Assembly: GCA_013298545.1 (NCBI GenBank)
Contig: JAAFIA010000001.1
Span: 1-64,000 of the forward strand
Direction of reading: 5' to 3'
Source: Bacteroidota bacterium
Lineage (GTDB): Bacteria > Bacteroidota > Bacteroidia > Palsa-965
DNA length: 64,000 bases
Part shown: positions 1-64,000 of the stretch, one piece after another
Layout of the letters: each line of letters begins with the position of its first letter
Position numbering within the stretch: position 1 is the first letter of the stretch
Notes under the pieces: generated by a model
What the model saw: only the letters and a program-made list of their open reading frames with translations
What the model was told of the DNA's origin: nothing
The model's database searches: none
Made by a program: the position numbers and the translations under genes

Positions 1-3000
1 TCAGTGGACAATGTGCGGGTACATACACGCTCACGGTAACCGATGCACAGGCTTGCACGGCACAACAGCAAGTAACCATTACACAACCCCCTCAACTCAA
101 TGTCAATCCAACAGGCGTAAACATTACCTGTTTCAATGCCTGTAACGGAACAGCTCTGGCCAATGCTTCGGGCGGAACTCCATTGTATTCTTATGCGTGG
201 GCACCTTCTGGTGGAAATGGCCCAAGTGCATCTGGCCTATGTCCGAATACCTATACGGTTACGGTTACAGACGCACTCGGATGTACAGCCCAAGGTCAAG
301 TGCAGCTGACACAACCCCAACTTTTAGTGGCCAATGCCAGCCAAACAAATGTAACCTGTAACAATATTTGCAATGGAACAGCAACTGCAAACCCAATAGG
401 AGGAACAGGGCCATACACCTACAACTGGACTCCTGGAAATATTACAACGCAAGGCATTACGGGATTGTGCCCCGGCACTTATACTGTTTTGGTTACGGAT
501 GTAAACAATTGTACTTCCCAGCAATCCGTACAAATAACCCAGCCCAATCCAATCCAAACAACAGCAACAGTAACCAATGTAACGTGCAATGGAAATTGTA
601 ATGGCGGTATAAGTATTGGCGTTACAGGTGGAACATCACCTTATTCCTACCTGTGGCTGCCCGGCAACCAAACCACATCTTCTATTGCGGGTCAATGCGC
701 TGGAACATATACCGTCATCATAACCGATGCAGCTGGATGTACCGCAAATCGAGTTGTTACCATTACACAACCCAATCCGTTAACAGTTTCGATCAATGCC
801 ACACAATTGCTCTGCAATAGTAGTTGTAATGCTACGGCAGCAGCTGTTGTATCTGGTGGTACAGCTCCGTATTCGTATTTGTGGATGCCCGGTAATCAAA
901 CAACGGCATCCATTTCTGGACTTTGTGCTGGAAACTATACCGTCAACATCACCGATGCGGCTGGTTGTGTTGCAAACAACAGCATTATCATTACCCAACC
1001 AACTCCGTTTACCGTAAACGCATCGACAAATAATGTAGAGTGTTTTGGACAATGCAATGGCGATGTATCGTTGACTGTTTCGGGAGCAACTGGGCCTTAT
1101 ACTTATTTGTGGGCTCCGGGCGGACAAACCACTTCATTTATAAACGGCCTCTGTGCCGCAACATATACGGTTACTGTAACCGATGTAAATGGTTGCGATA
1201 CGATAATCCCAGTTACCATTACTGAGCCTTTGCCTATTTCGCTTGGTGTTACATCAACCAATGTTTCTTGCAATGGTGGCTGCAATGGAATCGCGAGTGC
1301 AAACCCTTCGGGAGGAACTGCTCCGTATTCTTTTTTGTGGATGCCGGGAGGACAAACAACATCTTCAATATCTGGATTATGTGCGGGATCATATACCCTT
1401 ACGGTAACCGATGCGTTAGGTTGCAGCCAATTACAAATCGTTAATATTTCGCAACCCGCACCACTTTCTGCTCAGATCGCCAGTACGACTTCGAGCTGTG
1501 GTATTTGTAATGGAACCGCAAGCGTTGCCGTTAGTGGGGGAACATCACCCTACGCTTATTTTTGGCAACCTAGCGGAAGCACCAATCCAACAGCAACAGG
1601 ACTTTGTGTAGGCCAACAAACCTGCACTGTTACAGATGCTGCAGGATGCACAACTACGGCAATTGTAACCATTAATCAAGTTGTTAATATTTCCATTACC
1701 AGTGCAGCAAGCACACCATCTTGTTTTGGGTCGTGCGATGGTGTTGCGAGTGCGAATGCCTCGGGTGGCACTGCGCCTTACACGTATGTTTGGCAACCCG
1801 GAAATATTGTTAATCAAAATTTATCGGGACTGTGTGCTGGTACATATTCTGTAACCGCAACGGATGCAAACGGATGTTTCAATACCACTCAGATTACATT
1901 CATTGACCCTCCTTTATTGATTGCTAGTACTGGTGCATCAACAAACGTAAGTTGTTTTGGTGCTTGCGATGGGACAGCCTCCATTTCAGGAAGTGGCGGA
2001 ACTGGTGCGTATTCCTACTTATGGATGCCGGGTGGTCAAACAACTTCGGCAGTAACAAATCTATGTGCCGGAACTTACACCGCCACCGTTACAGATGCCA
2101 ACAATTGTACTGCTCAACAAATTATCACCATTACCGAACCATCACAAATAACAATTGCCTCTGCCATTACTCCTGCAAATTGTACGCTGTGTGATGGTGC
2201 CATTACCGCAACACCATCAGGTGGCTCTGGGCCTTATTCGTTCCTTTGGCTTCCAGGCAATTTAACCACCGCAACCATTACAAATTTGTGTCCGGGTATA
2301 TATACCGTTACGATTACAGATGCAACAGGTTGTACACAAACGCAAGCCATCGCTGTTGGAAATTTAACTGGGCCAACATTAACATCATCTTCTACTCAAG
2401 TTACTTGTAATGGTGGTTGCAATGGAACAGCAAGTGTTACAGTTACTGGCGGCGTTTCACCTTTCACCTACAATTGGTCGCCCGGAAATCCGACTGGCGA
2501 TGGTACGCCAAATGTTACAGGACTTTGTGCTGGAACATGGTTTGCACAAGTTACAGATGCAATTGGTTGCATTACTTTTCAAACAATCATCATCACACAA
2601 CCACAACCCTTATTATCAACGGCTACCCTTGTCGGTGCAAGTTGTAATGGTGTCTGCGACGGTTCGATTACAACAACAACAAGTGGCGGAACTGGCCCAT
2701 ACAGTTTCCTTTGGGCTCCTGGCGGACAAACCACTTCAGGCATTTCTGGTCAATGTGCAGGTACATATACCTTGACCACAACCGATGCCAATGGGTGTAA
2801 CGTGGTACAAACATTCACCATCAGTCAACCGCTTCCTTTAAGCATTGCGCTGACACCCATAAATGTATTGTGCAATGGTGCATGCAACGGCTCCGTTACC
2901 ACATCAGTTTCTGGAGGGACTGCACCATTTTCTTATGTTTGGTCATCAGGACCGATTACACCAAACATTTCAAACTTGTGTATTGGTGGTTATACACTTG

Positions 3001-6000
3001 TTGTAACAGATGCGAGTGGCTGTACAGCACAACAAGCAGTTACACTCACCGAACCTACACCATTGATTAGTAGCATTACACACACCGATGCTTTATGCGA
3101 TGGCTCGTGCGATGGGTCTGCAACTGTTTTTGCAAGCGGCGGTGTCTCTGGTTATACTTATACTTGGTCGCCGGGTGGCGGTACAACGCCTATGGCAAAT
3201 GGACTTTGTGCAGGTGCTTATAGTGTCATTACACTCGATGCAAATGGTTGTGCTTCGGTTTCTTCCGTTACCATTCAAGATCCTCCACCACTCGTTTTAT
3301 CAACAACAGCAACTTCGGTAACCTGTTTTGGAGATTGTGATGCTTCATCCACAGTAAATGCTTCTGGCGGAACTCCGGGCTATACTTACTTGTGGAGTCC
3401 GGGTGCGCAAACTACACAAACCGCAACAGCATTGTGTGCTGGAATTTATAACATCACCGTTACCGATGTGAACGGGTGTCGATCAACAGCAACTGCAACG
3501 ATTACACAACCTGCATTACTTCAAGCAAACACCTCATTCACATCGCCAAGTTGTAATGGTAATTGCGACGGAACAGCAACAGCCTCGCCAATTGGCGGAA
3601 CTGGCGTTTATTCATACCTCTGGGCCCCTGGCGGACAAACAACGGCATCAATTAACAACTTATGTCCGGGAAGCTATACCGTAACCGTTCGCGACGCAAA
3701 TGGATGTATTGATATTCAGGTTGTCAATGTTCTTGCCACATCGCCCATTACGTTAGCGGTTGCAAGTGCGCCTGCAAATTGCGGCTTTTGTAATGGTACC
3801 ATTAATATTACGCCTTCTGGCGGTAACGGCCCATACACGTATGCGTGGTCGGGAGGGTTGCCTGCACAACCCAATCAAACCGGACTTTGTGCGGGGATTT
3901 ATAGTGTTGTTGTTACGGATGCATTTGGGTGTAGCAATACCTTTACCCTTACCATGAACAATGCGGGTGGGCCAACTGGTGAAAATATCATTACTTCGGA
4001 TGTTACCTGTCCCGGAAGTTGCGACGGATCGGCAACGGTATTGCCAATTGGCGGCACATCGCCTTATACTTATATGTGGAATCCTGGCAACCAAACAACC
4101 AATGCGCTCACCAATATGTGCGCAGGAAATTATCTGTTGCAAGTAACCGATTCAAATGGTTGTATTCGCTTCTCTCCTGTAACAATCAATGAACCGCTGC
4201 CGATTGTTGGAAATCCGTTTGTTACAAATGCAACCTGTACCGGAATTTGTGATGGCGCAATTTCGCTTAATACGGCTGGCGGAACTGGTCCTTACTCCTA
4301 TTCGTGGACTCCATCCGGACAAACAACTGTAGCCATTTCCGCGCTTTGTGTGGGAACTTATACGGTAACCATTACCGATGCAAACGGTTGCGTTGATTTA
4401 GATACGGCAACCATCAATCCGTATAATATTCTTAGCGTCAGCATTACTTCTGCCAATGCCAGTTGCAACAATTCCTGCGATGCGTCTGCAAGCGTTTCTA
4501 TTCTTACCGGAACAGCGCCATTTACCTACCAATGGAATGATCCGCTTTCGCAAAGTACGAGTGCGGCAACGGCACTTTGTGCTGGAACTTACAGTGTTAC
4601 CATCAACGATGCGAATGGATGCAATACGGCTCAACCTGTTACCATCACAGGACCTCCAGCAATTGTTGTGAATCCAATAGTGGTAAACGCTTCTTGTGGA
4701 CAATGCAATGGCAATATTACACTCAACGCTTCTGGCGGAACTGGCGTATTGTCGTACCTCTGGAGTTCGGGCGCAACCACAGCCTCTGTTTCCGGATTAT
4801 GTGCGGGTATTTATAGTGTCGTTGTAACTGATGCTACCGGATGTCAAAATACATTTACGCTCAATGTGAGCAATAGCAATGGTCCAACAAGTTCAAATGC
4901 CGTTGTTACAAACGTAAGTTGTGCCAATGTTTGTGATGGTAGTGTTTCGCTTGCTCCAGTTGGCGGAGCTGCTCCTTACTCCTATTTATGGTTACCCGGA
5001 AATCAGACAGCGGCAAGCCTGAATGGACTTTGCGCAGGAACATATACGGTGCAAATTACGGATGCCAACGGCTGTATTTTGATGGATAGTGTTTCGATCA
5101 TATCGCCTAGTGCAATCTTATTGAATCCAACCATCGTCAATACCGATTGTGGTTTTTGCAATGGAAGTATTTCGCTTGCGCCTACTGGTGGTGTTGGCCC
5201 ATACACGTACACTTGGTTGCCCGGAAATTTCACCACTTCATCCATCACCAATTTGTGTGCTGGGCTTTATACCGTTACCATTACAGATGCTACGGGGTGT
5301 TCAGCAACACAAGTAATTCCGGTTATTAATCCCAATACAGGAATGGTAACCGCGACTACTAGTTCCAATATTTCGTGCAATGGCTCGTGCGATGGTTTGG
5401 CAACAATTGGTCTAAGTGCAGGCAATGGTCCGTTTACGTTCCTTTGGAGCACAGGTGCTACAAACGATACTATTTCATCTTTGTGTGCGGGTCTTTATTT
5501 GGTCTTGATTACAGATGCGAATGGTTGTGTTACGTCAACAGGTGTAACCATAACCGAACCAAGCGTTTTGGTTGCTGCGGGGCCATTTGCAATTGATGAG
5601 CTATGCAACAATGCTTGCAATGGAACAATTACATCGCTCCCTGCGGGCGGAACATTGCCTTATTCTTATGTATGGAACAATGCGCAAACTGGGCAAACTG
5701 CGGTTGGCTTGTGCGCTGGTACATACACCGTTGTTGTAACCGATGCCAATGGTTGTACGATCCAACAAATCGATTCGATACAATCGCCGCCTGTATTGCT
5801 TGCTGCTACTCCTGTTGTCGCTGATGCGTCGTGCAATACTGTGGCCGACGGAAACATCGACATTACGATTTCGGGTGGAACGGTTCCTTACACTTACAGT
5901 TGGAATGGTCCAAATGGCTTTGTTTCTTCAAGCGAAGACCTCACCAATATTTTTAGTGGTACATATACGGTAACGGCAACAGACGCCAACGGCTGCACCA

Positions 6001-6025
6001 TTCAAGACACCATCACCCTCAACTC
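1..6025 (+). repeat. Array of 26+ SprB-type modules, about 228 bp each
   Basis: Tandem coding repeats inside the adhesin. Heads fall into two classes: C-x3-C (such as CNGGCNG) and a shorter C-x2-C (CGICNG, CTLCDG, CGFCNG, CGQCNG, CGFCNG, at heads 7, 10, 17, 21 and 23). Most modules carry four cysteines: two in the head, one in LCAGTY and one in the final DAxGC. The last module lacks the second and third of these. The DNA copies are diverged rather than identical, so the array looks old. Confidence 0.92.
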
Positions 6026-6785
6026 AATTTTAAATGTACTAGCAGTTGCCGGAAACGACACCAGTTTCTGTGCGTCGTCGTCGTTCACCCTCGATGGATC
6101 GGCAAGTACTGGCGTAACAGGTTACCAATGGTTCGAGTTGCCAAGCATGAATCCAGTGGGTTCGGGCGCAATTGTTACCATCAATAATTTGCCACTTGGC
6201 GTAACATCTTATGTTCTTGTTGCTTCTGATGGCGCGTGTATCGATACCGATACCATCATCATTTCTTCGTTCCCACCGCCAATTGCCGACGCTGGATCAA
6301 CCGTCGAAATTATTACGGGTGGAGCTACAAGCCTTGGCGGAAATCCAACCGGACCAACCGGCTCAACATTTACTTGGACACCCAACATCGACCTGACCAA
6401 TCCGAATGCATCCAATCCAACAGCATCGCCAGATGAGACAACAACTTATACTGTTCTTGTTACAGATAGTTTAGGTTGTACTGCCACGGATACGGTTACC
6501 GTAATTGTTGTTCCAGAAATTTCGTTCCCGAATGGATTTACACCAAATGGCGATGGCATCAACGATGTTTGGGTGATCGACAATATTCAATTGTTCCCCA
6601 ATTCGGTTGTAGAAGTTTACAACCGTTGGGGCGAATTGCTCTTCCGTTCGGTTGGCTACACGCAGCCTTGGGACGGGCGTTTCGATGGACAAGATTTGCC
6701 TGTTGGAACGTATTACTACATCATTGATCTAAACGATCCGTTATTTACACAAGATTATACAGGACCAATTACCATCCTTCGTTAA
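1..6785 (+). CDS. Giant SprB-repeat adhesin with type B T9SS sorting domain (5' end outside window)
   Basis: The frame is open from base 3 to the stop at 6783-6785, so this is the C-terminal part (about 2260 residues) of a longer surface protein. It contains 26 complete repeat heads of the SprB family, one about every 76 residues, each with a CNGxCNG-like head, a GGTxPYSYxW core, LCAGTYTVTVTDAxGC and a TQP linker. After the repeats come two Ig/PKD-like stretches and a C-terminal domain starting near FTPNGDGINDVW with YNRWGELLF and WDGRFDGQ, which is the gliding-motility-associated CHU_C type (T9SS type B). In Flavobacterium, SprB is a mobile surface adhesin exported by T9SS; this protein is probably an analogous adhesin. 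It is followed after 9 bases by a small sorting-domain protein and then an SprF-like gene. Confidence 0.93.
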   Translation, partial: SGQCAGTYTLTVTDAQACTAQQQVTITQPPQLNVNPTGVNITCFNACNGTALANASGGTPLYSYAWAPSGGNGPSASGLCPNTYTVTVTDALGCTAQGQVQLTQPQLLVANASQTNVTCNNICNGTATANPIGGTGPYTYNWTPGNITTQGITGLCPGTYTVLVTDVNNCTSQQSVQITQPNPIQTTATVTNVTCNGNCNGGISIGVTGGTSPYSYLWLPGNQTTSSIAGQCAGTYTVIITDAAGCTANRVVTITQPNPLTVSINATQLLCNSSCNATAAAVVSGGTAPYSYLWMPGNQTTASISGLCAGNYTVNITDAAGCVANNSIIITQPTPFTVNASTNNVECFGQCNGDVSLTVSGATGPYTYLWAPGGQTTSFINGLCAATYTVTVTDVNGCDTIIPVTITEPLPISLGVTSTNVSCNGGCNGIASANPSGGTAPYSFLWMPGGQTTSSISGLCAGSYTLTVTDALGCSQLQIVNISQPAPLSAQIASTTSSCGICNGTASVAVSGGTSPYAYFWQPSGSTNPTATGLCVGQQTCTVTDAAGCTTTAIVTINQVVNISITSAASTPSCFGSCDGVASANASGGTAPYTYVWQPGNIVNQNLSGLCAGTYSVTATDANGCFNTTQITFIDPPLLIASTGASTNVSCFGACDGTASISGSGGTGAYSYLWMPGGQTTSAVTNLCAGTYTATVTDANNCTAQQIITITEPSQITIASAITPANCTLCDGAITATPSGGSGPYSFLWLPGNLTTATITNLCPGIYTVTITDATGCTQTQAIAVGNLTGPTLTSSSTQVTCNGGCNGTASVTVTGGVSPFTYNWSPGNPTGDGTPNVTGLCAGTWFAQVTDAIGCITFQTIIITQPQPLLSTATLVGASCNGVCDGSITTTTSGGTGPYSFLWAPGGQTTSGISGQCAGTYTLTTTDANGCNVVQTFTISQPLPLSIALTPINVLCNGACNGSVTTSVSGGTAPFSYVWSSGPITPNISNLCIGGYTLVVTDASGCTAQQAVTLTEPTPLISSITHTDALCDGSCDGSATVFASGGVSGYTYTWSPGGGTTPMANGLCAGAYSVITLDANGCASVSSVTIQDPPPLVLSTTATSVTCFGDCDASSTVNASGGTPGYTYLWSPGAQTTQTATALCAGIYNITVTDVNGCRSTATATITQPALLQANTSFTSPSCNGNCDGTATASPIGGTGVYSYLWAPGGQTTASINNLCPGSYTVTVRDANGCIDIQVVNVLATSPITLAVASAPANCGFCNGTINITPSGGNGPYTYAWSGGLPAQPNQTGLCAGIYSVVVTDAFGCSNTFTLTMNNAGGPTGENIITSDVTCPGSCDGSATVLPIGGTSPYTYMWNPGNQTTNALTNMCAGNYLLQVTDSNGCIRFSPVTINEPLPIVGNPFVTNATCTGICDGAISLNTAGGTGPYSYSWTPSGQTTVAISALCVGTYTVTITDANGCVDLDTATINPYNILSVSITSANASCNNSCDASASVSILTGTAPFTYQWNDPLSQSTSAATALCAGTYSVTINDANGCNTAQPVTITGPPAIVVNPIVVNASCGQCNGNITLNASGGTGVLSYLWSSGATTASVSGLCAGIYSVVVTDATGCQNTFTLNVSNSNGPTSSNAVVTNVSCANVCDGSVSLAPVGGAAPYSYLWLPGNQTAASLNGLCAGTYTVQITDANGCILMDSVSIISPSAILLNPTIVNTDCGFCNGSISLAPTGGVGPYTYTWLPGNFTTSSITNLCAGLYTVTITDATGCSATQVIPVINPNTGMVTATTSSNISCNGSCDGLATIGLSAGNGPFTFLWSTGATNDTISSLCAGLYLVLITDANGCVTSTGVTITEPSVLVAAGPFAIDELCNNACNGTITSLPAGGTLPYSYVWNNAQTGQTAVGLCAGTYTVVVTDANGCTIQQIDSIQSPPVLLAATPVVADASCNTVADGNIDITISGGTVPYTYSWNGPNGFVSSSEDLTNIFSGTYTVTATDANGCTIQDTITLNSILNVLAVAGNDTSFCASSSFTLDGSASTGVTGYQWFELPSMNPVGSGAIVTINNLPLGVTSYVLVASDGACIDTDTIIISSFPPPIADAGSTVEIITGGATSLGGNPTGPTGSTFTWTPNIDLTNPNASNPTASPDETTTYTVLVTDSLGCTATDTVTVIVVPEISFPNGFTPNGDGINDVWVIDNIQLFPNSVVEVYNRWGELLFRSVGYTQPWDGRFDGQDLPVGTYYYIIDLNDPLFTQDYTGPITILR

Positions 6786-6794
6786 AAACACATC

Positions 6795-7142
6795 ATGAAA
6801 AAAATAATTTTCATCCTTCTTGTTCTTCCACTGCTCTTGTTGAGCCAGTCTTTTGTGGCCGTACAGGAAAGCAACGAACTTGTTTTTCCAAAATCATTTT
6901 CACCCAATGGCGATGGAAAAGACGATGTTTGGGAAATTCAAAATATTGGTTTGTATCCCGATGCCGTCATAAAAATTTACAACCGCTGGGGGCAACTCCT
7001 GTTTGAGTCCGATAAGCTTGTAAAAGCGTGGGATGGCCGTACCAACGGCAAGTTGGTTGAAACTGGATCGTATTTCTTTTCTGTACAAGCGAATGATCCC
7101 AGTGGAAAAACATTTACGGGCAATATTTATTTAATGCGCTAA
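6795..7142 (+). CDS. Small secreted protein consisting of a lone CHU_C-type sorting domain
   Basis: This 115-residue protein has an N-terminal signal peptide (MKKIIFILLVLPLLLL, cleavage near SQS or SFVA) followed at once by a domain homologous to the C-terminus of the adhesin upstream: FSPNGDGKDDVWEIQNI, IKIYNRWGQLLFES, AWDGRTNG and a terminal TGNIYLMR. There is essentially no passenger domain. It starts 9 bases after the adhesin stop and ends 10 bases before the SprF-like gene, so the three are probably co-transcribed. CHU_C domains normally direct large cargo through T9SS. A free domain could act as a competitor, a subunit of the adhesin-SprF complex or a remnant of a shortened cargo gene. 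The role is inference; the domain assignment is firm. Confidence 0.88.
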   Translation: MKKIIFILLVLPLLLLSQSFVAVQESNELVFPKSFSPNGDGKDDVWEIQNIGLYPDAVIKIYNRWGQLLFESDKLVKAWDGRTNGKLVETGSYFFSVQANDPSGKTFTGNIYLMR

Positions 7143-7152
7143 TGCAAACAAC

Positions 7153-8076
7153 ATGAAAAGGTTTTTCTTTTTTCTGCTTTTGTTACCTCTTGCGCTCTCG
7201 GCGCAGCAGTTGCCGCATTACAGCCAATACACGCTCAATGATTATGTCATGAATCCCGCCATCTCTGGGAAAAATGCGTTCTTTCAAGGCATGTCGGCAA
7301 ATCGTTATCAGTGGGGAGGAATTACCGATGCACCACGTACCTATATTTTGAGTGTACACGGCCCGTTGAAATACGATCACATGGGTGTTGGCGGACAATT
7401 GTACACCGATATTGTTGGTCCAACACGTCGTACTGGATTTTCACTTTCGTATGCGTACCACATTCAGCTTTCCGAAAACTTACATTGGTCGCTTGGTCTT
7501 TCTGCGGGCATCATGCAATTTATGATTGATGCACAAAAAATTACGTTACACGATCCAGGCGATTTGACGTTGACCAATAGTTTGCAATCTGTTTTAACAC
7601 CCGATTTTGGTGCAGGCACATACATTTATTCCGATCGTTTTTGGGTTGGTTTTTCGGCCATGCAATTGCAACGCAACAAGCTTCGTTTTTTTGATTACAT
7701 GTCCAACACCACAAGTGTGATGAATCATCATTTTTACGGCATGTTGGGCTATCGTCAGCCGCTTGGCGATGATTTTATGTTGGAGCCTTCAGCGTTGTTG
7801 AAATACGTAAAACCGGCACCGTTTCAATTTGATGCCGGAGTTCGCCTGATTTACAAAGACAAAGTTTGGATTGGTGGTTCGTACCGCAATTTAGATGCTA
7901 TTGCAGCCTACATGGGTTTTGTCTATCGTGAAAATTTGGTGATTGGTTATGCTTATGATTTCACGACAACCAATATCCGCAATTACAGCACAGGAACACA
8001 TGAATTGGTGATTGGTGTTCGTTTCAACAACCGTGGTTTGCGTTCATCTAGTGCACCTGCACCACAATTCAATTAA
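7153..8076 (+). CDS. PorP/SprF family type IX secretion membrane protein
   Basis: The 307-residue protein has a signal peptide (MKRFFFFLLLLPLALSAQQ) and the hallmark start of the PorP/SprF family: QLPHYSQYTLNDYVMNPAISG. Further family features are the ANRYQWGGI-like segment, SLSYAYHIQLSENLHWSLGL, and alternating amphipathic strands to the C-terminus, which indicate an outer-membrane beta barrel. SprF in Flavobacterium johnsoniae lies next to sprB and is needed for surface delivery of SprB. Type B (CHU_C) cargos are often encoded beside such a partner. The context here, directly after two CHU_C proteins, supports a dedicated export or anchoring role. Confidence 0.93.
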   Translation: MKRFFFFLLLLPLALSAQQLPHYSQYTLNDYVMNPAISGKNAFFQGMSANRYQWGGITDAPRTYILSVHGPLKYDHMGVGGQLYTDIVGPTRRTGFSLSYAYHIQLSENLHWSLGLSAGIMQFMIDAQKITLHDPGDLTLTNSLQSVLTPDFGAGTYIYSDRFWVGFSAMQLQRNKLRFFDYMSNTTSVMNHHFYGMLGYRQPLGDDFMLEPSALLKYVKPAPFQFDAGVRLIYKDKVWIGGSYRNLDAIAAYMGFVYRENLVIGYAYDFTTTNIRNYSTGTHELVIGVRFNNRGLRSSSAPAPQFN

Positions 8077-8079
8077 TTT

Positions 8080-8442
8080 ATGACAACCTACATGCTTGCG
8101 GCCTCCGCACTTTTTGCAAGTCTCTTTTTTTGCAGTTGCAGCAACGAAACCGCTCCGCCAAAAACAGATCCTATTGCGGAGAAAATAGTGAGTACGCCAA
8201 CAACACAACGCGATACCATGCAGCAACGTTTGTATAACGAATGCCTTGGTGCTATGCCCGAAGCACAAGCGAGTTCGCAAGTTGCTGATGCATTTTGCTC
8301 TTGTGTTACCGATTCGGTTACCAGTCGCTTTGGAGAAGCTAATTTTAGAAAAATGGAACGTGAGCTTAGTTCAGGAGCCATGGCAGATACCATTCAAGAT
8401 ATTGCCAAATACTGTATTGAAAAAAGCGGCTTGAATAAATAA
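8080..8442 (+). CDS. Small cysteine-containing probable lipoprotein
   Basis: A 120-residue protein that starts 3 bases after the SprF-like stop, so it is likely translated from the same transcript. The N-terminus is hydrophobic and ends in FFCSCSN; the second Cys could be lipidated, but the lipobox is poor. The mature part has a Ser/Thr/Pro-rich linker, then NECLGAMP, AFCSCVTDSV and KYCIEKSG, giving three short cysteine-bearing helices. I recognise this as a common style of Bacteroidota hypothetical periplasmic protein but not a named family. It is convergent with hemW, with only 9 bases between the stops. Confidence 0.7.
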   Translation: MTTYMLAASALFASLFFCSCSNETAPPKTDPIAEKIVSTPTTQRDTMQQRLYNECLGAMPEAQASSQVADAFCSCVTDSVTSRFGEANFRKMERELSSGAMADTIQDIAKYCIEKSGLNK

Positions 8443-8451
8443 TACGCGCGG

Positions 8452-9576
8452 TTAGTAAAACAAATCCGACGCAATTTTATCCGCCATTAATTTTCCAGAA
8501 GCACTCAGTACCAAAACATCGTTGTCTTGAACCATTGCTTTTTCTGAGATGTATGTTGCTGCTTCGCGTAAAATATGTTCGCGGTAAGCGTTTCCAAACA
8601 CCTGTTCGATTTCGTTTAAATCGCAGCCCCATTTGGTGCGCAAGCGTGTCATCACATACTCGTTGTAACGTTCCGTAAGCGTCAGCTCTTCCGATTCAAA
8701 ATACACTTCGCCTTGTTCTAATGCACGCGTATAAACCGCGTTGTTGCTCACATTCCAACGGCGCACGTTTCCATCAAAACTATGTGCCGATGGGCCAATG
8801 CCTAAATAAGGTTTGCTTTTCCAATAACTGCTGTTGTGTCGTGCCAAGAAACCCGTTGTGGCAAAATTAGAAATCTCATACTGTTCAAATCCGTGCGTGG
8901 CGGCGTGTTGGCAAAGCAACTGAAATTGACGGCTCGCTTGCTCTTCATCTACTGGTTTAGCTTTTCCGGTTTTGACAAAATGCGCGAGGGGCGTGCGTGG
9001 CTCAACCGTGAGGCAATACGCCGAAAGGTGTTGCACATTTAATTCAAAAACTTCGTGCAAATTTTTCTCCCAATCGGCATCCGATAAATCGGGAATACCA
9101 TAAATCAAATCAACGGTAATATTTTTAAATCCGTGCGCCTGCGCCCTCCGCACCGCCTCACGCGCCTGTGTGGCCGTGTGCGCACGATTCATCTGCTTCA
9201 AATCTTCCTCTCGAAATGACTGAATGCCAATACTCAATCTATTCACACGCGTTGTTTTCAAATCACGCAAATACGCCTCCGTTAAATCATCTGGATTTGC
9301 TTCTAAGGTAATTTCAGCGTCCGACAAAACCTCAAACTTCTTTTCTACCGCCGAAAAAAAAGCATTCAATTCTTCTCCGGTTAAAAGCGAAGGCGTTCCA
9401 CCACCAAAATAAATGGTTTCTAATGGCTGTTGCGGCAATTCGTAAGCGCGGTTATTAAATTCCGCTAACATAGCCAAAAGCAAATTTTCTCTGCCCGTCA
9501 ACGTCGTCGAAAAGTGAAAATCACAATAGTGGCAAGCCTGACGGCAAAACGGAATATGCAGGTAGAGGTGTGGCAT
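8452..9576 (-). CDS. hemW: HemW-like radical SAM protein (heme chaperone family)
   Basis: A 374-residue protein beginning MPHLYLHIPFCRQACHYCDF, with the radical SAM cluster ligands Cys11, Cys15 and Cys18 (CxxxCxxC). It continues with YFGGGTPSLL, ITLEANPDDLT, RLSIGIQSF and IYGIPDLSDADW, all typical of the HemN/HemW family. HemW proteins (often mis-called coproporphyrinogen III oxidase) bind heme and are thought to act as heme chaperones; true HemN is longer and has an extra N-terminal region absent here. The start codon overlaps the upstream GH16-like gene's stop codon by one base (TAATG), which implies translational coupling. Confidence 0.92.
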   Translation of the reverse strand: MPHLYLHIPFCRQACHYCDFHFSTTLTGRENLLLAMLAEFNNRAYELPQQPLETIYFGGGTPSLLTGEELNAFFSAVEKKFEVLSDAEITLEANPDDLTEAYLRDLKTTRVNRLSIGIQSFREEDLKQMNRAHTATQAREAVRRAQAHGFKNITVDLIYGIPDLSDADWEKNLHEVFELNVQHLSAYCLTVEPRTPLAHFVKTGKAKPVDEEQASRQFQLLCQHAATHGFEQYEISNFATTGFLARHNSSYWKSKPYLGIGPSAHSFDGNVRRWNVSNNAVYTRALEQGEVYFESEELTLTERYNEYVMTRLRTKWGCDLNEIEQVFGNAYREHILREAATYISEKAMVQDNDVLVLSASGKLMADKIASDLFY

Positions 9577-11591
9577 TATTCCACTTCGACTTCGTAAATT
9601 TTTCCTTGCAATGACTTTTTCGGAAACGGAATAAAACGCTGATCAAATGGCGCAGGAGTCCACCATTCCGAGTCGTGAAACTCTTGTGTAACAACCAAAA
9701 TCATTTGGTTATCGGGAATGGTTGTAAGCGTCCGATTCATGTAACCAACTACGCGCATTTGATTTTTCTCAGGCCCAATGCGCCAGATGATGTGTTCGGG
9801 AGTCCATTCTATTTCGTACCAATAATAAGCGCGCTTATAAAGGTCGTTATCCAAGACAGGTGTTTTGAGCGTAAGCGCCTGATACCAATCGTGCCAGCGG
9901 TGCAACTCAAATCTATTCTTCTCGAAAAATAAGGGATAAACACCGGCAACATCCGTTTCAGGATCGCGGCACGACAAGTCCCAATTGGTACAAGCCACCA
10001 TGATTTCATCGTTTTGATCGGCGTGGTCGTCTGCCGGAATTTTATCTTTTCCATAAGAGGAAGCCGGCCAATTGCGCGACGATTTGATAATTTCAAAATC
10101 GATCTCCGAATAATTCAAGCGCGATTTACGTTTGGCATCGTCTCGGTCGTGCGCATCTTTCGGAAAAAACCCGCCCGCGCAAGGCTGGCGCGCATTCCAA
10201 CCCGCCTCATCTTGATACAAGAGCCAAACCGCATTCGTCAACCCATTCCAGATATGTGCTTCGCTCAACAATTCAGGAAATCCAACTTTCGCGCGGAATT
10301 TTCCATACGTAAATCCAATACGCGTTTTGACCCCAACATTTTCTTTGCGGAACGAATTTGGTTCATTGCCCGGATTCATGATGCTGATGGTGTGTTTTGC
10401 CGGATCGCTCGAAACGGTTTTGCACGGACAATCGGTAATTTGAAAGCGATCTTGTACACGGCCCGAATCCCAATACGTTTTCGCATTGGCTTCGTATTGC
10501 TCACGCGTGTAATTTTCGCCCGTAACATCGGCAACAACAGGAACAGTGGGCAAAATCAAGCCTTGATCGAGGTGGTGAAAAAATTGAGCAAACTGCGCTT
10601 TGCGGTAAAGCAAACTATCTGTACCGCAGCTCAACGAATTGAACAGCGAATCTTTACCAAACGTTTTGTACTCGTACGGACTCACATACACACCCGCACC
10701 CGGATCGAATTTTGCTTTTACAATCAGTTCTTCATCCGACGTTTGCACGTGCATGTTTTTACTCGCGCTGCCCGGCCCAAACACGTAATAGTAGAACGGA
10801 TTGATGTAACGCCCGTTGCGTTCTGTTTTGCAAATATTTTTCACCGATTCCGGCAATTCGTTCAACCCCGCTTCGTTGACCACAACGAGCATGAACTTAT
10901 ATTTTCCTGTGCGCGGATTGCGTTTCCAACGGTGATTCACATCGCCTTGATGCCGTTGGTCGTTGAGTTGCCAAAGTGCATCGTTGTAAAGTTGATCGTC
11001 TTCGCTCACGTTGTTTACGGCCGCTTTGCGCTTCACTTGTTCCATCCACAACGCATCTTTGCGAATGTTGCTCATCACCGCATTGATCTCGGCATCATTC
11101 AATCCCGATTTGTCTTCTGCACCAAAATAAATTTTTTCATTGCGCGGATTTCCGACAATGCGAAACGAATCTGTCAGTAAAGAAATATCGCCATCTGGAA
11201 CAGGTTTGAAAGCGATGGTATCTTCCCAACTGCCATAAAAATTTTGTTCCGCTTTTTCCGACTCGTATTTAAAGCCGTTTTTCTCTTCGTATTCTGTTTG
11301 CTTATACGATTCGTTTTGGTAGTAAATTTTATAAAACAGTTTTTTGTTTCCGCTGCGGTTGATCTTGAATTGAAAAACGAATTTGCCGCCATCAACTTGT
11401 TTCACAGCAGGAATTTCGATGCCGCGATAAACCGCGTCGCTGAGGTCAACCCAAAGGGTTTTGTCTTGTGCTTTGAAATTGGAAAGCGGACGAAATTCTT
11501 CCACATCGAAACCGCCACCAAAAAAGGAGCAAGACGAAATGCCAAGCAGCAACAATGCGAAAAAAAAGAAAGCTAAAAAGGATGCGCGCAT
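9576..11591 (-). CDS. GH16-like (laminarinase fold) lipoprotein
   Basis: A 671-residue protein with a lipoprotein signal (LLLLGISSC, lipid Cys near residue 21). The first 380 residues are unassigned. The C-terminal part resembles glycoside hydrolase family 16: GFTYGKFRAKVGFPE, an aromatic-rich NAVWLLYQ segment, the catalytic-type motif EIDFE at residues 496-500, and YYWYEIEWTPEHIIWRIG followed by PDNQMILVVTQE. GH16 enzymes use the two acids of ExDxE to cut beta-1,3/1,4-glucans or galactans. The motif is intact, so activity is plausible; the substrate is unknown. The long N-terminal domain and the large inserts are unusual for GH16. It is tightly linked to hemW downstream, with no obvious shared function. 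Confidence 0.72.
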   Translation of the reverse strand: MRASFLAFFFFALLLLGISSCSFFGGGFDVEEFRPLSNFKAQDKTLWVDLSDAVYRGIEIPAVKQVDGGKFVFQFKINRSGNKKLFYKIYYQNESYKQTEYEEKNGFKYESEKAEQNFYGSWEDTIAFKPVPDGDISLLTDSFRIVGNPRNEKIYFGAEDKSGLNDAEINAVMSNIRKDALWMEQVKRKAAVNNVSEDDQLYNDALWQLNDQRHQGDVNHRWKRNPRTGKYKFMLVVVNEAGLNELPESVKNICKTERNGRYINPFYYYVFGPGSASKNMHVQTSDEELIVKAKFDPGAGVYVSPYEYKTFGKDSLFNSLSCGTDSLLYRKAQFAQFFHHLDQGLILPTVPVVADVTGENYTREQYEANAKTYWDSGRVQDRFQITDCPCKTVSSDPAKHTISIMNPGNEPNSFRKENVGVKTRIGFTYGKFRAKVGFPELLSEAHIWNGLTNAVWLLYQDEAGWNARQPCAGGFFPKDAHDRDDAKRKSRLNYSEIDFEIIKSSRNWPASSYGKDKIPADDHADQNDEIMVACTNWDLSCRDPETDVAGVYPLFFEKNRFELHRWHDWYQALTLKTPVLDNDLYKRAYYWYEIEWTPEHIIWRIGPEKNQMRVVGYMNRTLTTIPDNQMILVVTQEFHDSEWWTPAPFDQRFIPFPKKSLQGKIYEVEVE

Positions 11592-11645
11592 AAGTCGATT
11601 CGTTCGATGTGCGAAGGTAAGCAGCGCGGGGCAAACTTGGGTAGT

Positions 11646-12473
11646 TTAAGGCGAAGTTTCTTGGCGTTTGCGACGACGGATACGGATGCGTCGAGTTAGT
11701 GCCGCAAATTGACCGAAAAAAGGAAGTCCAAGAAATGCTGCTTTGAGCATTGGGAAGGTCTTTAGGTCCAATTTAGAATTAAATGGTCGGTGATACCAAG
11801 GTTCTGGCGGAGAATATACATTTCCAACAACATCGCATATCAAAGGCGATTTTTGATAAGGCAAAAAACCTAATCCTCCTAAAACAAATTCTGGATCATA
11901 TTTATAAAATGCACACAGAACAAGCGAAAAAGTTTCTTTACTCTGCCTAATAGCAAAAGACCTGTTATTCCTTATCAACGAATCCTGCCGCACGATTCCC
12001 AAACGACTTGTATCAATCCGCAACGAATCAATTGCAATATGAATCGTGTCAACACTTGTCGGTATTATCGAATCTGTTTGTGCAAGCAAATCAATGGTTG
12101 TATGCGATTGCATGGAATCGAGTTGAACCGTCTCGTTTTTATCGCGGGCGCGGGCATTCGCATACCGTGCTTGTGCGAGCATTTCTTTACTCAGCAGCAG
12201 CAAAGGCAAAACAGCTGCCCGTTTCCACCAATTGGCTGGGCGGGTATAATGAACTGGTTTCGCAAGCTGACGATTCAGTTGATCAACACGCAAACGGCCA
12301 CACACGTTTCCGGTATTGGCTTGAAAAAAATGAAGGATCTCATCATCGCTCATGGTCGAAAAATCGATCACGTTTTTGGCGCACGAAGCACAATGACGCT
12401 GGCTATTTTCAGCTGGAGTCATGCTTTCCCACGGAACCGTACACGGCTCTGGAATTTGAAGCTTAATACGCAT
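11646..12473 (-). CDS. Bacteroidota hypothetical protein with Cys-rich N-terminal zinc-finger-like motif
   Basis: A protein of 275 residues if started at the ATG at 12471-12473 (MRIKLQIPEPC), which fits family members better than the upstream ATG at 12504-12506. The N-terminus has the recurring Bacteroidota pattern IPEPC, W, M, then HCASCAKNVIDFSTMSDDEIL and a CGRLRVDQLNRQ segment, suggesting a small metal-binding module. A hydrophobic stretch (AAVLPLLLLSKEMLAQA) follows near residue 85-100. The C-terminal half is unassigned and ends in a very basic tail (RRIRIRRRKRQ). Function unknown; a membrane-associated protein is the safest description. Confidence 0.7.
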   Translation of the reverse strand: MRIKLQIPEPCTVPWESMTPAENSQRHCASCAKNVIDFSTMSDDEILHFFQANTGNVCGRLRVDQLNRQLAKPVHYTRPANWWKRAAVLPLLLLSKEMLAQARYANARARDKNETVQLDSMQSHTTIDLLAQTDSIIPTSVDTIHIAIDSLRIDTSRLGIVRQDSLIRNNRSFAIRQSKETFSLVLCAFYKYDPEFVLGGLGFLPYQKSPLICDVVGNVYSPPEPWYHRPFNSKLDLKTFPMLKAAFLGLPFFGQFAALTRRIRIRRRKRQETSP

Positions 12474-12621
12474 TTGGGGTTGCGGAGTCATACTGCAAGA
12501 TGGCACTTTTTATAGACTCGGACAAGTCTAAATCGTTAAGAAGTGTTAGTTCACAACGTATTCGCTTGCGCTCACACCATCTTTTTTGGCAAAAACGGCA
12601 TCGTATTTGTGCGTTGCTGCC

Positions 12622-12629
12622 TACATTTG
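12622..12629 (+). promoter_or_regulatory. Candidate -7 element for the NtrY-like kinase
   Basis: TACATTTG matches the Bacteroidota TAnnTTTG element and ends only 6 bases before the ATG at 12636. A transcript from here would be nearly leaderless. No well-spaced -33 TTTG was found (the nearest lies only 12 bases upstream), so support is modest. Confidence 0.4.
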
Positions 12630-12635
12630 TCTGTA

Positions 12636-15600
12636 ATGACCGCTGTTTGGCAATTCCTCTTTCGTAGCCGCTTTAGTAAACTGATTGCTGCCATTATTTT
12701 TTTGGTGGTGGCCTACTTGCTGGTCTTGCCGCGCTCCGAAAATACCACCGCGCAACTCGAACCATTTCAGCAAACACTCGCAAAAAAAGAAATCCGACTC
12801 GAACGCGAATTGGATAGCCTCATCCAACGCGCCGAAGGAAAAAAATGGGACGATGTGTTTCGCAAACGCCCCGCATACTACAACGCACTATTTGCCGAAG
12901 AAGGATTGGTTTTGCTCGGCTACGAAGGCGATACCTTGCATTTCTGGTCCGACAATTCGGTTGCGGTAGAAAATTACATGAAAGAAGTTTGCCTCGACGA
13001 GAAAATGGCGCGGCTCAAAAATGGGTGGTTTGAAGTTGTACGCAAATCAACCAATTCGGGCAGAAATTACATTGGCTTGATTTTAATTCGCAACGCTTAT
13101 CCCTATCAAAACCAATACCTCGTCAACGATTTTGAAAATAAATTTTCGCTTCCCGCCGAAACCGATATCGAACTCGGCTCATCAGGATCAAGCACCGGAA
13201 TTAAAAACCTGAAAGGCGAATACCTGTTTTCGCTTGTTTTCAAATCTGCGGCAACACCCATTGTTGCTGATTGGCCAGCTTGGCTCAATTTTATTTTAAA
13301 CCTGCTCGGTTTTATCCTGCTCCTCTATTTTCTGCGCGATGAAACCGATAACCTAGCTGAACGCATTGGTACTTTTTTTGCCGCGCTGCTTGGCATTGCG
13401 CTGGTCGTTGTACTTCGATTCATCAGCATCAGCCTGCATTTTCCGGCCATCTTTTACGATTACGAATTGTTTTCGCCCAAGCATTATGGCGATGCCGATT
13501 CGTTCTGGCTCTCCAACTTAGGCGATTTTGTCATCAATACCGCCTTGTTGTTTTGGATGGTTTGGTTTCTGCATCAACGGACACAACCTTCCAAAAAATT
13601 ACTTGCCAGCAAACATATTTACCTCCTTGGCTTGGCGGCGGGTTTATTCCTCTTGCTTGCCGCCATGGGTATGTTTATCAATGGCATGTTCAAAGGCTTG
13701 ATTCAGAATTCTGACATTTCATTTCATGTCAACGATATTTTTAGTTTATCTATTTACAGTTATATCGGTTTACTTCTTGTTGCGGTGTTGCTTGCGGCGT
13801 TTTTTCTGGCGGCAGATCGCATGGTACAAGTGGTCTTGCAATTTAAATTACAAGCGCGTGAATTAGTGCTCGTCTGGTCGGCCAGTGCCTTGGTGTTGAC
13901 CGGAATCATGCATCTGCTCGACAATGTGGATTTGGTTACCGTGCTTTGGCCATTTGCTGTTTTTGCCATTTTGCTCTACGGTCGTTCGCGCGAGCAAGAA
14001 CAAACATTTTCGTTTTCGTTGATTGTTGTACTCGTGTTTTTGTTTTCGTTGTATTCGGTTCACATGTTGCTCAAGCAAGGCATGCACAAAGAACACGATA
14101 GCCGCATTGTTTTTGCAGAGAAATTAGCCGCAGAACAAGATCCGATTGCAGAACATTTGTTTACGGAATTGGAAGATAAATTGCGTTACGATACGGCCTT
14201 GATTCGCTATTCGCAAACGGCTTGGCTCGATATGTCGAGTTTTGAAAAACGCATTCAGCAAGAATATTTCAGCGGCTACTGGGAAAAATACGACATCCGC
14301 ATTTCGTTTTTCGATACGATGTGTTCGCCCTTGTTGCGCACATCTTCGTCGCTTTCTGACAACATCACACATTTCGACGAATTGATTGCGCGCGATGGCA
14401 CGCCTACATATAGTCCCGATTTTTTCTTTTTAAATAACCGTTCGGGCCGTATCAGTTATTTAGTACGCATCATTCTCCAAATTCCTAACGCCGAAAAGCA
14501 TCTCGGGCAAGGAACGTTATTTGTAGAACTCGATTCAAAATTGCTTTCTGAGGCCATTGGTTTTCCTGAATTGTTGTTGGATCGTGAGATTGGCATCAAT
14601 AAAAAACTGATCAATTATTCGTACGCCAAATACAAGAGCGGTCAACTCATCAACCATTCGGGAAAATATGCTTACAATTTTTCGCCCGATGAGTTTGCCC
14701 GTTATCAAGGGGTGCAAGTTTTTGCCGAAACTGCGGGATGGAGCCATTACCTCTATCGGCCTGATGGCGCAACACTTGTGGTACTGAGCAAAGTAGAGGC
14801 TGGCTGGTTGGGGAAAACCACAACGTTTTCGTATTTGTTTGCGTTCTTTAGTTTGTTGTTGATTGCTGCACTTTTTATACGGCAACTTTTTACGGCCGGA
14901 TTTACATTTACCAACTTGAGTTTCAAATACCGCATTCAGTTGGTGCTTGTTTTTATTGTATTGGCTTCGCTTGCGTTATTTGGTGCAGGTTCTATTTATT
15001 ACATCCGCCAACAATACCAAACCAAGAATGCTGAAATCATTAGCGAAAAAGCGCATTCGGTCATGCTTGAAGTAGAATCGAAATTGGAAGACAATCGGCT
15101 TACGCCTGCTTACCGCGATTATGCAACGTACCTCTTGAAGAAATTTTCGAATGTGTTTTTTACAGACATCAACTTGTATGATGCGCAGGGAAATTTATAC
15201 GCCTCGTCGCGCCCCAAAGTATTTGATGAAGGATTGGTTTCTAAAAAGATGAATCCCGAAGCGTATTATCAAATTGATATTGAACACCGCTCCGAATTTA
15301 TTCACGACGAACACATTGGCGATCTGGCTTACCTTTCGGCGTATCTGCCTGTAAAAAATAAAGAAGGACAATTGCAGGCTTATCTCAATCTTCCTTACTT
15401 CGCCAAGCAGAGCGATTTAGAAAAAGAGATTTCTACTTTCCTCGTTGCGTTGATCAATGTCTATGTGTTTTTGTTTGCGCTTTCGGTGCTTGCCGCAATT
15501 TTCATTTCCAACTATTTGACCAAGCCTTTGCGGTTGATTCAGGAAAAAATGCGTCAGGTAAAACTCGGCAAGAAAAACGAAAGCATTGCTTGGTACACGC

Positions 15601-16364
15601 GCGATGAGTTGGGCAGCTTGGTTGGCGAATACAACCGCATGATTGCCGAACTGGCGAACAGTGCGGAATTATTGGCCCAATCGGAACGCGAGAGTGCGTG
15701 GCGCGAAATGGCTAAACAGGTAGCACACGAAATTAAAAATCCGCTTACGCCGATGCGTCTGAGCATTCAATTGTTTGAGCGCGCCTACCGCGACAAAGCG
15801 CCAGAAATGGATACCAAAGTGGAACGCATGGCCAAAACCATGATTGAACAAATTGATACGCTTTCGTCGATTGCTACGGCCTTCTCCGATTTTGCGCGCA
15901 TGCCCAAACCCGTGAATGAAGAAATGGATTTGTGCGAACTGCTCACCAGTTCGATTGATTTATTTCATGAAACATCAGACGAAATTGATTTTGGTTTTGA
16001 TAGCGGTGAAATTGACGAGGCGATGATTTTTGCTGACCGCGAACAACTGGTACGGGTCTTCAACAATTTATTCAAAAATGCCTTACAAGCCATTCCCGAA
16101 GAACGTAAAGGAAAAATTAAAGTGCGCTTGACAAAGGCAGATGGAAAATTCACCGTAGCGGTTACCGACAATGGAACGGGCATTTCGGATGAAGTGATTG
16201 ATAAAATTTTCGTGCCCAATTTTACGACTAAGAATACGGGCATGGGCTTAGGCTTGGCTATGGTCAAAAATATTGTTGAAAGCAGCGGCGGCGCAATCTG
16301 GTTTGAAACAAAAGCGGGGGTTGGAACGACATTTTATGTTTCGTTTGCAGAGTATGTAGATTGA
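12636..16364 (+). CDS. Large NtrY-like membrane sensor histidine kinase
   Basis: From the ATG at 12636 the protein is 1242 residues, much longer than a typical sensor kinase. It starts with a transmembrane helix (LIAAIIFLVVAYLLVLP) and an extracytoplasmic region, then a bundle of about eight membrane segments (about residues 210-470), a large second sensor region, another membrane pair, and a HAMP-like linker (LTKPLRLIQEKMRQV). The kinase core follows: H-box AHEIKNPLTP with phospho-acceptor His near 1031, N-box NLFKNALQAIPEE, and G-boxes VTDNGTGIS and TGMGLGLAMVKNI. All ATP-binding motifs are intact. NtrY-like kinases usually pair with an NtrC-type regulator, but no response regulator is encoded in the window. 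An upstream in-frame extension to 12543 is possible but adds no signal. Confidence 0.9.
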   Translation: MTAVWQFLFRSRFSKLIAAIIFLVVAYLLVLPRSENTTAQLEPFQQTLAKKEIRLERELDSLIQRAEGKKWDDVFRKRPAYYNALFAEEGLVLLGYEGDTLHFWSDNSVAVENYMKEVCLDEKMARLKNGWFEVVRKSTNSGRNYIGLILIRNAYPYQNQYLVNDFENKFSLPAETDIELGSSGSSTGIKNLKGEYLFSLVFKSAATPIVADWPAWLNFILNLLGFILLLYFLRDETDNLAERIGTFFAALLGIALVVVLRFISISLHFPAIFYDYELFSPKHYGDADSFWLSNLGDFVINTALLFWMVWFLHQRTQPSKKLLASKHIYLLGLAAGLFLLLAAMGMFINGMFKGLIQNSDISFHVNDIFSLSIYSYIGLLLVAVLLAAFFLAADRMVQVVLQFKLQARELVLVWSASALVLTGIMHLLDNVDLVTVLWPFAVFAILLYGRSREQEQTFSFSLIVVLVFLFSLYSVHMLLKQGMHKEHDSRIVFAEKLAAEQDPIAEHLFTELEDKLRYDTALIRYSQTAWLDMSSFEKRIQQEYFSGYWEKYDIRISFFDTMCSPLLRTSSSLSDNITHFDELIARDGTPTYSPDFFFLNNRSGRISYLVRIILQIPNAEKHLGQGTLFVELDSKLLSEAIGFPELLLDREIGINKKLINYSYAKYKSGQLINHSGKYAYNFSPDEFARYQGVQVFAETAGWSHYLYRPDGATLVVLSKVEAGWLGKTTTFSYLFAFFSLLLIAALFIRQLFTAGFTFTNLSFKYRIQLVLVFIVLASLALFGAGSIYYIRQQYQTKNAEIISEKAHSVMLEVESKLEDNRLTPAYRDYATYLLKKFSNVFFTDINLYDAQGNLYASSRPKVFDEGLVSKKMNPEAYYQIDIEHRSEFIHDEHIGDLAYLSAYLPVKNKEGQLQAYLNLPYFAKQSDLEKEISTFLVALINVYVFLFALSVLAAIFISNYLTKPLRLIQEKMRQVKLGKKNESIAWYTRDELGSLVGEYNRMIAELANSAELLAQSERESAWREMAKQVAHEIKNPLTPMRLSIQLFERAYRDKAPEMDTKVERMAKTMIEQIDTLSSIATAFSDFARMPKPVNEEMDLCELLTSSIDLFHETSDEIDFGFDSGEIDEAMIFADREQLVRVFNNLFKNALQAIPEERKGKIKVRLTKADGKFTVAVTDNGTGISDEVIDKIFVPNFTTKNTGMGLGLAMVKNIVESSGGAIWFETKAGVGTTFYVSFAEYVD

Positions 16365-16395
16365 GTTGTTTTACAATTCTGTTTTTTCAAAAAAA

Positions 16396-18450
16396 TCATT
16401 CCGTCTTTAACAGTCTAACATGACTCGTTTTACCCTTTTCGCTCGTAATGCGCATGAAATAAACCTGTGGCGCAAGAGTCGCAATGTTGAGTTGTATTGT
16501 TGTTTCTTCTGCAATATCGCTTGCATACACCCGTTGACCGGTGATCGTAAATAATTCAATCTGGGTGATTTTTTGATTCGATTGAACGGTGATTATGTGG
16601 GCTGATGGATTTGGAAATACGTTGATGGATAACGTGTTTGCATTCTCTTGCAAACCGAGAAGAAGAGTACCTTGAATTTCTTTTCCAATGCTTGTGTGAA
16701 TGAACTGCCCACAACCACTCGTGATGATTTTTACCGCTTTTACCATATACCAATGTCCTGTTTGATAGTTTGGAATCGTAAAACTAGTTCCGTTAACTAC
16801 AGCATTGGAAATGCGCTGGAATTTACCAAACTCTGTACTACTTTCGTAAATGTGATAACCCATAACGGCTGCGTCGGGCGAGGATACCCATTGCAACACA
16901 GCGTTTCCATTAGACACAGAAAGAGTAATATTTGACGGTGGCGAAATTTGATACAGATTGACGAGTGGATCTCCATAAAACGCAAAATGTGTTCGGTTCC
17001 ACCACGTTTCCTCGTCGTATTGCTGCGGGGCTTTTTCAAGATACTGGTTGTTGCTGTTGTGATTCATGATTTCTTGCATGGCTATTCCAAGTGGCTGTCC
17101 CGTACATGCTTGATGAAAAATATTAATCCCTGTTGTTGTCCACAAGGTTACCACACACTTGGAATCTGCACCCAACAAAGAACGCACACGGCTGTAAATT
17201 CCACTTTGTGGAACATCGCCAAAACCCCAGTAACTCTGGTCGCTGGAGTAAATAGCAGCATCCATTCCATAAGTAACCCAATCATTAATGTCTGGTACGG
17301 ATAAATTCTGCATGTACATTTTGAAAGGCCCATTACTCTGAACCCACTGGTTGTGGTTTGGTCCAGCATAGTTTTGATATACTTTATCAGGAGTTGAAAT
17401 ATTGGGTAACGAGCGATAGGTTCCGTCATTGGAATTATCATACCCATAATAAAAACCTGTTTTGTCGCCCATATCATAACCCGCAGCTACATTTCTATAA
17501 TTACTCAAGCGGTCGAGGTAATTTTCTAGCATCGTCATTTCGGATAAATTCAAATCCGTTAAATCAGCAAAATCAACGCGTCCAAAACCCATTTCCACAT
17601 CGGAAGGAAAAAAATCTTGATCCCACTTAAAATCGCCTGGCAAATTAATGGCCAATGGCGTTGCTAATGAACCCGGATTGAACGTGGCCGTATCGGTATA
17701 TATACCATCCATGTCTGCATAGTACGCATCGCAACCACGCGCACCTTGGTTTTCGTCGTGCTCATCGGGAGCCGTTACGCTCGTCGATCCACTTCTTGGT
17801 AGCGCCACATGTCCTAAAATAAATAATGCTTTCGGTTTATCATTCGTTGGCGCATTGTTGTAAATGGACATGATTTGATTTTTAATTGTTACCACTTCAT
17901 TGCCGCTATCCCAGTTCGATGCGCGAGGAACAACCAATTCGTTGACAAACCAACCATCGGCGGTAAGTTCTTTTTTTAAACGATTGTACTTTGCAGGGAG
18001 CGAAGTAACAACATCATTCGCCACCAGTAAAATCATTTCTCCTTTATACACCGCATTGTCGTTTTGTAGCGCACCAATCGTGTAACCAATTGCATCGTAG
18101 TTGATGGATTGGAAATTCCAAGTGTTCTGTCTGCGCACTTGGTACTCCCATATTTCCCCTGCATTCACATTGTTATCAATCCAACTTCCCGTACCCGCAG
18201 GGAGCGCACTTGCTACGCTCGTCCATGTATATGTTCCCAACTGGCGACGATTGATGTATATAGGCTCGTTATTGTTGGAAGCTGAATCGTGCATGATGAT
18301 TTTTACCCGTTCATTAACAACATCGACTTGTGTTGATACAAGGCAAACTCGTCTGCCTGAACCGCCAAAATTGAAACTGAAATTCTGAGCCATGCTGCTG
18401 AGTGAAACCAGCAAAAAAATCAATAAGGAGGAGAAGTAGTTCTGTTTCAT
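16396..18450 (-). CDS. T9SS cargo with C25 (gingipain-like) core, FnIII-like domain and type A sorting domain
   Basis: A 684-residue protein with a signal peptide (LLIFLLVSLSSMAQ). The central part resembles the caspase-like C25 core: LFILGHVALPRSG, ARGCDAYYADMDG, SDVEMGFGRVDF and, near the end of the core, HFAFYGDPLVNLY, a typical C25 ending. The canonical gingipain His-Cys pattern (GHGG followed by a Cys-bearing strand) is not visible, so proteolytic activity is doubtful; a GADSKCVVTLW segment holds a candidate Cys. An FnIII-like segment (PSNITLSVSNGNAVLQW) follows, then a type A sorting domain (INVFPNPSAHIITVQS to the C-terminus). Export by T9SS is therefore likely. It is convergent with the kinase gene. 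Confidence 0.75.
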   Translation of the reverse strand: MKQNYFSSLLIFLLVSLSSMAQNFSFNFGGSGRRVCLVSTQVDVVNERVKIIMHDSASNNNEPIYINRRQLGTYTWTSVASALPAGTGSWIDNNVNAGEIWEYQVRRQNTWNFQSINYDAIGYTIGALQNDNAVYKGEMILLVANDVVTSLPAKYNRLKKELTADGWFVNELVVPRASNWDSGNEVVTIKNQIMSIYNNAPTNDKPKALFILGHVALPRSGSTSVTAPDEHDENQGARGCDAYYADMDGIYTDTATFNPGSLATPLAINLPGDFKWDQDFFPSDVEMGFGRVDFADLTDLNLSEMTMLENYLDRLSNYRNVAAGYDMGDKTGFYYGYDNSNDGTYRSLPNISTPDKVYQNYAGPNHNQWVQSNGPFKMYMQNLSVPDINDWVTYGMDAAIYSSDQSYWGFGDVPQSGIYSRVRSLLGADSKCVVTLWTTTGINIFHQACTGQPLGIAMQEIMNHNSNNQYLEKAPQQYDEETWWNRTHFAFYGDPLVNLYQISPPSNITLSVSNGNAVLQWVSSPDAAVMGYHIYESSTEFGKFQRISNAVVNGTSFTIPNYQTGHWYMVKAVKIITSGCGQFIHTSIGKEIQGTLLLGLQENANTLSINVFPNPSAHIITVQSNQKITQIELFTITGQRVYASDIAEETTIQLNIATLAPQVYFMRITSEKGKTSHVRLLKTE

Positions 18451-18525
18451 CGTTGGTGTGTGTGAAGATGATACTTAAAAAAAACAAGCCAAGACCTGCT
18501 GTTTACAAAACGACAATACAATCGC

Positions 18526-18720
18526 TTAGAGCCTGTTTAAAATTTGTCCCGAAGTATCGAGATTGAGAATTGTTATGATGCATTTTTGTGCCAGACGAGG
18601 CGCGTTTTGAAGGCCATAGCGGCGCGCCTACGGTCGAAAAACGCAACGAAGTATGGTGCAAAAATGCGCATAACAATTCCGAGGCTTCGGAACAAAGGAT
18701 AAAATTTAAACAGGCTCTTA
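18526..18720. repeat. 195 bp imperfect palindromic element (MITE-like or structured-RNA-like)
   Basis: The two ends are near-perfect inverted copies: left end AGAGCCTGTTTAAA begins at 18528 and the right end is its complement, TTTAAACAGGCTCT, up to 18719; over 24 terminal bases 21 match. Pairing continues inward, for example GAATTGTTATG at the left against CATAACAATTC at the right and GCATTTTTG against CAAAAATGC, to a GC-rich centre GGCGCGCC at 18621-18628. There is no ORF of note. This could be a non-autonomous mobile element or a long hairpin. Confidence 0.8.
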
Positions 18721-18961
18721 AAAACAATTTTCATGACTAAACACATTTGTTTTGTTTTGATTCCACATTCCAGAACAAAAATGAGCTTGTGAATGTTTGA
18801 TATGGATGATCGGTTTTTAATGTCTTTTCACTGTCAATCTGTTCCAATCCCCTAGATTAAAGGCTTGTAGCGGTTAGTTGTGGCCAAATTTTTTAAGGGC
18901 AAAGACGTTGCACCATTGCTGTCGAAAAAGCAATACCACCGAATTCATGTCAATCACGATA

Positions 18962-18996
18962 TTTTGCCCTTAAACACCTGAATTTTACTACCTTTG
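18962..18996 (+). promoter_or_regulatory. lepA promoter, Bacteroidota type
   Basis: TTTTG at 18962-18966 (-33 region) and TACCTTTG at 18989-18996 (-7 region), 22 bases apart, match the TTTG/TAnnTTTG consensus. The predicted transcript would start just upstream of the lepA ATG at 19013, leaving a very short leader. Confidence 0.7.
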
Positions 18997-19012
18997 CACT
19001 CCTTTTTACAAC

Positions 19013-20800
19013 ATGGAACACATTCGCAATTTCTGCATCATTGCCCACATCGATCATGGCAAGTCAACACTTGCTGACCGCTTGTTGGAATATACCAATA
19101 CCATTTCCAAGCGCGATATGGAAGCGCAGGTCCTTGACGATATGGATCTGGAGAAAGAACGTGGCATCACGATCAAGAGCCATGCTATTCAGATGAATTA
19201 TCAGAAAGACGGCAAGAAATATGTCTTCAACCTGATTGATACACCGGGCCACGTTGACTTTTCTTACGAAGTATCGCGCTCCATTGCTTCGTGCGAAGGA
19301 GCCTTGCTTATTGTGGATGCGGCGCAAGGCATTCAAGCACAAACCATTTCCAATTTGTACCTCGCACTCGAAAACGATCTCGAAATCATTCCGATTCTCA
19401 ATAAAATTGATTTACCAAGTGCCGAACCAGAACTGGTAAAAGATCAAATCGTTGATTTGCTTGGTTGCAAACGCGAAGAAATCATGTCAGCTTCTGGCAA
19501 AACGGGCATGGGCGTTCACGAAATTTTATCGGCCATCTGCGACCGCATTCCTGCCCCCAAAGGCGATCCGAAAGCACCGCTACAAGCCCTCATTTTCGAT
19601 TCGGTTTTCAATTCGTTTCGCGGCATCATTGCTTATTACAAAATCCTAAACGGCGAAATCAAAAAAGGCGAAAAAGTAAAATTCTTCAATACAGGACACG
19701 AGTATTTGGCCGATGAAGTTGGTGTGCTGAAACTTGGCCTTGAGCCGCGCGATGTGGTGAGTACGGGCGATGTAGGCTATATCATTTCGGGCATTAAAGA
19801 TGCGCGCGAAGTAAAAGTTGGCGATACAATTACCAACGTAGCCAATCCGTGTTTGACATCCATCAATGGTTTTGAAGATGTGAAGCCGATGGTTTTTGCT
19901 GGAATTTATCCGGTTGATACGGATGATTTTGAAGAGTTGCGTTACTCGATGGAGAAACTTCAATTGAATGATGCATCACTCACGTGGGAGCCTGAAGCTT
20001 CTGCGGCGCTTGGCTTTGGCTTCCGTTGCGGATTCTTGGGCATGTTGCACATGGAAATTGTGCAGGAGCGTTTGGAGCGTGAGTTTAACATGACCGTTAT
20101 TACAACGGTTCCCAATGTACAGTATTATGCTTACGATACAAAAGGCGAAAAATTAATCATGAATAATCCGAGCGATATGCCTGATCCGGCGCGTCTCGAT
20201 TACATTGAGGAGCCGTTTATCAAAGCAAGCATCATCACCAAATCAGATTATGTAGGTGCGATTATTAAATTGTGCATCGATAAACGCGGAACGATTGTTA
20301 CACAGAATTATTTGACAACCGATCGCGTGGAAATGGTTTTTGAAATTCCGCTCGGCGAGATTGTCTTCGATTTTTACGACAAGCTGAAAACCATTTCAAA
20401 AGGATATGCTTCGTTCGATTATAGTCCAATTGGTTTCCGCGAGTCGGATCTGATCAAGTTGGATATTCTGATCAATGGCGATCAAGTGGACGCGTTGTCT
20501 GCTTTGATTCACCGCTCAAAGGCGCACGAATTTGGCAAGAAGATTTGCGAGAAGTTGAAAGAATTGATTCCCCGTCAGCAGTTCCAAATTGCGATTCAAG
20601 CGGCGATTGGTGCAAAAATTGTTGCACGCGAAAACATTTCAGCAATTCGCAAAGACGTTACGGCAAAATGTTACGGCGGCGATATTTCCCGCAAACGCAA
20701 ACTCTTAGAAAAACAAAAAGAGGGCAAGAAACGCATGCGTCAAATTGGTAACGTAGAAGTTCCGCAAAGCGCATTTATGGCCGTTTTAAAACTCGATTAA
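19013..20800 (+). CDS. lepA: Elongation factor 4 (LepA), back-translocating GTPase
   Basis: The 595-residue protein has the length and domain order of LepA: G1 motif AHIDHGKST, switch [10 protein letters not shown]3 DTPGHVDF, G4 NKIDLP, the elongation factor domain [24 protein letters not shown] (EF-G domain III/V style) and the LepA-specific C-terminal domain ending in a basic segment [20 protein letters not shown] and [15 protein letters not shown]4 binds ribosomes and remobilises stalled translation, particularly under ionic or cold stress. Transcribed alone from the promoter at 18962-18996 and followed by a hairpin with a T-run. Confidence 0.98.
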
Positions 20801-20822
20801 TTCTTTTAGAAAGCAATATGAG

Positions 20823-20855
20823 AAACGACTCGCATTTTTTGTGGGTCGTTTTTTT
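20823..20855 (+). terminator. Rho-independent terminator after lepA
   Basis: AAACGAC (20823-20829) pairs with GTCGTTT (20845-20851) and is followed by a run of T. It lies 22 bases after the lepA stop. Confidence 0.7.
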
Positions 20856-20959
20856 GTGGGGGGGAGAGTTGCCGGATTTCGCAGAAAGGTTAAATTTGAT
20901 TGAGCTGTTGGAACGTTGCAACAATACTAAATCCATTATGTAGCATTCAAAAAACTAAA

Positions 20960-21406
20960 ATGAAATTTATCTTGTCTTTCCTCTGCACTTTTTTACTGCT
21001 GCCTATTTATGGGCAAGATACGTTGCGTTTGAAAAAAGAGCCTCGCGTTATTTTGAAAAGTTGGTATCCCGAGTTTAAAGAATTTCCAGCATTAAAAATA
21101 GGAGAACAGAAAATTCTTTTTGCATACATCCCCGATTTTGAAAATACGCCGATGTATAACAATGATATTAATTTGGAAATCAGAAATGGCGCAGCCGAGG
21201 TTGTAGAAACTGAAAAAACAAATCAATTCTTGGTTACTGTAAACAAGACTGATGCAGAATACATTGAGCTTGAAGTTTGGCTCGACATAGAACGTACAAG
21301 CATTTTGTTGAAACAAAATACGGCGTGGATAGATATCCGAAAGCATTATCCGATCAAGGACAATCGCGTATTGGTTCAGGTGATCAAACTAAAAATAATC
21401 AAGTGA
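20960..21406 (+). CDS. Small secreted protein of unknown function
   Basis: A 148-residue protein from the ATG at 20960, chosen because it gives a clean signal peptide (MKFILSFLCTFLLLPIYGQ) whereas the earlier start at 20900 would bury it. The mature part is mixed beta (VILKSWYPEF, KILFAYIPDF, AEYIELEVWLDIERT) with alternating polar and hydrophobic residues, as in a small beta-sandwich. No named family recognised. It stands alone between lepA and metX and is more AT-rich than both. Confidence 0.65.
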   Translation: MKFILSFLCTFLLLPIYGQDTLRLKKEPRVILKSWYPEFKEFPALKIGEQKILFAYIPDFENTPMYNNDINLEIRNGAAEVVETEKTNQFLVTVNKTDAEYIELEVWLDIERTSILLKQNTAWIDIRKHYPIKDNRVLVQVIKLKIIK

Positions 21407-21537
21407 TTTACGGAACTTATCCGTCTTTTCTCTGCGTTGCAATTGTGCAACTAGAAACAATTTACATTATCTCCCCGCAGGAAAACAGGCTGTACTAGAA
21501 GATTGCTGACGGTATGGCCCTTGTTAAATCAAATGAA

Positions 21538-22548
21538 TTATTTGCCCACCCACCCCACAATTTTTTCCCCAATCAATTTTCCTTCCACCAAAAATCCATC
21601 GTGCCCAAAAGGCGAATTGATTTCGACAAATGCAGCCCCGCGAATGTGTTGTGCTAAAAATTGCTGCTCGGCAATTGGACATAAAAAATCAGTCGTGATG
21701 CCGATGCAAAGTGTTTTGGCTGTAATGGATTGAAGCGCAGCCTCCACACCGCCCCGCCCCCGCCCCAAATTGTGGCTGTCCATCATTTTTGTCAGAAACC
21801 AATACGAATACGCATTGAACCGCTGCACCAATTTATCGCCTTGGTAATGGATGTATCCACTCACCCGAAAATCATCGGTCCGCTCATCTGTATCGGCTTG
21901 TGTTTGGTTAAACGCTTCGTAACTGCGATACGTGAGCATACCAATGGCCCGCGCTGTTTTTAATCCACGCGCACCAGCATCCGCACGATTTTCGCCAAAC
22001 GTTAGATCTGTTTCAATCGCCAGTCGTTGCGCCGTATGGATCGCAATACCCCAAGCCGATTCGCGCGCCGATGTGGCCACCACAATTAATCGTTCACAAA
22101 TATTCGGTTCCAAAACGGCCCACTCCAAAGCCTGGTAACCACCCATCGATCCACCAATCAACACATCAATTTTTTCGATGCCGAGATTTTTTCGCAAGGC
22201 CACAAAGCAACGCACCACATCGCGAATGGTCAGCTGCGGAAAATTTTTAAAATATGACGTTCCTGTTTTTTCATCCAAATGCAAAGGTCCCGTTGAGCCA
22301 TAGCACGACGATGGGATATTGACACAAATGATAAACTCTTTTTTAGGATCAAACGTTTTTCCTTCGCCAAAAAGATCGGGCCACCAATCGCACACATCCG
22401 CACTCGCCGTCAACGCATGACAAGCCCACACCACGCGCATCCCCGCACGATAACTACCCGAAGTACAATACGCCAGCTCCAAGTTTTCAAGCACCGCACC
22501 ACGTTCCGTCTCAAACGATTCCGAAAAACGAAAAGTATTTTTTTGCAT
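21538..22548 (-). CDS. metX: Homoserine O-acyltransferase (MetX family)
   Basis: A 336-residue alpha/beta hydrolase with the MetX pattern: WACHALTASADVCDWW near the N-terminus (family form HALTG...WW), nucleophile elbow GGSMGG with Ser134, and candidate Asp287 (GITTDFLCP) and His316 (PFGHDGFL) completing the triad. It transfers an acyl group (acetyl or succinyl; not decidable by eye) from CoA to L-homoserine, the first committed step of methionine synthesis via sulfhydrylation. No other methionine gene is adjacent. A TATCTTTA element lies 4 bases upstream of the start codon on this strand. Confidence 0.95.
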   Translation of the reverse strand: MQKNTFRFSESFETERGAVLENLELAYCTSGSYRAGMRVVWACHALTASADVCDWWPDLFGEGKTFDPKKEFIICVNIPSSCYGSTGPLHLDEKTGTSYFKNFPQLTIRDVVRCFVALRKNLGIEKIDVLIGGSMGGYQALEWAVLEPNICERLIVVATSARESAWGIAIHTAQRLAIETDLTFGENRADAGARGLKTARAIGMLTYRSYEAFNQTQADTDERTDDFRVSGYIHYQGDKLVQRFNAYSYWFLTKMMDSHNLGRGRGGVEAALQSITAKTLCIGITTDFLCPIAEQQFLAQHIRGAAFVEINSPFGHDGFLVEGKLIGEKIVGWVGK

Positions 22549-22552
22549 GAGG

Positions 22553-22560
22553 TAAAGATA
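22553..22560 (-). promoter_or_regulatory. Candidate -7 element for metX
   Basis: Reads TATCTTTA on the minus strand, one base off TAnnTTTG, ending 4 bases before the metX ATG (22546-22548). The leader would be minimal. Weak single-motif evidence. Confidence 0.35.
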
Positions 22561-22625
22561 CTTATTGAATTGTGGAATTAGAAAAATTGATGTTTAGGCG
22601 ATTTCGTAAATTGACAATTAAAATC

Positions 22626-22689
22626 ACTAAATCACCAACTCACTAAATCACCAACTCGCTAAATCACCAACTCGCTAAATCACCAACTG
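22626..22689. repeat. Tandem repeat, four 16 bp units
   Basis: Four back-to-back copies of (A/G)CTAAATCACCAACT(C/G): 22626-22641, 22642-22657, 22658-22673 and 22674-22689. The first two begin with A and the last two with G, as expected of slippage or duplication. It lies between the AsmA-like gene's stop and the metX start region, outside any gene. Confidence 0.9.
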
Positions 22690-22712
22690 AGCGCAAGCAA
22701 AAGCGCAGCAAA

Positions 22713-25355
22713 TTAAAAATCATCCCCTTCCAACTCTTCCTCCTTCTTCGTTCCCTGTTCATTCCAACGAATGATAAATTTCCCATCATCGCCATTCTTT
22801 TTATCACTACCATTAGCGTTGAGTGTCGTGTCTTTTTTAAACAAGCCAAACTCTTCGCGCAAAATCGTTTTCAGATTTTGTTTTTCTTGCTTTAAATCTT
22901 TTTTCAGATTCTTAATCGCATCTTTTACGTTGAAGTATTTCACTTCTGGATTATCGAGCGGCCCTTTCATCGAAACATACAAACTCATGCGTCGTCCGCC
23001 ATCCTCTTCTACTTCCCCAAATTCTTCGTTTTCTTTTTTATTGAAAATGACTTTTCGTGCATGCACCTCGTCCAATTCAATTCGGAAATGGTAATCCACG
23101 TAATTATCGAAATTATGCGTTCCCCACATGGTTAAATCAACCGCATTCGACTCAATATCCATGGCCGGAATATCAATCAACCGATTTTTAATTTCGATTC
23201 TATTTTTTAATGTGTTGAATTTTAAATGCTTCAAATCATCGAGGCGAATAAATTTGGCGAGGATATCGAGTGGAGCAAATTCGTTCAGTTCGCCGCGCTC
23301 CAATTCAATATCCGCAAGCGCGTAAATCCGTTTTTCATTCACACCCAAATCGGCACCCCAGAGCGAAACAAAATTCACATCCGCAGTCAACGTTCCTTTG
23401 ATGTTTTTTTCTGTCATCACATCCTGTCCAAAATTTTCCATCTGCACAAACATCTTGGTAACATTCACATTGTTCAGTTTAGCATTTCCCGTTACCAAAA
23501 GCGAGTCAATGCTTGTACCATCAATCATACCACTTCCGATAATTTCGCCGCCCATGGTGCGAATGTGAATCGGATCAGCCACTAAGCGGCGGTTACGCAA
23601 AACCAAATCGCCAGAAAGATCAGCCGCCTCAAATTGCCGAAACATCAATCGCCCCACTTGTGTATGCATGCGCAGTTGTACACGATCTGGAAAAACAAGT
23701 TTGTAAGTCGTATCGCCCGCTGTCGAAGAAGACGTGCCGAGTAACGAATTGAAGTCGATCGTATTCGCACGAAAATCGGCATCTACATCAAGTACCGCTT
23801 TTTCTACCAAGAGCCAAGCCAACAAATTGTGTAAGGCCCCTTCCATTTTAAAATCGCTTGCGCCAGATCGTGCGCGCATGCCACGCATGGTTACATTGTT
23901 GCCATCAAACAAAAGTTGACCATTAATGCTATCGATTGGTAACAAGGCGTTTTTCAATTTCAAGCGCGACTGCATCAACCGCACTTCGCCCGACGTTTGG
24001 AATTCTTTCAAGCTCGTTGTCGAAAATACAATCGACTTTCCGAGTTTGCCTGATGTTTCGAGATGCACATCCAATGTTCCAGATGCCTCTTGAATGGTAT
24101 CTGGCTGAAGCAAATGCACCAGTTCGCTCAAATCAATATGACCATCTATTTTGGTGCGAATCACAGGACGATCGAGGTTCGTCAAATCAAACGATCCCGA
24201 AAATTTGCTTGTGCGTGTTTGTGCCTGAAACGTTGTAATGTGTAAGCCAGAATGCTCTTTAGCCGTACTGAATGTTCCATCAACCGCAATATTTTCAAGT
24301 TTTAGCGGTGTTCCTGCACGCGTGAGTGTTGCCCCTTTATAAACACCGAATTTTGCCTCTACTTCGGGCAGCAAGCTATCGTTATAAATACCGTTGATGG
24401 TTGCATCCACAAAAAAATCGCCGGTGCTCGAAATGCCTTCAATGTCTTTGGCATACGATGCAGGCAATAACGACAAGGCATCGCGAATGGCAACATCATC
24501 GCCTTTTGCTGCAAGCTTAATTAAATAACCACGATTACTATCCGTAATATCGCCCGTAACCTTCATTTTCAAATCGGAGATGTTTACGGAACACGTATTG
24601 ATGCGGTAAAGCTTGGTTGTGTTGTCGATGTTTAGATCGACTTGAAAAGACCCCGAATTTCCGGCAAACCATTCGGCTTTTCCTTGCTTCAATTTTCCAA
24701 CAACAAATTCGGCTTTAGAAGCGAGTGTATAATTTTTACTCCCAAAATCGCCAGCGAGTTCGGATGTGGAAATGGTAATTTCATAATCGCTTTTATCGCG
24801 CATGTCGCGCCAGCGCAATTTCACATCATTGAATTCAAATTTTTCTAGCGCGAAAGCAACATCTGTACTTGCTGCGCTGGTCGATGTATCTGTTTTGATG
24901 AAATGGTAATTGTCGTTTCCTTTCAAATCGGTTCGCAAATCGAGCACCGCCTCATCCACCGCAATATGGCGAATGGTGTAGTTGCGTTTAAAAAAATCGA
25001 GGATATTGAAGCGTAAGTCGATGCGTTTGGCTTGAAAAAGTGTATCGCGTTTGTCGTTGCTTGTCGCATCGAGCGCGCTGATGTTGTTAAACTCAACCGA
25101 TACTTGCGGAAATGTACGGATGACCGTCAAACGCACATCTTTTTCGGTATCGACATAAATGGTGGTATTGAGGTATTGATTGACTTTGTTCAACACAAAC
25201 CCTTTAATCTTGTCTTCAAACACAAATGTGAGCGCAACGGCCAGCACGAGTATAAACACAAACCCACCGCACAGCCAAAAAAATAGGCGCAGCAGGCGTT
25301 TCCACCAAGGGCGTTTTGTTTCAGGTTGCGAAGAGGAGACGAGCGTTTCGGACAT
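22713..25355 (-). CDS. AsmA family protein (large envelope-biogenesis protein)
   Basis: From the ATG at 25353-25355 (MSETLVSSSQPETKRPWW) the protein is 880 residues; an ATG 14 codons upstream is possible. A basic cytoplasmic stretch precedes one membrane helix (LFFWLCGGFVFILVLAVALTF), then a long beta-rich periplasmic part: RTFPQVSVEFNNISALDA near the start, with repeated AsmA-like strands, and a C-terminal AsmA-type region (LNNVNVTKMF, GTLTADVNFVSLWG). The tail is charged (KKNGDDGKF, KEEELEGDDF). AsmA-like proteins are bridge-forming lipid-transport relatives linked to outer-membrane homeostasis. Probably monocistronic. Confidence 0.85.
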   Translation of the reverse strand: MSETLVSSSQPETKRPWWKRLLRLFFWLCGGFVFILVLAVALTFVFEDKIKGFVLNKVNQYLNTTIYVDTEKDVRLTVIRTFPQVSVEFNNISALDATSNDKRDTLFQAKRIDLRFNILDFFKRNYTIRHIAVDEAVLDLRTDLKGNDNYHFIKTDTSTSAASTDVAFALEKFEFNDVKLRWRDMRDKSDYEITISTSELAGDFGSKNYTLASKAEFVVGKLKQGKAEWFAGNSGSFQVDLNIDNTTKLYRINTCSVNISDLKMKVTGDITDSNRGYLIKLAAKGDDVAIRDALSLLPASYAKDIEGISSTGDFFVDATINGIYNDSLLPEVEAKFGVYKGATLTRAGTPLKLENIAVDGTFSTAKEHSGLHITTFQAQTRTSKFSGSFDLTNLDRPVIRTKIDGHIDLSELVHLLQPDTIQEASGTLDVHLETSGKLGKSIVFSTTSLKEFQTSGEVRLMQSRLKLKNALLPIDSINGQLLFDGNNVTMRGMRARSGASDFKMEGALHNLLAWLLVEKAVLDVDADFRANTIDFNSLLGTSSSTAGDTTYKLVFPDRVQLRMHTQVGRLMFRQFEAADLSGDLVLRNRRLVADPIHIRTMGGEIIGSGMIDGTSIDSLLVTGNAKLNNVNVTKMFVQMENFGQDVMTEKNIKGTLTADVNFVSLWGADLGVNEKRIYALADIELERGELNEFAPLDILAKFIRLDDLKHLKFNTLKNRIEIKNRLIDIPAMDIESNAVDLTMWGTHNFDNYVDYHFRIELDEVHARKVIFNKKENEEFGEVEEDGGRRMSLYVSMKGPLDNPEVKYFNVKDAIKNLKKDLKQEKQNLKTILREEFGLFKKDTTLNANGSDKKNGDDGKFIIRWNEQGTKKEEELEGDDF

Positions 25356-25597
25356 GTACGGTTTTAGTCGCGCTAAATTACAACGCTTAAAAACCACGAA
25401 TCGTATGCAAAAAGGCTTTCTGTGAACTGTTAAATGTTCATATTTCTAAACCAGAATCACTTTTTCCAAGTAATGTCGATTAACCTATATATTATCAATG
25501 ATTTTTATTTTATGCTATTTGTAATTTATGGCTGTATAAATCGTTTTATTTTTACTAATTTAAATCTAATAAACAGTATAACCTAAAAAAGTAAACG

Positions 25598-26617
25598 ATG
25601 AAAACAAACCTGATTTACGGCGCATTAGCCGTATTCGCTATGGGTGTAGGAATTTACAGTTGTAAAAAGAACCTACTAACAGAACCCAATCAAGCCCAAA
25701 CGGTGCAAGCCATGCAAGCCCCAGTTGTTTGCACGTATGATGTTCCGTTGGTGTGTAACAATCAAATACCGCATTATTCGTCAACACAAGTTTTTGATGC
25801 GGTATATCAGTGCTTGGAGGCACAATACGAGCAATATAACGACAATTTTGAAGCAGCGCACCCCAATTTGAGCGACGATGCGTATGATGACTTGGTTGAT
25901 TCGTTAGCATTTAATGAAGAAGCAACTCTCAAAAACTGGGAAGTTGCCAAAGGCTATGGCTCGTTGCGTACGCATTTGAATAACCTAGAAGATATTTGGT
26001 TGGCCAATGGCATGGATCCGAATACCGACCCATTCGATCATGCGGTGAGCGATCTTATTTTATTGACGATGATGAATGCGGCAGGCGATATTCGTGTGGC
26101 CAATGACCTCATTCATACCGATCCTGATGGCACACAATTGATCGTTTCTAATGCAGATTGTGCTATTTTTGATAGTGCCAAAGCCGATCCTAATTACACC
26201 AACCCCAATTTGACACGGATTATGCCCGCACCGCCTGATGTGTGCCAACGGAATGAGTATGAGAAAGGTGGACAAGAATGGGCGAATAATAGCAATAGAA
26301 AATTTCTATGGCGTGTTGATTTTGATGCGTATATCCAAAATTCGCGGGCCAAATCGGTGATCCGCAATTTTAGACTTAAAAATGGAAATTGGAAACGAGC
26401 AGCGGCCTATTGTGAAGTGCAAGTAGATGGCGATATTTGGAATAACGAATGTGATTCTACAGTAGCTGTTACTTTTGACGCAGCCATTAAAAAAAGGAAG
26501 CGCGTTACCGCTCGGCGCTATCCTTTAAATTACAGTAAAATAAAAACAGGTGAATTATTGGGGTACTTTAGAGCAATTAACGGGAATATCTATGTGGATA
26601 CGGCAATTGTCTGGTAA
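25598..26617 (+). CDS. Lipoprotein of unknown function
   Basis: A 339-residue protein with a convincing lipobox (VGIYSC, lipid Cys at residue 22) followed by KKN. The mature region includes acidic helical stretches (FDAVYQCLEAQYEQYNDNFEAAHP, written here in part as EAQYEQYNDNFEAA), a WEVAKGYGSLRTHLNNLEDIW segment and a C-terminal part with paired cysteines (ADCAIFD, AAYCEVQVDG, NNECDST). No named family recognised. A 240-base AT-rich region lies upstream. The next gene's chosen start overlaps its 3' end by 26 bases, so the two are likely one transcript. Confidence 0.7.
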   Translation: MKTNLIYGALAVFAMGVGIYSCKKNLLTEPNQAQTVQAMQAPVVCTYDVPLVCNNQIPHYSSTQVFDAVYQCLEAQYEQYNDNFEAAHPNLSDDAYDDLVDSLAFNEEATLKNWEVAKGYGSLRTHLNNLEDIWLANGMDPNTDPFDHAVSDLILLTMMNAAGDIRVANDLIHTDPDGTQLIVSNADCAIFDSAKADPNYTNPNLTRIMPAPPDVCQRNEYEKGGQEWANNSNRKFLWRVDFDAYIQNSRAKSVIRNFRLKNGNWKRAAAYCEVQVDGDIWNNECDSTVAVTFDAAIKKRKRVTARRYPLNYSKIKTGELLGYFRAINGNIYVDTAIVW

Positions 26618-27383
26618 TAAAAAGATAAAATACATACCATCAGGCAGCATACTTACATGCTGTCTGATGGTGCTATGTTTTCATTTGATGACTTCGGCCC
26701 AAACACAATTTTCCAAATGGGAATGGAATGTAACTGCAACCATGCATCGCCCATCACCAATTAAGCAGACGGTCGGTAATGACAAAATACAGATTCGTCC
26801 AAGTGCTGGCTGGGAGTTTGGTTTTGCGCGTGAAATTGCCACAAAGGGAAACTATAAATTTGACTTTGGTTACAACCGTGGGAGCACACCTGTTTATCTG
26901 TTTATAAAATTAGCAATACGTGATTACCCAGTTTTGCGCATTGACTATGCTTCAAGTTTCTATTATGTACAGCACCCATACAACTTGTTTTATTTCCGCA
27001 TAAGAAAAAAATTGAGCGACAATACTACCATTGGACTTGAGCTCGCTAACCGTTTTTATACAAGTTCCTCTGCCGGAACAGGACTTGCCGGCTTCAATGC
27101 ACTTACTGGTAGTCGGTTATTGATTTATCGTGCAAGAACTTACTCGGCAGGAACTCCTACGTTCTCTCCTCACCTTAAACTCAGTTTTACAGGTACTATT
27201 TGGAAACGCTTTCCTTCTTTTTTATATGAAGCGTCGTTGTGCTATGCTCCTATCTCTGTCATTAGTGGTTCTTATGTTTTGTTTCCGTATTATCCTGCTT
27301 ATATCAGCGCAGGAACATTTCGGGTACAGCAATCGTATTTGGGTTTAGCTATAAAATACCGTCGCGTGAAAAAGGAGGATTGA
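26592..27383 (+). CDS. Predicted outer-membrane beta-barrel-like protein, unknown function
   Basis: A 263-residue protein from the ATG at 26592, which overlaps the preceding lipoprotein gene by 26 bases; a longer form from 26550 is possible. A hydrophobic segment (GSILTCCLMVLCFHLMTSAQ) looks like a signal peptide preceded by a basic region. The rest alternates polar and aromatic residues in strand-like stretches (YKFDFGYNRGSTPVYLFIKL, ASSFYYVQHPYNLFYF, TIGLELANRFYTSS) as in outer-membrane barrels. Together with the lipoprotein upstream it may form a small envelope module. Start site uncertain. Confidence 0.6.
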   Translation: MWIRQLSGNKKIKYIPSGSILTCCLMVLCFHLMTSAQTQFSKWEWNVTATMHRPSPIKQTVGNDKIQIRPSAGWEFGFAREIATKGNYKFDFGYNRGSTPVYLFIKLAIRDYPVLRIDYASSFYYVQHPYNLFYFRIRKKLSDNTTIGLELANRFYTSSSAGTGLAGFNALTGSRLLIYRARTYSAGTPTFSPHLKLSFTGTIWKRFPSFLYEASLCYAPISVISGSYVLFPYYPAYISAGTFRVQQSYLGLAIKYRRVKKED

Positions 27384-27480
27384 TGCTTTTTGTGAGTACA
27401 AAAATAAACTATCCTTTGTCTGGTAATACTACAAAAAGCATACAGCAAACTTATTGGGTTTTGGGTTTCTCAAAAACACC

Positions 27481-28062
27481 TCAATGTAAGCCCGCAAGGG
27501 CGTGTGTACGGAAAAGTTTTACCGCAATGGCCAAGAGAATAATTCCGAAAACACGGCGCATCACGGCCACACCACCAACACCAAGTATTTTTTCTAAGCG
27601 TCCGATGTTGCGCAAAACCACATACACCACAATGACGTTGATGAGCACAGCCAATACAATGGTAATCACGTTATACTCGGCGCGCAGCGATAAGAGCGTG
27701 GTCAATGTTCCGGTTCCGGCAATGAGCGGAAAGGCAAGCGGCATAACCGAAGCCGTTGCGGGAACTTCGTCTTTGTACAAACGAATGCCCAAAATCATTT
27801 CGAGCGCTAGAAAAAACAGGACAAAGGATCCGGCAATGGCAAAATCAGAAACGCCAACACCAATGAGACCGAGCAAGGGTTCGCCAACAAATAAAAACAC
27901 CAACATAATCACCGCCGAGACGAGTGAAGCGCGGCGGGCGTTTAGCTCCCCAACTTTTTGGCGCAAACCAATAATGACAGGGATTGATCCCACAACATCA
28001 ATTACGGCAAAAAGTACCATGGTAGCCGTAGCCAGTTGTTTCAGATCGACGTGTAAATCCAT
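27481..28062 (-). CDS. MarC family inner-membrane protein
   Basis: A 193-residue protein from the ATG at 28060-28062 with about six hydrophobic helices: MVLFAVIDVVGSIPVIIGL, SAVIMLVFLFVGEPLLGLIGV, FAIAGSFVLFFLALEMILGI, a PLAFPLIAGTGTLTTLL loop that is a MarC/UPF0056 signature, ITIVLAVLINVIVVYVVL and a C-terminal VFGIILLAIAVKLF. Despite the name, MarC is not a proven drug exporter; its function is unsettled. It lies convergent with the barrel-like gene (97 bases between stops). Confidence 0.92.
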   Translation of the reverse strand: MDLHVDLKQLATATMVLFAVIDVVGSIPVIIGLRQKVGELNARRASLVSAVIMLVFLFVGEPLLGLIGVGVSDFAIAGSFVLFFLALEMILGIRLYKDEVPATASVMPLAFPLIAGTGTLTTLLSLRAEYNVITIVLAVLINVIVVYVVLRNIGRLEKILGVGGVAVMRRVFGIILLAIAVKLFRTHALAGLH

Positions 28063-28277
28063 TTTTCTGTGTTTTGCCAGCAAAGGTAATCTGAAAAAAA
28101 CATCCCGCTTGTAGCAATTTTTCAGGCAACAAGCGGGAATGTAATTCCTTCCGGGTCTCCAAAACCGGATGGAGCAAGTAGTCTGAATTGACCAAACACG
28201 TGATATAGACGCATAAAGAACGGCAAAGTTTAATTGTATGAAATAGAATTATTAGGACGGGTGTGTGTTTAGACTTG

Positions 28278-28381
28278 AGACATGAGACCACCTGATTATA
28301 GAGCGAAGAGTGGAGAAACAGCGCGAGTACCCGGCTCTCCGCACTTCGCTCTGTTTCTCTCGCATTATTTGTCTCATGTCT
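28278..28381. repeat. 104 bp nested imperfect palindrome
   Basis: Outer arms AGACATGAGAC (28278-28288) and GTCTCATGTCT (28371-28381) are exact complements. Inner arms GAGCGAAGAGTGGAGA (28301-28316) and TCTCCGCACTTCGCTC (28336-28351) pair with one mismatch around a 19-base loop. There is no T-run, so it is not a plain terminator. Confidence 0.8.
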
Positions 28382-28428
28382 GCGCTAGCAAGTGGGCCGG
28401 AAAAATGTTTACCCTTTAGAATTCCCTT

Positions 28429-28436
28429 TACCTTTG
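28429..28436 (+). promoter_or_regulatory. -7 promoter element for the DUF502 gene
   Basis: TACCTTTG is an exact TAnnTTTG match 17 bases before the ATG at 28454. No clear TTTG at the -33 position. Confidence 0.5.
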
Positions 28437-28453
28437 CTACAAATCATATTTCC

Positions 28454-29026
28454 ATGAAATCGCTACTCCGCTACTTTGTACAAGGGCTTATTGTTGTTTT
28501 GCCCGTGATGTTAACCATTGTTGTGGTTTATAAATTATTTCGTTGGTTACTCGGCGTTTTTAGTCATGCCGATACGCTAATTCATCCGTATGCCGACCCC
28601 GTTATTTTTCTTTTGTTGGCCATTATCATCATCATCCTTATTGGTGCTTTTGGAACCAACCTCTTGGCGCGATGGGTTTGGGGCGCAATTGAAAAACGCA
28701 TTGAAAAAGCCCCCCTCATTAAAATTATTTACTCTTCCACAAAGGATTTTCTTTCTGCCTTTATTGGCGAAAAAAGGCGGTTTAATCGCCCTGTCTTAAT
28801 AACAACCAATGTGCAAACCGGAGCCAAAGAAATGGGTTTTATTACACAAGATAATTTGTCAGAGATTGGTCTAGATGATACCATGATTGCCGTTTATATT
28901 CCTGCATCGTATGCCGTTTCTGGACGTTTGTTGTTGGTCCCGAAACAATATGTGGTAGAAGTCGATGTTCCGGCAGCAGATGCCATGAAGTTTATTGTTT
29001 CGGGAGGTGTTTCGGAAATCGACTGA
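28454..29026 (+). CDS. DUF502 family membrane protein
   Basis: A 190-residue protein. The ATG at 28454 (MKSLLRYFVQGLIVVLPVML) is preferred over upstream in-frame starts because it begins the conserved family N-terminus and follows the TACCTTTG element. Two membrane helices (GLIVVLPVMLTIVVVYKLF and VIFLLLAIIIIILIGAFG) are followed by a conserved region: IPLIKIIYSSTKD-like (here APLIKIIYSSTKDFLSAF), VQTGAKEMGFIT, AVYIPASYAVSGRLLLVPKQ. DUF502 proteins are widespread and of unknown role. Good family match. Confidence 0.9.
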   Translation: MKSLLRYFVQGLIVVLPVMLTIVVVYKLFRWLLGVFSHADTLIHPYADPVIFLLLAIIIIILIGAFGTNLLARWVWGAIEKRIEKAPLIKIIYSSTKDFLSAFIGEKRRFNRPVLITTNVQTGAKEMGFITQDNLSEIGLDDTMIAVYIPASYAVSGRLLLVPKQYVVEVDVPAADAMKFIVSGGVSEID

Positions 29027-29071
29027 ACTGCGTAACTTGCAACATTATTATTCACCAAATTCTCAATTCAC

Positions 29072-29734
29072 ATGAAACGTTTGCTACTTCTTGCCGCACT
29101 TGTCTTGTCGGTCATGAGCGTTCAAGCTCAAAAAATCAAAGTCTCCGAATCGAACGAAAAAATTGCCAAGGGCAACCACAATTCATTGGTGGTAACGATT
29201 TATGGCATGTCTGCCGACGATATTGAAAAGGAATGGCGTTCGAAAATGAAAGATTACGATGCCAAAGTGAGTTCAAAAGATGGTGTTTTTGCCGATAACG
29301 CTTTGATTCCAAGCATCAGTAAAAATACGGTTGATGTCTATGCACGGGCTGAAAAAGCGGGCGATGGCGAAGTGAAATTTATTGTTGCCTTTCAGTTGGG
29401 CGAAACATGGCTGAGTTCGACAACAAACAAAGATGCTTACAACGAAGCGGAAAAAATTGTTGCCGATTTTGCGCGTAAATTGACCAAAGATGGGATGGGC
29501 GCACTCGTCAAAGCGGAGCAAAAAAAATTGGATAAACTCAAGGACGAACAAAGCGATCTGGAAAAGAAAAATAAGGATCTAAAAGCTGATATTGAGGGGT
29601 ACAAAGACAAAATCAAAAAAGCCGAAGACAGTATCAAGGAAAACGAATCGGAGCAATCGAAGAAGAAACTGGATATTGAGGCGCAGCAAAAAGTGTTGGA
29701 AGCCGCACAGGAAAAGGAGCGCAAGGTAGAATAA
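29072..29734 (+). CDS. Secreted coiled-coil protein of unknown function
   Basis: A 220-residue protein with a signal peptide (LLLLAALVLSVMSVQAQ). Residues about 20-140 form a compact domain (KISESNEKIAKGNHNSLVV-like start, YGMSADDIEKEWRSKMKDYDAK, VDVYARAEKAGDGEVKFIVAF). Residues about 145-220 form a long highly charged helix (LKDEQSDLEKKNKDLKADIE, KDKIKKAEDSIKENESEQSK) predicted as a coiled coil. It is a periplasmic or surface protein by prediction. A strong terminator follows, so transcription ends here. Confidence 0.72.
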   Translation: MKRLLLLAALVLSVMSVQAQKIKVSESNEKIAKGNHNSLVVTIYGMSADDIEKEWRSKMKDYDAKVSSKDGVFADNALIPSISKNTVDVYARAEKAGDGEVKFIVAFQLGETWLSSTTNKDAYNEAEKIVADFARKLTKDGMGALVKAEQKKLDKLKDEQSDLEKKNKDLKADIEGYKDKIKKAEDSIKENESEQSKKKLDIEAQQKVLEAAQEKERKVE

Positions 29735-29751
29735 GTCATTTTAACTCGTTT

Positions 29752-29790
29752 AAAGCCCGATGCGTTTATCGAAAAACGGATCGGGCTTTT
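29752..29790 (+). terminator. Rho-independent terminator
   Basis: AAAGCCCGAT (29752-29761) and ATCGGGCTTT (29780-29789) form a perfect 10 bp stem with a T-run, right after the coiled-coil gene. Confidence 0.85.
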
Positions 29791-29814
29791 ACATGGAAAT
29801 ACGCAGGTTTTCGT

Positions 29815-29822
29815 TACCTTTA
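29815..29822 (+). promoter_or_regulatory. Candidate -7 element for the SIS isomerase-lipB transcript
   Basis: TACCTTTA, one base from TAnnTTTG, 30 bases before the ATG at 29853 and just past the previous terminator. Confidence 0.45.
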
Positions 29823-29852
29823 CAATCCTTAAAAAAATAGAGTTCTAAACGC

Positions 29853-30839
29853 ATGAAAGATCTTGTTGCTGCATTTCCGAGTCAACTTACCGAGGCGTTA
29901 AAAATTGCGCGCGAAACGCAATTGCGTTCTGCTACTAATCCGATTCATCATGTCCTCATTTGTGGGCTTGGCGGCTCGGGAATTGGTGGCACCATTGTTT
30001 CCGAACTGGCATTTGATGCTGCTCCTGTTCCGGTTACCGTTTCGAAAGGCTATTTTATTCCGGCTTTTGTTGGGCAAAATACCTTAGTTATTGTTTCATC
30101 CTATTCGGGTAATACGGAGGAAACGCTGGCTTGCATGGATCAGGCATTATCGCGAAAAGCGCAAATTATTTGTATCAGCTCGGGCGGTATTGTTGCTGAA
30201 AAAGCGTCTTCAAATAACCTCGACCTTTTACTTGTTCCGGGCGGTATGCCGCCGAGGGCTTGTTTAGGTTATTCGCTCGTGCAATTGCTTGCGGTATTCG
30301 CCCATCATGGTTTACTTCCAACTTCAGTCCTTACGGAAACCGAATTGTCCATTCAATTGTTGATCGAACGTCAGGAGGCGATCCAAAGTGAAGCACGAAA
30401 AGTTGCAGCTTTCCTTCAAGAAAAAGTTCCTGTCATTTATTGCACAAGTGGCAACGAAGGTCTAGCCATTCGTTTTCGCCAACAATTAAACGAAAATGCG
30501 AAAGTGCTTTGTTGGCATCAGGTTGTACCTGAAATGAATCACAACGAACTCGTGGGTTGGGCAAATACCGATGATCGTATTGCGGTTGTTTTTCTGCGCG
30601 ACCCCGATGAATACGAGCGCAACGATTACCGCATTGCATTGAATAAAGATGTGATTACAAAATATACTCCGCATTTGTTGGATGTTTTCGCACAAGGAAA
30701 AACACGCATCGAAAAAATGTTCTGGCACATTCATCTTGGCGATTGGGCTTCTTGCTTTTTAGCCGACGCGCGTGGGGTAGATGCCGTCGAAGTCAATGTG
30801 ATTCATCAGTTGAAAAACAATTTGGCAAAAAAGTCATAA
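29853..30839 (+). CDS. Bifunctional phosphoglucose/phosphomannose isomerase family SIS protein
   Basis: A 328-residue protein with two SIS (sugar isomerase) domains. The N-terminal domain has VLICGLGGSGIGGTIVSEL and VIVSSYSGNTEETLAC; the segment PGGMPPRACLGYS is characteristic of the bifunctional PGI/PMI family. The C-terminal half includes YCTSGNEGLAIRFRQQLNENAK and a VPEMNHNELVGW motif that carries the catalytic-type Glu and His. Family members interconvert glucose-6-P or mannose-6-P with fructose-6-P. It is followed after two bases by lipB, so they share a transcript. Confidence 0.93.
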   Translation: MKDLVAAFPSQLTEALKIARETQLRSATNPIHHVLICGLGGSGIGGTIVSELAFDAAPVPVTVSKGYFIPAFVGQNTLVIVSSYSGNTEETLACMDQALSRKAQIICISSGGIVAEKASSNNLDLLLVPGGMPPRACLGYSLVQLLAVFAHHGLLPTSVLTETELSIQLLIERQEAIQSEARKVAAFLQEKVPVIYCTSGNEGLAIRFRQQLNENAKVLCWHQVVPEMNHNELVGWANTDDRIAVVFLRDPDEYERNDYRIALNKDVITKYTPHLLDVFAQGKTRIEKMFWHIHLGDWASCFLADARGVDAVEVNVIHQLKNNLAKKS

Positions 30840-30841
30840 TC

Positions 30842-31564
30842 ATGCAAGATGTTCTTTTCCACGATCTCGGCTTGATTGATTATCAGCAATGCTGGGATTT
30901 GCAGGAAAAATTATTTTCAAGCATTACCCAAATCAAAATTTCAAATCGCGATCGTTTACCGGATGCGCAAATTTTGCCGGAGCATCATTTAATTTTCTGT
31001 GAGCATCCGCATGTCTATACCCTTGGGAAGAGCGGCGAAGAAAAAAATTTGTTGGTTGATGCAGACGGATTACAAGCCATTGCGGCCACCTATTATAAAA
31101 TCAACCGTGGTGGCGATATTACCTATCATGGTCCGGGCCAATTGGTGGGCTATCCGATTCTAGACTTAGATCAATTTTTCACCGATATTCATAAATACCT
31201 GCGTTTTTTGGAAGAGGCGGTTATTCTTACCATGGCCGATTATGGCTTACGTGGCGAGCGTTACGCAGGTTATACGGGCGTATGGCTAGATGCGGATGTG
31301 CCAGAACGTGCGCGGAAAATTTGCGCCATTGGTGTACGCGCTAGTCGTTGGGTAACCATGCATGGCTGGGCGTTTAATGTGAATACCAATCTCGATTATT
31401 TCAACCACATTGTTCCTTGCGGAATCGACGATAAAGCCGTTACTTCGATGCAAGCCGAGTTGGGATATGCGCTCGATATGGAGGAAGTAAAACAAAAGCT
31501 TCGCCTTCATTTTGAATCGCTTTTTGCTTGCTCGTTGGTCGAACAAGCGATTCCAGTTGTTTAG
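30842..31564 (+). CDS. lipB: Octanoyltransferase LipB
   Basis: From the ATG at 30842 (MQDVLFHDLGLIDYQQCWDL) the protein is 240 residues, normal for LipB; the longer frame from 30743 overlaps the isomerase and is rejected. It contains the family signature RGGDITYHGPGQLVGYPI, then KICAIGVRASRWVTMHGWAFNVN and HIVPCGI, which hold the catalytic Lys (KICAIG) and Cys (PCGI). LipB moves octanoate from acyl carrier protein to lipoyl domains, the first step of lipoic acid attachment. lipA is not in the window. Confidence 0.96.
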   Translation: MQDVLFHDLGLIDYQQCWDLQEKLFSSITQIKISNRDRLPDAQILPEHHLIFCEHPHVYTLGKSGEEKNLLVDADGLQAIAATYYKINRGGDITYHGPGQLVGYPILDLDQFFTDIHKYLRFLEEAVILTMADYGLRGERYAGYTGVWLDADVPERARKICAIGVRASRWVTMHGWAFNVNTNLDYFNHIVPCGIDDKAVTSMQAELGYALDMEEVKQKLRLHFESLFACSLVEQAIPVV

Positions 31565-31622
31565 TTTACACGTATTTCATTTTTTCAAAACCTGATTTCT
31601 TTCATACCAAATACCTTGCGGC

Positions 31623-32228
31623 ATGACGTACATTCAAACGGATATTCCACAACCGGGCATCGTCGAATTGCTCTTCTACAAAGGCCCAACAGGCAAAGCC
31701 TTATCCAAATTAGCCGACACGCTTTTGCTTGGCCCATCGCCACTAACATCGGGTGAGCGCGAGTTGATTGCAGCGCACGTCTCGTTGAAAAACAAGTGTT
31801 CGTTTTGCCATGATTCGCACAGCGCGGCGGCCAATGCACATTTGAATGATGGCGGAAAAACCATCGATTGCTTGCGTGTGGATACGAACACCATGCCTGT
31901 TTCTGAAAAAATGAAACGCTTGCTCGACATTGCGGGAAAAGTTCAGGTGAGTGGCAAAGAAGTTACACCCGAACTGATTGAGGCGGCCCGAAAAGCGGGG
32001 GCAAACGATGAAGAAATTCACGACACGGTTTTGATTGCTGCGGCGTTTTGTATGTTTAACCGGTATGTCGATGGTTTGGGAACGAATCTTCCCGAGAAGC
32101 AAGAAGATTATCTTTCGATGGGCGAACGGATGAAGAAAGGTTATAAATATCCGCCTTTGTTTATGCGTCCTTTTGTGATTTGGATGATGAAGCGTGAGGC
32201 GCGCAAGAAAAAAGCGACAGCAAATTAA
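31623..32228 (+). CDS. AhpD-like / carboxymuconolactone decarboxylase-family peroxidase-related protein
   Basis: A 201-residue protein of the AhpD-like superfamily: LTSGERELIAAHVSLKNKCSFCHDSHS holds the Glu, redox CxxC and His typical of this fold. The following helices (DTVLIAAAFCMFNRYVDGLG) form the second conserved segment. The C-terminal 40 residues are basic with PPLFMRPFVIWMMKREARKK. AhpD-like proteins reduce peroxide or lipoyl disulfides. It precedes radA by 4 bases, so both are probably co-transcribed. Confidence 0.88.
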   Translation: MTYIQTDIPQPGIVELLFYKGPTGKALSKLADTLLLGPSPLTSGERELIAAHVSLKNKCSFCHDSHSAAANAHLNDGGKTIDCLRVDTNTMPVSEKMKRLLDIAGKVQVSGKEVTPELIEAARKAGANDEEIHDTVLIAAAFCMFNRYVDGLGTNLPEKQEDYLSMGERMKKGYKYPPLFMRPFVIWMMKREARKKKATAN

Positions 32229-32232
32229 TTTT

Positions 32233-33603
32233 ATGGCCAAACTCAAAACAACATTTTTCTGTCAGAATTGTGGAGCACAATCGCCGAAGTGGATTGGCAA
32301 GTGCGCCTCGTGCGGTGAATGGAATACCTATGTGGAAGAAATCGTCAATAAACCCGACGATCAGCGCAGTACGCCGTTTACGTCCACTACATCGCAACGT
32401 GCGCCGAAGCCTTTGCGCATTGATGAAATCGAAATGCGCGAAGAACACCGCATTCCGATTTTTGATAAAGAATTGATGCGTGTTTTGGGCGGCGGCATTG
32501 TGCCAGGCTCAATGGTCTTGTTTGGTGGCGAACCGGGCATTGGCAAATCAACGCTGATGTTGCAGATTGCGACGGGATTAAAAAATTTAAAAGTGCTTTA
32601 TGTTTCGGGCGAGGAAAGCGAACAGCAAATCCGGATGCGGGCCGAACGTATCGGAATTAAAAATCCGGCGTGTTTTATTTTAACAGAAACAAATACGCAA
32701 AATATTTTCAAGCAGATTGAGTTGCTTGGGCCTGAATTGCTCATCATTGATTCGATTCAGACCTTGCATACAGCGCGGGTAGAATCGTCGCCTGGAAGTG
32801 TTTCGCAGGTGCGCGAATGTGCGGCAGAGTTGTTGCGTTTTGCCAAAGAAACGGCAACGCCTGTTTTTCTGATTGGCCACATTACCAAAGACGGTTCGTT
32901 GGCTGGCCCGAAAGTATTGGAACACATGGTCGATACGGTTTTGCAATTTGAAGGCGATCGCAACCACATTTACCGCTTGCTGCGCACTACAAAAAATCGT
33001 TTTGGCTCTACCAACGAATTGGGTATTTACGAAATGCGTGGCAGTGGTTTGCGCGAAGTGAGCAACCCATCCGAAATTTTAATTACGGCACGCGAAGAGC
33101 CTGTCAGCGGTGTTGCCATTGCGGCTATGCTGGAAGGCATGCGTCCGATGCTGATTGAAACGCAAGCCTTGGTGAGTACTGCTGCGTATGGAACACCACA
33201 ACGTTCGTCAACTGGTTTTGATTTGCGTCGTTTGGGGATGTTGTTGGCGGTGTTGGAAAAACGCTGCGGATTTCGACTCGGACAAAAAGATGTGTTTTTA
33301 AATATCGCAGGTGGCATTCATGTCGAAGATCCGGGAATTGATTTGGCGGTGGTGTGTGCGGTGCTTTCATCCAATGCCGATATTCCCATTGGAAGTGGAA
33401 TTTGTTTTGCGGCAGAAGTTGGACTGAGTGGCGAAATACGTCCCGTCAACCGCATCGAGCAACGCATTGGCGAAGCGGAGAAACTTGGTTTTTCGGAGAT
33501 TTATATTTCTAAATTTCACAAAGGAATTAAATCGGGTGATTATGCCATTAAAATTCATGCGGTTTCAAAAATCGAAGATGTGTTTGGTGGCTTGTTTGGA
33601 TAG
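32233..33603 (+). CDS. radA: DNA repair protein RadA
   Basis: From the ATG at 32233 (MAKLKTTFFCQNCGAQSPKW) the protein is 456 residues, the usual size. The N-terminal zinc finger uses Cys10, Cys13, Cys24 and Cys27; the Walker A motif GEPGIGKST is at residues 99-107; Walker B is in LLIIDSIQTL; the RadA-specific KNRFG motif lies in TKNRFGSTNELGIYEM. The C-terminal Lon-like domain follows (FLNIAGGIHVEDPGIDLAVV). RadA is a RecA-related helicase that extends recombination intermediates. The stop codon TAG is part of an exact 26 bp repeat found again at 63271. Confidence 0.97.
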   Translation: MAKLKTTFFCQNCGAQSPKWIGKCASCGEWNTYVEEIVNKPDDQRSTPFTSTTSQRAPKPLRIDEIEMREEHRIPIFDKELMRVLGGGIVPGSMVLFGGEPGIGKSTLMLQIATGLKNLKVLYVSGEESEQQIRMRAERIGIKNPACFILTETNTQNIFKQIELLGPELLIIDSIQTLHTARVESSPGSVSQVRECAAELLRFAKETATPVFLIGHITKDGSLAGPKVLEHMVDTVLQFEGDRNHIYRLLRTTKNRFGSTNELGIYEMRGSGLREVSNPSEILITAREEPVSGVAIAAMLEGMRPMLIETQALVSTAAYGTPQRSSTGFDLRRLGMLLAVLEKRCGFRLGQKDVFLNIAGGIHVEDPGIDLAVVCAVLSSNADIPIGSGICFAAEVGLSGEIRPVNRIEQRIGEAEKLGFSEIYISKFHKGIKSGDYAIKIHAVSKIEDVFGGLFG

Positions 33604-33625
33604 TTGATCTATCAACCAATTTAAA
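33600..33625. repeat. 26 bp dispersed repeat, copy 1 (at radA stop)
   Basis: Exact match to 63271-63296. It begins one base before the radA stop TAG and contains the short palindrome GTTGATCTATCAAC, then CAATTTAAA. Confidence 0.9.
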
Positions 33626-33634
33626 AAAGAAGAA

Positions 33635-34393
33635 ATGATACTCGTCAGAATACTTCGCGCCTTGTTTGGCATCTATGCCATGCTGATTTTTTTGTTGACG
33701 CTCGTTCTGATGGCGATTCTGATACCGCCTATATTTATTTTTCTTCCGGCAGATCGCGCGCCACATGTAGCGCATGGCTTGGCGCGTTTTTGGGCAAAAC
33801 TTTTACATTTCTTTTTTATTCTTCCGCTTGAGGTAGAAAACAAAAACTTCATTGATCCGAAACGGGCTTATGTTTTTGTAGCGAACCATCGTTCGCAATT
33901 GGACATTCCGGTGTTTGCGCTTTCTTGTAAAAACACCTTCCGATTTTTGGCAAAAGCTGAGTTGGCAAAAATTCCGCTGTTGGGTTTTCTAATTCGTAAA
34001 ATGTACATCACGGTCAAACGTACCGATCGGAATGATCGGAACAAAAGTATTGAGGTGATGCGCCAATCGTTGAATCAGGGAATCTCTGTTTTTATTTGTC
34101 CGGAAGGAACGCGTAACCGAAAAAACGAGCCTGTGCTTTTAGATTTTCGGGATGGTGCGTTTCGATTGGCGGTGATTACACAAACACCGATTGCGGTCTT
34201 GACGTTACTGAATACGGGCGAGCATTTGTCGCCGAATCGTGCAATTGAATTATCGCCCGGAAAATTGTATGCGGCTTGGGATGCTCCAATTGAAACAAAA
34301 GGCATGACCTTGGAAGATGTTCCGGCGTTGAAGGCGCGGGTGCGTGAGTTGATGGAGGCGCGGGTGCGCGGGTGGCGCGAGACGAACCAATAA
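33635..34393 (+). CDS. 1-acyl-sn-glycerol-3-phosphate acyltransferase (PlsC family)
   Basis: A 252-residue membrane protein: an N-terminal helix (MLIFLLTLVLMAILIPPIFIF), then the catalytic HX4D motif at residues 85-90 (NHRSQLD), the FRFLAKAELAKIPLLGFL substrate region, and block III FICPEGTRNR, plus AVLTLLNTGE. These enzymes acylate lysophosphatidic acid at position 2 to form phosphatidic acid, a central step of phospholipid synthesis at the inner membrane. The gene starts 32 bases after radA and probably shares its transcript; an AAGAAGAA stretch precedes the start. Confidence 0.92.
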   Translation: MILVRILRALFGIYAMLIFLLTLVLMAILIPPIFIFLPADRAPHVAHGLARFWAKLLHFFFILPLEVENKNFIDPKRAYVFVANHRSQLDIPVFALSCKNTFRFLAKAELAKIPLLGFLIRKMYITVKRTDRNDRNKSIEVMRQSLNQGISVFICPEGTRNRKNEPVLLDFRDGAFRLAVITQTPIAVLTLLNTGEHLSPNRAIELSPGKLYAAWDAPIETKGMTLEDVPALKARVRELMEARVRGWRETNQ

Positions 34394-34453
34394 AGCAATT
34401 AATTTTTACTGATGTACTTTGTGCGAATAGTGCTTTGCTATGAAAATAATTTA

Positions 34454-34486
34454 TTTGTTTTATTGTTGTCATATATACTATATTTG
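34454..34486 (+). promoter_or_regulatory. Promoter of the DinB-like gene
   Basis: TTTG at 34454-34457 and TATATTTG at 34479-34486, separated by 21 bases, are both exact matches to the Bacteroidota consensus. The ATG follows at 34507. This is one of the clearest promoters in the window. Confidence 0.75.
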
Positions 34487-34506
34487 TGGCAACAATATAG
34501 AAAAAC

Positions 34507-35031
34507 ATGAAACCAATAAAAAGCTACACGGCCTTCCTATCTGTATTTGCTACTTGGCAAGATGCATTATATACCTATACAGAATCGCAATTAAAAGAAA
34601 AGACAAGCCCCGAAGGTTGGACACTGGGGCAAGTATATAATCATTTGATTAATTCAGCTTTGTTCTTTCATTTAAAACAAGTCGAATTGTGTTGTGCTGG
34701 AAATGAAAATCAGCATGCGCGAAAAAACTTCAAGGGTTTTCTATCTTTTCACTTTTTAAATGGTTTTCCTCCAATCAAAATTAAAGTGCCACCGAGTGAG
34801 ACGTACACGCCTATGCAGCCTGAATCGAAGCAGGAGATTCAGGAAAAAATGAATCTTGTGAAAGAAAAAATGGCTGCAACATTGGTCCTGTTTGAAACGA
34901 ACAAAAAAGGTAAAACAGCTCATCCTGCGTTTGCATTTCTGAATGCTGAAGCATGGTATAAAATCATTGAGATGCATTGGCGGCATCATTTGCGTCAAAA
35001 AGAATCTATGGATGGTTTGCTAACAAAGTAA
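34507..35031 (+). CDS. DinB-like superfamily protein
   Basis: A 174-residue protein with a four-helix DinB fold by pattern: TLGQVYNHLINS supplies an early His and KIIEMHWRHHLRQKE the C-terminal histidines that bind metal in this superfamily. Members include DNA-damage-induced proteins and thiol-dependent transferases; the reaction here cannot be predicted. It is AT-rich relative to radA and plsC and has its own strong promoter. A MarR-type regulator begins 62 bases downstream on the same strand. Confidence 0.72.
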   Translation: MKPIKSYTAFLSVFATWQDALYTYTESQLKEKTSPEGWTLGQVYNHLINSALFFHLKQVELCCAGNENQHARKNFKGFLSFHFLNGFPPIKIKVPPSETYTPMQPESKQEIQEKMNLVKEKMAATLVLFETNKKGKTAHPAFAFLNAEAWYKIIEMHWRHHLRQKESMDGLLTK

Positions 35032-35068
35032 TTTATACGAACAGTTATTGTTGAGTTGGCAGAATATA

Positions 35069-35076
35069 TAGATTTG
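35069..35076 (+). promoter_or_regulatory. -7 promoter element for the MarR-family gene
   Basis: TAGATTTG matches TAnnTTTG exactly, 17 bases before the ATG at 35094; TTG triplets lie 15-18 bases further upstream. Confidence 0.5.
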
Positions 35077-35093
35077 TGTTTATAAAAATTCGC

Positions 35094-35558
35094 ATGTCAA
35101 AATTGATAGATTTTCATTTCACAGAACCAGATCAAAGCCCTGGTTATTTGTTGTGGCAGGTAACGATGTCTTGGCAGCGCTTGCTCAAAAAAAAACTCGA
35201 TCCGTTAGAAATTACACATACCCAATTTGTATTGCTTGCTGCGCTTGCTTGGCTTTCAAGAACGAATAGCGGTGTAACGCAAGTTGATATTGCACGGCAT
35301 AGCAATACAGACCGCATGATGGTTTCTAAAGTCTTGCGAACGTTAGAGAAAAAATCATACGTTACCCGTCAGGAGCATCCAACAGATACACGTGCTAAAA
35401 TCATTTCACTTACTAAGAAAGGCCAGCAGTTGACACAAAAGGCCATACGTGTTGTTGAGCAGGCTGATGTTGCTTTTTTTGCGGCCTTAAAAACACAATC
35501 CAAATCTTTTAATGTCGGATTGTTGAAGCTAGTTGCGTCTAATCAAAACGAGCATTAG
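35094..35558 (+). CDS. MarR family transcriptional regulator
   Basis: A 154-residue protein from the ATG at 35094. The winged-helix core is clear: THTQFVLLAALAWLS, GVTQVDIARHSNTDRMMVSKVLRTLEKKSYVTRQEHPTDTRAK, given here in parts as VTQVDIARHS, MMVSKVLRTLEKK and RQEHPTDTRAK, then ISLTKKGQQL. MarR proteins are dimeric repressors that respond to small ligands or oxidants. The likely target is its own promoter and possibly the DinB-like gene beside it. It has a -7 element of its own at 35069-35076. Confidence 0.88.
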   Translation: MSKLIDFHFTEPDQSPGYLLWQVTMSWQRLLKKKLDPLEITHTQFVLLAALAWLSRTNSGVTQVDIARHSNTDRMMVSKVLRTLEKKSYVTRQEHPTDTRAKIISLTKKGQQLTQKAIRVVEQADVAFFAALKTQSKSFNVGLLKLVASNQNEH

Positions 35559-35599
35559 CTTGGTGAAAGGCAAGTAACATCAAAAACATTCTCCCATAA

Positions 35600-35632
35600 T
35601 TTTGCTGCTCTGCCCGAAGTAGTGTATTTTCG
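35600..35632 (+). promoter_or_regulatory. Promoter of the lipoprotein gene at 35650
   Basis: TTTTG (35600-35604) and TATTTTCG (35625-35632), 20 bases apart; one base off the TAnnTTTG consensus. The ATG follows at 35650. Confidence 0.5.
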
Positions 35633-35649
35633 CCATAGAACCAACCCTC

Positions 35650-36519
35650 ATGAATCGCATTTTATTTTCACTCGCCTTTTTGGCCGTTTTTTCGTCGTGT
35701 AAAAAAGACGAAGAAGCCATTGTTACACCCCCCGCAAATCAGCCGCGCATCATTTTTACTTTTCGCTTCGACAGTACGCAGCAACGTTTGAATGAATTTG
35801 GACAACCCGAATCTGTACCGTCCAATCATGGCGCACAGTCGCCTGTTTTTCAAGCCATGTCGGCACATTATATCGAGCTTGCGCCAAGTATGTTTACCGC
35901 ATTGGGTGGCGGAACAATCCTCTATCATGCTTTAGAAACAAGCATCGGCGGCAATCCAGCTATTGATTTTGATAGCTCAACGGTTGTTGGTCAAAATCAA
36001 CAATTTTTTTCTATGCCGCTGAGCCAAATGAATCCGGGCACGTATCAATATCTGCGCATTTCGTTGGCGTATCAAAACTACGCTGTAAAAGTTCGTGCAA
36101 ACAACCTTGATTTCACAGGACGCATTGCTTCGTTTATTGGCTTTCGCACGTACATTCGCTCTTTTACACCTGCAACAGTCCCTGTAACCCTCAACGCCAA
36201 CCGCGATCAAGGCTATTGGGCGTTTGAGGCATTCAATACCGTCACACAAGGACAAGCGCCTGCGGGAGCCACAACTGTTCCGAATCCGATCTTTGCTTCG
36301 TCACCAATTCCGCAAGGCTCATGCGTCGTAACGGGTGCATTTGCCAATGCGTTGACCATTACCGGAAACGAAACCGAAGACATTCATGTCGTTGTTTCGC
36401 TTTCTACCAATCAAAGTTTTGAGTGGGTTGAACACAGTACGCCAGGTTTTTATGAGCCGCTCAATGGCGATACAGTTGTGGACATGGGCATTCGTGGATT
36501 AATACCAATCATTCAATAA
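35650..36519 (+). CDS. Lipoprotein of unknown function, possibly MbnP-like
   Basis: A 289-residue protein with a strong lipobox (VFSSC, lipid Cys near residue 17, followed by KKDEE). The mature part is beta-rich: IIFTFRFDSTQQRLNEFG, TILYHALETSIGG, FFSMPLSQMNPGTYQYLRIS and DIHVVVSLSTNQSFEW. The order of strands is reminiscent of the MbnP-type copper-associated lipoproteins, but I see no decisive motif. It is followed after one base by another lipoprotein gene, so they probably act in the same place. Confidence 0.65.
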   Translation: MNRILFSLAFLAVFSSCKKDEEAIVTPPANQPRIIFTFRFDSTQQRLNEFGQPESVPSNHGAQSPVFQAMSAHYIELAPSMFTALGGGTILYHALETSIGGNPAIDFDSSTVVGQNQQFFSMPLSQMNPGTYQYLRISLAYQNYAVKVRANNLDFTGRIASFIGFRTYIRSFTPATVPVTLNANRDQGYWAFEAFNTVTQGQAPAGATTVPNPIFASSPIPQGSCVVTGAFANALTITGNETEDIHVVVSLSTNQSFEWVEHSTPGFYEPLNGDTVVDMGIRGLIPIIQ

Positions 36520-36520
36520 G

Positions 36521-37378
36521 ATGGTTATGCTGTTTCGTATTGTTCTTGTGTTTCTTTTTCCGGCAGTTATCTTGAGTGCTTGCGCATCAGATACCGCAAC
36601 ACAAAATTCGGTGGATTCTTCTTCGGTTGACACTTCCTCCGCCAACGTTGCCGAAAAATCCAGCTATATTGCTTTTCTCGATCGTTGGAGCGAAGCGTTG
36701 ACCCGTCAAGACTTTCAAGAGTTGAAATTAATTTATGCCGATACGGTGATGTATTACGGTGACAATTTGCTTTCTACGACAATTTTTAGCCGGCAGAAAA
36801 GTTATTTTCAATCACATCAAAATTATCGGCAGCGCATTCCCGAAATTATCGAGACGGGCAAAACACCGGATGGCAATTGGCATGTTCGTTTCTCAAAAGA
36901 AGTTGCAACCGAAACGGGTACAAAAACATTTCCTTCTTCGTTAATTATTTCTACTTCTGGCGAGACATGGCGCATTCTTGCCGAGAGTGATGACGTTACA
37001 GACGTAAACAAAGCGCGGGGTATTCCTACACCGACCTACAATTATGCGCCCGAAGAGGTAACGCTTGAAGGCGTGCTTGAAGAAGGAAAATCGTTTGATA
37101 CAAAAACGAATGGCGATCCGAAAAGCAATGGCACATTCTCTTATTTTGTTGTGTGGCCGGATCGGCCAATTGCGATGAATGCCGATTTGGATTCGGGTGT
37201 TAAAGAAAATGTGGAAGAAACCAATATCGATCGTTTTGAACTTATTGGAAAGAATCGTGTGTTGGCAACGATGCAGAATAAACGTGTACGTGTTACGGGG
37301 AAGTTTTTTCACAGCGACGACGAGCACAACCGCACCATTGTTTGGATGGTGGTTACAAAAATTGTGGTTGTTGACTAG
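36521..37378 (+). CDS. Lipoprotein with NTF2-like and DUF4431-like regions
   Basis: A 285-residue protein, start one base after the previous stop; an alternative ATG lies two codons in. The lipobox is VILSAC. A Ser/Thr linker (DSSSVDTSSANVAEKSS) leads to an NTF2/SnoaL-like region (FLDRWSEALTRQDFQELKLIYADTVMYYG, in parts) and then a beta-rich C-terminal part (VTLEGVLEEGKSF, RVRVTGKFFHSDDEHNRTIVWM) resembling DUF4431. Function unknown. The gene is exactly convergent with the S66 peptidase: the stop codons TAG and TTA(rc) abut. Confidence 0.62.
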   Translation: MVMLFRIVLVFLFPAVILSACASDTATQNSVDSSSVDTSSANVAEKSSYIAFLDRWSEALTRQDFQELKLIYADTVMYYGDNLLSTTIFSRQKSYFQSHQNYRQRIPEIIETGKTPDGNWHVRFSKEVATETGTKTFPSSLIISTSGETWRILAESDDVTDVNKARGIPTPTYNYAPEEVTLEGVLEEGKSFDTKTNGDPKSNGTFSYFVVWPDRPIAMNADLDSGVKENVEETNIDRFELIGKNRVLATMQNKRVRVTGKFFHSDDEHNRTIVWMVVTKIVVVD

Positions 37379-38404
37379 TTAAAGCACAGCAGATTCTAGC
37401 AAGGTAATTGTTCCTGCGGTTGCGTCGATGCGCGCCTGAATACCGAGTGGCAATGTCCATTTATCTTTGGTATGACCGAATGGTGCGCCAGTAAAAACGG
37501 GAACGCCCACTGGTTTCAATTTTTGTTCGAGTACTTGCGCGAGGGAGAATGATTTTTCAGGCTCTTCTGGATCGCATTTGGTGCATTTTCCAAAAACGAT
37601 TCCGCGAACATGGGCCAGTTGTCCACTCAGTTCGAGTTGCGTTAACAAACGATCGATGGCGTAAGGTTCTTCTTCGGTTTCTTCGAGAAATAAAATAGCT
37701 CCAGCATAATCGGGCGAGAAAGGTGTTCCAAGCAGACTACACAAGACCGTTAAATTTCCACCGAGTAAAATTCCTTCAGCAGTTCCGCTAGTGATAGTGG
37801 TGTGCGGTGCGTCGGGCGGGCATTTGAGGGTGGGAGTTTGTGCGTCGCGCGCGATGCTTAAAAATTGCTGTGTTGTAAATCCTTCCCATGTTGAATTTCC
37901 GACTGGGCCATGAAAGGTAACGTAACCCATTTGTTTGTAAAACGCCAGCAATAAAGTAGTGATGTCGCTGAAACCTGAAAGAACTTTCGGTGTATCGGCA
38001 AACAAGGTAAAATCTAAATGTGGTAATAGCCGCGCACAGCCCCAACCTCCGCGAATGGCAACAATTCCTGCAATGTTTTTATCCATTAAAAAATCTTGCA
38101 ATTCTTTTGCACGAAAAGCGTCGTCGCCAGCGAAGTAGCCGCTTTTTTTGTAGAGTGTTTGCCCTAATTTCACACGAAAGCCCATAGCTTCGATGGCTTG
38201 GCTTGCTTTCTGAATCGCTTCGTCGTTGAAGACTGCGCCAGCAGGCGCCATGAGCGCGATGGTGTCGCCAGCCACCAAACGTTTTGGTTTAATCGTTTTT
38301 TTCTGTTCACCATCTCCGGCCCAAGTTAGTGCGGGCGCAAACAAACTTGCTCCGGTAGCGAGGACGGCTTTTTGAAAAAACTGGCGGCGGTTGTTTTTCG
38401 ACAT
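37379..38404 (-). CDS. LD-carboxypeptidase (S66 family) with twin-arginine-type signal
   Basis: A 341-residue protein starting MSKNNRRQFFQKAVLATGAS, which fits a twin-arginine signal (RRxFF) ending around TWAGDG. The S66 fold follows: KPKRLVAGDTIALMAPAG, AIRGGWGCARLLPHLDF, the nucleophile region GFSDITTLLLAFY with the catalytic Ser, and the C-terminal PFGHTKDKWTLPLGIQARID with the catalytic His. S66 enzymes remove the terminal D-alanine of murein tetrapeptides during recycling. A paralogue without a signal peptide lies at 53360-54277. Periplasmic or envelope location inferred from the signal. Confidence 0.92.
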   Translation of the reverse strand: MSKNNRRQFFQKAVLATGASLFAPALTWAGDGEQKKTIKPKRLVAGDTIALMAPAGAVFNDEAIQKASQAIEAMGFRVKLGQTLYKKSGYFAGDDAFRAKELQDFLMDKNIAGIVAIRGGWGCARLLPHLDFTLFADTPKVLSGFSDITTLLLAFYKQMGYVTFHGPVGNSTWEGFTTQQFLSIARDAQTPTLKCPPDAPHTTITSGTAEGILLGGNLTVLCSLLGTPFSPDYAGAILFLEETEEEPYAIDRLLTQLELSGQLAHVRGIVFGKCTKCDPEEPEKSFSLAQVLEQKLKPVGVPVFTGAPFGHTKDKWTLPLGIQARIDATAGTITLLESAVL

Positions 38405-38434
38405 GCGTGATGGTGTGTGAATTTTTCAAAAATC

Positions 38435-38480
38435 AAAAATCCCAACCTTTTCTAGCGATCTGAAAAAGATTGGGATTTTT
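38435..38480. terminator. Bidirectional terminator between S66 and OmpA-family genes
   Basis: AAAAATCCCAACCTTTT and AAAAAGATTGGGATTTTT pair with about one mismatch around an 11-base loop, with A- and T-runs at both ends. It serves as terminator for the OmpA gene (minus strand). Confidence 0.8.
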
Positions 38481-38499
38481 TAACTGCTTTTCGTTCTGT

Positions 38500-39507
38500 T
38501 TAGTTTGTTTCGAGCACCTTGAACAATTCGTCGAGTTTCGGTGTGAGGATAATTTCGGTGCGGCGGTTTTTCGCGCGGGCTTCGGCGGTGTTGGCCGGAT
38601 CGATGGGGAAAAATTCGCCACGGCCAGCGGCAGTCATGCGTTGTGGATCAATTTTGCCATTGGCCAATAAAATTTTCACCACCGATGTTGCACGCATGGC
38701 GCTCAAATCCCAATTGTCTTTGATGTCGCCAGTTCCTTTCATTGGCACATTATCGGTATGACCTTCGACCAATATGTTGATGTCGGGATTGTCTTGCAAT
38801 ACGATGGCCAGTTTTTTCAATGCGTCTTCGCCTTTGGGTTGCACTTTTGTGCTTCCAGAGGTAAACAACAAGTTATCTTCCATAGACACATATACTTTGC
38901 CGTTTTTCTGTGTAACGGTTAAGCCTTTTCCTTCAAAATTGACGAGCGCATTTTTTACTTTTTGTTTCAAGTCGTTTACGGCTTGATCTTTTGCCGCAAG
39001 GGCCGCTTCGAGTTCTTTTACACGCGATTCGCGTTTGTTAAGCTCAACGGTAAGCGAATCTTGTGTGCGTTGTTTGCGCTTGATGTCGAGTTCCATGCGT
39101 TTGAGTTCGTCTTCTTTGCGGAACAATTCTTCCTGTGTCAAATTGAGTTTTCCGACGAGGTTAGAATTTTCTTGACTCTGGCGCGATTGCAATTCTTTAT
39201 TTTGTTTGAGGAGCAATTCGTAGTTGGAGAGCAACTGACTATATTGTTCTGTTTTCAAGCGAATGGAAGTACCATAAACATTCGTGTCGTTTTGTAACCC
39301 AACGAGGCGTACTTTATTATCGGCAATTTGTTTTTCGAGTTCGGCGATTTTGCTTTCGTAGGTTCCATTAGACGCTTTTGCTTTGGCCAATTCGGCTTCA
39401 CAATCGTTGCGTTTTTTTTCCATGTCCTCGAATTTCCGAGCAGGAACACAAGAGGAAAGCAGCGCAAAAAACAAAGCTGCGGTAAGAATAAGCTGGCGTT
39501 GAAACAT
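38500..39507 (-). CDS. OmpA-family lipoprotein with coiled-coil stalk
   Basis: A 335-residue protein: lipobox LLSSC (lipid Cys near residue 20), then a long coiled coil (MEKKRNDCEAELAKAKAS, ELEKQIADNKVRLVGL, KEDELKRMELDIKRKQR) and a C-terminal OmpA/MotB domain: LVEGHTDNVPMKG, LSAMRATSVVKILLANG, RMTAAGRGEFFP and AEARAKNRRTEIIL. The conserved Asp and Arg for diaminopimelate binding are present. It probably tethers the outer membrane to peptidoglycan. An in-frame -7 type promoter TATCTTTG lies 32 bases upstream. Confidence 0.92.
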   Translation of the reverse strand: MFQRQLILTAALFFALLSSCVPARKFEDMEKKRNDCEAELAKAKASNGTYESKIAELEKQIADNKVRLVGLQNDTNVYGTSIRLKTEQYSQLLSNYELLLKQNKELQSRQSQENSNLVGKLNLTQEELFRKEDELKRMELDIKRKQRTQDSLTVELNKRESRVKELEAALAAKDQAVNDLKQKVKNALVNFEGKGLTVTQKNGKVYVSMEDNLLFTSGSTKVQPKGEDALKKLAIVLQDNPDINILVEGHTDNVPMKGTGDIKDNWDLSAMRATSVVKILLANGKIDPQRMTAAGRGEFFPIDPANTAEARAKNRRTEIILTPKLDELFKVLETN

Positions 39508-39538
39508 GATCGTAGTGGTTGTACTGTGGTTAATTCGA

Positions 39539-39546
39539 CAAAGATA
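39539..39546 (-). promoter_or_regulatory. -7 promoter element for the OmpA-family gene
   Basis: On the minus strand this reads TATCTTTG, an exact TAnnTTTG match, with a TTG about 16 bases upstream. The ATG is at 39505-39507. Confidence 0.5.
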
Positions 39547-39639
39547 ACCCTGCCGTCGTTGGCAATGAATTGATTTTTTTGAAGTTATTAACGGCTATGC
39601 GTTGAATTGCAGGGGAACTGCAAATTTCGTTCCCAATAA

Positions 39640-39673
39640 AAAATCCCGCAAATTCTAAGACTTGCGGGATTTT
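39640..39673. terminator. Terminator after the SBP lipoprotein gene
   Basis: AAAATCCCGCAA (39640-39651) and TTGCGGGATTTT (39662-39673) form a perfect 12 bp stem with a 10-base loop, directly downstream of the minus-strand gene at 39691. Confidence 0.85.
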
Positions 39674-39690
39674 CTGGTGTTGTTATTGAT

Positions 39691-41460
39691 TTATTTTTTT
39701 GCGGCAGCGTCTTCTGTTTTGATCCAAACCATCGTGAAATCGCGGTATTCCATCGCGTTCATGTCAAATCCTTGAATGATTTTTTGAACAAGACGATCGT
39801 TGGTTTCGTAATACACAGGAAGAATTGGTGCTTCACTCATCGCAAACTGATCGGCTTGACGGAAGAGTTCGTTGCGCTTGGCCATATCTGATTCGCGGAG
39901 AGCCGCAAGGAAAAGTTGGTCAAAGCCAGCACTTGTATAACGAACAGAGTTGAGGTATGAACGCTCATTGATACCAGAAGGAACGTGGGCACTATAAAGT
40001 GTCGTTAAAAATGTTTCAGCGTCTGGATAATCTGCAACCCAACCTGTACGCCAGAAAAGCGCTTTACCCGTTTCGATCGATTCGAGGTGTGTCGCAAAGG
40101 GAATTGTTTCCATCGCAACATCAACGCCTAAATTGGCTTTGAGTTGGTTGCGCACAGCTTCGGCAGCCAAGATGTTGCGGTCGCCGCCACCACTGTTGAT
40201 TTGCAGTGTAACTTTCGGGAAACCACGTCCTTCGGGGTAGCCAGCTTCGGCAAGCAATTTTTTAGCGGTATCTGGATTAAACGTAAAGCCTTTAACGCCT
40301 TCAAAATTGTAGCCGGGCATGCTTGGTGGAACAATACCATAAATACCGGCCGTAGCATCGCCTTGGAGTGTTTTTTCGGCAATCAATTTTCGGTCGATGG
40401 CGTAGCAGAATGCCAAGCGAACTTTTACGTTATCGAAGGGTGCTGTTTTGTTTTGGAATCCGTAATACGTCAAACTCATGGCAGGCGTACTCTGCATGTT
40501 GAAGCCGATTTTTTTAGCATTCGCATCTTCGAGTTCGCCCAAAATTTCTTTCGACATTTCAACAGGCAAGCGGAATACCATATCGAGTTCGCCGTTGCGG
40601 AAAGCAATGATTTCGGAACGTTTGTCTTTGATAAACGAAACCTGAATCATATCGAGGTAAGGCAAGCGATTTCCGTGTTGATCGAACATCCAGTAGTTTG
40701 GATTACGTTCCAAAATCACAGACTCACCTTCTTTCACGAGTTTTACGCGGAACGGACCTGTTCCAACGCAATGTGTCCGCATCTCGGATTTGTATTTATT
40801 GAGTGCGTCTTTGGGGTATATCCAGCAACCTTGTGTTGACAAGATGTTGAGGAATCCCGGCATCGGCTTGCTCAGATTAATTTCGAGTGTGCTATCGTTT
40901 ACCACTTTAATACCGGAAACACCGCCAGCGAGAGGTGCATTTTTTACTGTTGATGCATAATATTCATTTGCTCCTACAACACGGTCTTGGAATGTATTTG
41001 CAAACTGCTGATTGTCCGTAGAAACGGAACATAACTTCTCAAAGCACCATTTCACATCTTCTACTTTCATTTCGCGTCCTTTTCCGCCGTCAAAGCAAGG
41101 ATCGTCGTGAAAGAACACACCTTTGCGGATGTAGAATACAAATCGTTTTGCGCTATCCAAAACCTCCCAACGCGTGGCAAGTCCGGGCATAAGCGACAAA
41201 TCTTTCTGGTTGTATTTCACAAGCCCTTCGTAAACCTGTGTCGCGATGTGATGGCCTGTAACTTCGGTGATATTGAGTGGGTAAAGGGTTCTGAAATCCT
41301 CTACTTCATTCATCCGAAATACACCACCATACTGCACCGGGCCTTTGGCTTGTTGTGTATTTTCCCCGTTTTCTTTGGGGTCGTTTGAACATCCATTGAG
41401 TCCTGTCAGTGCTGCGCCAATAACAGCAAGCGGCAGGATAAGGTTACGCCATTGTTTCAT
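39691..41460 (-). CDS. ABC peptide-type substrate-binding lipoprotein (SBP family 5)
   Basis: A 589-residue protein with a lipobox (LTGLNGC, lipid Cys near residue 24) and an acidic linker. The family-5 oligopeptide-binding fold is clear: GGVFRMNEVEDFRTLYPLN, LATRWEVLDSAKRFVFYIRKGVFFHDD (parts), DSTLEINLSKPMPGFLNIL, VGTGPFRV, ILERNPNYW, VKVRLAFCYAIDRK and ILPVYYETNDRLVQK. It would bind short peptides or related solutes outside the inner membrane. No ABC permease or ATPase gene is nearby, so its transporter partner must be elsewhere. Flanked by its own terminator. Confidence 0.9.
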   Translation of the reverse strand: MKQWRNLILPLAVIGAALTGLNGCSNDPKENGENTQQAKGPVQYGGVFRMNEVEDFRTLYPLNITEVTGHHIATQVYEGLVKYNQKDLSLMPGLATRWEVLDSAKRFVFYIRKGVFFHDDPCFDGGKGREMKVEDVKWCFEKLCSVSTDNQQFANTFQDRVVGANEYYASTVKNAPLAGGVSGIKVVNDSTLEINLSKPMPGFLNILSTQGCWIYPKDALNKYKSEMRTHCVGTGPFRVKLVKEGESVILERNPNYWMFDQHGNRLPYLDMIQVSFIKDKRSEIIAFRNGELDMVFRLPVEMSKEILGELEDANAKKIGFNMQSTPAMSLTYYGFQNKTAPFDNVKVRLAFCYAIDRKLIAEKTLQGDATAGIYGIVPPSMPGYNFEGVKGFTFNPDTAKKLLAEAGYPEGRGFPKVTLQINSGGGDRNILAAEAVRNQLKANLGVDVAMETIPFATHLESIETGKALFWRTGWVADYPDAETFLTTLYSAHVPSGINERSYLNSVRYTSAGFDQLFLAALRESDMAKRNELFRQADQFAMSEAPILPVYYETNDRLVQKIIQGFDMNAMEYRDFTMVWIKTEDAAAKK

Positions 41461-41600
41461 GCTTGATGAGGAATAAAGCTGCGTTTTTTGAAATCAGGGC
41501 CTAAAATAAGTAAAATACCCGATTGAAAAGCGGCCATTTTGTTTAACGACACTGTGTTTTCAGCAAAGATTCAATTTCTAGGGGCGTTTGTGCTAAAAAT

Positions 41601-42371
41601 TTAATATTGGACTTCGACCAAAATCGGGCAATGATCGGAGTGTCGCGCTTCGGCCAGAATTGCGGCACGTTTGATTTCTTTCTCCAATGTTTTTGTTACC
41701 ATATTGTAGTCGATGCGCCATCCCAAATTGCGGTCGCGGGCCTTGAAACGTTGGCTCCACCATGTGTATTGATGGGGTTCTTGGTTGAAATGGCGGAACG
41801 AATCGATAAATCCGTTATCGATGAATTTCCCAATCCAAGCGCGTTCTTCAGGCAAAAATCCTGATGATTTAGCATTGCTCACCGGATTGTGAATGTCGAT
41901 TGACGTGTGGCAAATATTCCAATCGCCACCAATGATGAGATTGGGACGTTTTTTGCGAAGCTTGTTGATGTAGTCTTGAAAAAAATCCATGCAGCCGTAT
42001 TTGAATGTTTGCCGTTCATCGCCCGAAGTACCCGAAGGCATATACAGACTCATGATGGAAACATCGCCAAAATCGGCGCGTAAAATCCGGCCTTCGGCAT
42101 CATAGGTTTTGTTGCCGCAACCCACTTCAACATGATCGGGTTGTTTTTTTGAGAGGATGGCGACACCGCTGTACCCTTTTTTTTCTGCCGAATGCCAATA
42201 GTGGTATTTATAGCCCGCTTTTTCAAACAAGCCCAAATCGAGCTGATTGCTTTCGGCTTTAATTTCTTGAAGTAAAATAACATCGGGCTTTGCTGCGCCC
42301 ACCCAATCGAGCCAGCCCTTGCTTAGTGCCGAGCGAATTCCGTTGACATTGTATGAAATAATTTTTGGCAT
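41601..42371 (-). CDS. xthA: Exodeoxyribonuclease III / AP endonuclease
   Basis: A 256-residue member of the exonuclease III family, near the usual length: MPKIISYNVNGIRSALSKGW at the start, DVILLQEIKAE with the metal-binding Glu, GYSGVAILSK, GDWNICHTSIDIHNP with the catalytic Asp/Asn, and the terminal RHSDHCPILVEV with the catalytic Asp-His pair. It cuts DNA at abasic sites and removes 3' blocking groups. Intact active site. Transcribed divergently from the large outer-membrane protein gene. Confidence 0.97.
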   Translation of the reverse strand: MPKIISYNVNGIRSALSKGWLDWVGAAKPDVILLQEIKAESNQLDLGLFEKAGYKYHYWHSAEKKGYSGVAILSKKQPDHVEVGCGNKTYDAEGRILRADFGDVSIMSLYMPSGTSGDERQTFKYGCMDFFQDYINKLRKKRPNLIIGGDWNICHTSIDIHNPVSNAKSSGFLPEERAWIGKFIDNGFIDSFRHFNQEPHQYTWWSQRFKARDRNLGWRIDYNMVTKTLEKEIKRAAILAEARHSDHCPILVEVQY

Positions 42372-42466
42372 GTGATGAAGATATTAATGCGGTGAAATTA
42401 GGGTTTTTGGTGGAGTTGTGATCGGTCGGTGAAAATTCGTTCGTCTTCCACCCCGCTCAAATTTCT

Positions 42467-42474
42467 TACCTTTA
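42467..42474 (+). promoter_or_regulatory. Candidate -7 element for the 1168-residue protein gene
   Basis: TACCTTTA, one base off TAnnTTTG, about 55 bases before the GTG start at 42529 and directed away from xthA. Confidence 0.35.
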
Positions 42475-42528
42475 TTTCTGCAAAACAACACACCAAACTC
42501 CTGTCCCGATTCGTTTTGCATCCAAGTC

Positions 42529-45500
42529 GTGGTTTCGATTCGCTGGTTCATGCTGTTTTTTATCCTGCTACATGGTTTTGTGGCTGGACAAACTGCGTCT
42601 GCGCCAACAAATTTTTTCAATGGCTTTCGCAGCAAAATTATTCCAGCTCAAACCGATACCATTCAACTCGATTCGTTGAGCATCGTTCCGGGCACATTTC
42701 ATCTTTTTCGGGGTACACAGCAATTGGATTCGTCGGCTTACCTTTTGCAAGAAGCATCGGCAAGGCTCATTCTAAAAACACGCTTCGCTGATTCGTTGCG
42801 GGCCTATTATTACGTTTTCCCGTATGCCTTCGCAGCCACGCGTGCACATAAAAACCCTGATTTGCTCACGTCAAAAAATACAGGTGCGTCAAATCCATTT
42901 GTCTATGTTCCGGGTGCGCAAAAAGTGGAAGATCCATTTGCGTTTGGCGGTCTAAATAAAAGCGGAAGCCTTTCGCGCGGCATCTCGTTTGGCAATAGTC
43001 GCGATGTGTCGGTGAGTTCGAATTTAAACTTACAGCTTTCAGGAAAAATTACGGATAATGTTGAATTGCAATTGGTGGCAACCGACGATAATCTTCCCTT
43101 GCAACCATCTGGCTCAACACAACAATTGCAAGAGTTTGACAAAGTATTTATTCAGCTTTCCGATCCACACACCAAACTGATTGCGGGTGATTTTTTCCTG
43201 AATCGCCCCGATGCGTATTTCATGAATTTTGCCAAACGCGGACAAGGCATAACGGTTACAAGTTTGCAGCAATTGGCGGGTGATACAGGCAAACAAAGCA
43301 GTCTGCGCTTAACCGGAAGTGTGGCCGTATCGAAAGGAAAATTTGCGCGCAATGTGATTCAAGGCATTGAAAGCAACCAAGGTCCGTATCGTTTGCGTGG
43401 TGCAGAGAATGAATTGTTTATTGTGGTGCTTGCGGGAACGGAGCGTGTTTTTGTCGATGGGCAATTGTTGAAACGTGGGCAGGAAAATGATTATGTGATC
43501 GATTACAATACGGCAGAAATTACGTTTACGGCGCGGCAACTGATTACCAAAGACAAACGCATTGTGGTGGAGTTTCAATACAGCGATCGCAATTATACGC
43601 GTTCGCTTTTTCATGCGGGTGTTGCGTATCAGTTGAAAAAAACGGGCTTGCATTTCAATGTGTATGCTGAACAGGATAGCAAAAATCAACCTTTACAACA
43701 AGCGCTCACCGATGCCGACAAACAAACGCTGGCGGGTGTTGGCGACAATTTGCTCGCAGCAGTTGCATCGGGCGCAGACAGCGTAGCCTTTAGCGGCGAT
43801 TTGGTTTTATACCGCAAATCGGATACGTTGGTGAATGCGGTTTTGTACCAAGATATTTATGTGTATTCGATTGATCCTGATACGGCGCATTGGCGGTTGA
43901 GTTTTTCCAATGTGGGAGTGCAGCGCGGAAATTACATTCAAGTAAGTTCGTCGGCTAATGGAAAAGTATTTCAATGGGTTGCGCCTGTAAATGGTGTTCC
44001 GCAAGGCGAATACGAGCCTGTTATTTTATTGGTAACGCCTAAAAAACGACAATTGCTTACTGCCGGAATTGAACAACCGCTAGGAAAAACGACTAAGGCG
44101 AGTGCAGAATTGGCATACAGCATCAATGATGTGAATACGTTTTCGCGCTTCAATTCGCTCGATGATGCGGGTTATGGTGCGCGCTTGCGTGTTGACGATG
44201 TGCGTTTGCGCAACGATTCGTTGAACAAACAAAAATGGAATTCGTTTGCCGAATATGAATGGGTAAGCAAAACGTTTACGCCGATTGAGCGTTACCGCTC
44301 CGTAGAATTTGATCGCGATTGGAATTTTGGATTCAATCCGGGTGCGCGCGTGGTTACGGCTGATCAGCATTTGGTCTCGGCAGGAACGAAATGGAACAAA
44401 CAGGATTTGGGTTTTGTGGATTATACGTTTGGTTTGTTTTCGGAAGACACGACGTTTTTAGGGTTTCGGCATGGTGCAGGTTTTCAGGTGCGCAAAAAAG
44501 GATTTGCGGCAGCAGGCGATGGGAGTTTGTTGTTTTCGTCGGGAACCTTGGGGCGTGGACAATTGATTCGTCAAAAAGTACGCATCACGCAACGCATTAA
44601 AAAAATTCAGTTTGGTATTGAAGAAATGCAGGAACAGAGTTTGCGTTTTGTGCCCAATACAGATACGTTGAACCGCAGCAGTTTTGGTTTTTGGGAAGCG
44701 CAAGCCTTTATCGGAACGGCTGATTCGAGCAAACGAAGGTTGAATTTTTTCTACAAACAACGCCGCGATTATTTACCCGATTCGGCAGCCTTACGCCAAA
44801 TTGCGTTTGCCGAAAATATCGGCGGTACACTTGATTTGCTTGGAAAGCCTGATCGGACCTTGCGCACAACAGTAACGTGGCGGCGATTGCAAATTACCAA
44901 TCCATTGCTAACAACGCAGCAGCCGGACAATACGCTTGTGGGCCGCACAGAGCTTGGCTTGCGCTTGTGGAAAGGTGTGGTGGTGTCGAATACTTTTTAT
45001 GAGGCGGGTTCGGGATTGGAATTGAAAAAAGAGTTTTCGTACATCGAAGTTCCTGCGGGGCAGGGAAATTATACGTGGACTGATTACAATTCAAATGGTG
45101 TGCGGGAGTTGAATGAGTTTGAGGTAGCGGTGTTCAACGATCAAGCTACATTTATTCGTGTGTTTACGCCGACGAATGATTATGTAAAAGTTTTCACGAA
45201 TCAGTTTAGTCAGAGCATTCAATTGCGGCCATCGGTACGGTGGGCAAATGCCAAAGGGTTTAAAGGATTTCTGGCGCGTTTCGGCAATCAAGCGGCCTTG
45301 CGTATTGATCGGAAAACAGCGGCTGATGATGTATTTCTAGCACTTACACCCATGCTTGGTGATGGTGGCGATACGGCTTTGGTTACGCTCAATGCTTCGG
45401 TTCGCAATACGATTTCGTTCAATCAATTGAGTAGCAAATTTGGAATGGATTTTACGTGGCAAGAGGTGCGTGGAAAAAATTTGTTGACGAATGGCATTGA

Positions 45501-46035
45501 GTCGCGCGGGAATTTATTGCGCGAGACGCGTTTGCGTTGGAACATGACGCGTGCGTTTGGGTTTACGCTTGCGTATCGCGATGGGGTGAAGAGCAATGGT
45601 TCAGAATTTTTCAGCAGCCGCAATTACCGTGTGAAGTATTTAGAAGTAGAGCCTTCGTTGAGTTTTCAGCCGGGAACAACCTTTCGGGTAACGGGAAAAT
45701 ATCGGTATTCGGGAAAAGTGAATGGACAGGATTTGGGTGGCGAATCGGCCATCATTCACAAAGCGGGAACAGAATTTAAATTGAATCGCGCTTCGCGTGG
45801 AAGCTTACAAGCCGAAATCAACTGGATCGATATTCACTACACAGGCGCGGTGAATTCGGCGGTGGCGTTTGATATGTTGGAAGGATTGAAACCGGGACAG
45901 AATTTTGTTTGGCGGCTCAACTGGCAGCGGGCATTGGGAAGCAGCTTGCAATTGAGCATTGGTTACGAAGGACGTAAAACACCGAATGTCAATGCGATTC
46001 ACACAGGCACAGCACAGATTCGCGCTGTTTTTTAA
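42529..46035 (+). CDS. Large conserved predicted outer-membrane beta-barrel protein
   Basis: A 1168-residue protein; GTG start at 42529 gives a signal peptide (VSIRWFMLFFILLHGFVAGQ), a later ATG at 42550 would leave it weaker. After a short region comes SGSLSRGISFGNSRDVSVSS and LNLQLSGKITDNVELQLVATDDN, then LQEFDKVFIQLSDP and AYFMNFAKRGQGI. A domain with ERVFVDGQLLKRGQENDYVIDY and AEITFTARQLITKDKRIVVEF follows, a turn-rich pattern shared with large Bacteroidota translocon-like proteins. The remainder is dense in amphipathic strands and ends in RAVF, with a terminal aromatic typical of barrels. I have seen this family as conserved hypothetical Bacteroidota proteins; no function is known to me. 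Confidence 0.72.
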   Translation: MVSIRWFMLFFILLHGFVAGQTASAPTNFFNGFRSKIIPAQTDTIQLDSLSIVPGTFHLFRGTQQLDSSAYLLQEASARLILKTRFADSLRAYYYVFPYAFAATRAHKNPDLLTSKNTGASNPFVYVPGAQKVEDPFAFGGLNKSGSLSRGISFGNSRDVSVSSNLNLQLSGKITDNVELQLVATDDNLPLQPSGSTQQLQEFDKVFIQLSDPHTKLIAGDFFLNRPDAYFMNFAKRGQGITVTSLQQLAGDTGKQSSLRLTGSVAVSKGKFARNVIQGIESNQGPYRLRGAENELFIVVLAGTERVFVDGQLLKRGQENDYVIDYNTAEITFTARQLITKDKRIVVEFQYSDRNYTRSLFHAGVAYQLKKTGLHFNVYAEQDSKNQPLQQALTDADKQTLAGVGDNLLAAVASGADSVAFSGDLVLYRKSDTLVNAVLYQDIYVYSIDPDTAHWRLSFSNVGVQRGNYIQVSSSANGKVFQWVAPVNGVPQGEYEPVILLVTPKKRQLLTAGIEQPLGKTTKASAELAYSINDVNTFSRFNSLDDAGYGARLRVDDVRLRNDSLNKQKWNSFAEYEWVSKTFTPIERYRSVEFDRDWNFGFNPGARVVTADQHLVSAGTKWNKQDLGFVDYTFGLFSEDTTFLGFRHGAGFQVRKKGFAAAGDGSLLFSSGTLGRGQLIRQKVRITQRIKKIQFGIEEMQEQSLRFVPNTDTLNRSSFGFWEAQAFIGTADSSKRRLNFFYKQRRDYLPDSAALRQIAFAENIGGTLDLLGKPDRTLRTTVTWRRLQITNPLLTTQQPDNTLVGRTELGLRLWKGVVVSNTFYEAGSGLELKKEFSYIEVPAGQGNYTWTDYNSNGVRELNEFEVAVFNDQATFIRVFTPTNDYVKVFTNQFSQSIQLRPSVRWANAKGFKGFLARFGNQAALRIDRKTAADDVFLALTPMLGDGGDTALVTLNASVRNTISFNQLSSKFGMDFTWQEVRGKNLLTNGIESRGNLLRETRLRWNMTRAFGFTLAYRDGVKSNGSEFFSSRNYRVKYLEVEPSLSFQPGTTFRVTGKYRYSGKVNGQDLGGESAIIHKAGTEFKLNRASRGSLQAEINWIDIHYTGAVNSAVAFDMLEGLKPGQNFVWRLNWQRALGSSLQLSIGYEGRKTPNVNAIHTGTAQIRAVF

Positions 46036-46044
46036 TCCTGTTGT

Positions 46045-46626
46045 TTAGAATGCAAGTGTGCTATCGTTAACCGGAAAACTATCGCGTGGGTCGAGTTCGG
46101 GATCAATCTCACGATCAAAAAAAGTGATGGATAATTTGCCGTACATATAAAAATCGGTTTCATCGACAAGCGCAATTTTCGCTGGTCTTTTGGGATGATC
46201 GACAAGCCAAAAAAATCCGTCGCGGGCTTGCGCGGGGGCGCCATATTTTTTGGTGAAATAATTTTTTACTTCTGCAAAAAGAGAGTCGGCATTTTCTTGA
46301 TCGTATAGAAAAACATCGGTGCGTATTTCGCGAAGTCCTTTTTCGTCAAACGTACAATCGAACGTATAATGGCGGTTGTTGCTGAGGCTATCTTCGATGA
46401 GTAAATAATCTGCGGCCTCTTCGGTAATTTTTTTGGGATCGAGGTGTGTCTTCACGTCGGCTTGCGTCATACCCAATTCAATACCACGAAACAAGCCTTC
46501 ATCCGATTGAAATAAAGCCGCTAATAAATCGGAATAATTGCCGAGCATCGTTTGTTTTTTTTCGGAATTGCAAGACGCAACAACAAATAAGGCAACAACA
46601 ACTATTCGGAAATCAGGCAAACGCAT
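46045..46626 (-). CDS. Small lipoprotein of unknown function
   Basis: A 193-residue protein with a lipobox (FVVASC, lipid Cys near residue 19). The mature region has a SmpA/BamE-like opening (FRGIELGMTQADVKTHLDP), then beta strands (HYTFDCTFDEKGLREIRTDVFL) and a C-terminal acidic part (DPELDPRDSFPVND). The GMTxADV pattern recalls outer-membrane assembly-type lipoproteins but is not enough for an assignment. A TATATTTG promoter element lies 19 bases upstream. Confidence 0.68.
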   Translation of the reverse strand: MRLPDFRIVVVALFVVASCNSEKKQTMLGNYSDLLAALFQSDEGLFRGIELGMTQADVKTHLDPKKITEEAADYLLIEDSLSNNRHYTFDCTFDEKGLREIRTDVFLYDQENADSLFAEVKNYFTKKYGAPAQARDGFFWLVDHPKRPAKIALVDETDFYMYGKLSITFFDREIDPELDPRDSFPVNDSTLAF

Positions 46627-46645
46627 GACGCAGTTGAATTTTTTA

Positions 46646-46653
46646 CAAATATA
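46646..46653 (-). promoter_or_regulatory. -7 promoter element for the small lipoprotein
   Basis: Reads TATATTTG on the minus strand, exact TAnnTTTG, 19 bases before the ATG at 46624-46626. Confidence 0.5.
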
Positions 46654-46698
46654 GAGAATACAACATCAGTCCTCAATCTGGGCGAAGGAGAAAATCGC

Positions 46699-47418
46699 TC
46701 AGTTAATAACAACATCTTCTGGCCGAATGAGCGGTTCACCGCGGAAACGACGCAGAATTTGTGCAACGGTCAAAACGTCTTTCTGGCAATAGGTAACAAT
46801 GCGTGGCAAATCATTGTCTTCGTAATAAACAATATGCACTTGGCTTCCGTCAATATCATCTTTCGGTGTGGGCACATTGAGTACGTGGGCCAGCACGGCT
46901 AGCGACGTAAAACTTTTGTAGTCGCCAAACTTCCACATTTCCATGGTATCGAGCATGGGCGTTTCCCACGGTTTTTTTCCGGCAATATCAAGTGGGGCGG
47001 GAAGTTCCATGCCGTGAATCACCATGCGGCGCGCGATGTACGGAAAGTCAAACTCTTTGCCATTGTGTGCGCAGAGTTTATGATCGGGCTTGCTGAAATG
47101 TTTGTTGAGCATAACCGAAAACTCCGTCAATAATTTTTTTTCGTCGTCGCTGGCAAATGATTTGAGTCGGAATTGCGTTTGGTCGCCAACTTGTTTCACA
47201 TAGCCACACGAAATGCAAATAATTTTCCCAAACTCGGCATAAATTCCGGCGCGGGGGTACAATGTGGCGGGGGTATCGGTTTCGGTTTTGCGCAATTGGG
47301 TAGATTTATAATCCCAGAGATCGCGCCATTCTTCCGTCATATCGGCATACGAAGGGAAATAAGGAACCGTCTCAATATCGAGAAAGAGAATGTGTTCGAG
47401 GTTGAGGTGGTTGAACAT
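46699..47418 (-). CDS. Predicted 3'-5' exonuclease, PolB-like DEDDy type
   Basis: A 239-residue protein with the DEDD exonuclease motifs: ILFLDIETVP (exo I, DxE), LCAHNGKEFDFPYIARRM (exo II) and RIVTYCQKDVLTVAQ (exo III, YxxxD, hence DEDDy). It resembles the family of stand-alone exonucleases related to the proofreading domain of family B polymerases. No polymerase domain is present. Substrate (DNA or RNA) not known. All catalytic acids are present. Confidence 0.88.
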   Translation of the reverse strand: MFNHLNLEHILFLDIETVPYFPSYADMTEEWRDLWDYKSTQLRKTETDTPATLYPRAGIYAEFGKIICISCGYVKQVGDQTQFRLKSFASDDEKKLLTEFSVMLNKHFSKPDHKLCAHNGKEFDFPYIARRMVIHGMELPAPLDIAGKKPWETPMLDTMEMWKFGDYKSFTSLAVLAHVLNVPTPKDDIDGSQVHIVYYEDNDLPRIVTYCQKDVLTVAQILRRFRGEPLIRPEDVVIN

Positions 47419-47468
47419 AAGCGATCGTTTAAGAATGGCTGAATAGCAATGATACTGCGAAGAAACAA

Positions 47469-47499
47469 AAAAAGCTCCAGCTAAATGCTGAAGCTTTTT
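47469..47499 (-). terminator. Terminator after tRNA-Gln
   Basis: AAAAAGCT-CCAGC / GCTGA-AGCTTTTT form a hairpin with loop TAAAT, followed on the minus strand by a T-run. It lies two bases past the tRNA 3' end. Confidence 0.8.
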
Positions 47500-47500
47500 G

Positions 47501-47573
47501 TTGACCGACTAGGGCTCGAACCTAGACTCTTCTGAACCAAAATCAGACGTGTTGCCAGTTACACCATCGGTCA
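47501..47573 (-). tRNA. tRNA-Gln (anticodon TTG)
   Basis: On the minus strand the acceptor arms TGACCGA and TCGGTCA pair over 7 bp, the anticodon stem TCTGA/TCAGA encloses loop TTTTGGT (anticodon TTG) and the T-arm CTAGG-TTCGAGC-CCTAG is perfect. 73 bases including the discriminator A; CCA is not encoded. Confidence 0.96.
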
Positions 47574-47666
47574 GTGACAGATCATAAAATCGTGTCAAAC
47601 GGGATGCAAAAGTAATAAGATTATTTTTTTTCACAAATTTTTCCGCAAATCAGTCAAATTTTAACG

Positions 47667-47696
47667 TTTTGGCCTAGATCGAAATCGCTATCTTCG
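47667..47696 (+). promoter_or_regulatory. Promoter of the DUF2723 gene
   Basis: TTTTG (47667-47671) and TATCTTCG (47689-47696), 17 bases apart; one base off TAnnTTTG. ATG at 47723. Confidence 0.5.
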
Positions 47697-47722
47697 CCGT
47701 CAAATCGAACCAAAAAGGTGCT

Positions 47723-50700
47723 ATGAAAGCCCGTTACACCCTTCTCAATAACCTAATTGGCGGCCTTATTTTTATTGTTGCCGCTTTCACGTATTGTTCA
47801 ACTGCTGAACCAACAACCAGTTTTTGGGACTGTGGCGAGTACATTGCCAGCTGTTTCAAACTGGAAGTAGGTCACCCGCCCGGTGCGCCAACCTTCCTGA
47901 TTCTGGGGCGTTTCTTCAGCCTTTTCGCTAGCGACAATACGCAAGCCGCATTCATGATCAACATTATGTCGGCCCTTTCGAGTGCCTTGACCATTTTGTT
48001 CATGTTTTGGTCCATCACCATGCTTGGCCGCCGTTTGGTCAAAGCCGTTGGTGCAGAATTAACCGATGGTCGTGTTATTTCGATCCTTGGCGCAGGAATT
48101 GTTGGCTCGTTAGCTTATACCTTCTCCGATTCGTTCTGGTTTTCGGCTGTTGAAGGCGAAGTTTATGGTATGTCGTCGTTCTTTACCGCATTAGTCGTTT
48201 GGGGAATCCTCAAATGGGATGCCGATGATAGTCCACGCGCCGACCGTTGGCTCGTATTTATCGCCTACATGATGGGCCTTTCGATTGGTGTCCACTTACT
48301 CAACTTGCTTGCTATTCCAGCCATTGTCTTGATTGTTTATTTCAAAAAATTCACCCCGACACCCAAAGGCATTGTCATTGCTTTGGTTGCAGCGGTAGGT
48401 TTACTTGGTGTAATCCAGAATGGAATCATCCCTGGGATTGTGAGCGGGGCAGCAAACTATGAATTGTTCTTTGTCAATGGTGTTGGTCTTCCGTTCAATT
48501 TCGGTACGGTGATGTATTTCTTGCTACTCATTGGCATGATTGTGTTTGGCTTGATGTACACCGTTCGCGGAACAGATGGGTTATTTAAACTTTTTGTGGG
48601 CTTTGGCTCAGTATTCTTTGCCTTTGTGCTTTTTGCAGCACTTGGTTATGGCAAGGCGCTCATGCCATTCTTAACTATCATTGGTGCGGGTACGTTGGTA
48701 TATTATCTACGCAACAACCGCGCAGTATTGAATGTGGTACTTCTTTCTTTTTCAACGCTTCTTATTGGCTATTCTACATTCCTTGTGCTCGTGATTCGTT
48801 CACAAGCCAATACGCCAATGGATGAAAACAATCCGGAAAACGCAATTAGCTTGCTCTCGTATTTAAATCGTGAACAGTATGGCGATTGGCCATTGGTTTA
48901 TGGTCCGTACTACAACGCGCTGCTTGATGCCGAAGATCCCGTTGGTCATGGCAATCCGGTTTATGTGCGCAACGATCAATTAGGCGAGTATGTTATTTCT
49001 GATCATCGTTACAATGTAGAACCACATTATGCGTCGGAGATGAGTACGTTCTTGCCGCGTATGTGGGACACCAACATGAAAAGCCATGTGGCCGAATACG
49101 AGAAGTGGGGCAATGTGCGCAAGAATAACGATAAGGTTCGTGTCCGCGATTACCAAACAGGACAACTGAAAAATATGACTACGCCGAGCTTTACTGCAAA
49201 CTTGGCGTACCTCTTCGATTATCAAATGGGTTGGATGTATTGGCGCTATTTCATGTGGAATTTCGCTGGCCGCCAAAACGATATTCAAGGGCATGGCAAT
49301 CCGCTCGATGGCAATTACATGAGTGGTATTTCTGGGCTTGATAAAGCAAACCTGACGTTTATTGGGCCTGGTGTTCCTGATATGAAGAATGCGCCCAAAG
49401 CAATGAAGGAAAATAAAGCGAAAAATAATTTTTACCTCATTCCACTTATTCTTGGCATCATTGGTATTGTGTTCCATTTCCGCCGCGACTGGAAGAGCGC
49501 CTTGGTGGTAACCTTGGTTTTCCTCTTTACAGGATTGGCAATTGTGTTCTACCTCAACCAATATCCGTTGCAGCCTCGTGAGCGTGACTATGCGTATGCA
49601 GGTTCGTTCTATGCGTTCTCTATTTGGATTGGTCTTGCAGTAATGGGTATTGCAGAATTGTTCATGAAACAATCGGCAACGGCAAACAACGGCAAACGCA
49701 AGTTATTTGTCAGCATCAACGATAACCTGACCAAAGCTTTGGGCGGCAATTCCGAAATGGCGGGTGCGGCTTTAGCAACGATCTTGGCATTTGTTGCGCC
49801 ATTCCTGATGGGTGCGCAAGGCTGGGACGATCACGACCGATCGAACCGATTTACAGCGCGCGATTTTGCGAAAAACTACTTGGCTTCGTGCGAGAAAAAC
49901 GCGATTCTCTTTACCAACGGCGATAACGATACGTTCCCGCTTTGGTATGTGCAAGAAGTTGAAAATTTCCGTACCGATGTGCGTGTTATCAATTTGAGTC
50001 TCCTCAATACCGATTGGTATATTGAACAAGCGATTCGTAAAGCTTACGACTCAGATCCTGTTCCGTTCTCGTTGCCGAAAAACCGCTTCCGTCAAGGCAG
50101 TTGCGATCAAGTTCCGGTGGCGCCACAAGTTGAGCAAGGAAAAGATAAATTGATGAGTGCACGTCAGGCAATTGACTTTATCATCAGCAACGACCGCAAC
50201 ACAAAAGAGACGCGTCAGATTCGTGTTAGCGATACCGAAACGCACACCGATACCATTTGCTATTTGCCAACGAGCAAATTGTATATTCCGGTTGATATTG
50301 CTACTTGTCGTGCAAACAAAGCACTCATGCCTTATACGCCCGATTCGCTTGTTCCAAAAACAATTCAGTGGCAATTGAAAGATCGTTATTTGGGCAAGAG
50401 TGATTTGATGGTCTTGGATTTACTTGCCAGCAACAATTGGAAACGTCCGATTTATTTCTCCGTTACAGCGGGCGATGTGTTCTTGGGCTTGGACGATTAC
50501 TTGCGTTTGGAAGGCTTAACGTATCGTCTTGTTCCGGTAAAAGCACCACGTAAGAGTTTGTTCAACGAACGTGTTTCTGTTGATACAGACATTCTCTACA
50601 AGAGCGTTATGGGTTTTGAATGGGGCGGTTTGGATAAAAAAGGCGAGTCGGTTTATATGGACGAAAACAACTTGCGCTTTACGACCAATCATCGCTTACA

Positions 50701-51229
50701 AATGGTTGCTTTGGCAAAAGCCTTGAACGAAGAAGGTAAAAAAGGCAAAGCCATTGAAGTGCTTGATCGTTGTATCAGTGCGATGCCAAAAGAAAATGTT
50801 CCGTACGAAGTCTCGATGGTGTATCATGCCGAGCAGTATTACCGCGCGGGAGCAATGGAGAAAGCCAATGCCCTCTCGAAAGAAATTTTTGCGGTGGCTG
50901 AAGAGCAATTTACATTCCTTTCTTCGTTGATGCGTACCGACCGCACGAATGCGCAATATTACAGCAGCGAAGCAAGTCGATTAGAACCCGCAATGGCCAT
51001 GTTGACAAATCTGGCTGCGCTCAATAATCAAAAGGCTGTATATACCGAAATGGCTGGAAAAATGCGCGCATTGGGCCTTGAGCCACCAAAAGAAAGCGGC
51101 GTTCCGATGCAAAATCCAGATGAAGGAAGCATTGAAGAAATGTTGCCCGATTCTATTTTAGATCAATTGCGGGCCGATACAGGTAATCCGAATGCAGGAG
51201 TAAAGCCAAGTGTTCGGAAAGTGAAATAA
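47723..51229 (+). CDS. DUF2723 family multi-pass membrane protein (predicted glycosyltransferase)
   Basis: A 1168-residue protein. The N-terminus (MKARYTLLNNLIGGLIFIVAAF, TTSFWDCGEYIASCFKLEVGHPPGAP, given in parts) is the signature of DUF2723: an Asp-Cys-Gly-Glu region, then GHPPGAP, comparable to PMT-type O-mannosyltransferases. About ten to twelve membrane helices follow to residue 700 (MGLSIGVHLLNLLAIPAIVL, YYLRNNRAVLNVVLL), then a soluble extracytoplasmic part with ANNWKRPIYFSVTAGD and a helical TPR-like C-terminus (MVALAKALNEEGKKGKAIEVL). It likely transfers a sugar to secreted proteins, fitting a lineage that glycosylates surface proteins. Followed 9 bases later by a deacetylase gene. 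Confidence 0.9.
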   Translation: MKARYTLLNNLIGGLIFIVAAFTYCSTAEPTTSFWDCGEYIASCFKLEVGHPPGAPTFLILGRFFSLFASDNTQAAFMINIMSALSSALTILFMFWSITMLGRRLVKAVGAELTDGRVISILGAGIVGSLAYTFSDSFWFSAVEGEVYGMSSFFTALVVWGILKWDADDSPRADRWLVFIAYMMGLSIGVHLLNLLAIPAIVLIVYFKKFTPTPKGIVIALVAAVGLLGVIQNGIIPGIVSGAANYELFFVNGVGLPFNFGTVMYFLLLIGMIVFGLMYTVRGTDGLFKLFVGFGSVFFAFVLFAALGYGKALMPFLTIIGAGTLVYYLRNNRAVLNVVLLSFSTLLIGYSTFLVLVIRSQANTPMDENNPENAISLLSYLNREQYGDWPLVYGPYYNALLDAEDPVGHGNPVYVRNDQLGEYVISDHRYNVEPHYASEMSTFLPRMWDTNMKSHVAEYEKWGNVRKNNDKVRVRDYQTGQLKNMTTPSFTANLAYLFDYQMGWMYWRYFMWNFAGRQNDIQGHGNPLDGNYMSGISGLDKANLTFIGPGVPDMKNAPKAMKENKAKNNFYLIPLILGIIGIVFHFRRDWKSALVVTLVFLFTGLAIVFYLNQYPLQPRERDYAYAGSFYAFSIWIGLAVMGIAELFMKQSATANNGKRKLFVSINDNLTKALGGNSEMAGAALATILAFVAPFLMGAQGWDDHDRSNRFTARDFAKNYLASCEKNAILFTNGDNDTFPLWYVQEVENFRTDVRVINLSLLNTDWYIEQAIRKAYDSDPVPFSLPKNRFRQGSCDQVPVAPQVEQGKDKLMSARQAIDFIISNDRNTKETRQIRVSDTETHTDTICYLPTSKLYIPVDIATCRANKALMPYTPDSLVPKTIQWQLKDRYLGKSDLMVLDLLASNNWKRPIYFSVTAGDVFLGLDDYLRLEGLTYRLVPVKAPRKSLFNERVSVDTDILYKSVMGFEWGGLDKKGESVYMDENNLRFTTNHRLQMVALAKALNEEGKKGKAIEVLDRCISAMPKENVPYEVSMVYHAEQYYRAGAMEKANALSKEIFAVAEEQFTFLSSLMRTDRTNAQYYSSEASRLEPAMAMLTNLAALNNQKAVYTEMAGKMRALGLEPPKESGVPMQNPDEGSIEEMLPDSILDQLRADTGNPNAGVKPSVRKVK

Positions 51230-51238
51230 GCTACTGCC

Positions 51239-51859
51239 ATGGCTGCCTCCGCGCTTGTTCGTCCACCTGCCCTCTTGCGCAGTTTGTACCCAGGAGCGAT
51301 TTGGCGCATGCCGAAGTCTTCCAAAACGATTTACCTCACCTTTGACGATGGGCCTGTTCCCGGCGTTACGGATGAGGTAATTCGTTTTTTAGACCAGTAT
51401 CAAATCAAGGCTACTTTTTTTTGTGTGGGCGACAATGTGCGCAAACATCCTGATTTATATCGGCTGCTTTTAAAAAGCGGGCATGCGGTTGGCAACCACA
51501 CGTTTCATCATGTTGATGGGTGGCAAACATCGGGTTTTTCGTATTTGCGCGAGGTGGCGATGTGCGCGGAAATTGTTCCCTCTAAATTATTTCGGCCACC
51601 GTATGGTCGTATGCGCCGTTCGCAATTCAAAGCCTTGAAGCGCGAGTATAAAGTAGTGATGTGGGATGTGTTGAGCCGCGATTTCGATACCTCGATCGGG
51701 CAGGAAGAATGTTTACAAAACACCATTCATCATACACGCGCCGGATCGGTTATAGTTTTTCACGATAGCCTGAAAGCCAAGGAGCGACTGATGTATGCGC
51801 TGCCGAGGTATATTGAACAGATGTTGAGTGAAGGGTTTAGGTTTGAGGTGTTGGGGTGA
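51239..51859 (+). CDS. Polysaccharide deacetylase (NodB homology, CE4)
   Basis: A 206-residue protein with the CE4 motifs: TIYLTFDDGPVPGVT (motif 1, catalytic Asp), GHAVGNHTFHHVDGW (motif 2, HxxxH zinc ligands), LFRPPYGRMR (motif 3), VVMWDVLSRDFD (motif 4) and GSVIVFHDS (motif 5). The N-terminus lacks a clear signal peptide. CE4 enzymes remove N-acetyl groups from chitin-like or peptidoglycan glycans. It follows the DUF2723 gene by 9 bases and is probably co-transcribed, so an envelope glycan role is reasonable. Confidence 0.93.
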   Translation: MAASALVRPPALLRSLYPGAIWRMPKSSKTIYLTFDDGPVPGVTDEVIRFLDQYQIKATFFCVGDNVRKHPDLYRLLLKSGHAVGNHTFHHVDGWQTSGFSYLREVAMCAEIVPSKLFRPPYGRMRRSQFKALKREYKVVMWDVLSRDFDTSIGQEECLQNTIHHTRAGSVIVFHDSLKAKERLMYALPRYIEQMLSEGFRFEVLG

Positions 51860-51901
51860 TTTTTTGACAGTTTATCTGGAAATATTCTCAGAACATTATG
51901 A

Positions 51902-52846
51902 TTAATAAACGTCAAGCGGCTCAATGGATTTAAGCAGATAACTGTACTTTTTTTGATTCGTTGTTCTATTGCTTGTACATGTTTCCTCAATCAGGCAGTA
52001 GCAATCGTCACCAATTCGAATTTCTTTTATTTGTTCAAGAATTTTTGTTGGATAACGACCTCTATATATTTTCTTATCCTTGTCTTTAACCTCGAACGTT
52101 CCTTTTAAACTTGATGTAATTAATACGGCTTCGATTTCGTGTTCTTTGGGAGATTCTACAATGATATTACTCAACGAATTGGTCATTGTCTGAATTTTTT
52201 CCTTATCTCCTTCCCACGAAAATGTTTTGTCAGATGCCGAATCCCAAACAATATCTATTTCTAGAGCGTTTGAATCTACGGTGCTTAAAAACTTTTTTAG
52301 ATTTCTTAGACTTTGGGTTCCGCATTTCGACGCTGACTCTAAAAGTTCTTCAGAAGAGTTCGCATTAAGCAAAGAGAATGTATTCTCAAAACTTTTCTCA
52401 ATCAAGCTATCACCAAATAAATCTGGGCTTGTTTGCCCAGTAATATAAATTCGTGTTGATCCAGAAGCTGTACCCGCAAAACGTAAATCAAGCGTTCTTT
52501 TTACTTCTTGAAGAGCACTTGCACTTTGTTTTGAGCCACTGCGGATTTGCTTTGAGGAGTAAATAATTGCATCGGAAAGTTGAGTTGTTAATTTACCCAA
52601 TATATCTAATGGAAGCGTACCATATTTCGCCGCCTTACCAATAAGGCGTAATTCCAATATCTCAATGTCTCTATTGCTTTTCTCTTGAACTAGTTCTATT
52701 GTTAATTCTTCGATATGCTCGCGCGTATTTTTAACGAGTCCTTGATAAAAAAAATTATCTGGCTCATCACGCAACTTTGTTTCGTAACTGCGTAATAAAT
52801 TAGTTGCGCTCGTCAACAGACCTTCTATGCGTGCTATCTTTTGCAT
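51902..52846 (-). CDS. Unknown protein, partner of nucleotidyltransferase-like gene
   Basis: A 314-residue cytoplasmic protein with no signal or membrane segment. Residues 1-60 are helical and charged (KLRDEPDNFFYQGLVKNTRE, ELTIELVQEKSNRDIEILEL). The middle has GTLPLDILGKLTTQLSDAIIYS and RFAGTASGSTRIYITGQTSPDLFGDSL, and the C-terminus is a small beta domain (AVLITSSLKGTFEVKDKDKK, RIGDDCYCLIEETC, KKYSYLLKSIEPL). I recognise no family with confidence. Its start lies 3 bases after the stop of the nucleotidyltransferase-like gene, so the two are one unit. The pair is AT-rich compared with metG and the DUF2723 gene. Confidence 0.72.
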   Translation of the reverse strand: MQKIARIEGLLTSATNLLRSYETKLRDEPDNFFYQGLVKNTREHIEELTIELVQEKSNRDIEILELRLIGKAAKYGTLPLDILGKLTTQLSDAIIYSSKQIRSGSKQSASALQEVKRTLDLRFAGTASGSTRIYITGQTSPDLFGDSLIEKSFENTFSLLNANSSEELLESASKCGTQSLRNLKKFLSTVDSNALEIDIVWDSASDKTFSWEGDKEKIQTMTNSLSNIIVESPKEHEIEAVLITSSLKGTFEVKDKDKKIYRGRYPTKILEQIKEIRIGDDCYCLIEETCTSNRTTNQKKYSYLLKSIEPLDVY

Positions 52847-52849
52847 TTT

Positions 52850-53299
52850 TTATATAAGCAGTTTGAAAATTCCTTTTTGATTCAAATTGTCTCTTTCTAA
52901 GCCAAAAAGGTTTTGATAATATTTTCGTTGCTCTACATTTTTGTTGTCAAAGTAGTGAACATCGAGTAAATAGCGAATTTTTACTTTTTTAGTCTCTATC
53001 ATAAGCTGACGAAATAACATTTGCTTTTCCGGACTTATTGTATTTACCTCAGTCTCGTTTAATAGAAAGGCAAGGTCAATATCGTCTGGATCATCTTTCC
53101 AAGTTACAAAAGAACCGTCGATCCAAACCTCCGCCTTTATTCCTAACGACTGAAATAAGTCTAAAAACTGCTTTAATTTGGTGATTAAAAGTAGTCTCCT
53201 TTCTTTGTTTTGAAACGGGTCTAGAAAAAATTTATCCAATTGATATAAACTGATTTCTTTGAATCCATGTTCCAATAATGGCTTTTTGTCGATTTTCAC
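52850..53299 (-). CDS. Nucleotidyltransferase-like protein (DUF6932-like)
   Basis: A 149-residue protein with the nucleotidyltransferase-fold motif: Gly62-Ser63, then Asp73 and Asp75 in the segment IDGSFVTWKDDPDDIDLAF, which fits hG[GS]x9-13DhDh. Following helices and a short strand (KIRYLLDVHYFDN) complete a minimal domain; no helicase or HEPN domain is attached. Related small nucleotidyltransferases serve as antitoxins, toxins or defence proteins, but some have other roles. It is first of a two-gene operon with the 314-residue protein. DUF6932 assignment is from memory of the IDGSFVT...PxDIDL pattern. Confidence 0.72.
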   Translation of the reverse strand: MKIDKKPLLEHGFKEISLYQLDKFFLDPFQNKERRLLLITKLKQFLDLFQSLGIKAEVWIDGSFVTWKDDPDDIDLAFLLNETEVNTISPEKQMLFRQLMIETKKVKIRYLLDVHYFDNKNVEQRKYYQNLFGLERDNLNQKGIFKLLI

Positions 53300-53359
53300 G
53301 GTACAAATTAAGCATATTTTGGGATTTATTTACGCTTTTTAATGTGTTTTCGAATTAAA

Positions 53360-54277
53360 CTATTCCGATTTCAACAAAGAATCTTCCTCCCCCACCCCCA
53401 ACCGCACAAGCTCCCCAAACCGCAACGCCAAATTCCGTGTCTCATGCCCCGCCGGAAATCCAAAACAAACCGGATAATCGTACTGCTTTACCGCATCCCA
53501 AATAATTTCTTCGGCGCGTTTTCCAAACGGAATTGTGTTGTCTTTCATATCGCTCATGCCGCCCACAATTAAGCCTTTCAAATCGCTCAATTTCCAAGTG
53601 CGTTTTAAACTCAACATCATCCGATCTACATGATACAAATACTCGTCGAGGTCTTCGATGAATAAAATTTTTCCACGCGTATCAATGTCCGAACGGCTTC
53701 CTTGCAAAGCGAAGAGCAGCGATAAATTTCCACCAACCAATTGCCCTTCCGCAATTCCAGCCCGATTTGGAAGCATCGTTTGATTTGTAACCGTGTATCG
53801 CAATGCTTCGCCAAACAACGCGCGGCGCAAACTATCCGTAGATTCGGCGTCTTTCAGAAAATTAATCGGCATGGTGGCGTGAATGGTTGCCGTGTTGAGT
53901 TGCGTATGAATGTGGTTGTGAAAAACCGTAACATCGCTATAGCCAACAATCCATTTGGGTTGAAATAAAAATCGTGTGAAATCTAATTTATCAATCACGC
54001 GCAAGCAGCCGTAGCCCCCCCGCGCACAAATCACCGCGCGGATTTGCGGATTGTCAATCATCTCCTGAAAATCGGCAGCGCGCTCCTCATCTGTTCCCGA
54101 AAATTGATCGCAGGCCCCAAAAAGATTTTGGCCAAACACCACGTTCAAGCCCCAATCGCGCAACATTGCGGCGGCGGGTTCAATTTCTTCACGCGAAATT
54201 TTCCGCGCTGGTGCTACAATTCCTACGCTATCGCCACGTTTCAGATAAGGCGGAAGTTTGATCTCAGATGGTTTCAT
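53360..54277 (-). CDS. LD-carboxypeptidase (S66 family), cytoplasmic paralogue
   Basis: A 305-residue S66 protein without a signal peptide: [20 protein letters not shown] at the start, [33 protein letters not shown] with the catalytic Ser, a [17 protein letters not shown] segment with the catalytic Glu, and the C-terminal [20 protein letters not shown] with His. The cytosolic form is the usual one in murein recycling. It is transcribed divergently from metG with overlapping promoter regions. A longer secreted paralogue is at 37379-38404. Confidence 0.93.
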
Positions 54278-54285
54278 TACCTTCG
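54257..54285 (+). promoter_or_regulatory. Candidate metG promoter overlapping the S66 start
   Basis: TTTG (54257-54260) and TACCTTCG (54278-54285), 17 bases apart, one base off consensus. The element lies across the S66 gene's start codon, so the divergent genes share this space. Confidence 0.4.
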
Positions 54286-54330
54286 TATTCCTATTTAACA
54301 GTACGAATCTACAAATTGCAATCCTTATTT

Positions 54331-56460
54331 ATGGCGAACCCGCAACGCTATACCGTTACCGCAGCATTAATTTATGCCAATGGCCCCATTCATATCGGTC
54401 ATTTGGCGGGCTGCTACCTGCCTTCCGATATTTACGTTCGCTTTCTACGCATGAAAGGCGAAGATGTTCTTTTTGTGAGCGGAACCGATGAACACGGCGT
54501 TCCCATTACGCTGCGCGCACGCAAAGAAGGATTGACACCGCAACAAGTTGTCGATAAATATTATACCGTCATTGATCAATCGTTTCGCGATTTCGGAATT
54601 GAATTCGATATTTATTCGCGCACAAGCCGTCCGGCACATCACGAATTTTCTTCGCAGTTTTTCCGTCACCTCTACGACAAAGGTGTTTTCACCGAGCAAG
54701 AAACCGAACAGTATTACGATCCCGAAGCGAAACAGTTTTTGGCCGATCGTTATATTGTAGGAACATGCCCACATTGCGCCAATACCAATGCGTATGGCGA
54801 TCAATGCGAAAAATGCGGCACATCGTTGAGTCCCGATGAGTTGATCAATCCGCACTCCACACTTTCTGGTGCAAAACCTGAAAAGCGAAATACCAAAAAC
54901 TGGTTTCTTCCACTCGATCAATTGCAGCCACAATTGCAAACGTATATAGATGCGCATCCCGAATGGAAGTCGAATGTGGCAGGGCAATGTCAATCGTGGT
55001 TGAAAGATGGCTTGCGTCCACGCGCCATGACGCGCGATTTGGATTGGGGCGTTAGCGTTCCGGTTGAAGGCGCTGAAGGAAAAGTACTTTACGTTTGGTT
55101 TGATGCGCCGATTGGTTACATCACGGCCAGTAAAGAATGGTTTACACAACCCGAAACACGCAATACATTAACCTACGGAGGAAAACCGAAAAGCGATAAT
55201 TGGGAAGTGTATTGGAAAGACGAAAACACCAAACTCGTTCATTTCATTGGCAAAGACAATATCGTTTTTCACTGTTTGATTTTTCCGGCCATGTTGCAAG
55301 TTCATGGCGGTTATATTTTGCCTGACAATGTTCCTGCAAACGAGTTTTTAAATCTGGCGGGCGATAAACTTTCGACATCGCGCAACTGGGCAATATGGTT
55401 GCACGAATACTTGCAAGAAATGCCCGGCAAACAAGATGAGTTGCGGTATGTGTTAACATCCATTAGTCCAGAAAATAAAGACGGCGATTTTACGTGGGAC
55501 GATTTTCAGGCGCGTGTCAACAACGAACTGGTTGCGGTATTCAGCAATTTCGTTCACCGCACGATGGTTTTGACGCAAAAAAATTACGGTTCAAAAGTTC
55601 CGGTTGCCGATCAATACACCAAAGAAGATTTGGTGGTGTTAGAAGAAGCGGCAAAATTTCCAGATCGTATTGGTGCAGCGTTGTCGGCGTATCGGTTTCG
55701 CGAAGCGCAGCAGGAATTGATGAATCTGGCGCGTTTGGGAAATAAATATTTATCAGATACCCAGCCTTGGAAACTCATTAAAACAGACGATGTGCGCACC
55801 CGCACGATTTTAAATGTGTCGTTGCAACTCTGTGCCAATTTGAGTGTGTTGTGTATGCCGTTTTTGCCGTTCACTTCGAAAAAACTGCGCACGATGTTGA
55901 ACCTGGGCGAACTGAATTGGGAACAAGCGAAAAGTACAACCTTACTCGCCGCAGGCCACACACTTACCGAACCCGTGATGTTGTTTGCAAAAATTGACGA
56001 TGCCTTGATCAAACAACAGGTAGATAAACTTGCTGTAATTCGTCAACAACTCGATGCCGAAAAAGCAGCAGCAGAACTTGCCGCAGCACCAAAACCGATG
56101 AACGATCCGTCAAAAATTGAAGCAGCAAAAGGAGAAACTTCTTTTGACGAATTTTCGAAAATGGATATTCGTATTGGAACCATTTTAGAAGCAGAACGTG
56201 TACCGAAAAGCGACAAACTTTTGAAACTGCTTGTTGACACCGGTTTGGATAAACGCACGGTGCTTTCGGGCATTGCGAAACATTATACACCCGAACAAGT
56301 GATTGGGCAGCAAGTAACGATCCTCGTCAATCTTGCACCACGCAAAATGATGGGACACGAATCGCAAGGCATGATTTTGATGGCAGAGAATACAGCGGGC
56401 GAATTGAGTTTTGTTGTGCCGACAAAAACGAATGTGGATAATGGTAGTACGGTGAAATAA
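54331..56460 (+). CDS. metG: Methionyl-tRNA synthetase
   Basis: From the ATG at 54331 the enzyme is 709 residues. Motifs: [15 protein letters not shown] (HIGH motif), zinc knuckle CPHC...CEKC (type MetG1), [14 protein letters not shown] (KMSKS equivalent, KLSTS), the anticodon-binding helical domain, and a C-terminal tRNA-binding domain ([38 protein letters not shown]). It charges tRNA-Met; the fused C-terminal domain gives dimerisation and tRNA affinity, as in many bacteria. An upstream in-frame ATG (54268) is possible but would run through the divergent promoter. Confidence 0.97.
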
Positions 56461-56469
56461 CAAAGCACG

Positions 56470-56985
56470 ATGATACGTTTTCTCTGGATCATAATTATAC
56501 TTGTTGCTGGAATTTCCTTATTGATTTATAAGTTGCGCTCTGTACGCAACATTGCCGGTGGGAATAAAGCGATTAAGCGTTTGCAAGCAGGGACACTTCA
56601 ACCTGAAAAACTTACTGCAGACCATATTTTCATTGCTGCAGAGGTCGCACTAGAAGGCATTCAACTCAATCGTATGGCAGAACTTGTTCAACATATTCCT
56701 GTGGGCGGAAAGATGTTTAATTGGGAGATCAAGTATCTGCAACCGTTTGGAAACAATCAAGTTTTAATTGGTGTGCTTTTTACACACGAAGAATTAATTG
56801 TAACGTCTATTGCTTCTCCAGGGTCTTCCCAAGTAAAGACTGTCGTTTGGATGGAAGTTCGTCCTGAACCGCATCGCAAAGTTATTTCAGTGTATAGCGA
56901 AATGTATAGCAATAATGAAGAGCGTTCGTACATGAAACGTTGTGGAGAAGCGATCTTGCGGGAAGTAGAAAAATTTCGCATTTAA
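56470..56985 (+). CDS. Small membrane-anchored protein of unknown function
   Basis: A 171-residue protein with an N-terminal membrane anchor (MIRFLWIIIILVAGISLLIY) and a soluble remainder: ALEGIQLNRMAELVQHIPVG, VLIGVLFTHEELIVTSI, and VISVYSEMYSNNEERSYMK. It starts 9 bases after metG, so it is likely co-transcribed with it. No family recognised. The anchor has a short N-terminus and a basic residue on the cytoplasmic side, so the bulk is probably outside the cytoplasm or in it; not decidable by eye. Confidence 0.6.
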   Translation: MIRFLWIIIILVAGISLLIYKLRSVRNIAGGNKAIKRLQAGTLQPEKLTADHIFIAAEVALEGIQLNRMAELVQHIPVGGKMFNWEIKYLQPFGNNQVLIGVLFTHEELIVTSIASPGSSQVKTVVWMEVRPEPHRKVISVYSEMYSNNEERSYMKRCGEAILREVEKFRI

Positions 56986-57021
56986 CGATTCTGTCCTACC
57001 TTGCGCATAAATCCTCTATAC

Positions 57022-58764
57022 ATGCGTTTCTTCTTGCTCATCTTGTTTTGTTTGGTCTGTCCATTTTTTATGGCGGCACAAACCATTCCAGCTACGCGCA
57101 CCGTTGCTTGGTCAAACGTAAACAATGCTGGAGCAACCGCGCCAGATGGTCTTGTTCTTAGCATTTTAAGTTACGGTGGCGTGGGCGATGGTATTACACC
57201 AAACGATGCGGCCATCAGCGCGGCACTCGCTGCACTCAATGGACAAAACGGAACAATTGAATTTCCGGCAGGCGATTTCTTTTTTCAAAATCCAATTGTC
57301 CTTCCCGACAGCACGGCCTTGCGCGGACAAAGCGCGACACAAACAACCTTGCGTTTTAATTTAGGCGGCGTTGCCAATGACCTTATTCAACTGCGCGGAA
57401 CGTTGGTGAATGTGGCCGATACATTTGCACTTGCAGCAACCGTAGGCGATACGTTTTTGGTTTGCACCAACACACCACACGTAAGCGCGGGCGATTGGAT
57501 TAAAATTTCTGCAGTGGATACTTTGCTTGTTACCTCAACATGGGCTTGGTACACAACCGGACAAGTAGTTGAAGTAAAAGCAGTACACGGCGATACGGTT
57601 GTTTTGTACAGTGCGTTGCGACGGAGTTATAGCTTAACAGATTCGCCCCGCTTTCGGAAAATAAATCCGCGGCGCGAGTGTAAAATTTCGTGCTTGAAAA
57701 TTTTGCGCATGGACGCAACCGTTGGCCAATCGAGTCATATCGATTTGAAATATGCTGTGCATTGTACCGTGCTTGGTGTAGAAAGCGAGAATACGAATTT
57801 TGCACATGTTTCTATTTCTGCATCGTCAGATGTGTTGGTGCATGGTTGTCATTTTCACCATGCGTTTGCGTATGGCGGCGGTGGACAAGGTTATGGCGTG
57901 GCCATTCAAGATGCGGTGAGTGAGTGTTTGATCGACAACACGTGTTTCAATCACTTGCGGCATTCGATGTTGATACAAGCAGGATCGAATGGAAATGTTT
58001 TTGCTTACAATTATTCTACTGATCCGTATTGGAGTTCGTTCCCAAACAATTCGGCGGGCGATATGGTGTTGCATGGCAATTATGCGTACGCCAATTTGTT
58101 TGAGGGCAACATCGGACAAAACATGGTCATTGATGCTTCGCATGACGAGAATGGGCCGTACAATACGTATTTCAGAAATCGGGCGGAACTGTATGGTTTG
58201 GTGATGAGCAGCGCGGTGGCGGGCAACGATCAAAATTATGTGGGCAATGAAATTCCGAACACAGCGATTTTTATGGGCAATTACACGCTTTTCGGAACTG
58301 GACATTTTGAATTTGGGAATAATGTGCGCGGCACGATCACGCCAGCAAACACAAGCAATCTTCCTGAACCATCGTTGTATTTGACGGCTGCTCCTGCGTA
58401 TTTTGGACTGATGAATTGGCCGCCCATTGGTCCGCCAGGCGCATACAACACGTATTCGATTCCTGCGCGTGATCGGTTTTTAGCCGGCAATTTCACCGAT
58501 TGTTCGATGCCGATTATTTTGACACAAGAAACGCATACGGTTTCGGATTGGTGTATGTATCCAAATCCGACGAGTGATTTTTTCTATGTGGGAAATTTGA
58601 ACAACGAGCCGCATCAGTTGGCCTTGGTCGATTTGTTTGGACAAATTCTTTTTCAAGAGACCTTTTCTGATACGCACTTTGAATTAGATGTTCGTGCGTT
58701 TGCAGCGGGTGTTTATTTTATTTGTGTGGATGGCAAGTGCGCGCGGGTAATTGTGCAGCATTAA
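57022..58764 (+). CDS. T9SS cargo with right-handed beta-helix domain (pectate-lyase-like)
   Basis: From the ATG at 57022 the protein is 580 residues; the upstream TTG at 57001 is disregarded. A signal peptide (FFLLILFCLVCPFFMAAQ) is followed by a beta-helix region that begins in the Pectate_lyase_3 manner: LSYGGVGDGITPNDAAISAALAAL, IEFPAGDFFFQ, then ladder strands (VLVHGCHFHHAFAYGGGG, NTCFNHLRHSMLIQAGSNG, MVLHGNYAYANLFEGN). The C-terminus is a type A sorting domain (WCMYPNPTSDFFYVGNL to the end). Likely a surface or secreted polysaccharide-binding or degrading protein; no catalytic triad is obvious. Confidence 0.78.
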   Translation: MRFFLLILFCLVCPFFMAAQTIPATRTVAWSNVNNAGATAPDGLVLSILSYGGVGDGITPNDAAISAALAALNGQNGTIEFPAGDFFFQNPIVLPDSTALRGQSATQTTLRFNLGGVANDLIQLRGTLVNVADTFALAATVGDTFLVCTNTPHVSAGDWIKISAVDTLLVTSTWAWYTTGQVVEVKAVHGDTVVLYSALRRSYSLTDSPRFRKINPRRECKISCLKILRMDATVGQSSHIDLKYAVHCTVLGVESENTNFAHVSISASSDVLVHGCHFHHAFAYGGGGQGYGVAIQDAVSECLIDNTCFNHLRHSMLIQAGSNGNVFAYNYSTDPYWSSFPNNSAGDMVLHGNYAYANLFEGNIGQNMVIDASHDENGPYNTYFRNRAELYGLVMSSAVAGNDQNYVGNEIPNTAIFMGNYTLFGTGHFEFGNNVRGTITPANTSNLPEPSLYLTAAPAYFGLMNWPPIGPPGAYNTYSIPARDRFLAGNFTDCSMPIILTQETHTVSDWCMYPNPTSDFFYVGNLNNEPHQLALVDLFGQILFQETFSDTHFELDVRAFAAGVYFICVDGKCARVIVQH

Positions 58765-58784
58765 ATTACGAATGCGTAATTTTG
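58765..58784 (+). terminator. Weak hairpin after the beta-helix cargo gene
   Basis: ATTACG-AATG-CGTAAT followed by TTTTG; a 6 bp AT-rich stem. Weak candidate terminator. Confidence 0.35.
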
Positions 58785-58800
58785 CTCAGATTGATTTCTT

Positions 58801-58872
58801 GGTCTCGTAGTTCAATGGATAGAATAGAAGTTTCCTAAACTTTTGATACAGGTTCGATTCCTGTCGAGACTA
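58801..58872 (+). tRNA. tRNA-Arg (anticodon CCT)
   Basis: Acceptor GGTCTCG pairs with CGAGACT (one G-U), anticodon stem GAAGT/ACTTT (one G-U) with loop TTCCTAA, anticodon CCT for AGG, and T-arm ACAGG-TTCGATT-CCTGT. 72 bases with discriminator A; CCA not encoded. Confidence 0.93.
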
Positions 58873-58985
58873 CTTCAAAACGCAAAATCCCCCCACCCCG
58901 CACATTTTGCAAGGCCCATACAACAGCACTCCACCATTCCCATCACCAAGCCATGTTGAGGGTTTGCCGCTTGTCTTTACTCGAT

Positions 58986-59417
58986 TTATCCCTTATCGTT
59001 CGGGTCATGCTCTACCATCCATTCAATCCCGTATTTATCTCTAAACATGCCAAAGTAAGTGCCCCAAGGACTATTGGAAATCGGAAATTCAACTTGTCCG
59101 CCAGCAGAAAGTCCGTTGAATAATTTATCTGCCTCTTCTTTACTTTCTGCACTGATGGCTATTTTCGATCTGTTCTCATTTTCGTTTGTTAGCCCCAAAA
59201 TTTCAGGCACGTCATTCGCCAATAAAACGTTTTTCCCGATGCGTAAACCAATGTGCATGATTTTATTCGCTTCATGCTCCGCAACAGGAAATTCGGCACT
59301 TGCCATTTCTTTGAAACGCATGATTTTTGTAAACTCTCCGCCAAATACGGATTTGTAAAAATTGAATGCTTCTTCGGCATTGCCATTGAAATTGATGTGC
59401 GGATTGATACGTGCCAT
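58986..59417 (-). CDS. VOC-family (PhnB-like) protein
   Basis: A 143-residue protein of the VOC/glyoxalase fold: NPHINFNGNAEEAFNFYKSVFGGEF at the start, EANKIMHIGLRIGKNVLLAND, and SPWGTYFGMFRDKYGIEWMVEHD at the end, all typical of PhnB-like proteins. Reaction unknown; members include metal-dependent lyases, dioxygenases and antibiotic-binding proteins. It sits just after tRNA-Arg in an AT-rich stretch that may be a cassette region. The ends match the domain length, so it appears intact. Confidence 0.87.
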   Translation of the reverse strand: MARINPHINFNGNAEEAFNFYKSVFGGEFTKIMRFKEMASAEFPVAEHEANKIMHIGLRIGKNVLLANDVPEILGLTNENENRSKIAISAESKEEADKLFNGLSAGGQVEFPISNSPWGTYFGMFRDKYGIEWMVEHDPNDKG

Positions 59418-59625
59418 ACTGTTTTTGTGTTTAATTATTTTCGTTTGGGTTGTTTACTGCATTTTCAAATCGGGCCTTTTTTCAATCATCTACTCGTATT
59501 GGTTTTTTGCTATTGCCTATACCGTTTTTCGGTTTGACGATGGGAGACTTTTACCATAAAACGGTCTATGGAACACGAAACTCCGCCTTTAGGCTTGGGC
59601 TTTTGGTGCTGATGTTTCTGTTTTC

Positions 59626-60450
59626 TTAATTGTCTTTAATTCCATTATCGCTGTTTGGTTTTGAAGTTGGTTTCCTGAAAATGTCATAGTAAAAGCCTAT
59701 TACAAAAAAGTCTCGTCCTGTTTCATCATTAATTTTATAATCGAATTGATATAAATAACCTAGCTGTATAGAAGCTGTTTTTAATGGTTTGTAATTGAAT
59801 GCAAACATCAATCTGTTTCGTTCAAAATAAGGTTCGTTATCGGTGAAAAATATTTCGTCGCTTACACTAACTTGAAATGGCTTGTATTCATTTTTTTCTT
59901 TACCAAATGGAAAAGCAAGCCCAAGTCTATACCTAAACCTATTGCGATAGCCATTACTTGTAAATCTAGACTCTGCACGATAGCGTTGTTCAATCTTCAA
60001 CTTTCCTATTGCTTGAAAAAATACGAGTTGCGGCCAAAGCCTAAATTCGTCATTGTTTTTTGGCAAAACAAAATTGCCGCCCTCCTTGTAGGTTTGATAA
60101 CTACCTGCAGCTAACGTCAGCATAACGTTTTTATGGACTTTGTAGTTAATTCCTCCTTTATATTCGTAATAATGAAAGTTGTCGTAAAATTTTAGCGAAC
60201 GTAGCTGTGCTTCACCAAAAAAACTGAGTTTATCAGAATGGTTATATTTTAAATTTAAAATGTTCCAGCTACCAAAATCAGAAGATTGAGCGGTTAACGT
60301 TTTTATTGAAAGGCAAAAGAAAACGATGAAATATGCTATGAGAAAAACACTTCTTTCTAAGCACCTTAGTCTTGTTTTTTTTGAATTGCTTGTCACAATA
60401 GTTTGTTTTTTCACCAATCGCCTATTTTGCTCCTGATTGGTTATGGTCAA
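59626..60450 (-). CDS. DUF2490 family beta-barrel-like protein
   Basis: A 274-residue protein with the DUF2490 pattern: SSDFGSWNILNLKYNHSDKLS, GEAQLRSLKFYDNFHYYEYK, FRLWPQLVFFQAIGKLKIEQRYRAE (in parts), RFRYRLGLAFPFGKE and FNYKPLKTASIQLGYLYQFDY. A hydrophobic segment (VFLIAYFIVFFCLSIKTLTAQ) acts as signal peptide after a long, basic N-terminal tail, so the true start may be a later non-ATG codon. The gene is strongly AT-rich (a sampled 60-base line is 25 percent GC), suggesting transfer. Confidence 0.75.
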   Translation of the reverse strand: MTITNQEQNRRLVKKQTIVTSNSKKTRLRCLERSVFLIAYFIVFFCLSIKTLTAQSSDFGSWNILNLKYNHSDKLSFFGEAQLRSLKFYDNFHYYEYKGGINYKVHKNVMLTLAAGSYQTYKEGGNFVLPKNNDEFRLWPQLVFFQAIGKLKIEQRYRAESRFTSNGYRNRFRYRLGLAFPFGKEKNEYKPFQVSVSDEIFFTDNEPYFERNRLMFAFNYKPLKTASIQLGYLYQFDYKINDETGRDFFVIGFYYDIFRKPTSKPNSDNGIKDN

Positions 60451-60652
60451 TTTACGCTTGCACTAATAGGTTTCGGTTTGGCGATGTAGCTGATTTTAAT
60501 GCTAATGTTACATAGAAACACTTCATTTATCAATAAACAAACTTACACCAATCCGCCCAAAATCCAGAAACATTAAAACCTATTTCCTCACCAATCCCAA
60601 ACATCCAAATTTATTCTTTTTACAAATGGTCCTCCATTTTTGAACACAAAAA

Positions 60653-60679
60653 AACCCGTTCAGGAATCCTGAACGGGTT
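60653..60679 (-). terminator. Terminator after cspA
   Basis: AACCCGTTCAGG (60653-60664) and CCTGAACGGGTT (60668-60679) form a near-perfect 12 bp stem with a T-run on the minus strand. Confidence 0.88.
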
Positions 60680-60698
60680 GTCAAAAACAGTAATACGA

Positions 60699-60893
60699 TT
60701 ACTGAGCCAAACGCACATCAACAGCGTTCAAGCCACGACGGCCTTCTTCTACTGTGAATGTAACGATGTCGTCCTGACGGATTTCATCTTTAAGACCTGT
60801 AACGTGTACAAAGATATCTTGTGTTGTGCCGTTTTCGGTGATGAAGCCAAAACCTTTAGCTTCGTTGAAAAATTTTACTTTACCAGTTTTCAT
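60699..60893 (-). CDS. Cold-shock protein, CspA family
   Basis: A 64-residue single cold-shock domain: MKTGKVKFFNEAKGFGFI with RNP1 KGFGFI, and DIFVHVTGL containing RNP2. It binds single-stranded RNA and DNA and prevents RNA structure, whether or not it is cold induced. It is monocistronic with a strong terminator downstream and a region of about 60 bases upstream that includes a TTATCCC/GGGATAA hairpin (60942-60960). CspA genes often have structured leaders that control translation; none can be proved here. Confidence 0.95.
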   Translation of the reverse strand: MKTGKVKFFNEAKGFGFITENGTTQDIFVHVTGLKDEIRQDDIVTFTVEEGRRGLNAVDVRLAQ

Positions 60894-61186
60894 TGTGTTG
60901 AATTGATTTTGTTAACTCTATTTATTTAAATGAACTATTTTATCCCAACGCGGGATAAGGCGGTATTCTTTTACAGTAGTAGTGGAGGAAACTGCCAACG
61001 TTTGAAGAACTATAATTTGTGGCAGCTGTAACACAAGTATCAGAATAATTACGGCAAATATACGACGAATAAACGGCCATTCCTAATTCTCTGCATTTAT
61101 TCGGCTCTTTTAACACTTTATTTGCTACATTAGAGCCGCTTAACTAGCACAAAACCCATTTGACACCATCCAAAATCATCCTCCCG
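60894..61186. other. 293 bp divergent region between cspA and the lysyl-oxidase-like gene
   Basis: No gene. It carries a TTATCCC-AACGC-GGGATAA hairpin (60942-60960). No exact promoter match was found; TACATTAG upstream of the + strand gene (61127-61134) is only a weak candidate. Confidence 0.6.
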
Positions 61187-63274
61187 ATGAAAAAAATTTT
61201 ACTCCTTGGCGTATTCGCACTTGGTACTTACACCGCCTCCGCGCAATGTACTACCACCAACGCTACTTCGTGCCAATGCCAAAATCAAAGCCAAACCAAT
61301 TGCTCGCTGCTGCCTGATATTACCATCTCTTGGCAAGCCATCAACAACGGCGGTTATATTGAGTATTCGCAAACATCGACCGATGTAACCTATAACCAAG
61401 GACCAAATGCTGGTCGCCTTCGCGTTACAGGCTCTACACCCAATATCGGTCATGGCCCGCTTACTGCGCGTGGCGTTGATTCGCTCGGCCAACGCTGGTT
61501 TATCTGCGGAACAGATACGTTCACCATCAATGATCCAAATTCGTCGCAAACATTTGTTTGTCCCAACGGCGATCCCAATCCACATCAAATCATTTTCCAG
61601 CGCGTCTATCAAAAGTCTGGAAATACCATGACGTATTACGAACGTCCTGCCGGAACCATGACGTACCACCCAACACACGGACACAACCACGTGGATCAAT
61701 GGGATGTACACACCCTCCGCATCGACAATGGCGATCCGAATCCGCTCAACTGGCCAATTGTTGGAACCGGTCAGAAAATGGGTTTCTGTTTGATGGATTA
61801 TGGCCAATGCGGCGCTAGCGGCTACATTGGTCATTGCCGCGACGACAATACCGTTTTCAATCAAGGCAATACGCTCATCAATTCCGATTTTCCTAACTGG
61901 GGACTTGGCGGCGGTCAATACAACTGCTCACAAATTGAACAAGGTATTTCTTCTGGTTGGACAGACGTTTACGGCAAACACCTCGATGGTATGTGGATCA
62001 ACATTCCTCCCGGAACTTGCAATGGCCAATACTACATCGTTTTTGAAGTTGATCCCAACAACAACTTTTTAGAAGAAAACGATGGCAACAACTACACCGC
62101 TGTTCCAGTAACATTAACTTTACAAGAAGCTCCAGGCAATGGCATTTATCTAATTTCTGCCGATCGTAATCCGGTGATTTGCCCGAACGAAAACATTACC
62201 CTCACGGCTACTGCAGGAACAGCGTTTTTGTGGAGCACAGGCGACACCACACAAAGCATCATTGTAAATCAACCCGGTACTTATACTTGCGATGTTACAA
62301 ACTATTGTGGTGTTGGAACAGCAACCTTTACCGTTTATGCAACAAGTACAACCGCACCAACATCGGCTGATGATACGGTTTGCTCTGGTTATAGCCTTAC
62401 ACTCAACGCCAATGGCGCTGGCACACTCCGCTGGCGCGATAATTTGGGCAACGTTGTAGGCACAGGAACATCTTACACCACACCCAATCTCAATGCCTCA
62501 ACTTTCTACACTGTTGAAAGTGTTACTACACAATCTGACAGCACATACGCAACGCCACACAACAAAAACATGGGTAGCGGCGGAAACGTAACGTCTGCAC
62601 AGTACGAGATCTTCAACGTGTACACTGCTTGCACCTTGCTCGATGTACGCGTATATGCCAACAACGCCGGCAACCGCACCATTCAATTGCAAGACTCTGC
62701 CGGAAACGTACTCCAAACCACAACCGTTGCCCTCGTTGCTGGCGACCAACGCGTTCCGTTGAATTTCAACTTGACACCAGGAAATAATTACCGCCTTGCC
62801 GGAACAGGTACTACCAATTTGTTCCGCAACGATGGTGGCGTTTCTTATCCGTATGATGTAGCTGGTGTGGTTCGCATCACCAATTCTTCTGGCGGCCTCG
62901 CTCGGTACTACTTCTTCTACGATTGGCATTTGGCAACAACAAACGAAGTATGTGTGAGTAACCAAACTACCGTTAACGTTTTTGTCGATCCTTGCCTTGG
63001 TCTTGGTGGAAATACCCTTTTCAGCAATTCTATTCAAGTGGCTCCAAACCCTAGCAATGGTCAGTTTACCGTAAACTTCGATGCGCCAGTGCGTAACGAT
63101 GTTGCTGTTCAAGTTACCGATCTTGTTGGACGTGTTGTTTATGCCGATATCATGCAAAATGTTCAAGGCCGCAACACACGCGACATCAATTTGCAATCGC
63201 TTTCAAAAGGTGTTTATTTGTTTAGCCTTGTTTACGAAGGCAAAGCATATACCCAAAAGATCATCATCGAATAG
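61187..63274 (+). CDS. T9SS cargo with lysyl-oxidase-like domain, Ig-like region and type A sorting domain
   Basis: From the ATG at 61187 the protein is 695 residues. Signal peptide LLLGVFALGTYTASAQ is followed by a lysyl oxidase-like domain (about residues 40-320) with copper motif HxHxH at His164, His166 and His168, Lys197 in GQKMGFCLMD (compare GHKASFCLED, whose lysine makes the LTQ cofactor) and Tyr262 in WTDVYGKHLDGMWI (compare WDTYRHDIDCQWID). The end EVDPNNNFLEENDGNN matches the LOX C-terminus. The middle is Ig-like; the C-terminus (NSIQVAPNPSNGQFTVNF and YTQKIIIE) is a type A sorting domain. Vertebrate LOX oxidises lysines to crosslink collagen. The stop TAG is inside a 26 bp repeat. 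Confidence 0.85.
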   Translation: MKKILLLGVFALGTYTASAQCTTTNATSCQCQNQSQTNCSLLPDITISWQAINNGGYIEYSQTSTDVTYNQGPNAGRLRVTGSTPNIGHGPLTARGVDSLGQRWFICGTDTFTINDPNSSQTFVCPNGDPNPHQIIFQRVYQKSGNTMTYYERPAGTMTYHPTHGHNHVDQWDVHTLRIDNGDPNPLNWPIVGTGQKMGFCLMDYGQCGASGYIGHCRDDNTVFNQGNTLINSDFPNWGLGGGQYNCSQIEQGISSGWTDVYGKHLDGMWINIPPGTCNGQYYIVFEVDPNNNFLEENDGNNYTAVPVTLTLQEAPGNGIYLISADRNPVICPNENITLTATAGTAFLWSTGDTTQSIIVNQPGTYTCDVTNYCGVGTATFTVYATSTTAPTSADDTVCSGYSLTLNANGAGTLRWRDNLGNVVGTGTSYTTPNLNASTFYTVESVTTQSDSTYATPHNKNMGSGGNVTSAQYEIFNVYTACTLLDVRVYANNAGNRTIQLQDSAGNVLQTTTVALVAGDQRVPLNFNLTPGNNYRLAGTGTTNLFRNDGGVSYPYDVAGVVRITNSSGGLARYYFFYDWHLATTNEVCVSNQTTVNVFVDPCLGLGGNTLFSNSIQVAPNPSNGQFTVNFDAPVRNDVAVQVTDLVGRVVYADIMQNVQGRNTRDINLQSLSKGVYLFSLVYEGKAYTQKIIIE

Positions 63275-63296
63275 TTGATCTATCAACCAATTTAAA
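63271..63296. repeat. 26 bp dispersed repeat, copy 2 (at the lysyl-oxidase-like gene's stop)
   Basis: Identical to 33600-33625, with the GTTGATCTATCAAC palindrome. The gene's TAG stop is at 63272-63274, so the repeat begins one base before it; the last three bases overlap the terminator. Confidence 0.9.
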
Positions 63297-63332
63297 CGCC
63301 GCCGTTAGCTTTGTCTATCCGGCGGCGTTTTT
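63294..63332 (+). terminator. Strong terminator after the lysyl-oxidase-like gene
   Basis: AAACGCCGCCG (63294-63304) and CGGCGGCGTTT (63320-63330) form a perfect GC-rich 11 bp stem with a T-run. Confidence 0.88.
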
Positions 63333-63348
63333 CAACTACATAAATCGC

Positions 63349-64000
63349 ATGCGCTTTTTTTCTGTTGTCGTTTCTGGTTTTTTTTGCCTCGTGCTGACCT
63401 TACAAGCGCAGGCACAAAATCCGTTGTGGACCATCTACAACACCGGAAACTCTGGCCTTCCCGACAACAACGTAAAATGTATTTCGTTCGACTCGCAACA
63501 ACAAGCGTGGATCGGGACAGACAATGGGTTGGCGAAATTTGATGGAACAACGTGGACGATTTTCAATGTTGGCAATTCGGGATTGCCCGACAATAACGTG
63601 CGAAGCATTGCCATTGATTCGCTCGATCATATTTGGGTTGGAACGTTTGTTGGTGGGTTGGCGCGTTTTGATGGAATAACGTGGACAGTATGGAATACTG
63701 GAAACTCAGGTATCCCAAATGATTTTGTACGTGCCGTTGCATTCGATACGAGCGCGGGTGTTGCGTGGGTTGGAACAAGCTCGGGCCTGGCGCGTTTCGA
63801 TGGAACAACCTGGACGATCTGGAACGATCAGAATTCGGCCTTGTTATCAAACAACGTTTCTACGATTGTCGTAAGCCCCGATAACCGGAAATTTTTTGCA
63901 ACCATCAATGGTGGTTTATACGAATACAACGATACGGCATTTACGGTTTTCACGATTTCAAATTCGGGTATTCCAGACAATTCTGCTGTGAAAGTGGCGC
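63349..64000 (+). CDS. Secreted beta-propeller protein (Reg_prop-like repeats), 3' end outside window
   Basis: Begins with an ATG at 63349 and stays open to the end of the window (217 codons). The N-terminus is a signal peptide (FSVVVSGFFCLVLTLQAQAQ). Then come at least four repeats of the form NSGLPDNNV, W-I/V-G-T, GLAKFDGTTWT, typical of two-component-regulator propeller repeats, about 50 residues each. The repeats also occur in secreted Bacteroidota cargos with type A sorting domains; a domain at the C-terminus cannot be seen. Confidence 0.8.
   Translation, partial: MRFFSVVVSGFFCLVLTLQAQAQNPLWTIYNTGNSGLPDNNVKCISFDSQQQAWIGTDNGLAKFDGTTWTIFNVGNSGLPDNNVRSIAIDSLDHIWVGTFVGGLARFDGITWTVWNTGNSGIPNDFVRAVAFDTSAGVAWVGTSSGLARFDGTTWTIWNDQNSALLSNNVSTIVVSPDNRKFFATINGGLYEYNDTAFTVFTISNSGIPDNSAVKVA

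Follow-up and report, generated by a model that had tools for sequence, protein, structure and literature searches.

The adhesin, solo and sprF-like genes

The window (the whole 64,000-nucleotide stretch of Bacteroidota DNA that was analyzed) opens with a SprB-repeat adhesin on the forward strand (1..6785; listed ORF 183-6785), which bears a type B C-terminal domain (CTD) at its end. The N-terminus of this protein is missing, its open frame being truncated by the contig start; the frame of 2260 aa reaches the start of contig C1 and comprises 24 SprB repeats and a C-terminal CHU_C domain, the latter placed at 6495..6782 (+) by profile match and alignment. A spacer of 9 nt (AAACACATC; 6786..6794, +) separates the adhesin stop codon from the ATG of a 115-aa gene (6795-7142, +), here called the solo gene, which encodes MKKIIFILLVLPLLLLSQSFVAVQESNELVFPKSFSPNGDGKDDVWEIQNIGLYPDAVIKIYNRWGQLLFESDKLVKAWDGRTNGKLVETGSYFFSVQANDPSGKTFTGNIYLMR. 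A second spacer, of 10 nt (TGCAAACAAC; 7143..7152, +), leads from the solo stop codon to the ATG of a PorP/SprF-family outer-membrane carrier (7153..8076, +). This protein of 307 aa contains no cysteine and was matched by PF11751 (250 bits, 3e-74) and TIGR03519 (267 bits). No terminator-like site was found on the + strand between the three genes in the stretch scanned, and they form one apparent operon. Directly 3' of the sprF-like gene, a 120-aa putative lipoprotein (8080-8442; CSCS near its N-terminus) was observed, for which no Pfam or NCBIfam match was obtained.

The solo protein was described in the sequence-only reading as a signal peptide plus a type B sorting domain with no cargo, located between the adhesin and a SprF-like gene, and the ORF and the profile matches agree with that anatomy. 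An N-terminal Sec signal peptide (MKKIIFILLVLPLLLLSQ; 6795..6848, +) with a putative cleavage site was recognized from sequence and hydropathy; the signal peptide of the SprF-like protein is similar. About 12 residues farther on begins the CHU_C/TIGR04131 domain (6885..7133, +, from profile matches). Pfam CHU_C (PF13585) matched residues 31-113 at 82.7 bits (2e-23; profile positions 3-86 of 86), and TIGR04131 matched at 79.7 bits (1.3e-22; positions 3-85 of 85). Because both profiles were covered nearly from end to end, the sorting domain is complete. The match is not a chance one; the bit scores lie far above the cut-offs, and the domain ranks 8th of the 59 CHU_C matches in the genome. The protein carries the motifs FSPNGDGKDDVW, YNRWGQLLF and WDGR, and of the 17 columns of the domain core that are invariant or nearly so, 16 are retained, N43 being replaced by D. 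No other domain is present. The cargo that usually lies N-terminal to the CTD in type B substrates, which the models do not formally demand, is absent, and the mature protein would comprise about 97 aa. The AlphaFold2 model had a mean pLDDT of 88.4, with values of 87-98 per ten-residue block over the domain; among the neighbors of this model in the PDB are PorZ, a T9SS protein (5m11), and the CTD of a translocon-bound substrate (8glk_D). The solo domain had also been called an almost complete copy of the adhesin CTD. This description holds for the architecture but not for the sequence, as the two domains share 45% protein identity.

Constraint and rarity of the solo domain

Neutral divergence was simulated by randomly mutating the adhesin CTD to the same divergence (45% identity). 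Only 6% of the unconstrained simulants were free of stop codons. When 1,000 stop-free simulants were scored against a profile of the genome's other CTDs, they reached 15.2 ± 9.0 bits (maximum 43.6), whereas the solo domain scored 83.2 bits with the same profile; purifying selection has thus acted on the solo core through most of its divergence. The simulation covers cargo-bearing and cargo-free time alike, so this selection could predate any loss of cargo. The NG86 dN/dS between the solo domain and the adhesin CTD was about 0.3, a rough value, as synonymous sites are near saturation. The frame is intact, and no sign of decay (core loss, stops or frameshifts) was detected in the gene.

The constraint is not complete. 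At the 32 positions that are at least 90% conserved in adhesin-type CTDs, the solo domain keeps 18 and has changed 14, whereas related adhesin CTDs keep nearly all; by these positions it falls outside the adhesin-type (SprB/SprF-linked) subfamily. Its branch length was 1.53, about ten times the 0.14 of the adhesin CTD.

The genome has 12 PorP/SprF-family genes. The solo gene is the sole short one among the 59 CHU_C matches; its open frame spans 118 codons, against 272 in the second-shortest. Among 29 related loci from other genomes, none (0/29) holds a solo CTD in the gap between the CTD and sprF genes, and most have -4 to 23 nt between the CTD stop and the start of the sprF-like gene; two loci measure 45 and 106 nt. 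At one locus (L024), a gap of ~740-820 nt, depending on the start codon, lies between a SprB-type adhesin and the sprF-like gene, and an unrelated 125-aa gene occupies it (1978-2355 on the reverse-complemented locus). The solo gene is absent from six genomes of the same genus and five of the same family; searches with its protein against 59 relatives and 12 genomes of the order gave no second solo, and none was found in 395 genomes of the phylum.

Genomes were also scanned for a signal peptide followed by the motif, using a pattern (an M-K or M-R start, then PxxFxPNGDG at signal-peptide distance) that misses other starts and motif variants. Across 395 genomes of the class, for which both start types were used, and 84,980 species genomes, one other true solo emerged, a 128-aa protein in UBA852 (L080/G257) whose 8-kb locus gave no match to sprF-like genes. 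Several candidates were rejected as true solos: G033 (146 aa) has a cargo stub before its CTD, G031 (173 aa) has an N-terminal region there, and G008/G009 (193-196 aa) and G006 (242 aa), which neighbor sprF-like genes, are cargo proteins of small size. Among relatives, type B proteins of 193-242 aa were seen immediately 5' of sprF-like genes at L064, L065 and L066; at L066, the small type B gene and the sprF-like gene are followed by a 900-aa gene with a TPR-like start and a putative PorE-type resemblance. At three WOR-3 loci (L076, L096 and L101), PNPFSPNGDG directly follows the signal peptide, so that the motif is N-terminal rather than C-terminal.

A cargo-free CTD gene between an adhesin and a carrier is a rare arrangement. 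Solo CTDs did not recur beside SprF-like genes in the genomes sampled, as the single other true solo is not next to an sprF gene. The sequence-only reading would have taken such non-recurrence as a mark of a decayed cargo gene. That step does not readily follow: the domain core is much better preserved than neutral drift would permit, no remnant of cargo lies between signal peptide and CTD, and the order's 11 other genomes all lack an extra solo-type CTD. With its frame intact, its fold confidently predicted and its score above those of the neutral simulants, a decayed gene is not favored.

Origin and proposed role

In a tree of 72 CTDs, the solo domain grouped with the sprF-linked CTDs of SprB-type adhesins and not with most CTDs of its own genome. 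AU tests rejected neither a sister relationship with the adhesin CTD (p 0.49) nor a position beyond the adhesin clade (p 0.56). From solo residue 21 onward, directly after the signal peptide, the protein is homologous to the adhesin. The solo and SprF-like signal peptides were aligned without gaps and gave 10/19 identities and a score of 49. The genome's 98 other signal peptides served as background and had a mean of 9.6 (sd 11.0); one unrelated peptide scored 50, and 2 of 4,950 pairs reached 49; at the DNA level, identity between the two was unremarkable, 7/98 being as good. A smaller comparison with a mixed-genome background had given a stronger-looking result and was set aside for that with the genome's own peptides. 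The closeness of the two signal peptides suggests a tandem duplication across the adhesin-sprF junction. Probably a short stretch was copied that began with the adhesin CTD, crossed the junction and took in the whole sprF-like signal peptide. A single such step would yield the order adhesin-CTD, stop, ATG-signal peptide-CTD, stop, ATG-SprF. The copy would then have diverged fast while purifying selection held its CHU_C core, as the simulation supports.

Type B CTDs bind their cognate SprF/PorP barrels, as seen in the SprB-SprF and PG1035-PorP complexes (PMC9143113), and the type B CTD, which carries signals for export as well as for destination, alone directs the choice of carrier and the destination (PMC12618676). 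A cargo-free CTD would therefore be expected to load an SprF-type carrier that then displays no adhesin. The leading, though tentative, reading of the solo protein is that of a type B substrate without cargo which would dock on an SprF-type carrier; its binding, export and competition are extrapolated from published CTD behavior. The genome has an SprA gene. Judging from published CTD-carrier behavior, the product would be exported by Sec and recognized through its CTD at the SprA translocon. An SprF-type carrier, most likely the neighboring one, would extract it and stay bound to it as an adhesin-free cap; made from the same apparent operon, the protein could tune the number of carriers that display adhesin. 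Two points call for restraint. Up to 235 aa of type B CTDs have been reported as necessary for efficient export (PMC12618676), and the mature solo protein of ~97 aa thus warrants caution over its export and carrier loading. Secretion of type B CTDs needs five motifs, and specificity depends on more than those motifs (PMC12618676); given its 14 changed adhesin-type positions, binding to the neighboring carrier may be lost or altered. The fuller proposal of a dedicated cap, born by duplication, that competes with the adhesin for the carrier and thereby sets surface adhesin density is distinctly doubtful.

The main rival to the carrier cap is that the gene is left over from a second cargo protein: the adhesin, or another type B protein, was copied in tandem, and a recent in-frame deletion then stripped the copy of its cargo and left it without function. 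We consider this somewhat unlikely. The restriction of the solo gene to one genome, with 0/11 in the rest of the order, would fit it, as would selection dating from a cargo-bearing time. Tandem CHU_C arrays exist elsewhere in the genome (contigs C74, C84 and C93), and the 146-aa gene of G033, cargo stub included, resembles such a decay product. Yet the solo gene has no stub of this kind, with adhesin homology starting right after a signal peptide that resembles that of SprF; no second adhesin is present at the locus in relatives; and the domain evolved much faster than the working adhesin CTDs of the same locus (branch lengths given above). The array on C74 (L127-L131; 9.3-15.1 kb) consists of four tandem CHU_C genes, three of which have identical or nearly identical CTDs, which shows that type B substrate genes duplicated recently in this genome.

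It is quite unlikely that the CTD has been retargeted, with another SprF-like protein of the genome (or no carrier at all) as its partner and a site of action elsewhere on the cell surface. Several of the genome's 12 SprF-family genes are not beside a CHU_C match, adhesin-family residues have been lost while the general CHU_C core was kept, and precedent exists in the orphan type B substrates of F. johnsoniae, which share an unlinked carrier (PMC12618676). Against this stand the placement of the gene between adhesin and sprF and the closest sequence similarity of its product, which is to CTDs paired with orthologues of the neighboring SprF. A small surface signal or structural component, with a role comparable to that of P. 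gingivalis PorA, is highly improbable: PorA is indeed a CTD protein with a regulatory role, but it possesses an N-terminal FimH-like domain (PMC7712824), and the solo protein has no second domain. An assembly or gene-calling artefact is barely credible, for although the genome is a draft of 154 contigs and adhesin repeats can mis-assemble, the gene lies in non-repetitive sequence with its frame intact and 45% protein identity to the adhesin CTD, and the contig runs >140 kb beyond it.

The solo gene is real, intact and rare, and it is best understood as a variant of known T9SS substrates that is specific to its lineage and may serve to cap a carrier. No description of cargo-free type B CTDs, CTD-only proteins or decoys was found in the literature searched. 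If it binds a carrier, the protein would be a natural CTD-only competitor and a minimal native probe of type B tag recognition, and Bacteroidota might by this means restrict how much adhesin they display. The gene also suggests how a secretion tag could turn into an independent gene through one duplication step.

Comparison with known systems

P. gingivalis PorA affects the expression of T9SS genes and is not ordinary cargo (PMC7712824). It is akin to the solo protein as a CTD protein with a role other than that of ordinary cargo, such a role being conjecture for the solo protein, and differs in the FimH-like domain that precedes its CTD. The UBA852 solo likewise consists of a signal peptide and CHU_C only, but it is not beside a sprF-like gene and falls on a separate CTD branch. 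In the PG1035-PorP-PorE system of P. gingivalis, a PorP-family barrel also holds a type B CTD protein (PMC9143113); PG1035, however, runs at ~50 kDa and so has cargo (PMC9143113). No PorE-like gene was seen next to the solo locus.

The closest parallel in layout is SprB-SprF of F. johnsoniae, which has the same domain, a CTD gene followed by a sprF-like gene, and SprB repeats as in the neighboring adhesin. F. johnsoniae SprF has a CxC tail that forms a disulfide link to GldK (PMC12635249). Since the SprF-like protein is without cysteine, a disulfide of the SprF-GldK type is unavailable to it, and the carriers that serve this adhesin family may have another mode of tethering than F. johnsoniae SprF. 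At related sprF-like loci, the C-terminal tail is likewise without the CxC motif, unlike that of F. johnsoniae SprF. The known substrates carry cargo before the CTD, whereas the solo gene is a cargo-less extra gene between adhesin and carrier.

Follow-up and report, generated by a model that had tools for sequence, protein, structure and literature searches.

The locus comprises two intact open reading frames on the minus strand of the window, by which we mean the whole stretch of 64,000 nucleotides that was analysed. Gene A (53299-52850, GTG start, 149 aa) encodes a minimal nucleotidyltransferase (NTase) of the DUF6932 / PDC-M63A type and, after 3 bases, gene B (52846-51902, ATG start, 314 aa) encodes its partner, a PDC-M63B protein. 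Both ORFs exist exactly as reported in an earlier note made from the sequence alone, as do the flanking genes that it had named, a polysaccharide deacetylase on the plus strand and an S66 LD-carboxypeptidase on the minus strand. The low GC content that it had remarked on is likewise real (32.0% for gene A, 36.2% for gene B, and 34.8% for the pair versus a window mean of 44.1%), a value as low as that of the pair being found in only 0.4% of the same-length segments of the 64 kb, and GC3 is 30-34% in the pair versus 45-52% in the flanking deacetylase, S66, MetRS, and DUF2723 genes. Around the pair we found housekeeping genes rather than a defence island, no adjoining phage genes, and no flanking direct repeat of at least 9 bases; promoter and terminator scans of the locus gave nothing above chance. 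A second low-GC stretch (about 36-37%) lies at 58986-60450 of the window, with ORFs of 143 and 274 aa, shortly after a tRNA-Arg gene (58801-58873), and is possibly a tRNA-linked insertion.

Gene A matches the Pfam family DUF6932 (PF22014, E 4e-25) and, as its sole PADLOC family, PDC-M63A (E 1.1e-48, profile positions 3-148 of 152). The NTase motif residues that had been picked out in the translation, the active site G62-S63 (53111..53116, minus strand) and the metal-binding D73-x-D75 (53075..53083, minus strand), were correctly placed and are invariant in 27 homologues, together with R35, D61, K68, P71, K142, and G143. A third acidic residue, D113 (52961..52963, minus strand), is Asp in 20, His in six, and Asn in one of the 27 homologues. 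It completes the usual triad, probably as the third acidic ligand, and the active site is thereby a full one of the polymerase-beta type. His replaces Asp at this position in a group of phage M63A proteins (the L043-L055 group), in which this ligand may be dispensable. The AlphaFold2 model of gene A (pLDDT 94.7) gives weak fold matches in the PDB (E 0.01-0.1), led by minimal NTases including the HEPN-MNT antitoxins 7ae9 and 6m6u; MenT is absent among the fold matches listed.

The partner, which the earlier note had called unknown, is not wholly so, since gene B matches PDC-M63B in PADLOC (E 8.3e-97, profile positions 3-308 of 309). It has no Pfam family, including neither HEPN nor DUF6575 (PF20215), and no sequence match to any solved structure. 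Its AlphaFold2 model (mean pLDDT 87.9, pTM 0.74) bears out the three parts that had been proposed from the translation, namely a helical region at the N-terminus, a domain in the middle, and a beta domain at the C-terminus. The protein begins with a two-helix hairpin (residues 2-59, helices 2-27 and 32-59; 52670..52843, minus strand), which we infer to be the part contacting the NTase. There follows an alpha/beta core (residues about 61-233; 52148..52666, minus strand) with no known solved fold and a strictly conserved Gly129-Ser130, and then a C-terminal, OB-fold-like beta domain (residues about 234-310, from strand 234-245 to strand 298-310; 51917..52147, minus strand). The model has no significant PDB structure match, its best partial ones including OB-folds (ExoVII, IF-1, and SSB; E 0.008-0.04); with BFVD included, the partially matched OB domains are those of SSB, IF-1, ExoVII, and eIF5A type, and the top BFVD match is a DUF6575 protein (E 7.8e-16). 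The invariants of gene B are Gly76, Gly104, Gly129, and Ser130, besides a few near-invariant and mostly structural (Gly/Pro/Trp-type) residues, and no conserved catalytic set is visible among 26 B proteins. Because gene A retains at least ten invariant residues including its active site, and gene B only structural invariants plus the Gly-Ser, A is the only evident enzyme of the pair. We rejected HEPN membership for gene B, as the RX4-6H motif is absent from it and not conserved across the 26 proteins. Neither protein of the pair is an integral membrane protein (maximum 19-residue Kyte-Doolittle values of 0.79 and 1.11). Weak matches of gene B residues 38-132 to PDC-M02B (4e-4) and of residues 62-146 of the B protein in locus L009 to PDC-M32A (3e-5) suggest that the M63B core is present in further candidate systems.

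The window pair is a divergent member of the catalogued candidate family PDC-M63, and not a new kind of system. It shares with that family both proteins, their order, and their adjacency, but its genes are 3 bases apart where those of the family usually overlap by 4, and its identity to viral relatives is 22-42% for A and 13-32% for B. PDC-M63AB has been described as never previously verified, and when a prophage-borne PDC-M63AB was deleted from Escherichia coli NILS69, none of the 10 phages tried was affected (PMC12409345). We found no mention of DUF6932 by name in the open-licence papers searched.

Vertical inheritance and ubiquity in the lineage, which would have spoken against the system proposed in the earlier note, do not describe this patchily distributed pair. 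Of 59 genomes searched for gene B, only its own was positive, the relatives that lack it including six of the same genus. Across the phylum, 5 of 396 genomes gave a match, weak and partial in three of the five. Scans of close relatives' genome contigs and of viral contigs with the gene B protein alone returned nothing. Queries made from an alignment were equally fruitless where its B proteins were too divergent, as were those made with one divergent B protein at a time. The mEpX1-type pair is present in 18 of 5426 complete E. coli genomes, adjoining phage regulators in the one example inspected. In genus relatives, the DUF2723-deacetylase and S66-MetRS blocks are each conserved on different contigs, so that the site of the pair is a break in synteny and not a simple insertion; a clean empty site was sought in these genomes and not found, the flanking blocks being on separate contigs. 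We regard the pair as horizontally acquired and mobile.

Its relatives are mostly carried by temperate phages. With tblastn, gene B was found in Escherichia phages mEpX1 and PhiR30_1, Erwinia phage vB_EhrS_59, and a Klebsiella plasmid with phage genes, and in all four a CI/S24 repressor precedes A and B, which is the position of lambda rexAB. When an alignment restricted to A was used to scan viral contigs, it yielded 56 loci, 53 of them with a B profile match directly downstream, a proportion that applies to the M63A subfamily because the query was built from paired genes. The viral loci are not independent either, since clustering by B at 90% identity reduces all pairs collected up to that scan to 24 clusters. 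Conserved adjacency, the check that the earlier note had recommended, is thus nearly invariant in viral contigs, and most, if not nearly all, of the 53 pairs have a 4-base (ATGA) overlap of A and B. In two of the three viral loci without a B profile match (L095 and L094), the NTase is followed by proteins that by eye resemble distant B homologues, in L095 also at -4, and in the third (L096) it is fused to a putative hydrolase. Among 28 genes upstream of phage pairs, 18 have an HTH_3 and 12 a Peptidase_S24 domain, and, of the 22 types of phage pair that could be checked, about 20 showed by inspection and single scans the order CI-like repressor then pair. Each of the nearest viral relatives of the window pair (L041 and L042) has an S24-type repressor upstream, and L042 also an integrase downstream. 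A single RdgC match among the upstream genes probably corresponds to the gene upstream of the L096 fusion. The two proteins appear to have diverged together, their distances being correlated over 26 pairs (Spearman 0.84, reached in 0 of 5000 permutations) and also over the 10 pairs more than 40% different in B (Spearman 0.75, 1 of 5000 permutations).

The location of most phage relatives directly downstream of a CI-type repressor, together with the OB-like domain of B, would fit a RexAB-like prophage superinfection exclusion, in which B would sense phage DNA or replication complexes through that domain and signal to A, with no antitoxin relationship between them. We consider this rather improbable, since the pair has no membrane protein, B has no sequence match to solved structures, and the window copy does not have a CI-type repressor directly upstream. 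We give the same low probability to a selfish addiction or lysogen-stability cassette with no real anti-phage activity, of which the window copy would be a stranded phage-cargo leftover. The negative deletion test in NILS69 and the lack of neighbouring phage genes here agree with such a cassette, but both window ORFs are intact and keep all strictly conserved active-site residues, and addiction in NILS69 must be weak at most since the pair could be deleted there.

The NTase also occurs with quite different partners. Our scan of 396 phylum genomes for DUF6932 gave 24 genomes over the cut-off, from which 23 loci were fetched. The M63B profile matched in 10 of these, and one more (L135) has a B-like partner recognizable by eye only; five have an Xre-HTH partner, in three cases with a match to Peptidase_M78 (IrrE-type), three have a small ORF of 74-101 aa, and the rest consist of one hydrolase fusion, one locus at a contig end, and two without a clear partner. 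A further DUF6932 scan in the class found pairs with ORFs of 68-107 aa. The earlier note had regarded an NTase occurring mostly without its partner as counting against the system, and for the M63A subfamily this is not the case, whereas about half of the sampled wider-DUF6932 loci carry other partners. Two tandem pairs of a DUF6932 NTase and an ORF of about 103 aa occur in one same-genus genome (L149 / L153), and the genome of the window itself contains another DUF6932 NTase followed after 10 bases by a helical-looking 101-aa ORF (L002 / L124, contig C144). Fusions of a DUF6932 NTase to a putative alpha/beta hydrolase are found at L096:4848-6128 and L136:1468-2655. The Xre-peptidase partner in locus L116 matches RmrA at 2.7e-14, which we take to be an antitoxin-type component of a defence toxin-antitoxin (TA) system, and PD-Lambda-2_B at 1.5e-77. 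The latter is the antitoxin-type component of the defence TA system PD-lambda-2 (PMC9519451). Comparison of the hairpins across partner types with hhalign gave probabilities of 0.5-37%, which do not establish their homology, and the pattern is one that we read from the sequences.

The core of gene B is found in another framework as well. In two phylum loci (L006 and L007), the C-terminal part of a protein matches PDC-M63B, its N-terminus matching DUF6575 in L006 and PD-T4-10_B in L007, and the gene adjoins a homologue of PD-T4-10_A. PD-T4-10 is a verified TA system acting by abortive infection in E. coli, with B toxic and A the antitoxin (PMC9519451). We considered whether the tested PD-T4-10B itself contains the M63B core and dropped the idea, as the C-terminal domain of the E. 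coli profile is apparently a different one: positions 227-344 of that profile match another ORF (L040) that is weakly Abi_alpha-like, and the toxicity of the tested protein is consequently not transferable to the M63B core. The genome of the window also has a DUF6575/PD-T4-10_B-like ORF of 192 aa after a PD-T4-10_A-like ORF and before one of 148 aa (L035, contig C46). It is conceivable, if on balance doubtful, that DUF6932 is a new toxic or defence NTase family whose antitoxins are modular, namely a helical neutraliser either alone or fused to an Xre/IrrE or an M63B alpha/beta-OB sensor, and that the M63B core, recurring in the unrelated PD-T4-10 framework, is a portable phage-sensing module.

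These observations bear on which of the two proteins is the effector. In a reversed arrangement like that of HEPN-MNT, B would be the toxin and A an antitoxin that adds a nucleotide to it, infection interrupting this modification so that B arrests the cell. The closest solved folds to A, weak as the matches are, are those of MNT antitoxins, one of them with an AMPylated HEPN toxin, and MntA is known to adenylylate HepT (PMC7641770). The order NTase then partner is also that of the MNT-HEPN-like loci L137 and L139, and the B core can sit on the DUF6575 framework of PD-T4-10B, a toxin. Both the MNT folds and this toxin count against A as effector, and we regard the reversed arrangement as the main rival, unlikely though it is: gene B has no conserved RX4-6H or any other conserved catalytic set, the C-terminal domain of the tested PD-T4-10B is apparently of another kind, and the partners of A include ORFs of 68-107 aa as well as Xre proteins that resemble antitoxins. 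We prefer a scheme in which A is the effector while B neutralises it and serves as sensor, because A is the only evident enzyme and the constant partner, its companions being either very small ORFs or proteins like antitoxins; where A and a tiny helical ORF form a minimal system, A is the only evident effector.

Our preferred reading of the window pair, to which we give a probability of roughly 0.45, is a TA-type anti-phage module of the PDC-M63 family, gained by horizontal transfer, in which the effector A is neutralised by B and B is also the sensor. The pair would be typical temperate-phage cargo, expressed together with the lysogenic repressor, and B would keep A inactive by means of its N-terminal hairpin. 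Upon infection, the core and OB-like domain of B may sense phage nucleic acid or a replication product and then free A, which would attach a nucleotide to some essential molecule of the cell, most plausibly a tRNA or a protein, and the infected cell would stop growing before phage release. The A-B complex, the toxicity of A, its enzymatic target, the trigger, and the protection are all inferred here. Against this reading count the lack of effect of the NILS69 deletion, the hairpin probabilities given above, and the replacement of D113 by His in six homologues. Regarding the TA or phage-defence module proposed in the earlier note, a conserved mobile module of that type, made up of an NTase and a partner, is well supported; the defence activity itself is putative, the single published deletion test being negative (PMC12409345). 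The phages able to trigger the system may have been outside the E. coli panel.

PDC-M63 was catalogued but mechanistically blank. It can now be linked to the immunity regions of temperate phages, and a domain anatomy is available for its partner B, along with a testable prediction as to the effector. Both the core common to PD-T4-10-like proteins and the exchange of partners among DUF6932 enzymes point to a modular TA or defence architecture. To our knowledge, and within the open-licence papers searched, the repressor-linked position, the core common to DUF6575/PD-T4-10-like proteins, and the DUF6932 partner swapping have not been described together before.

Several known systems resemble the pair in part. 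CBASS can be set aside, as no CBASS profile in PADLOC matches either protein and the sole PDB profile match to a CD-NTase has an E value of 0.034 over 59 residues. As in lambda RexAB, the phage relatives hold the place after the repressor, but no homology was detected and the membrane component (RexB) is lacking in the window pair. PD-T4-10 is approached by some phylum relatives, in which the M63B core is fused behind a DUF6575 or PD-T4-10_B-like N-terminal part and a homologue of PD-T4-10_A lies next to the gene; the window pair, by contrast, has neither DUF6575 nor PD-T4-10_A, and its gene A is an NTase. The Xre-peptidase antitoxins of RosmerTA and PD-Lambda-2 type are paired with other DUF6932 NTases, whereas gene B has neither an HTH nor an IrrE peptidase. 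HEPN-MNT (MntA-HepT) likewise consists of a small NTase followed by one partner, with the GS and DxD motifs present in gene A and a weak likeness in NTase fold, but gene B is not a HEPN protein, being larger and of mixed alpha/beta structure with an OB-like domain. For an NTase acting as the toxin there are precedents in Xress-MNTss, reported as an Xre antitoxin with a minimal-NTase toxin (PMC8406773), and in MenT (PMC11541572).
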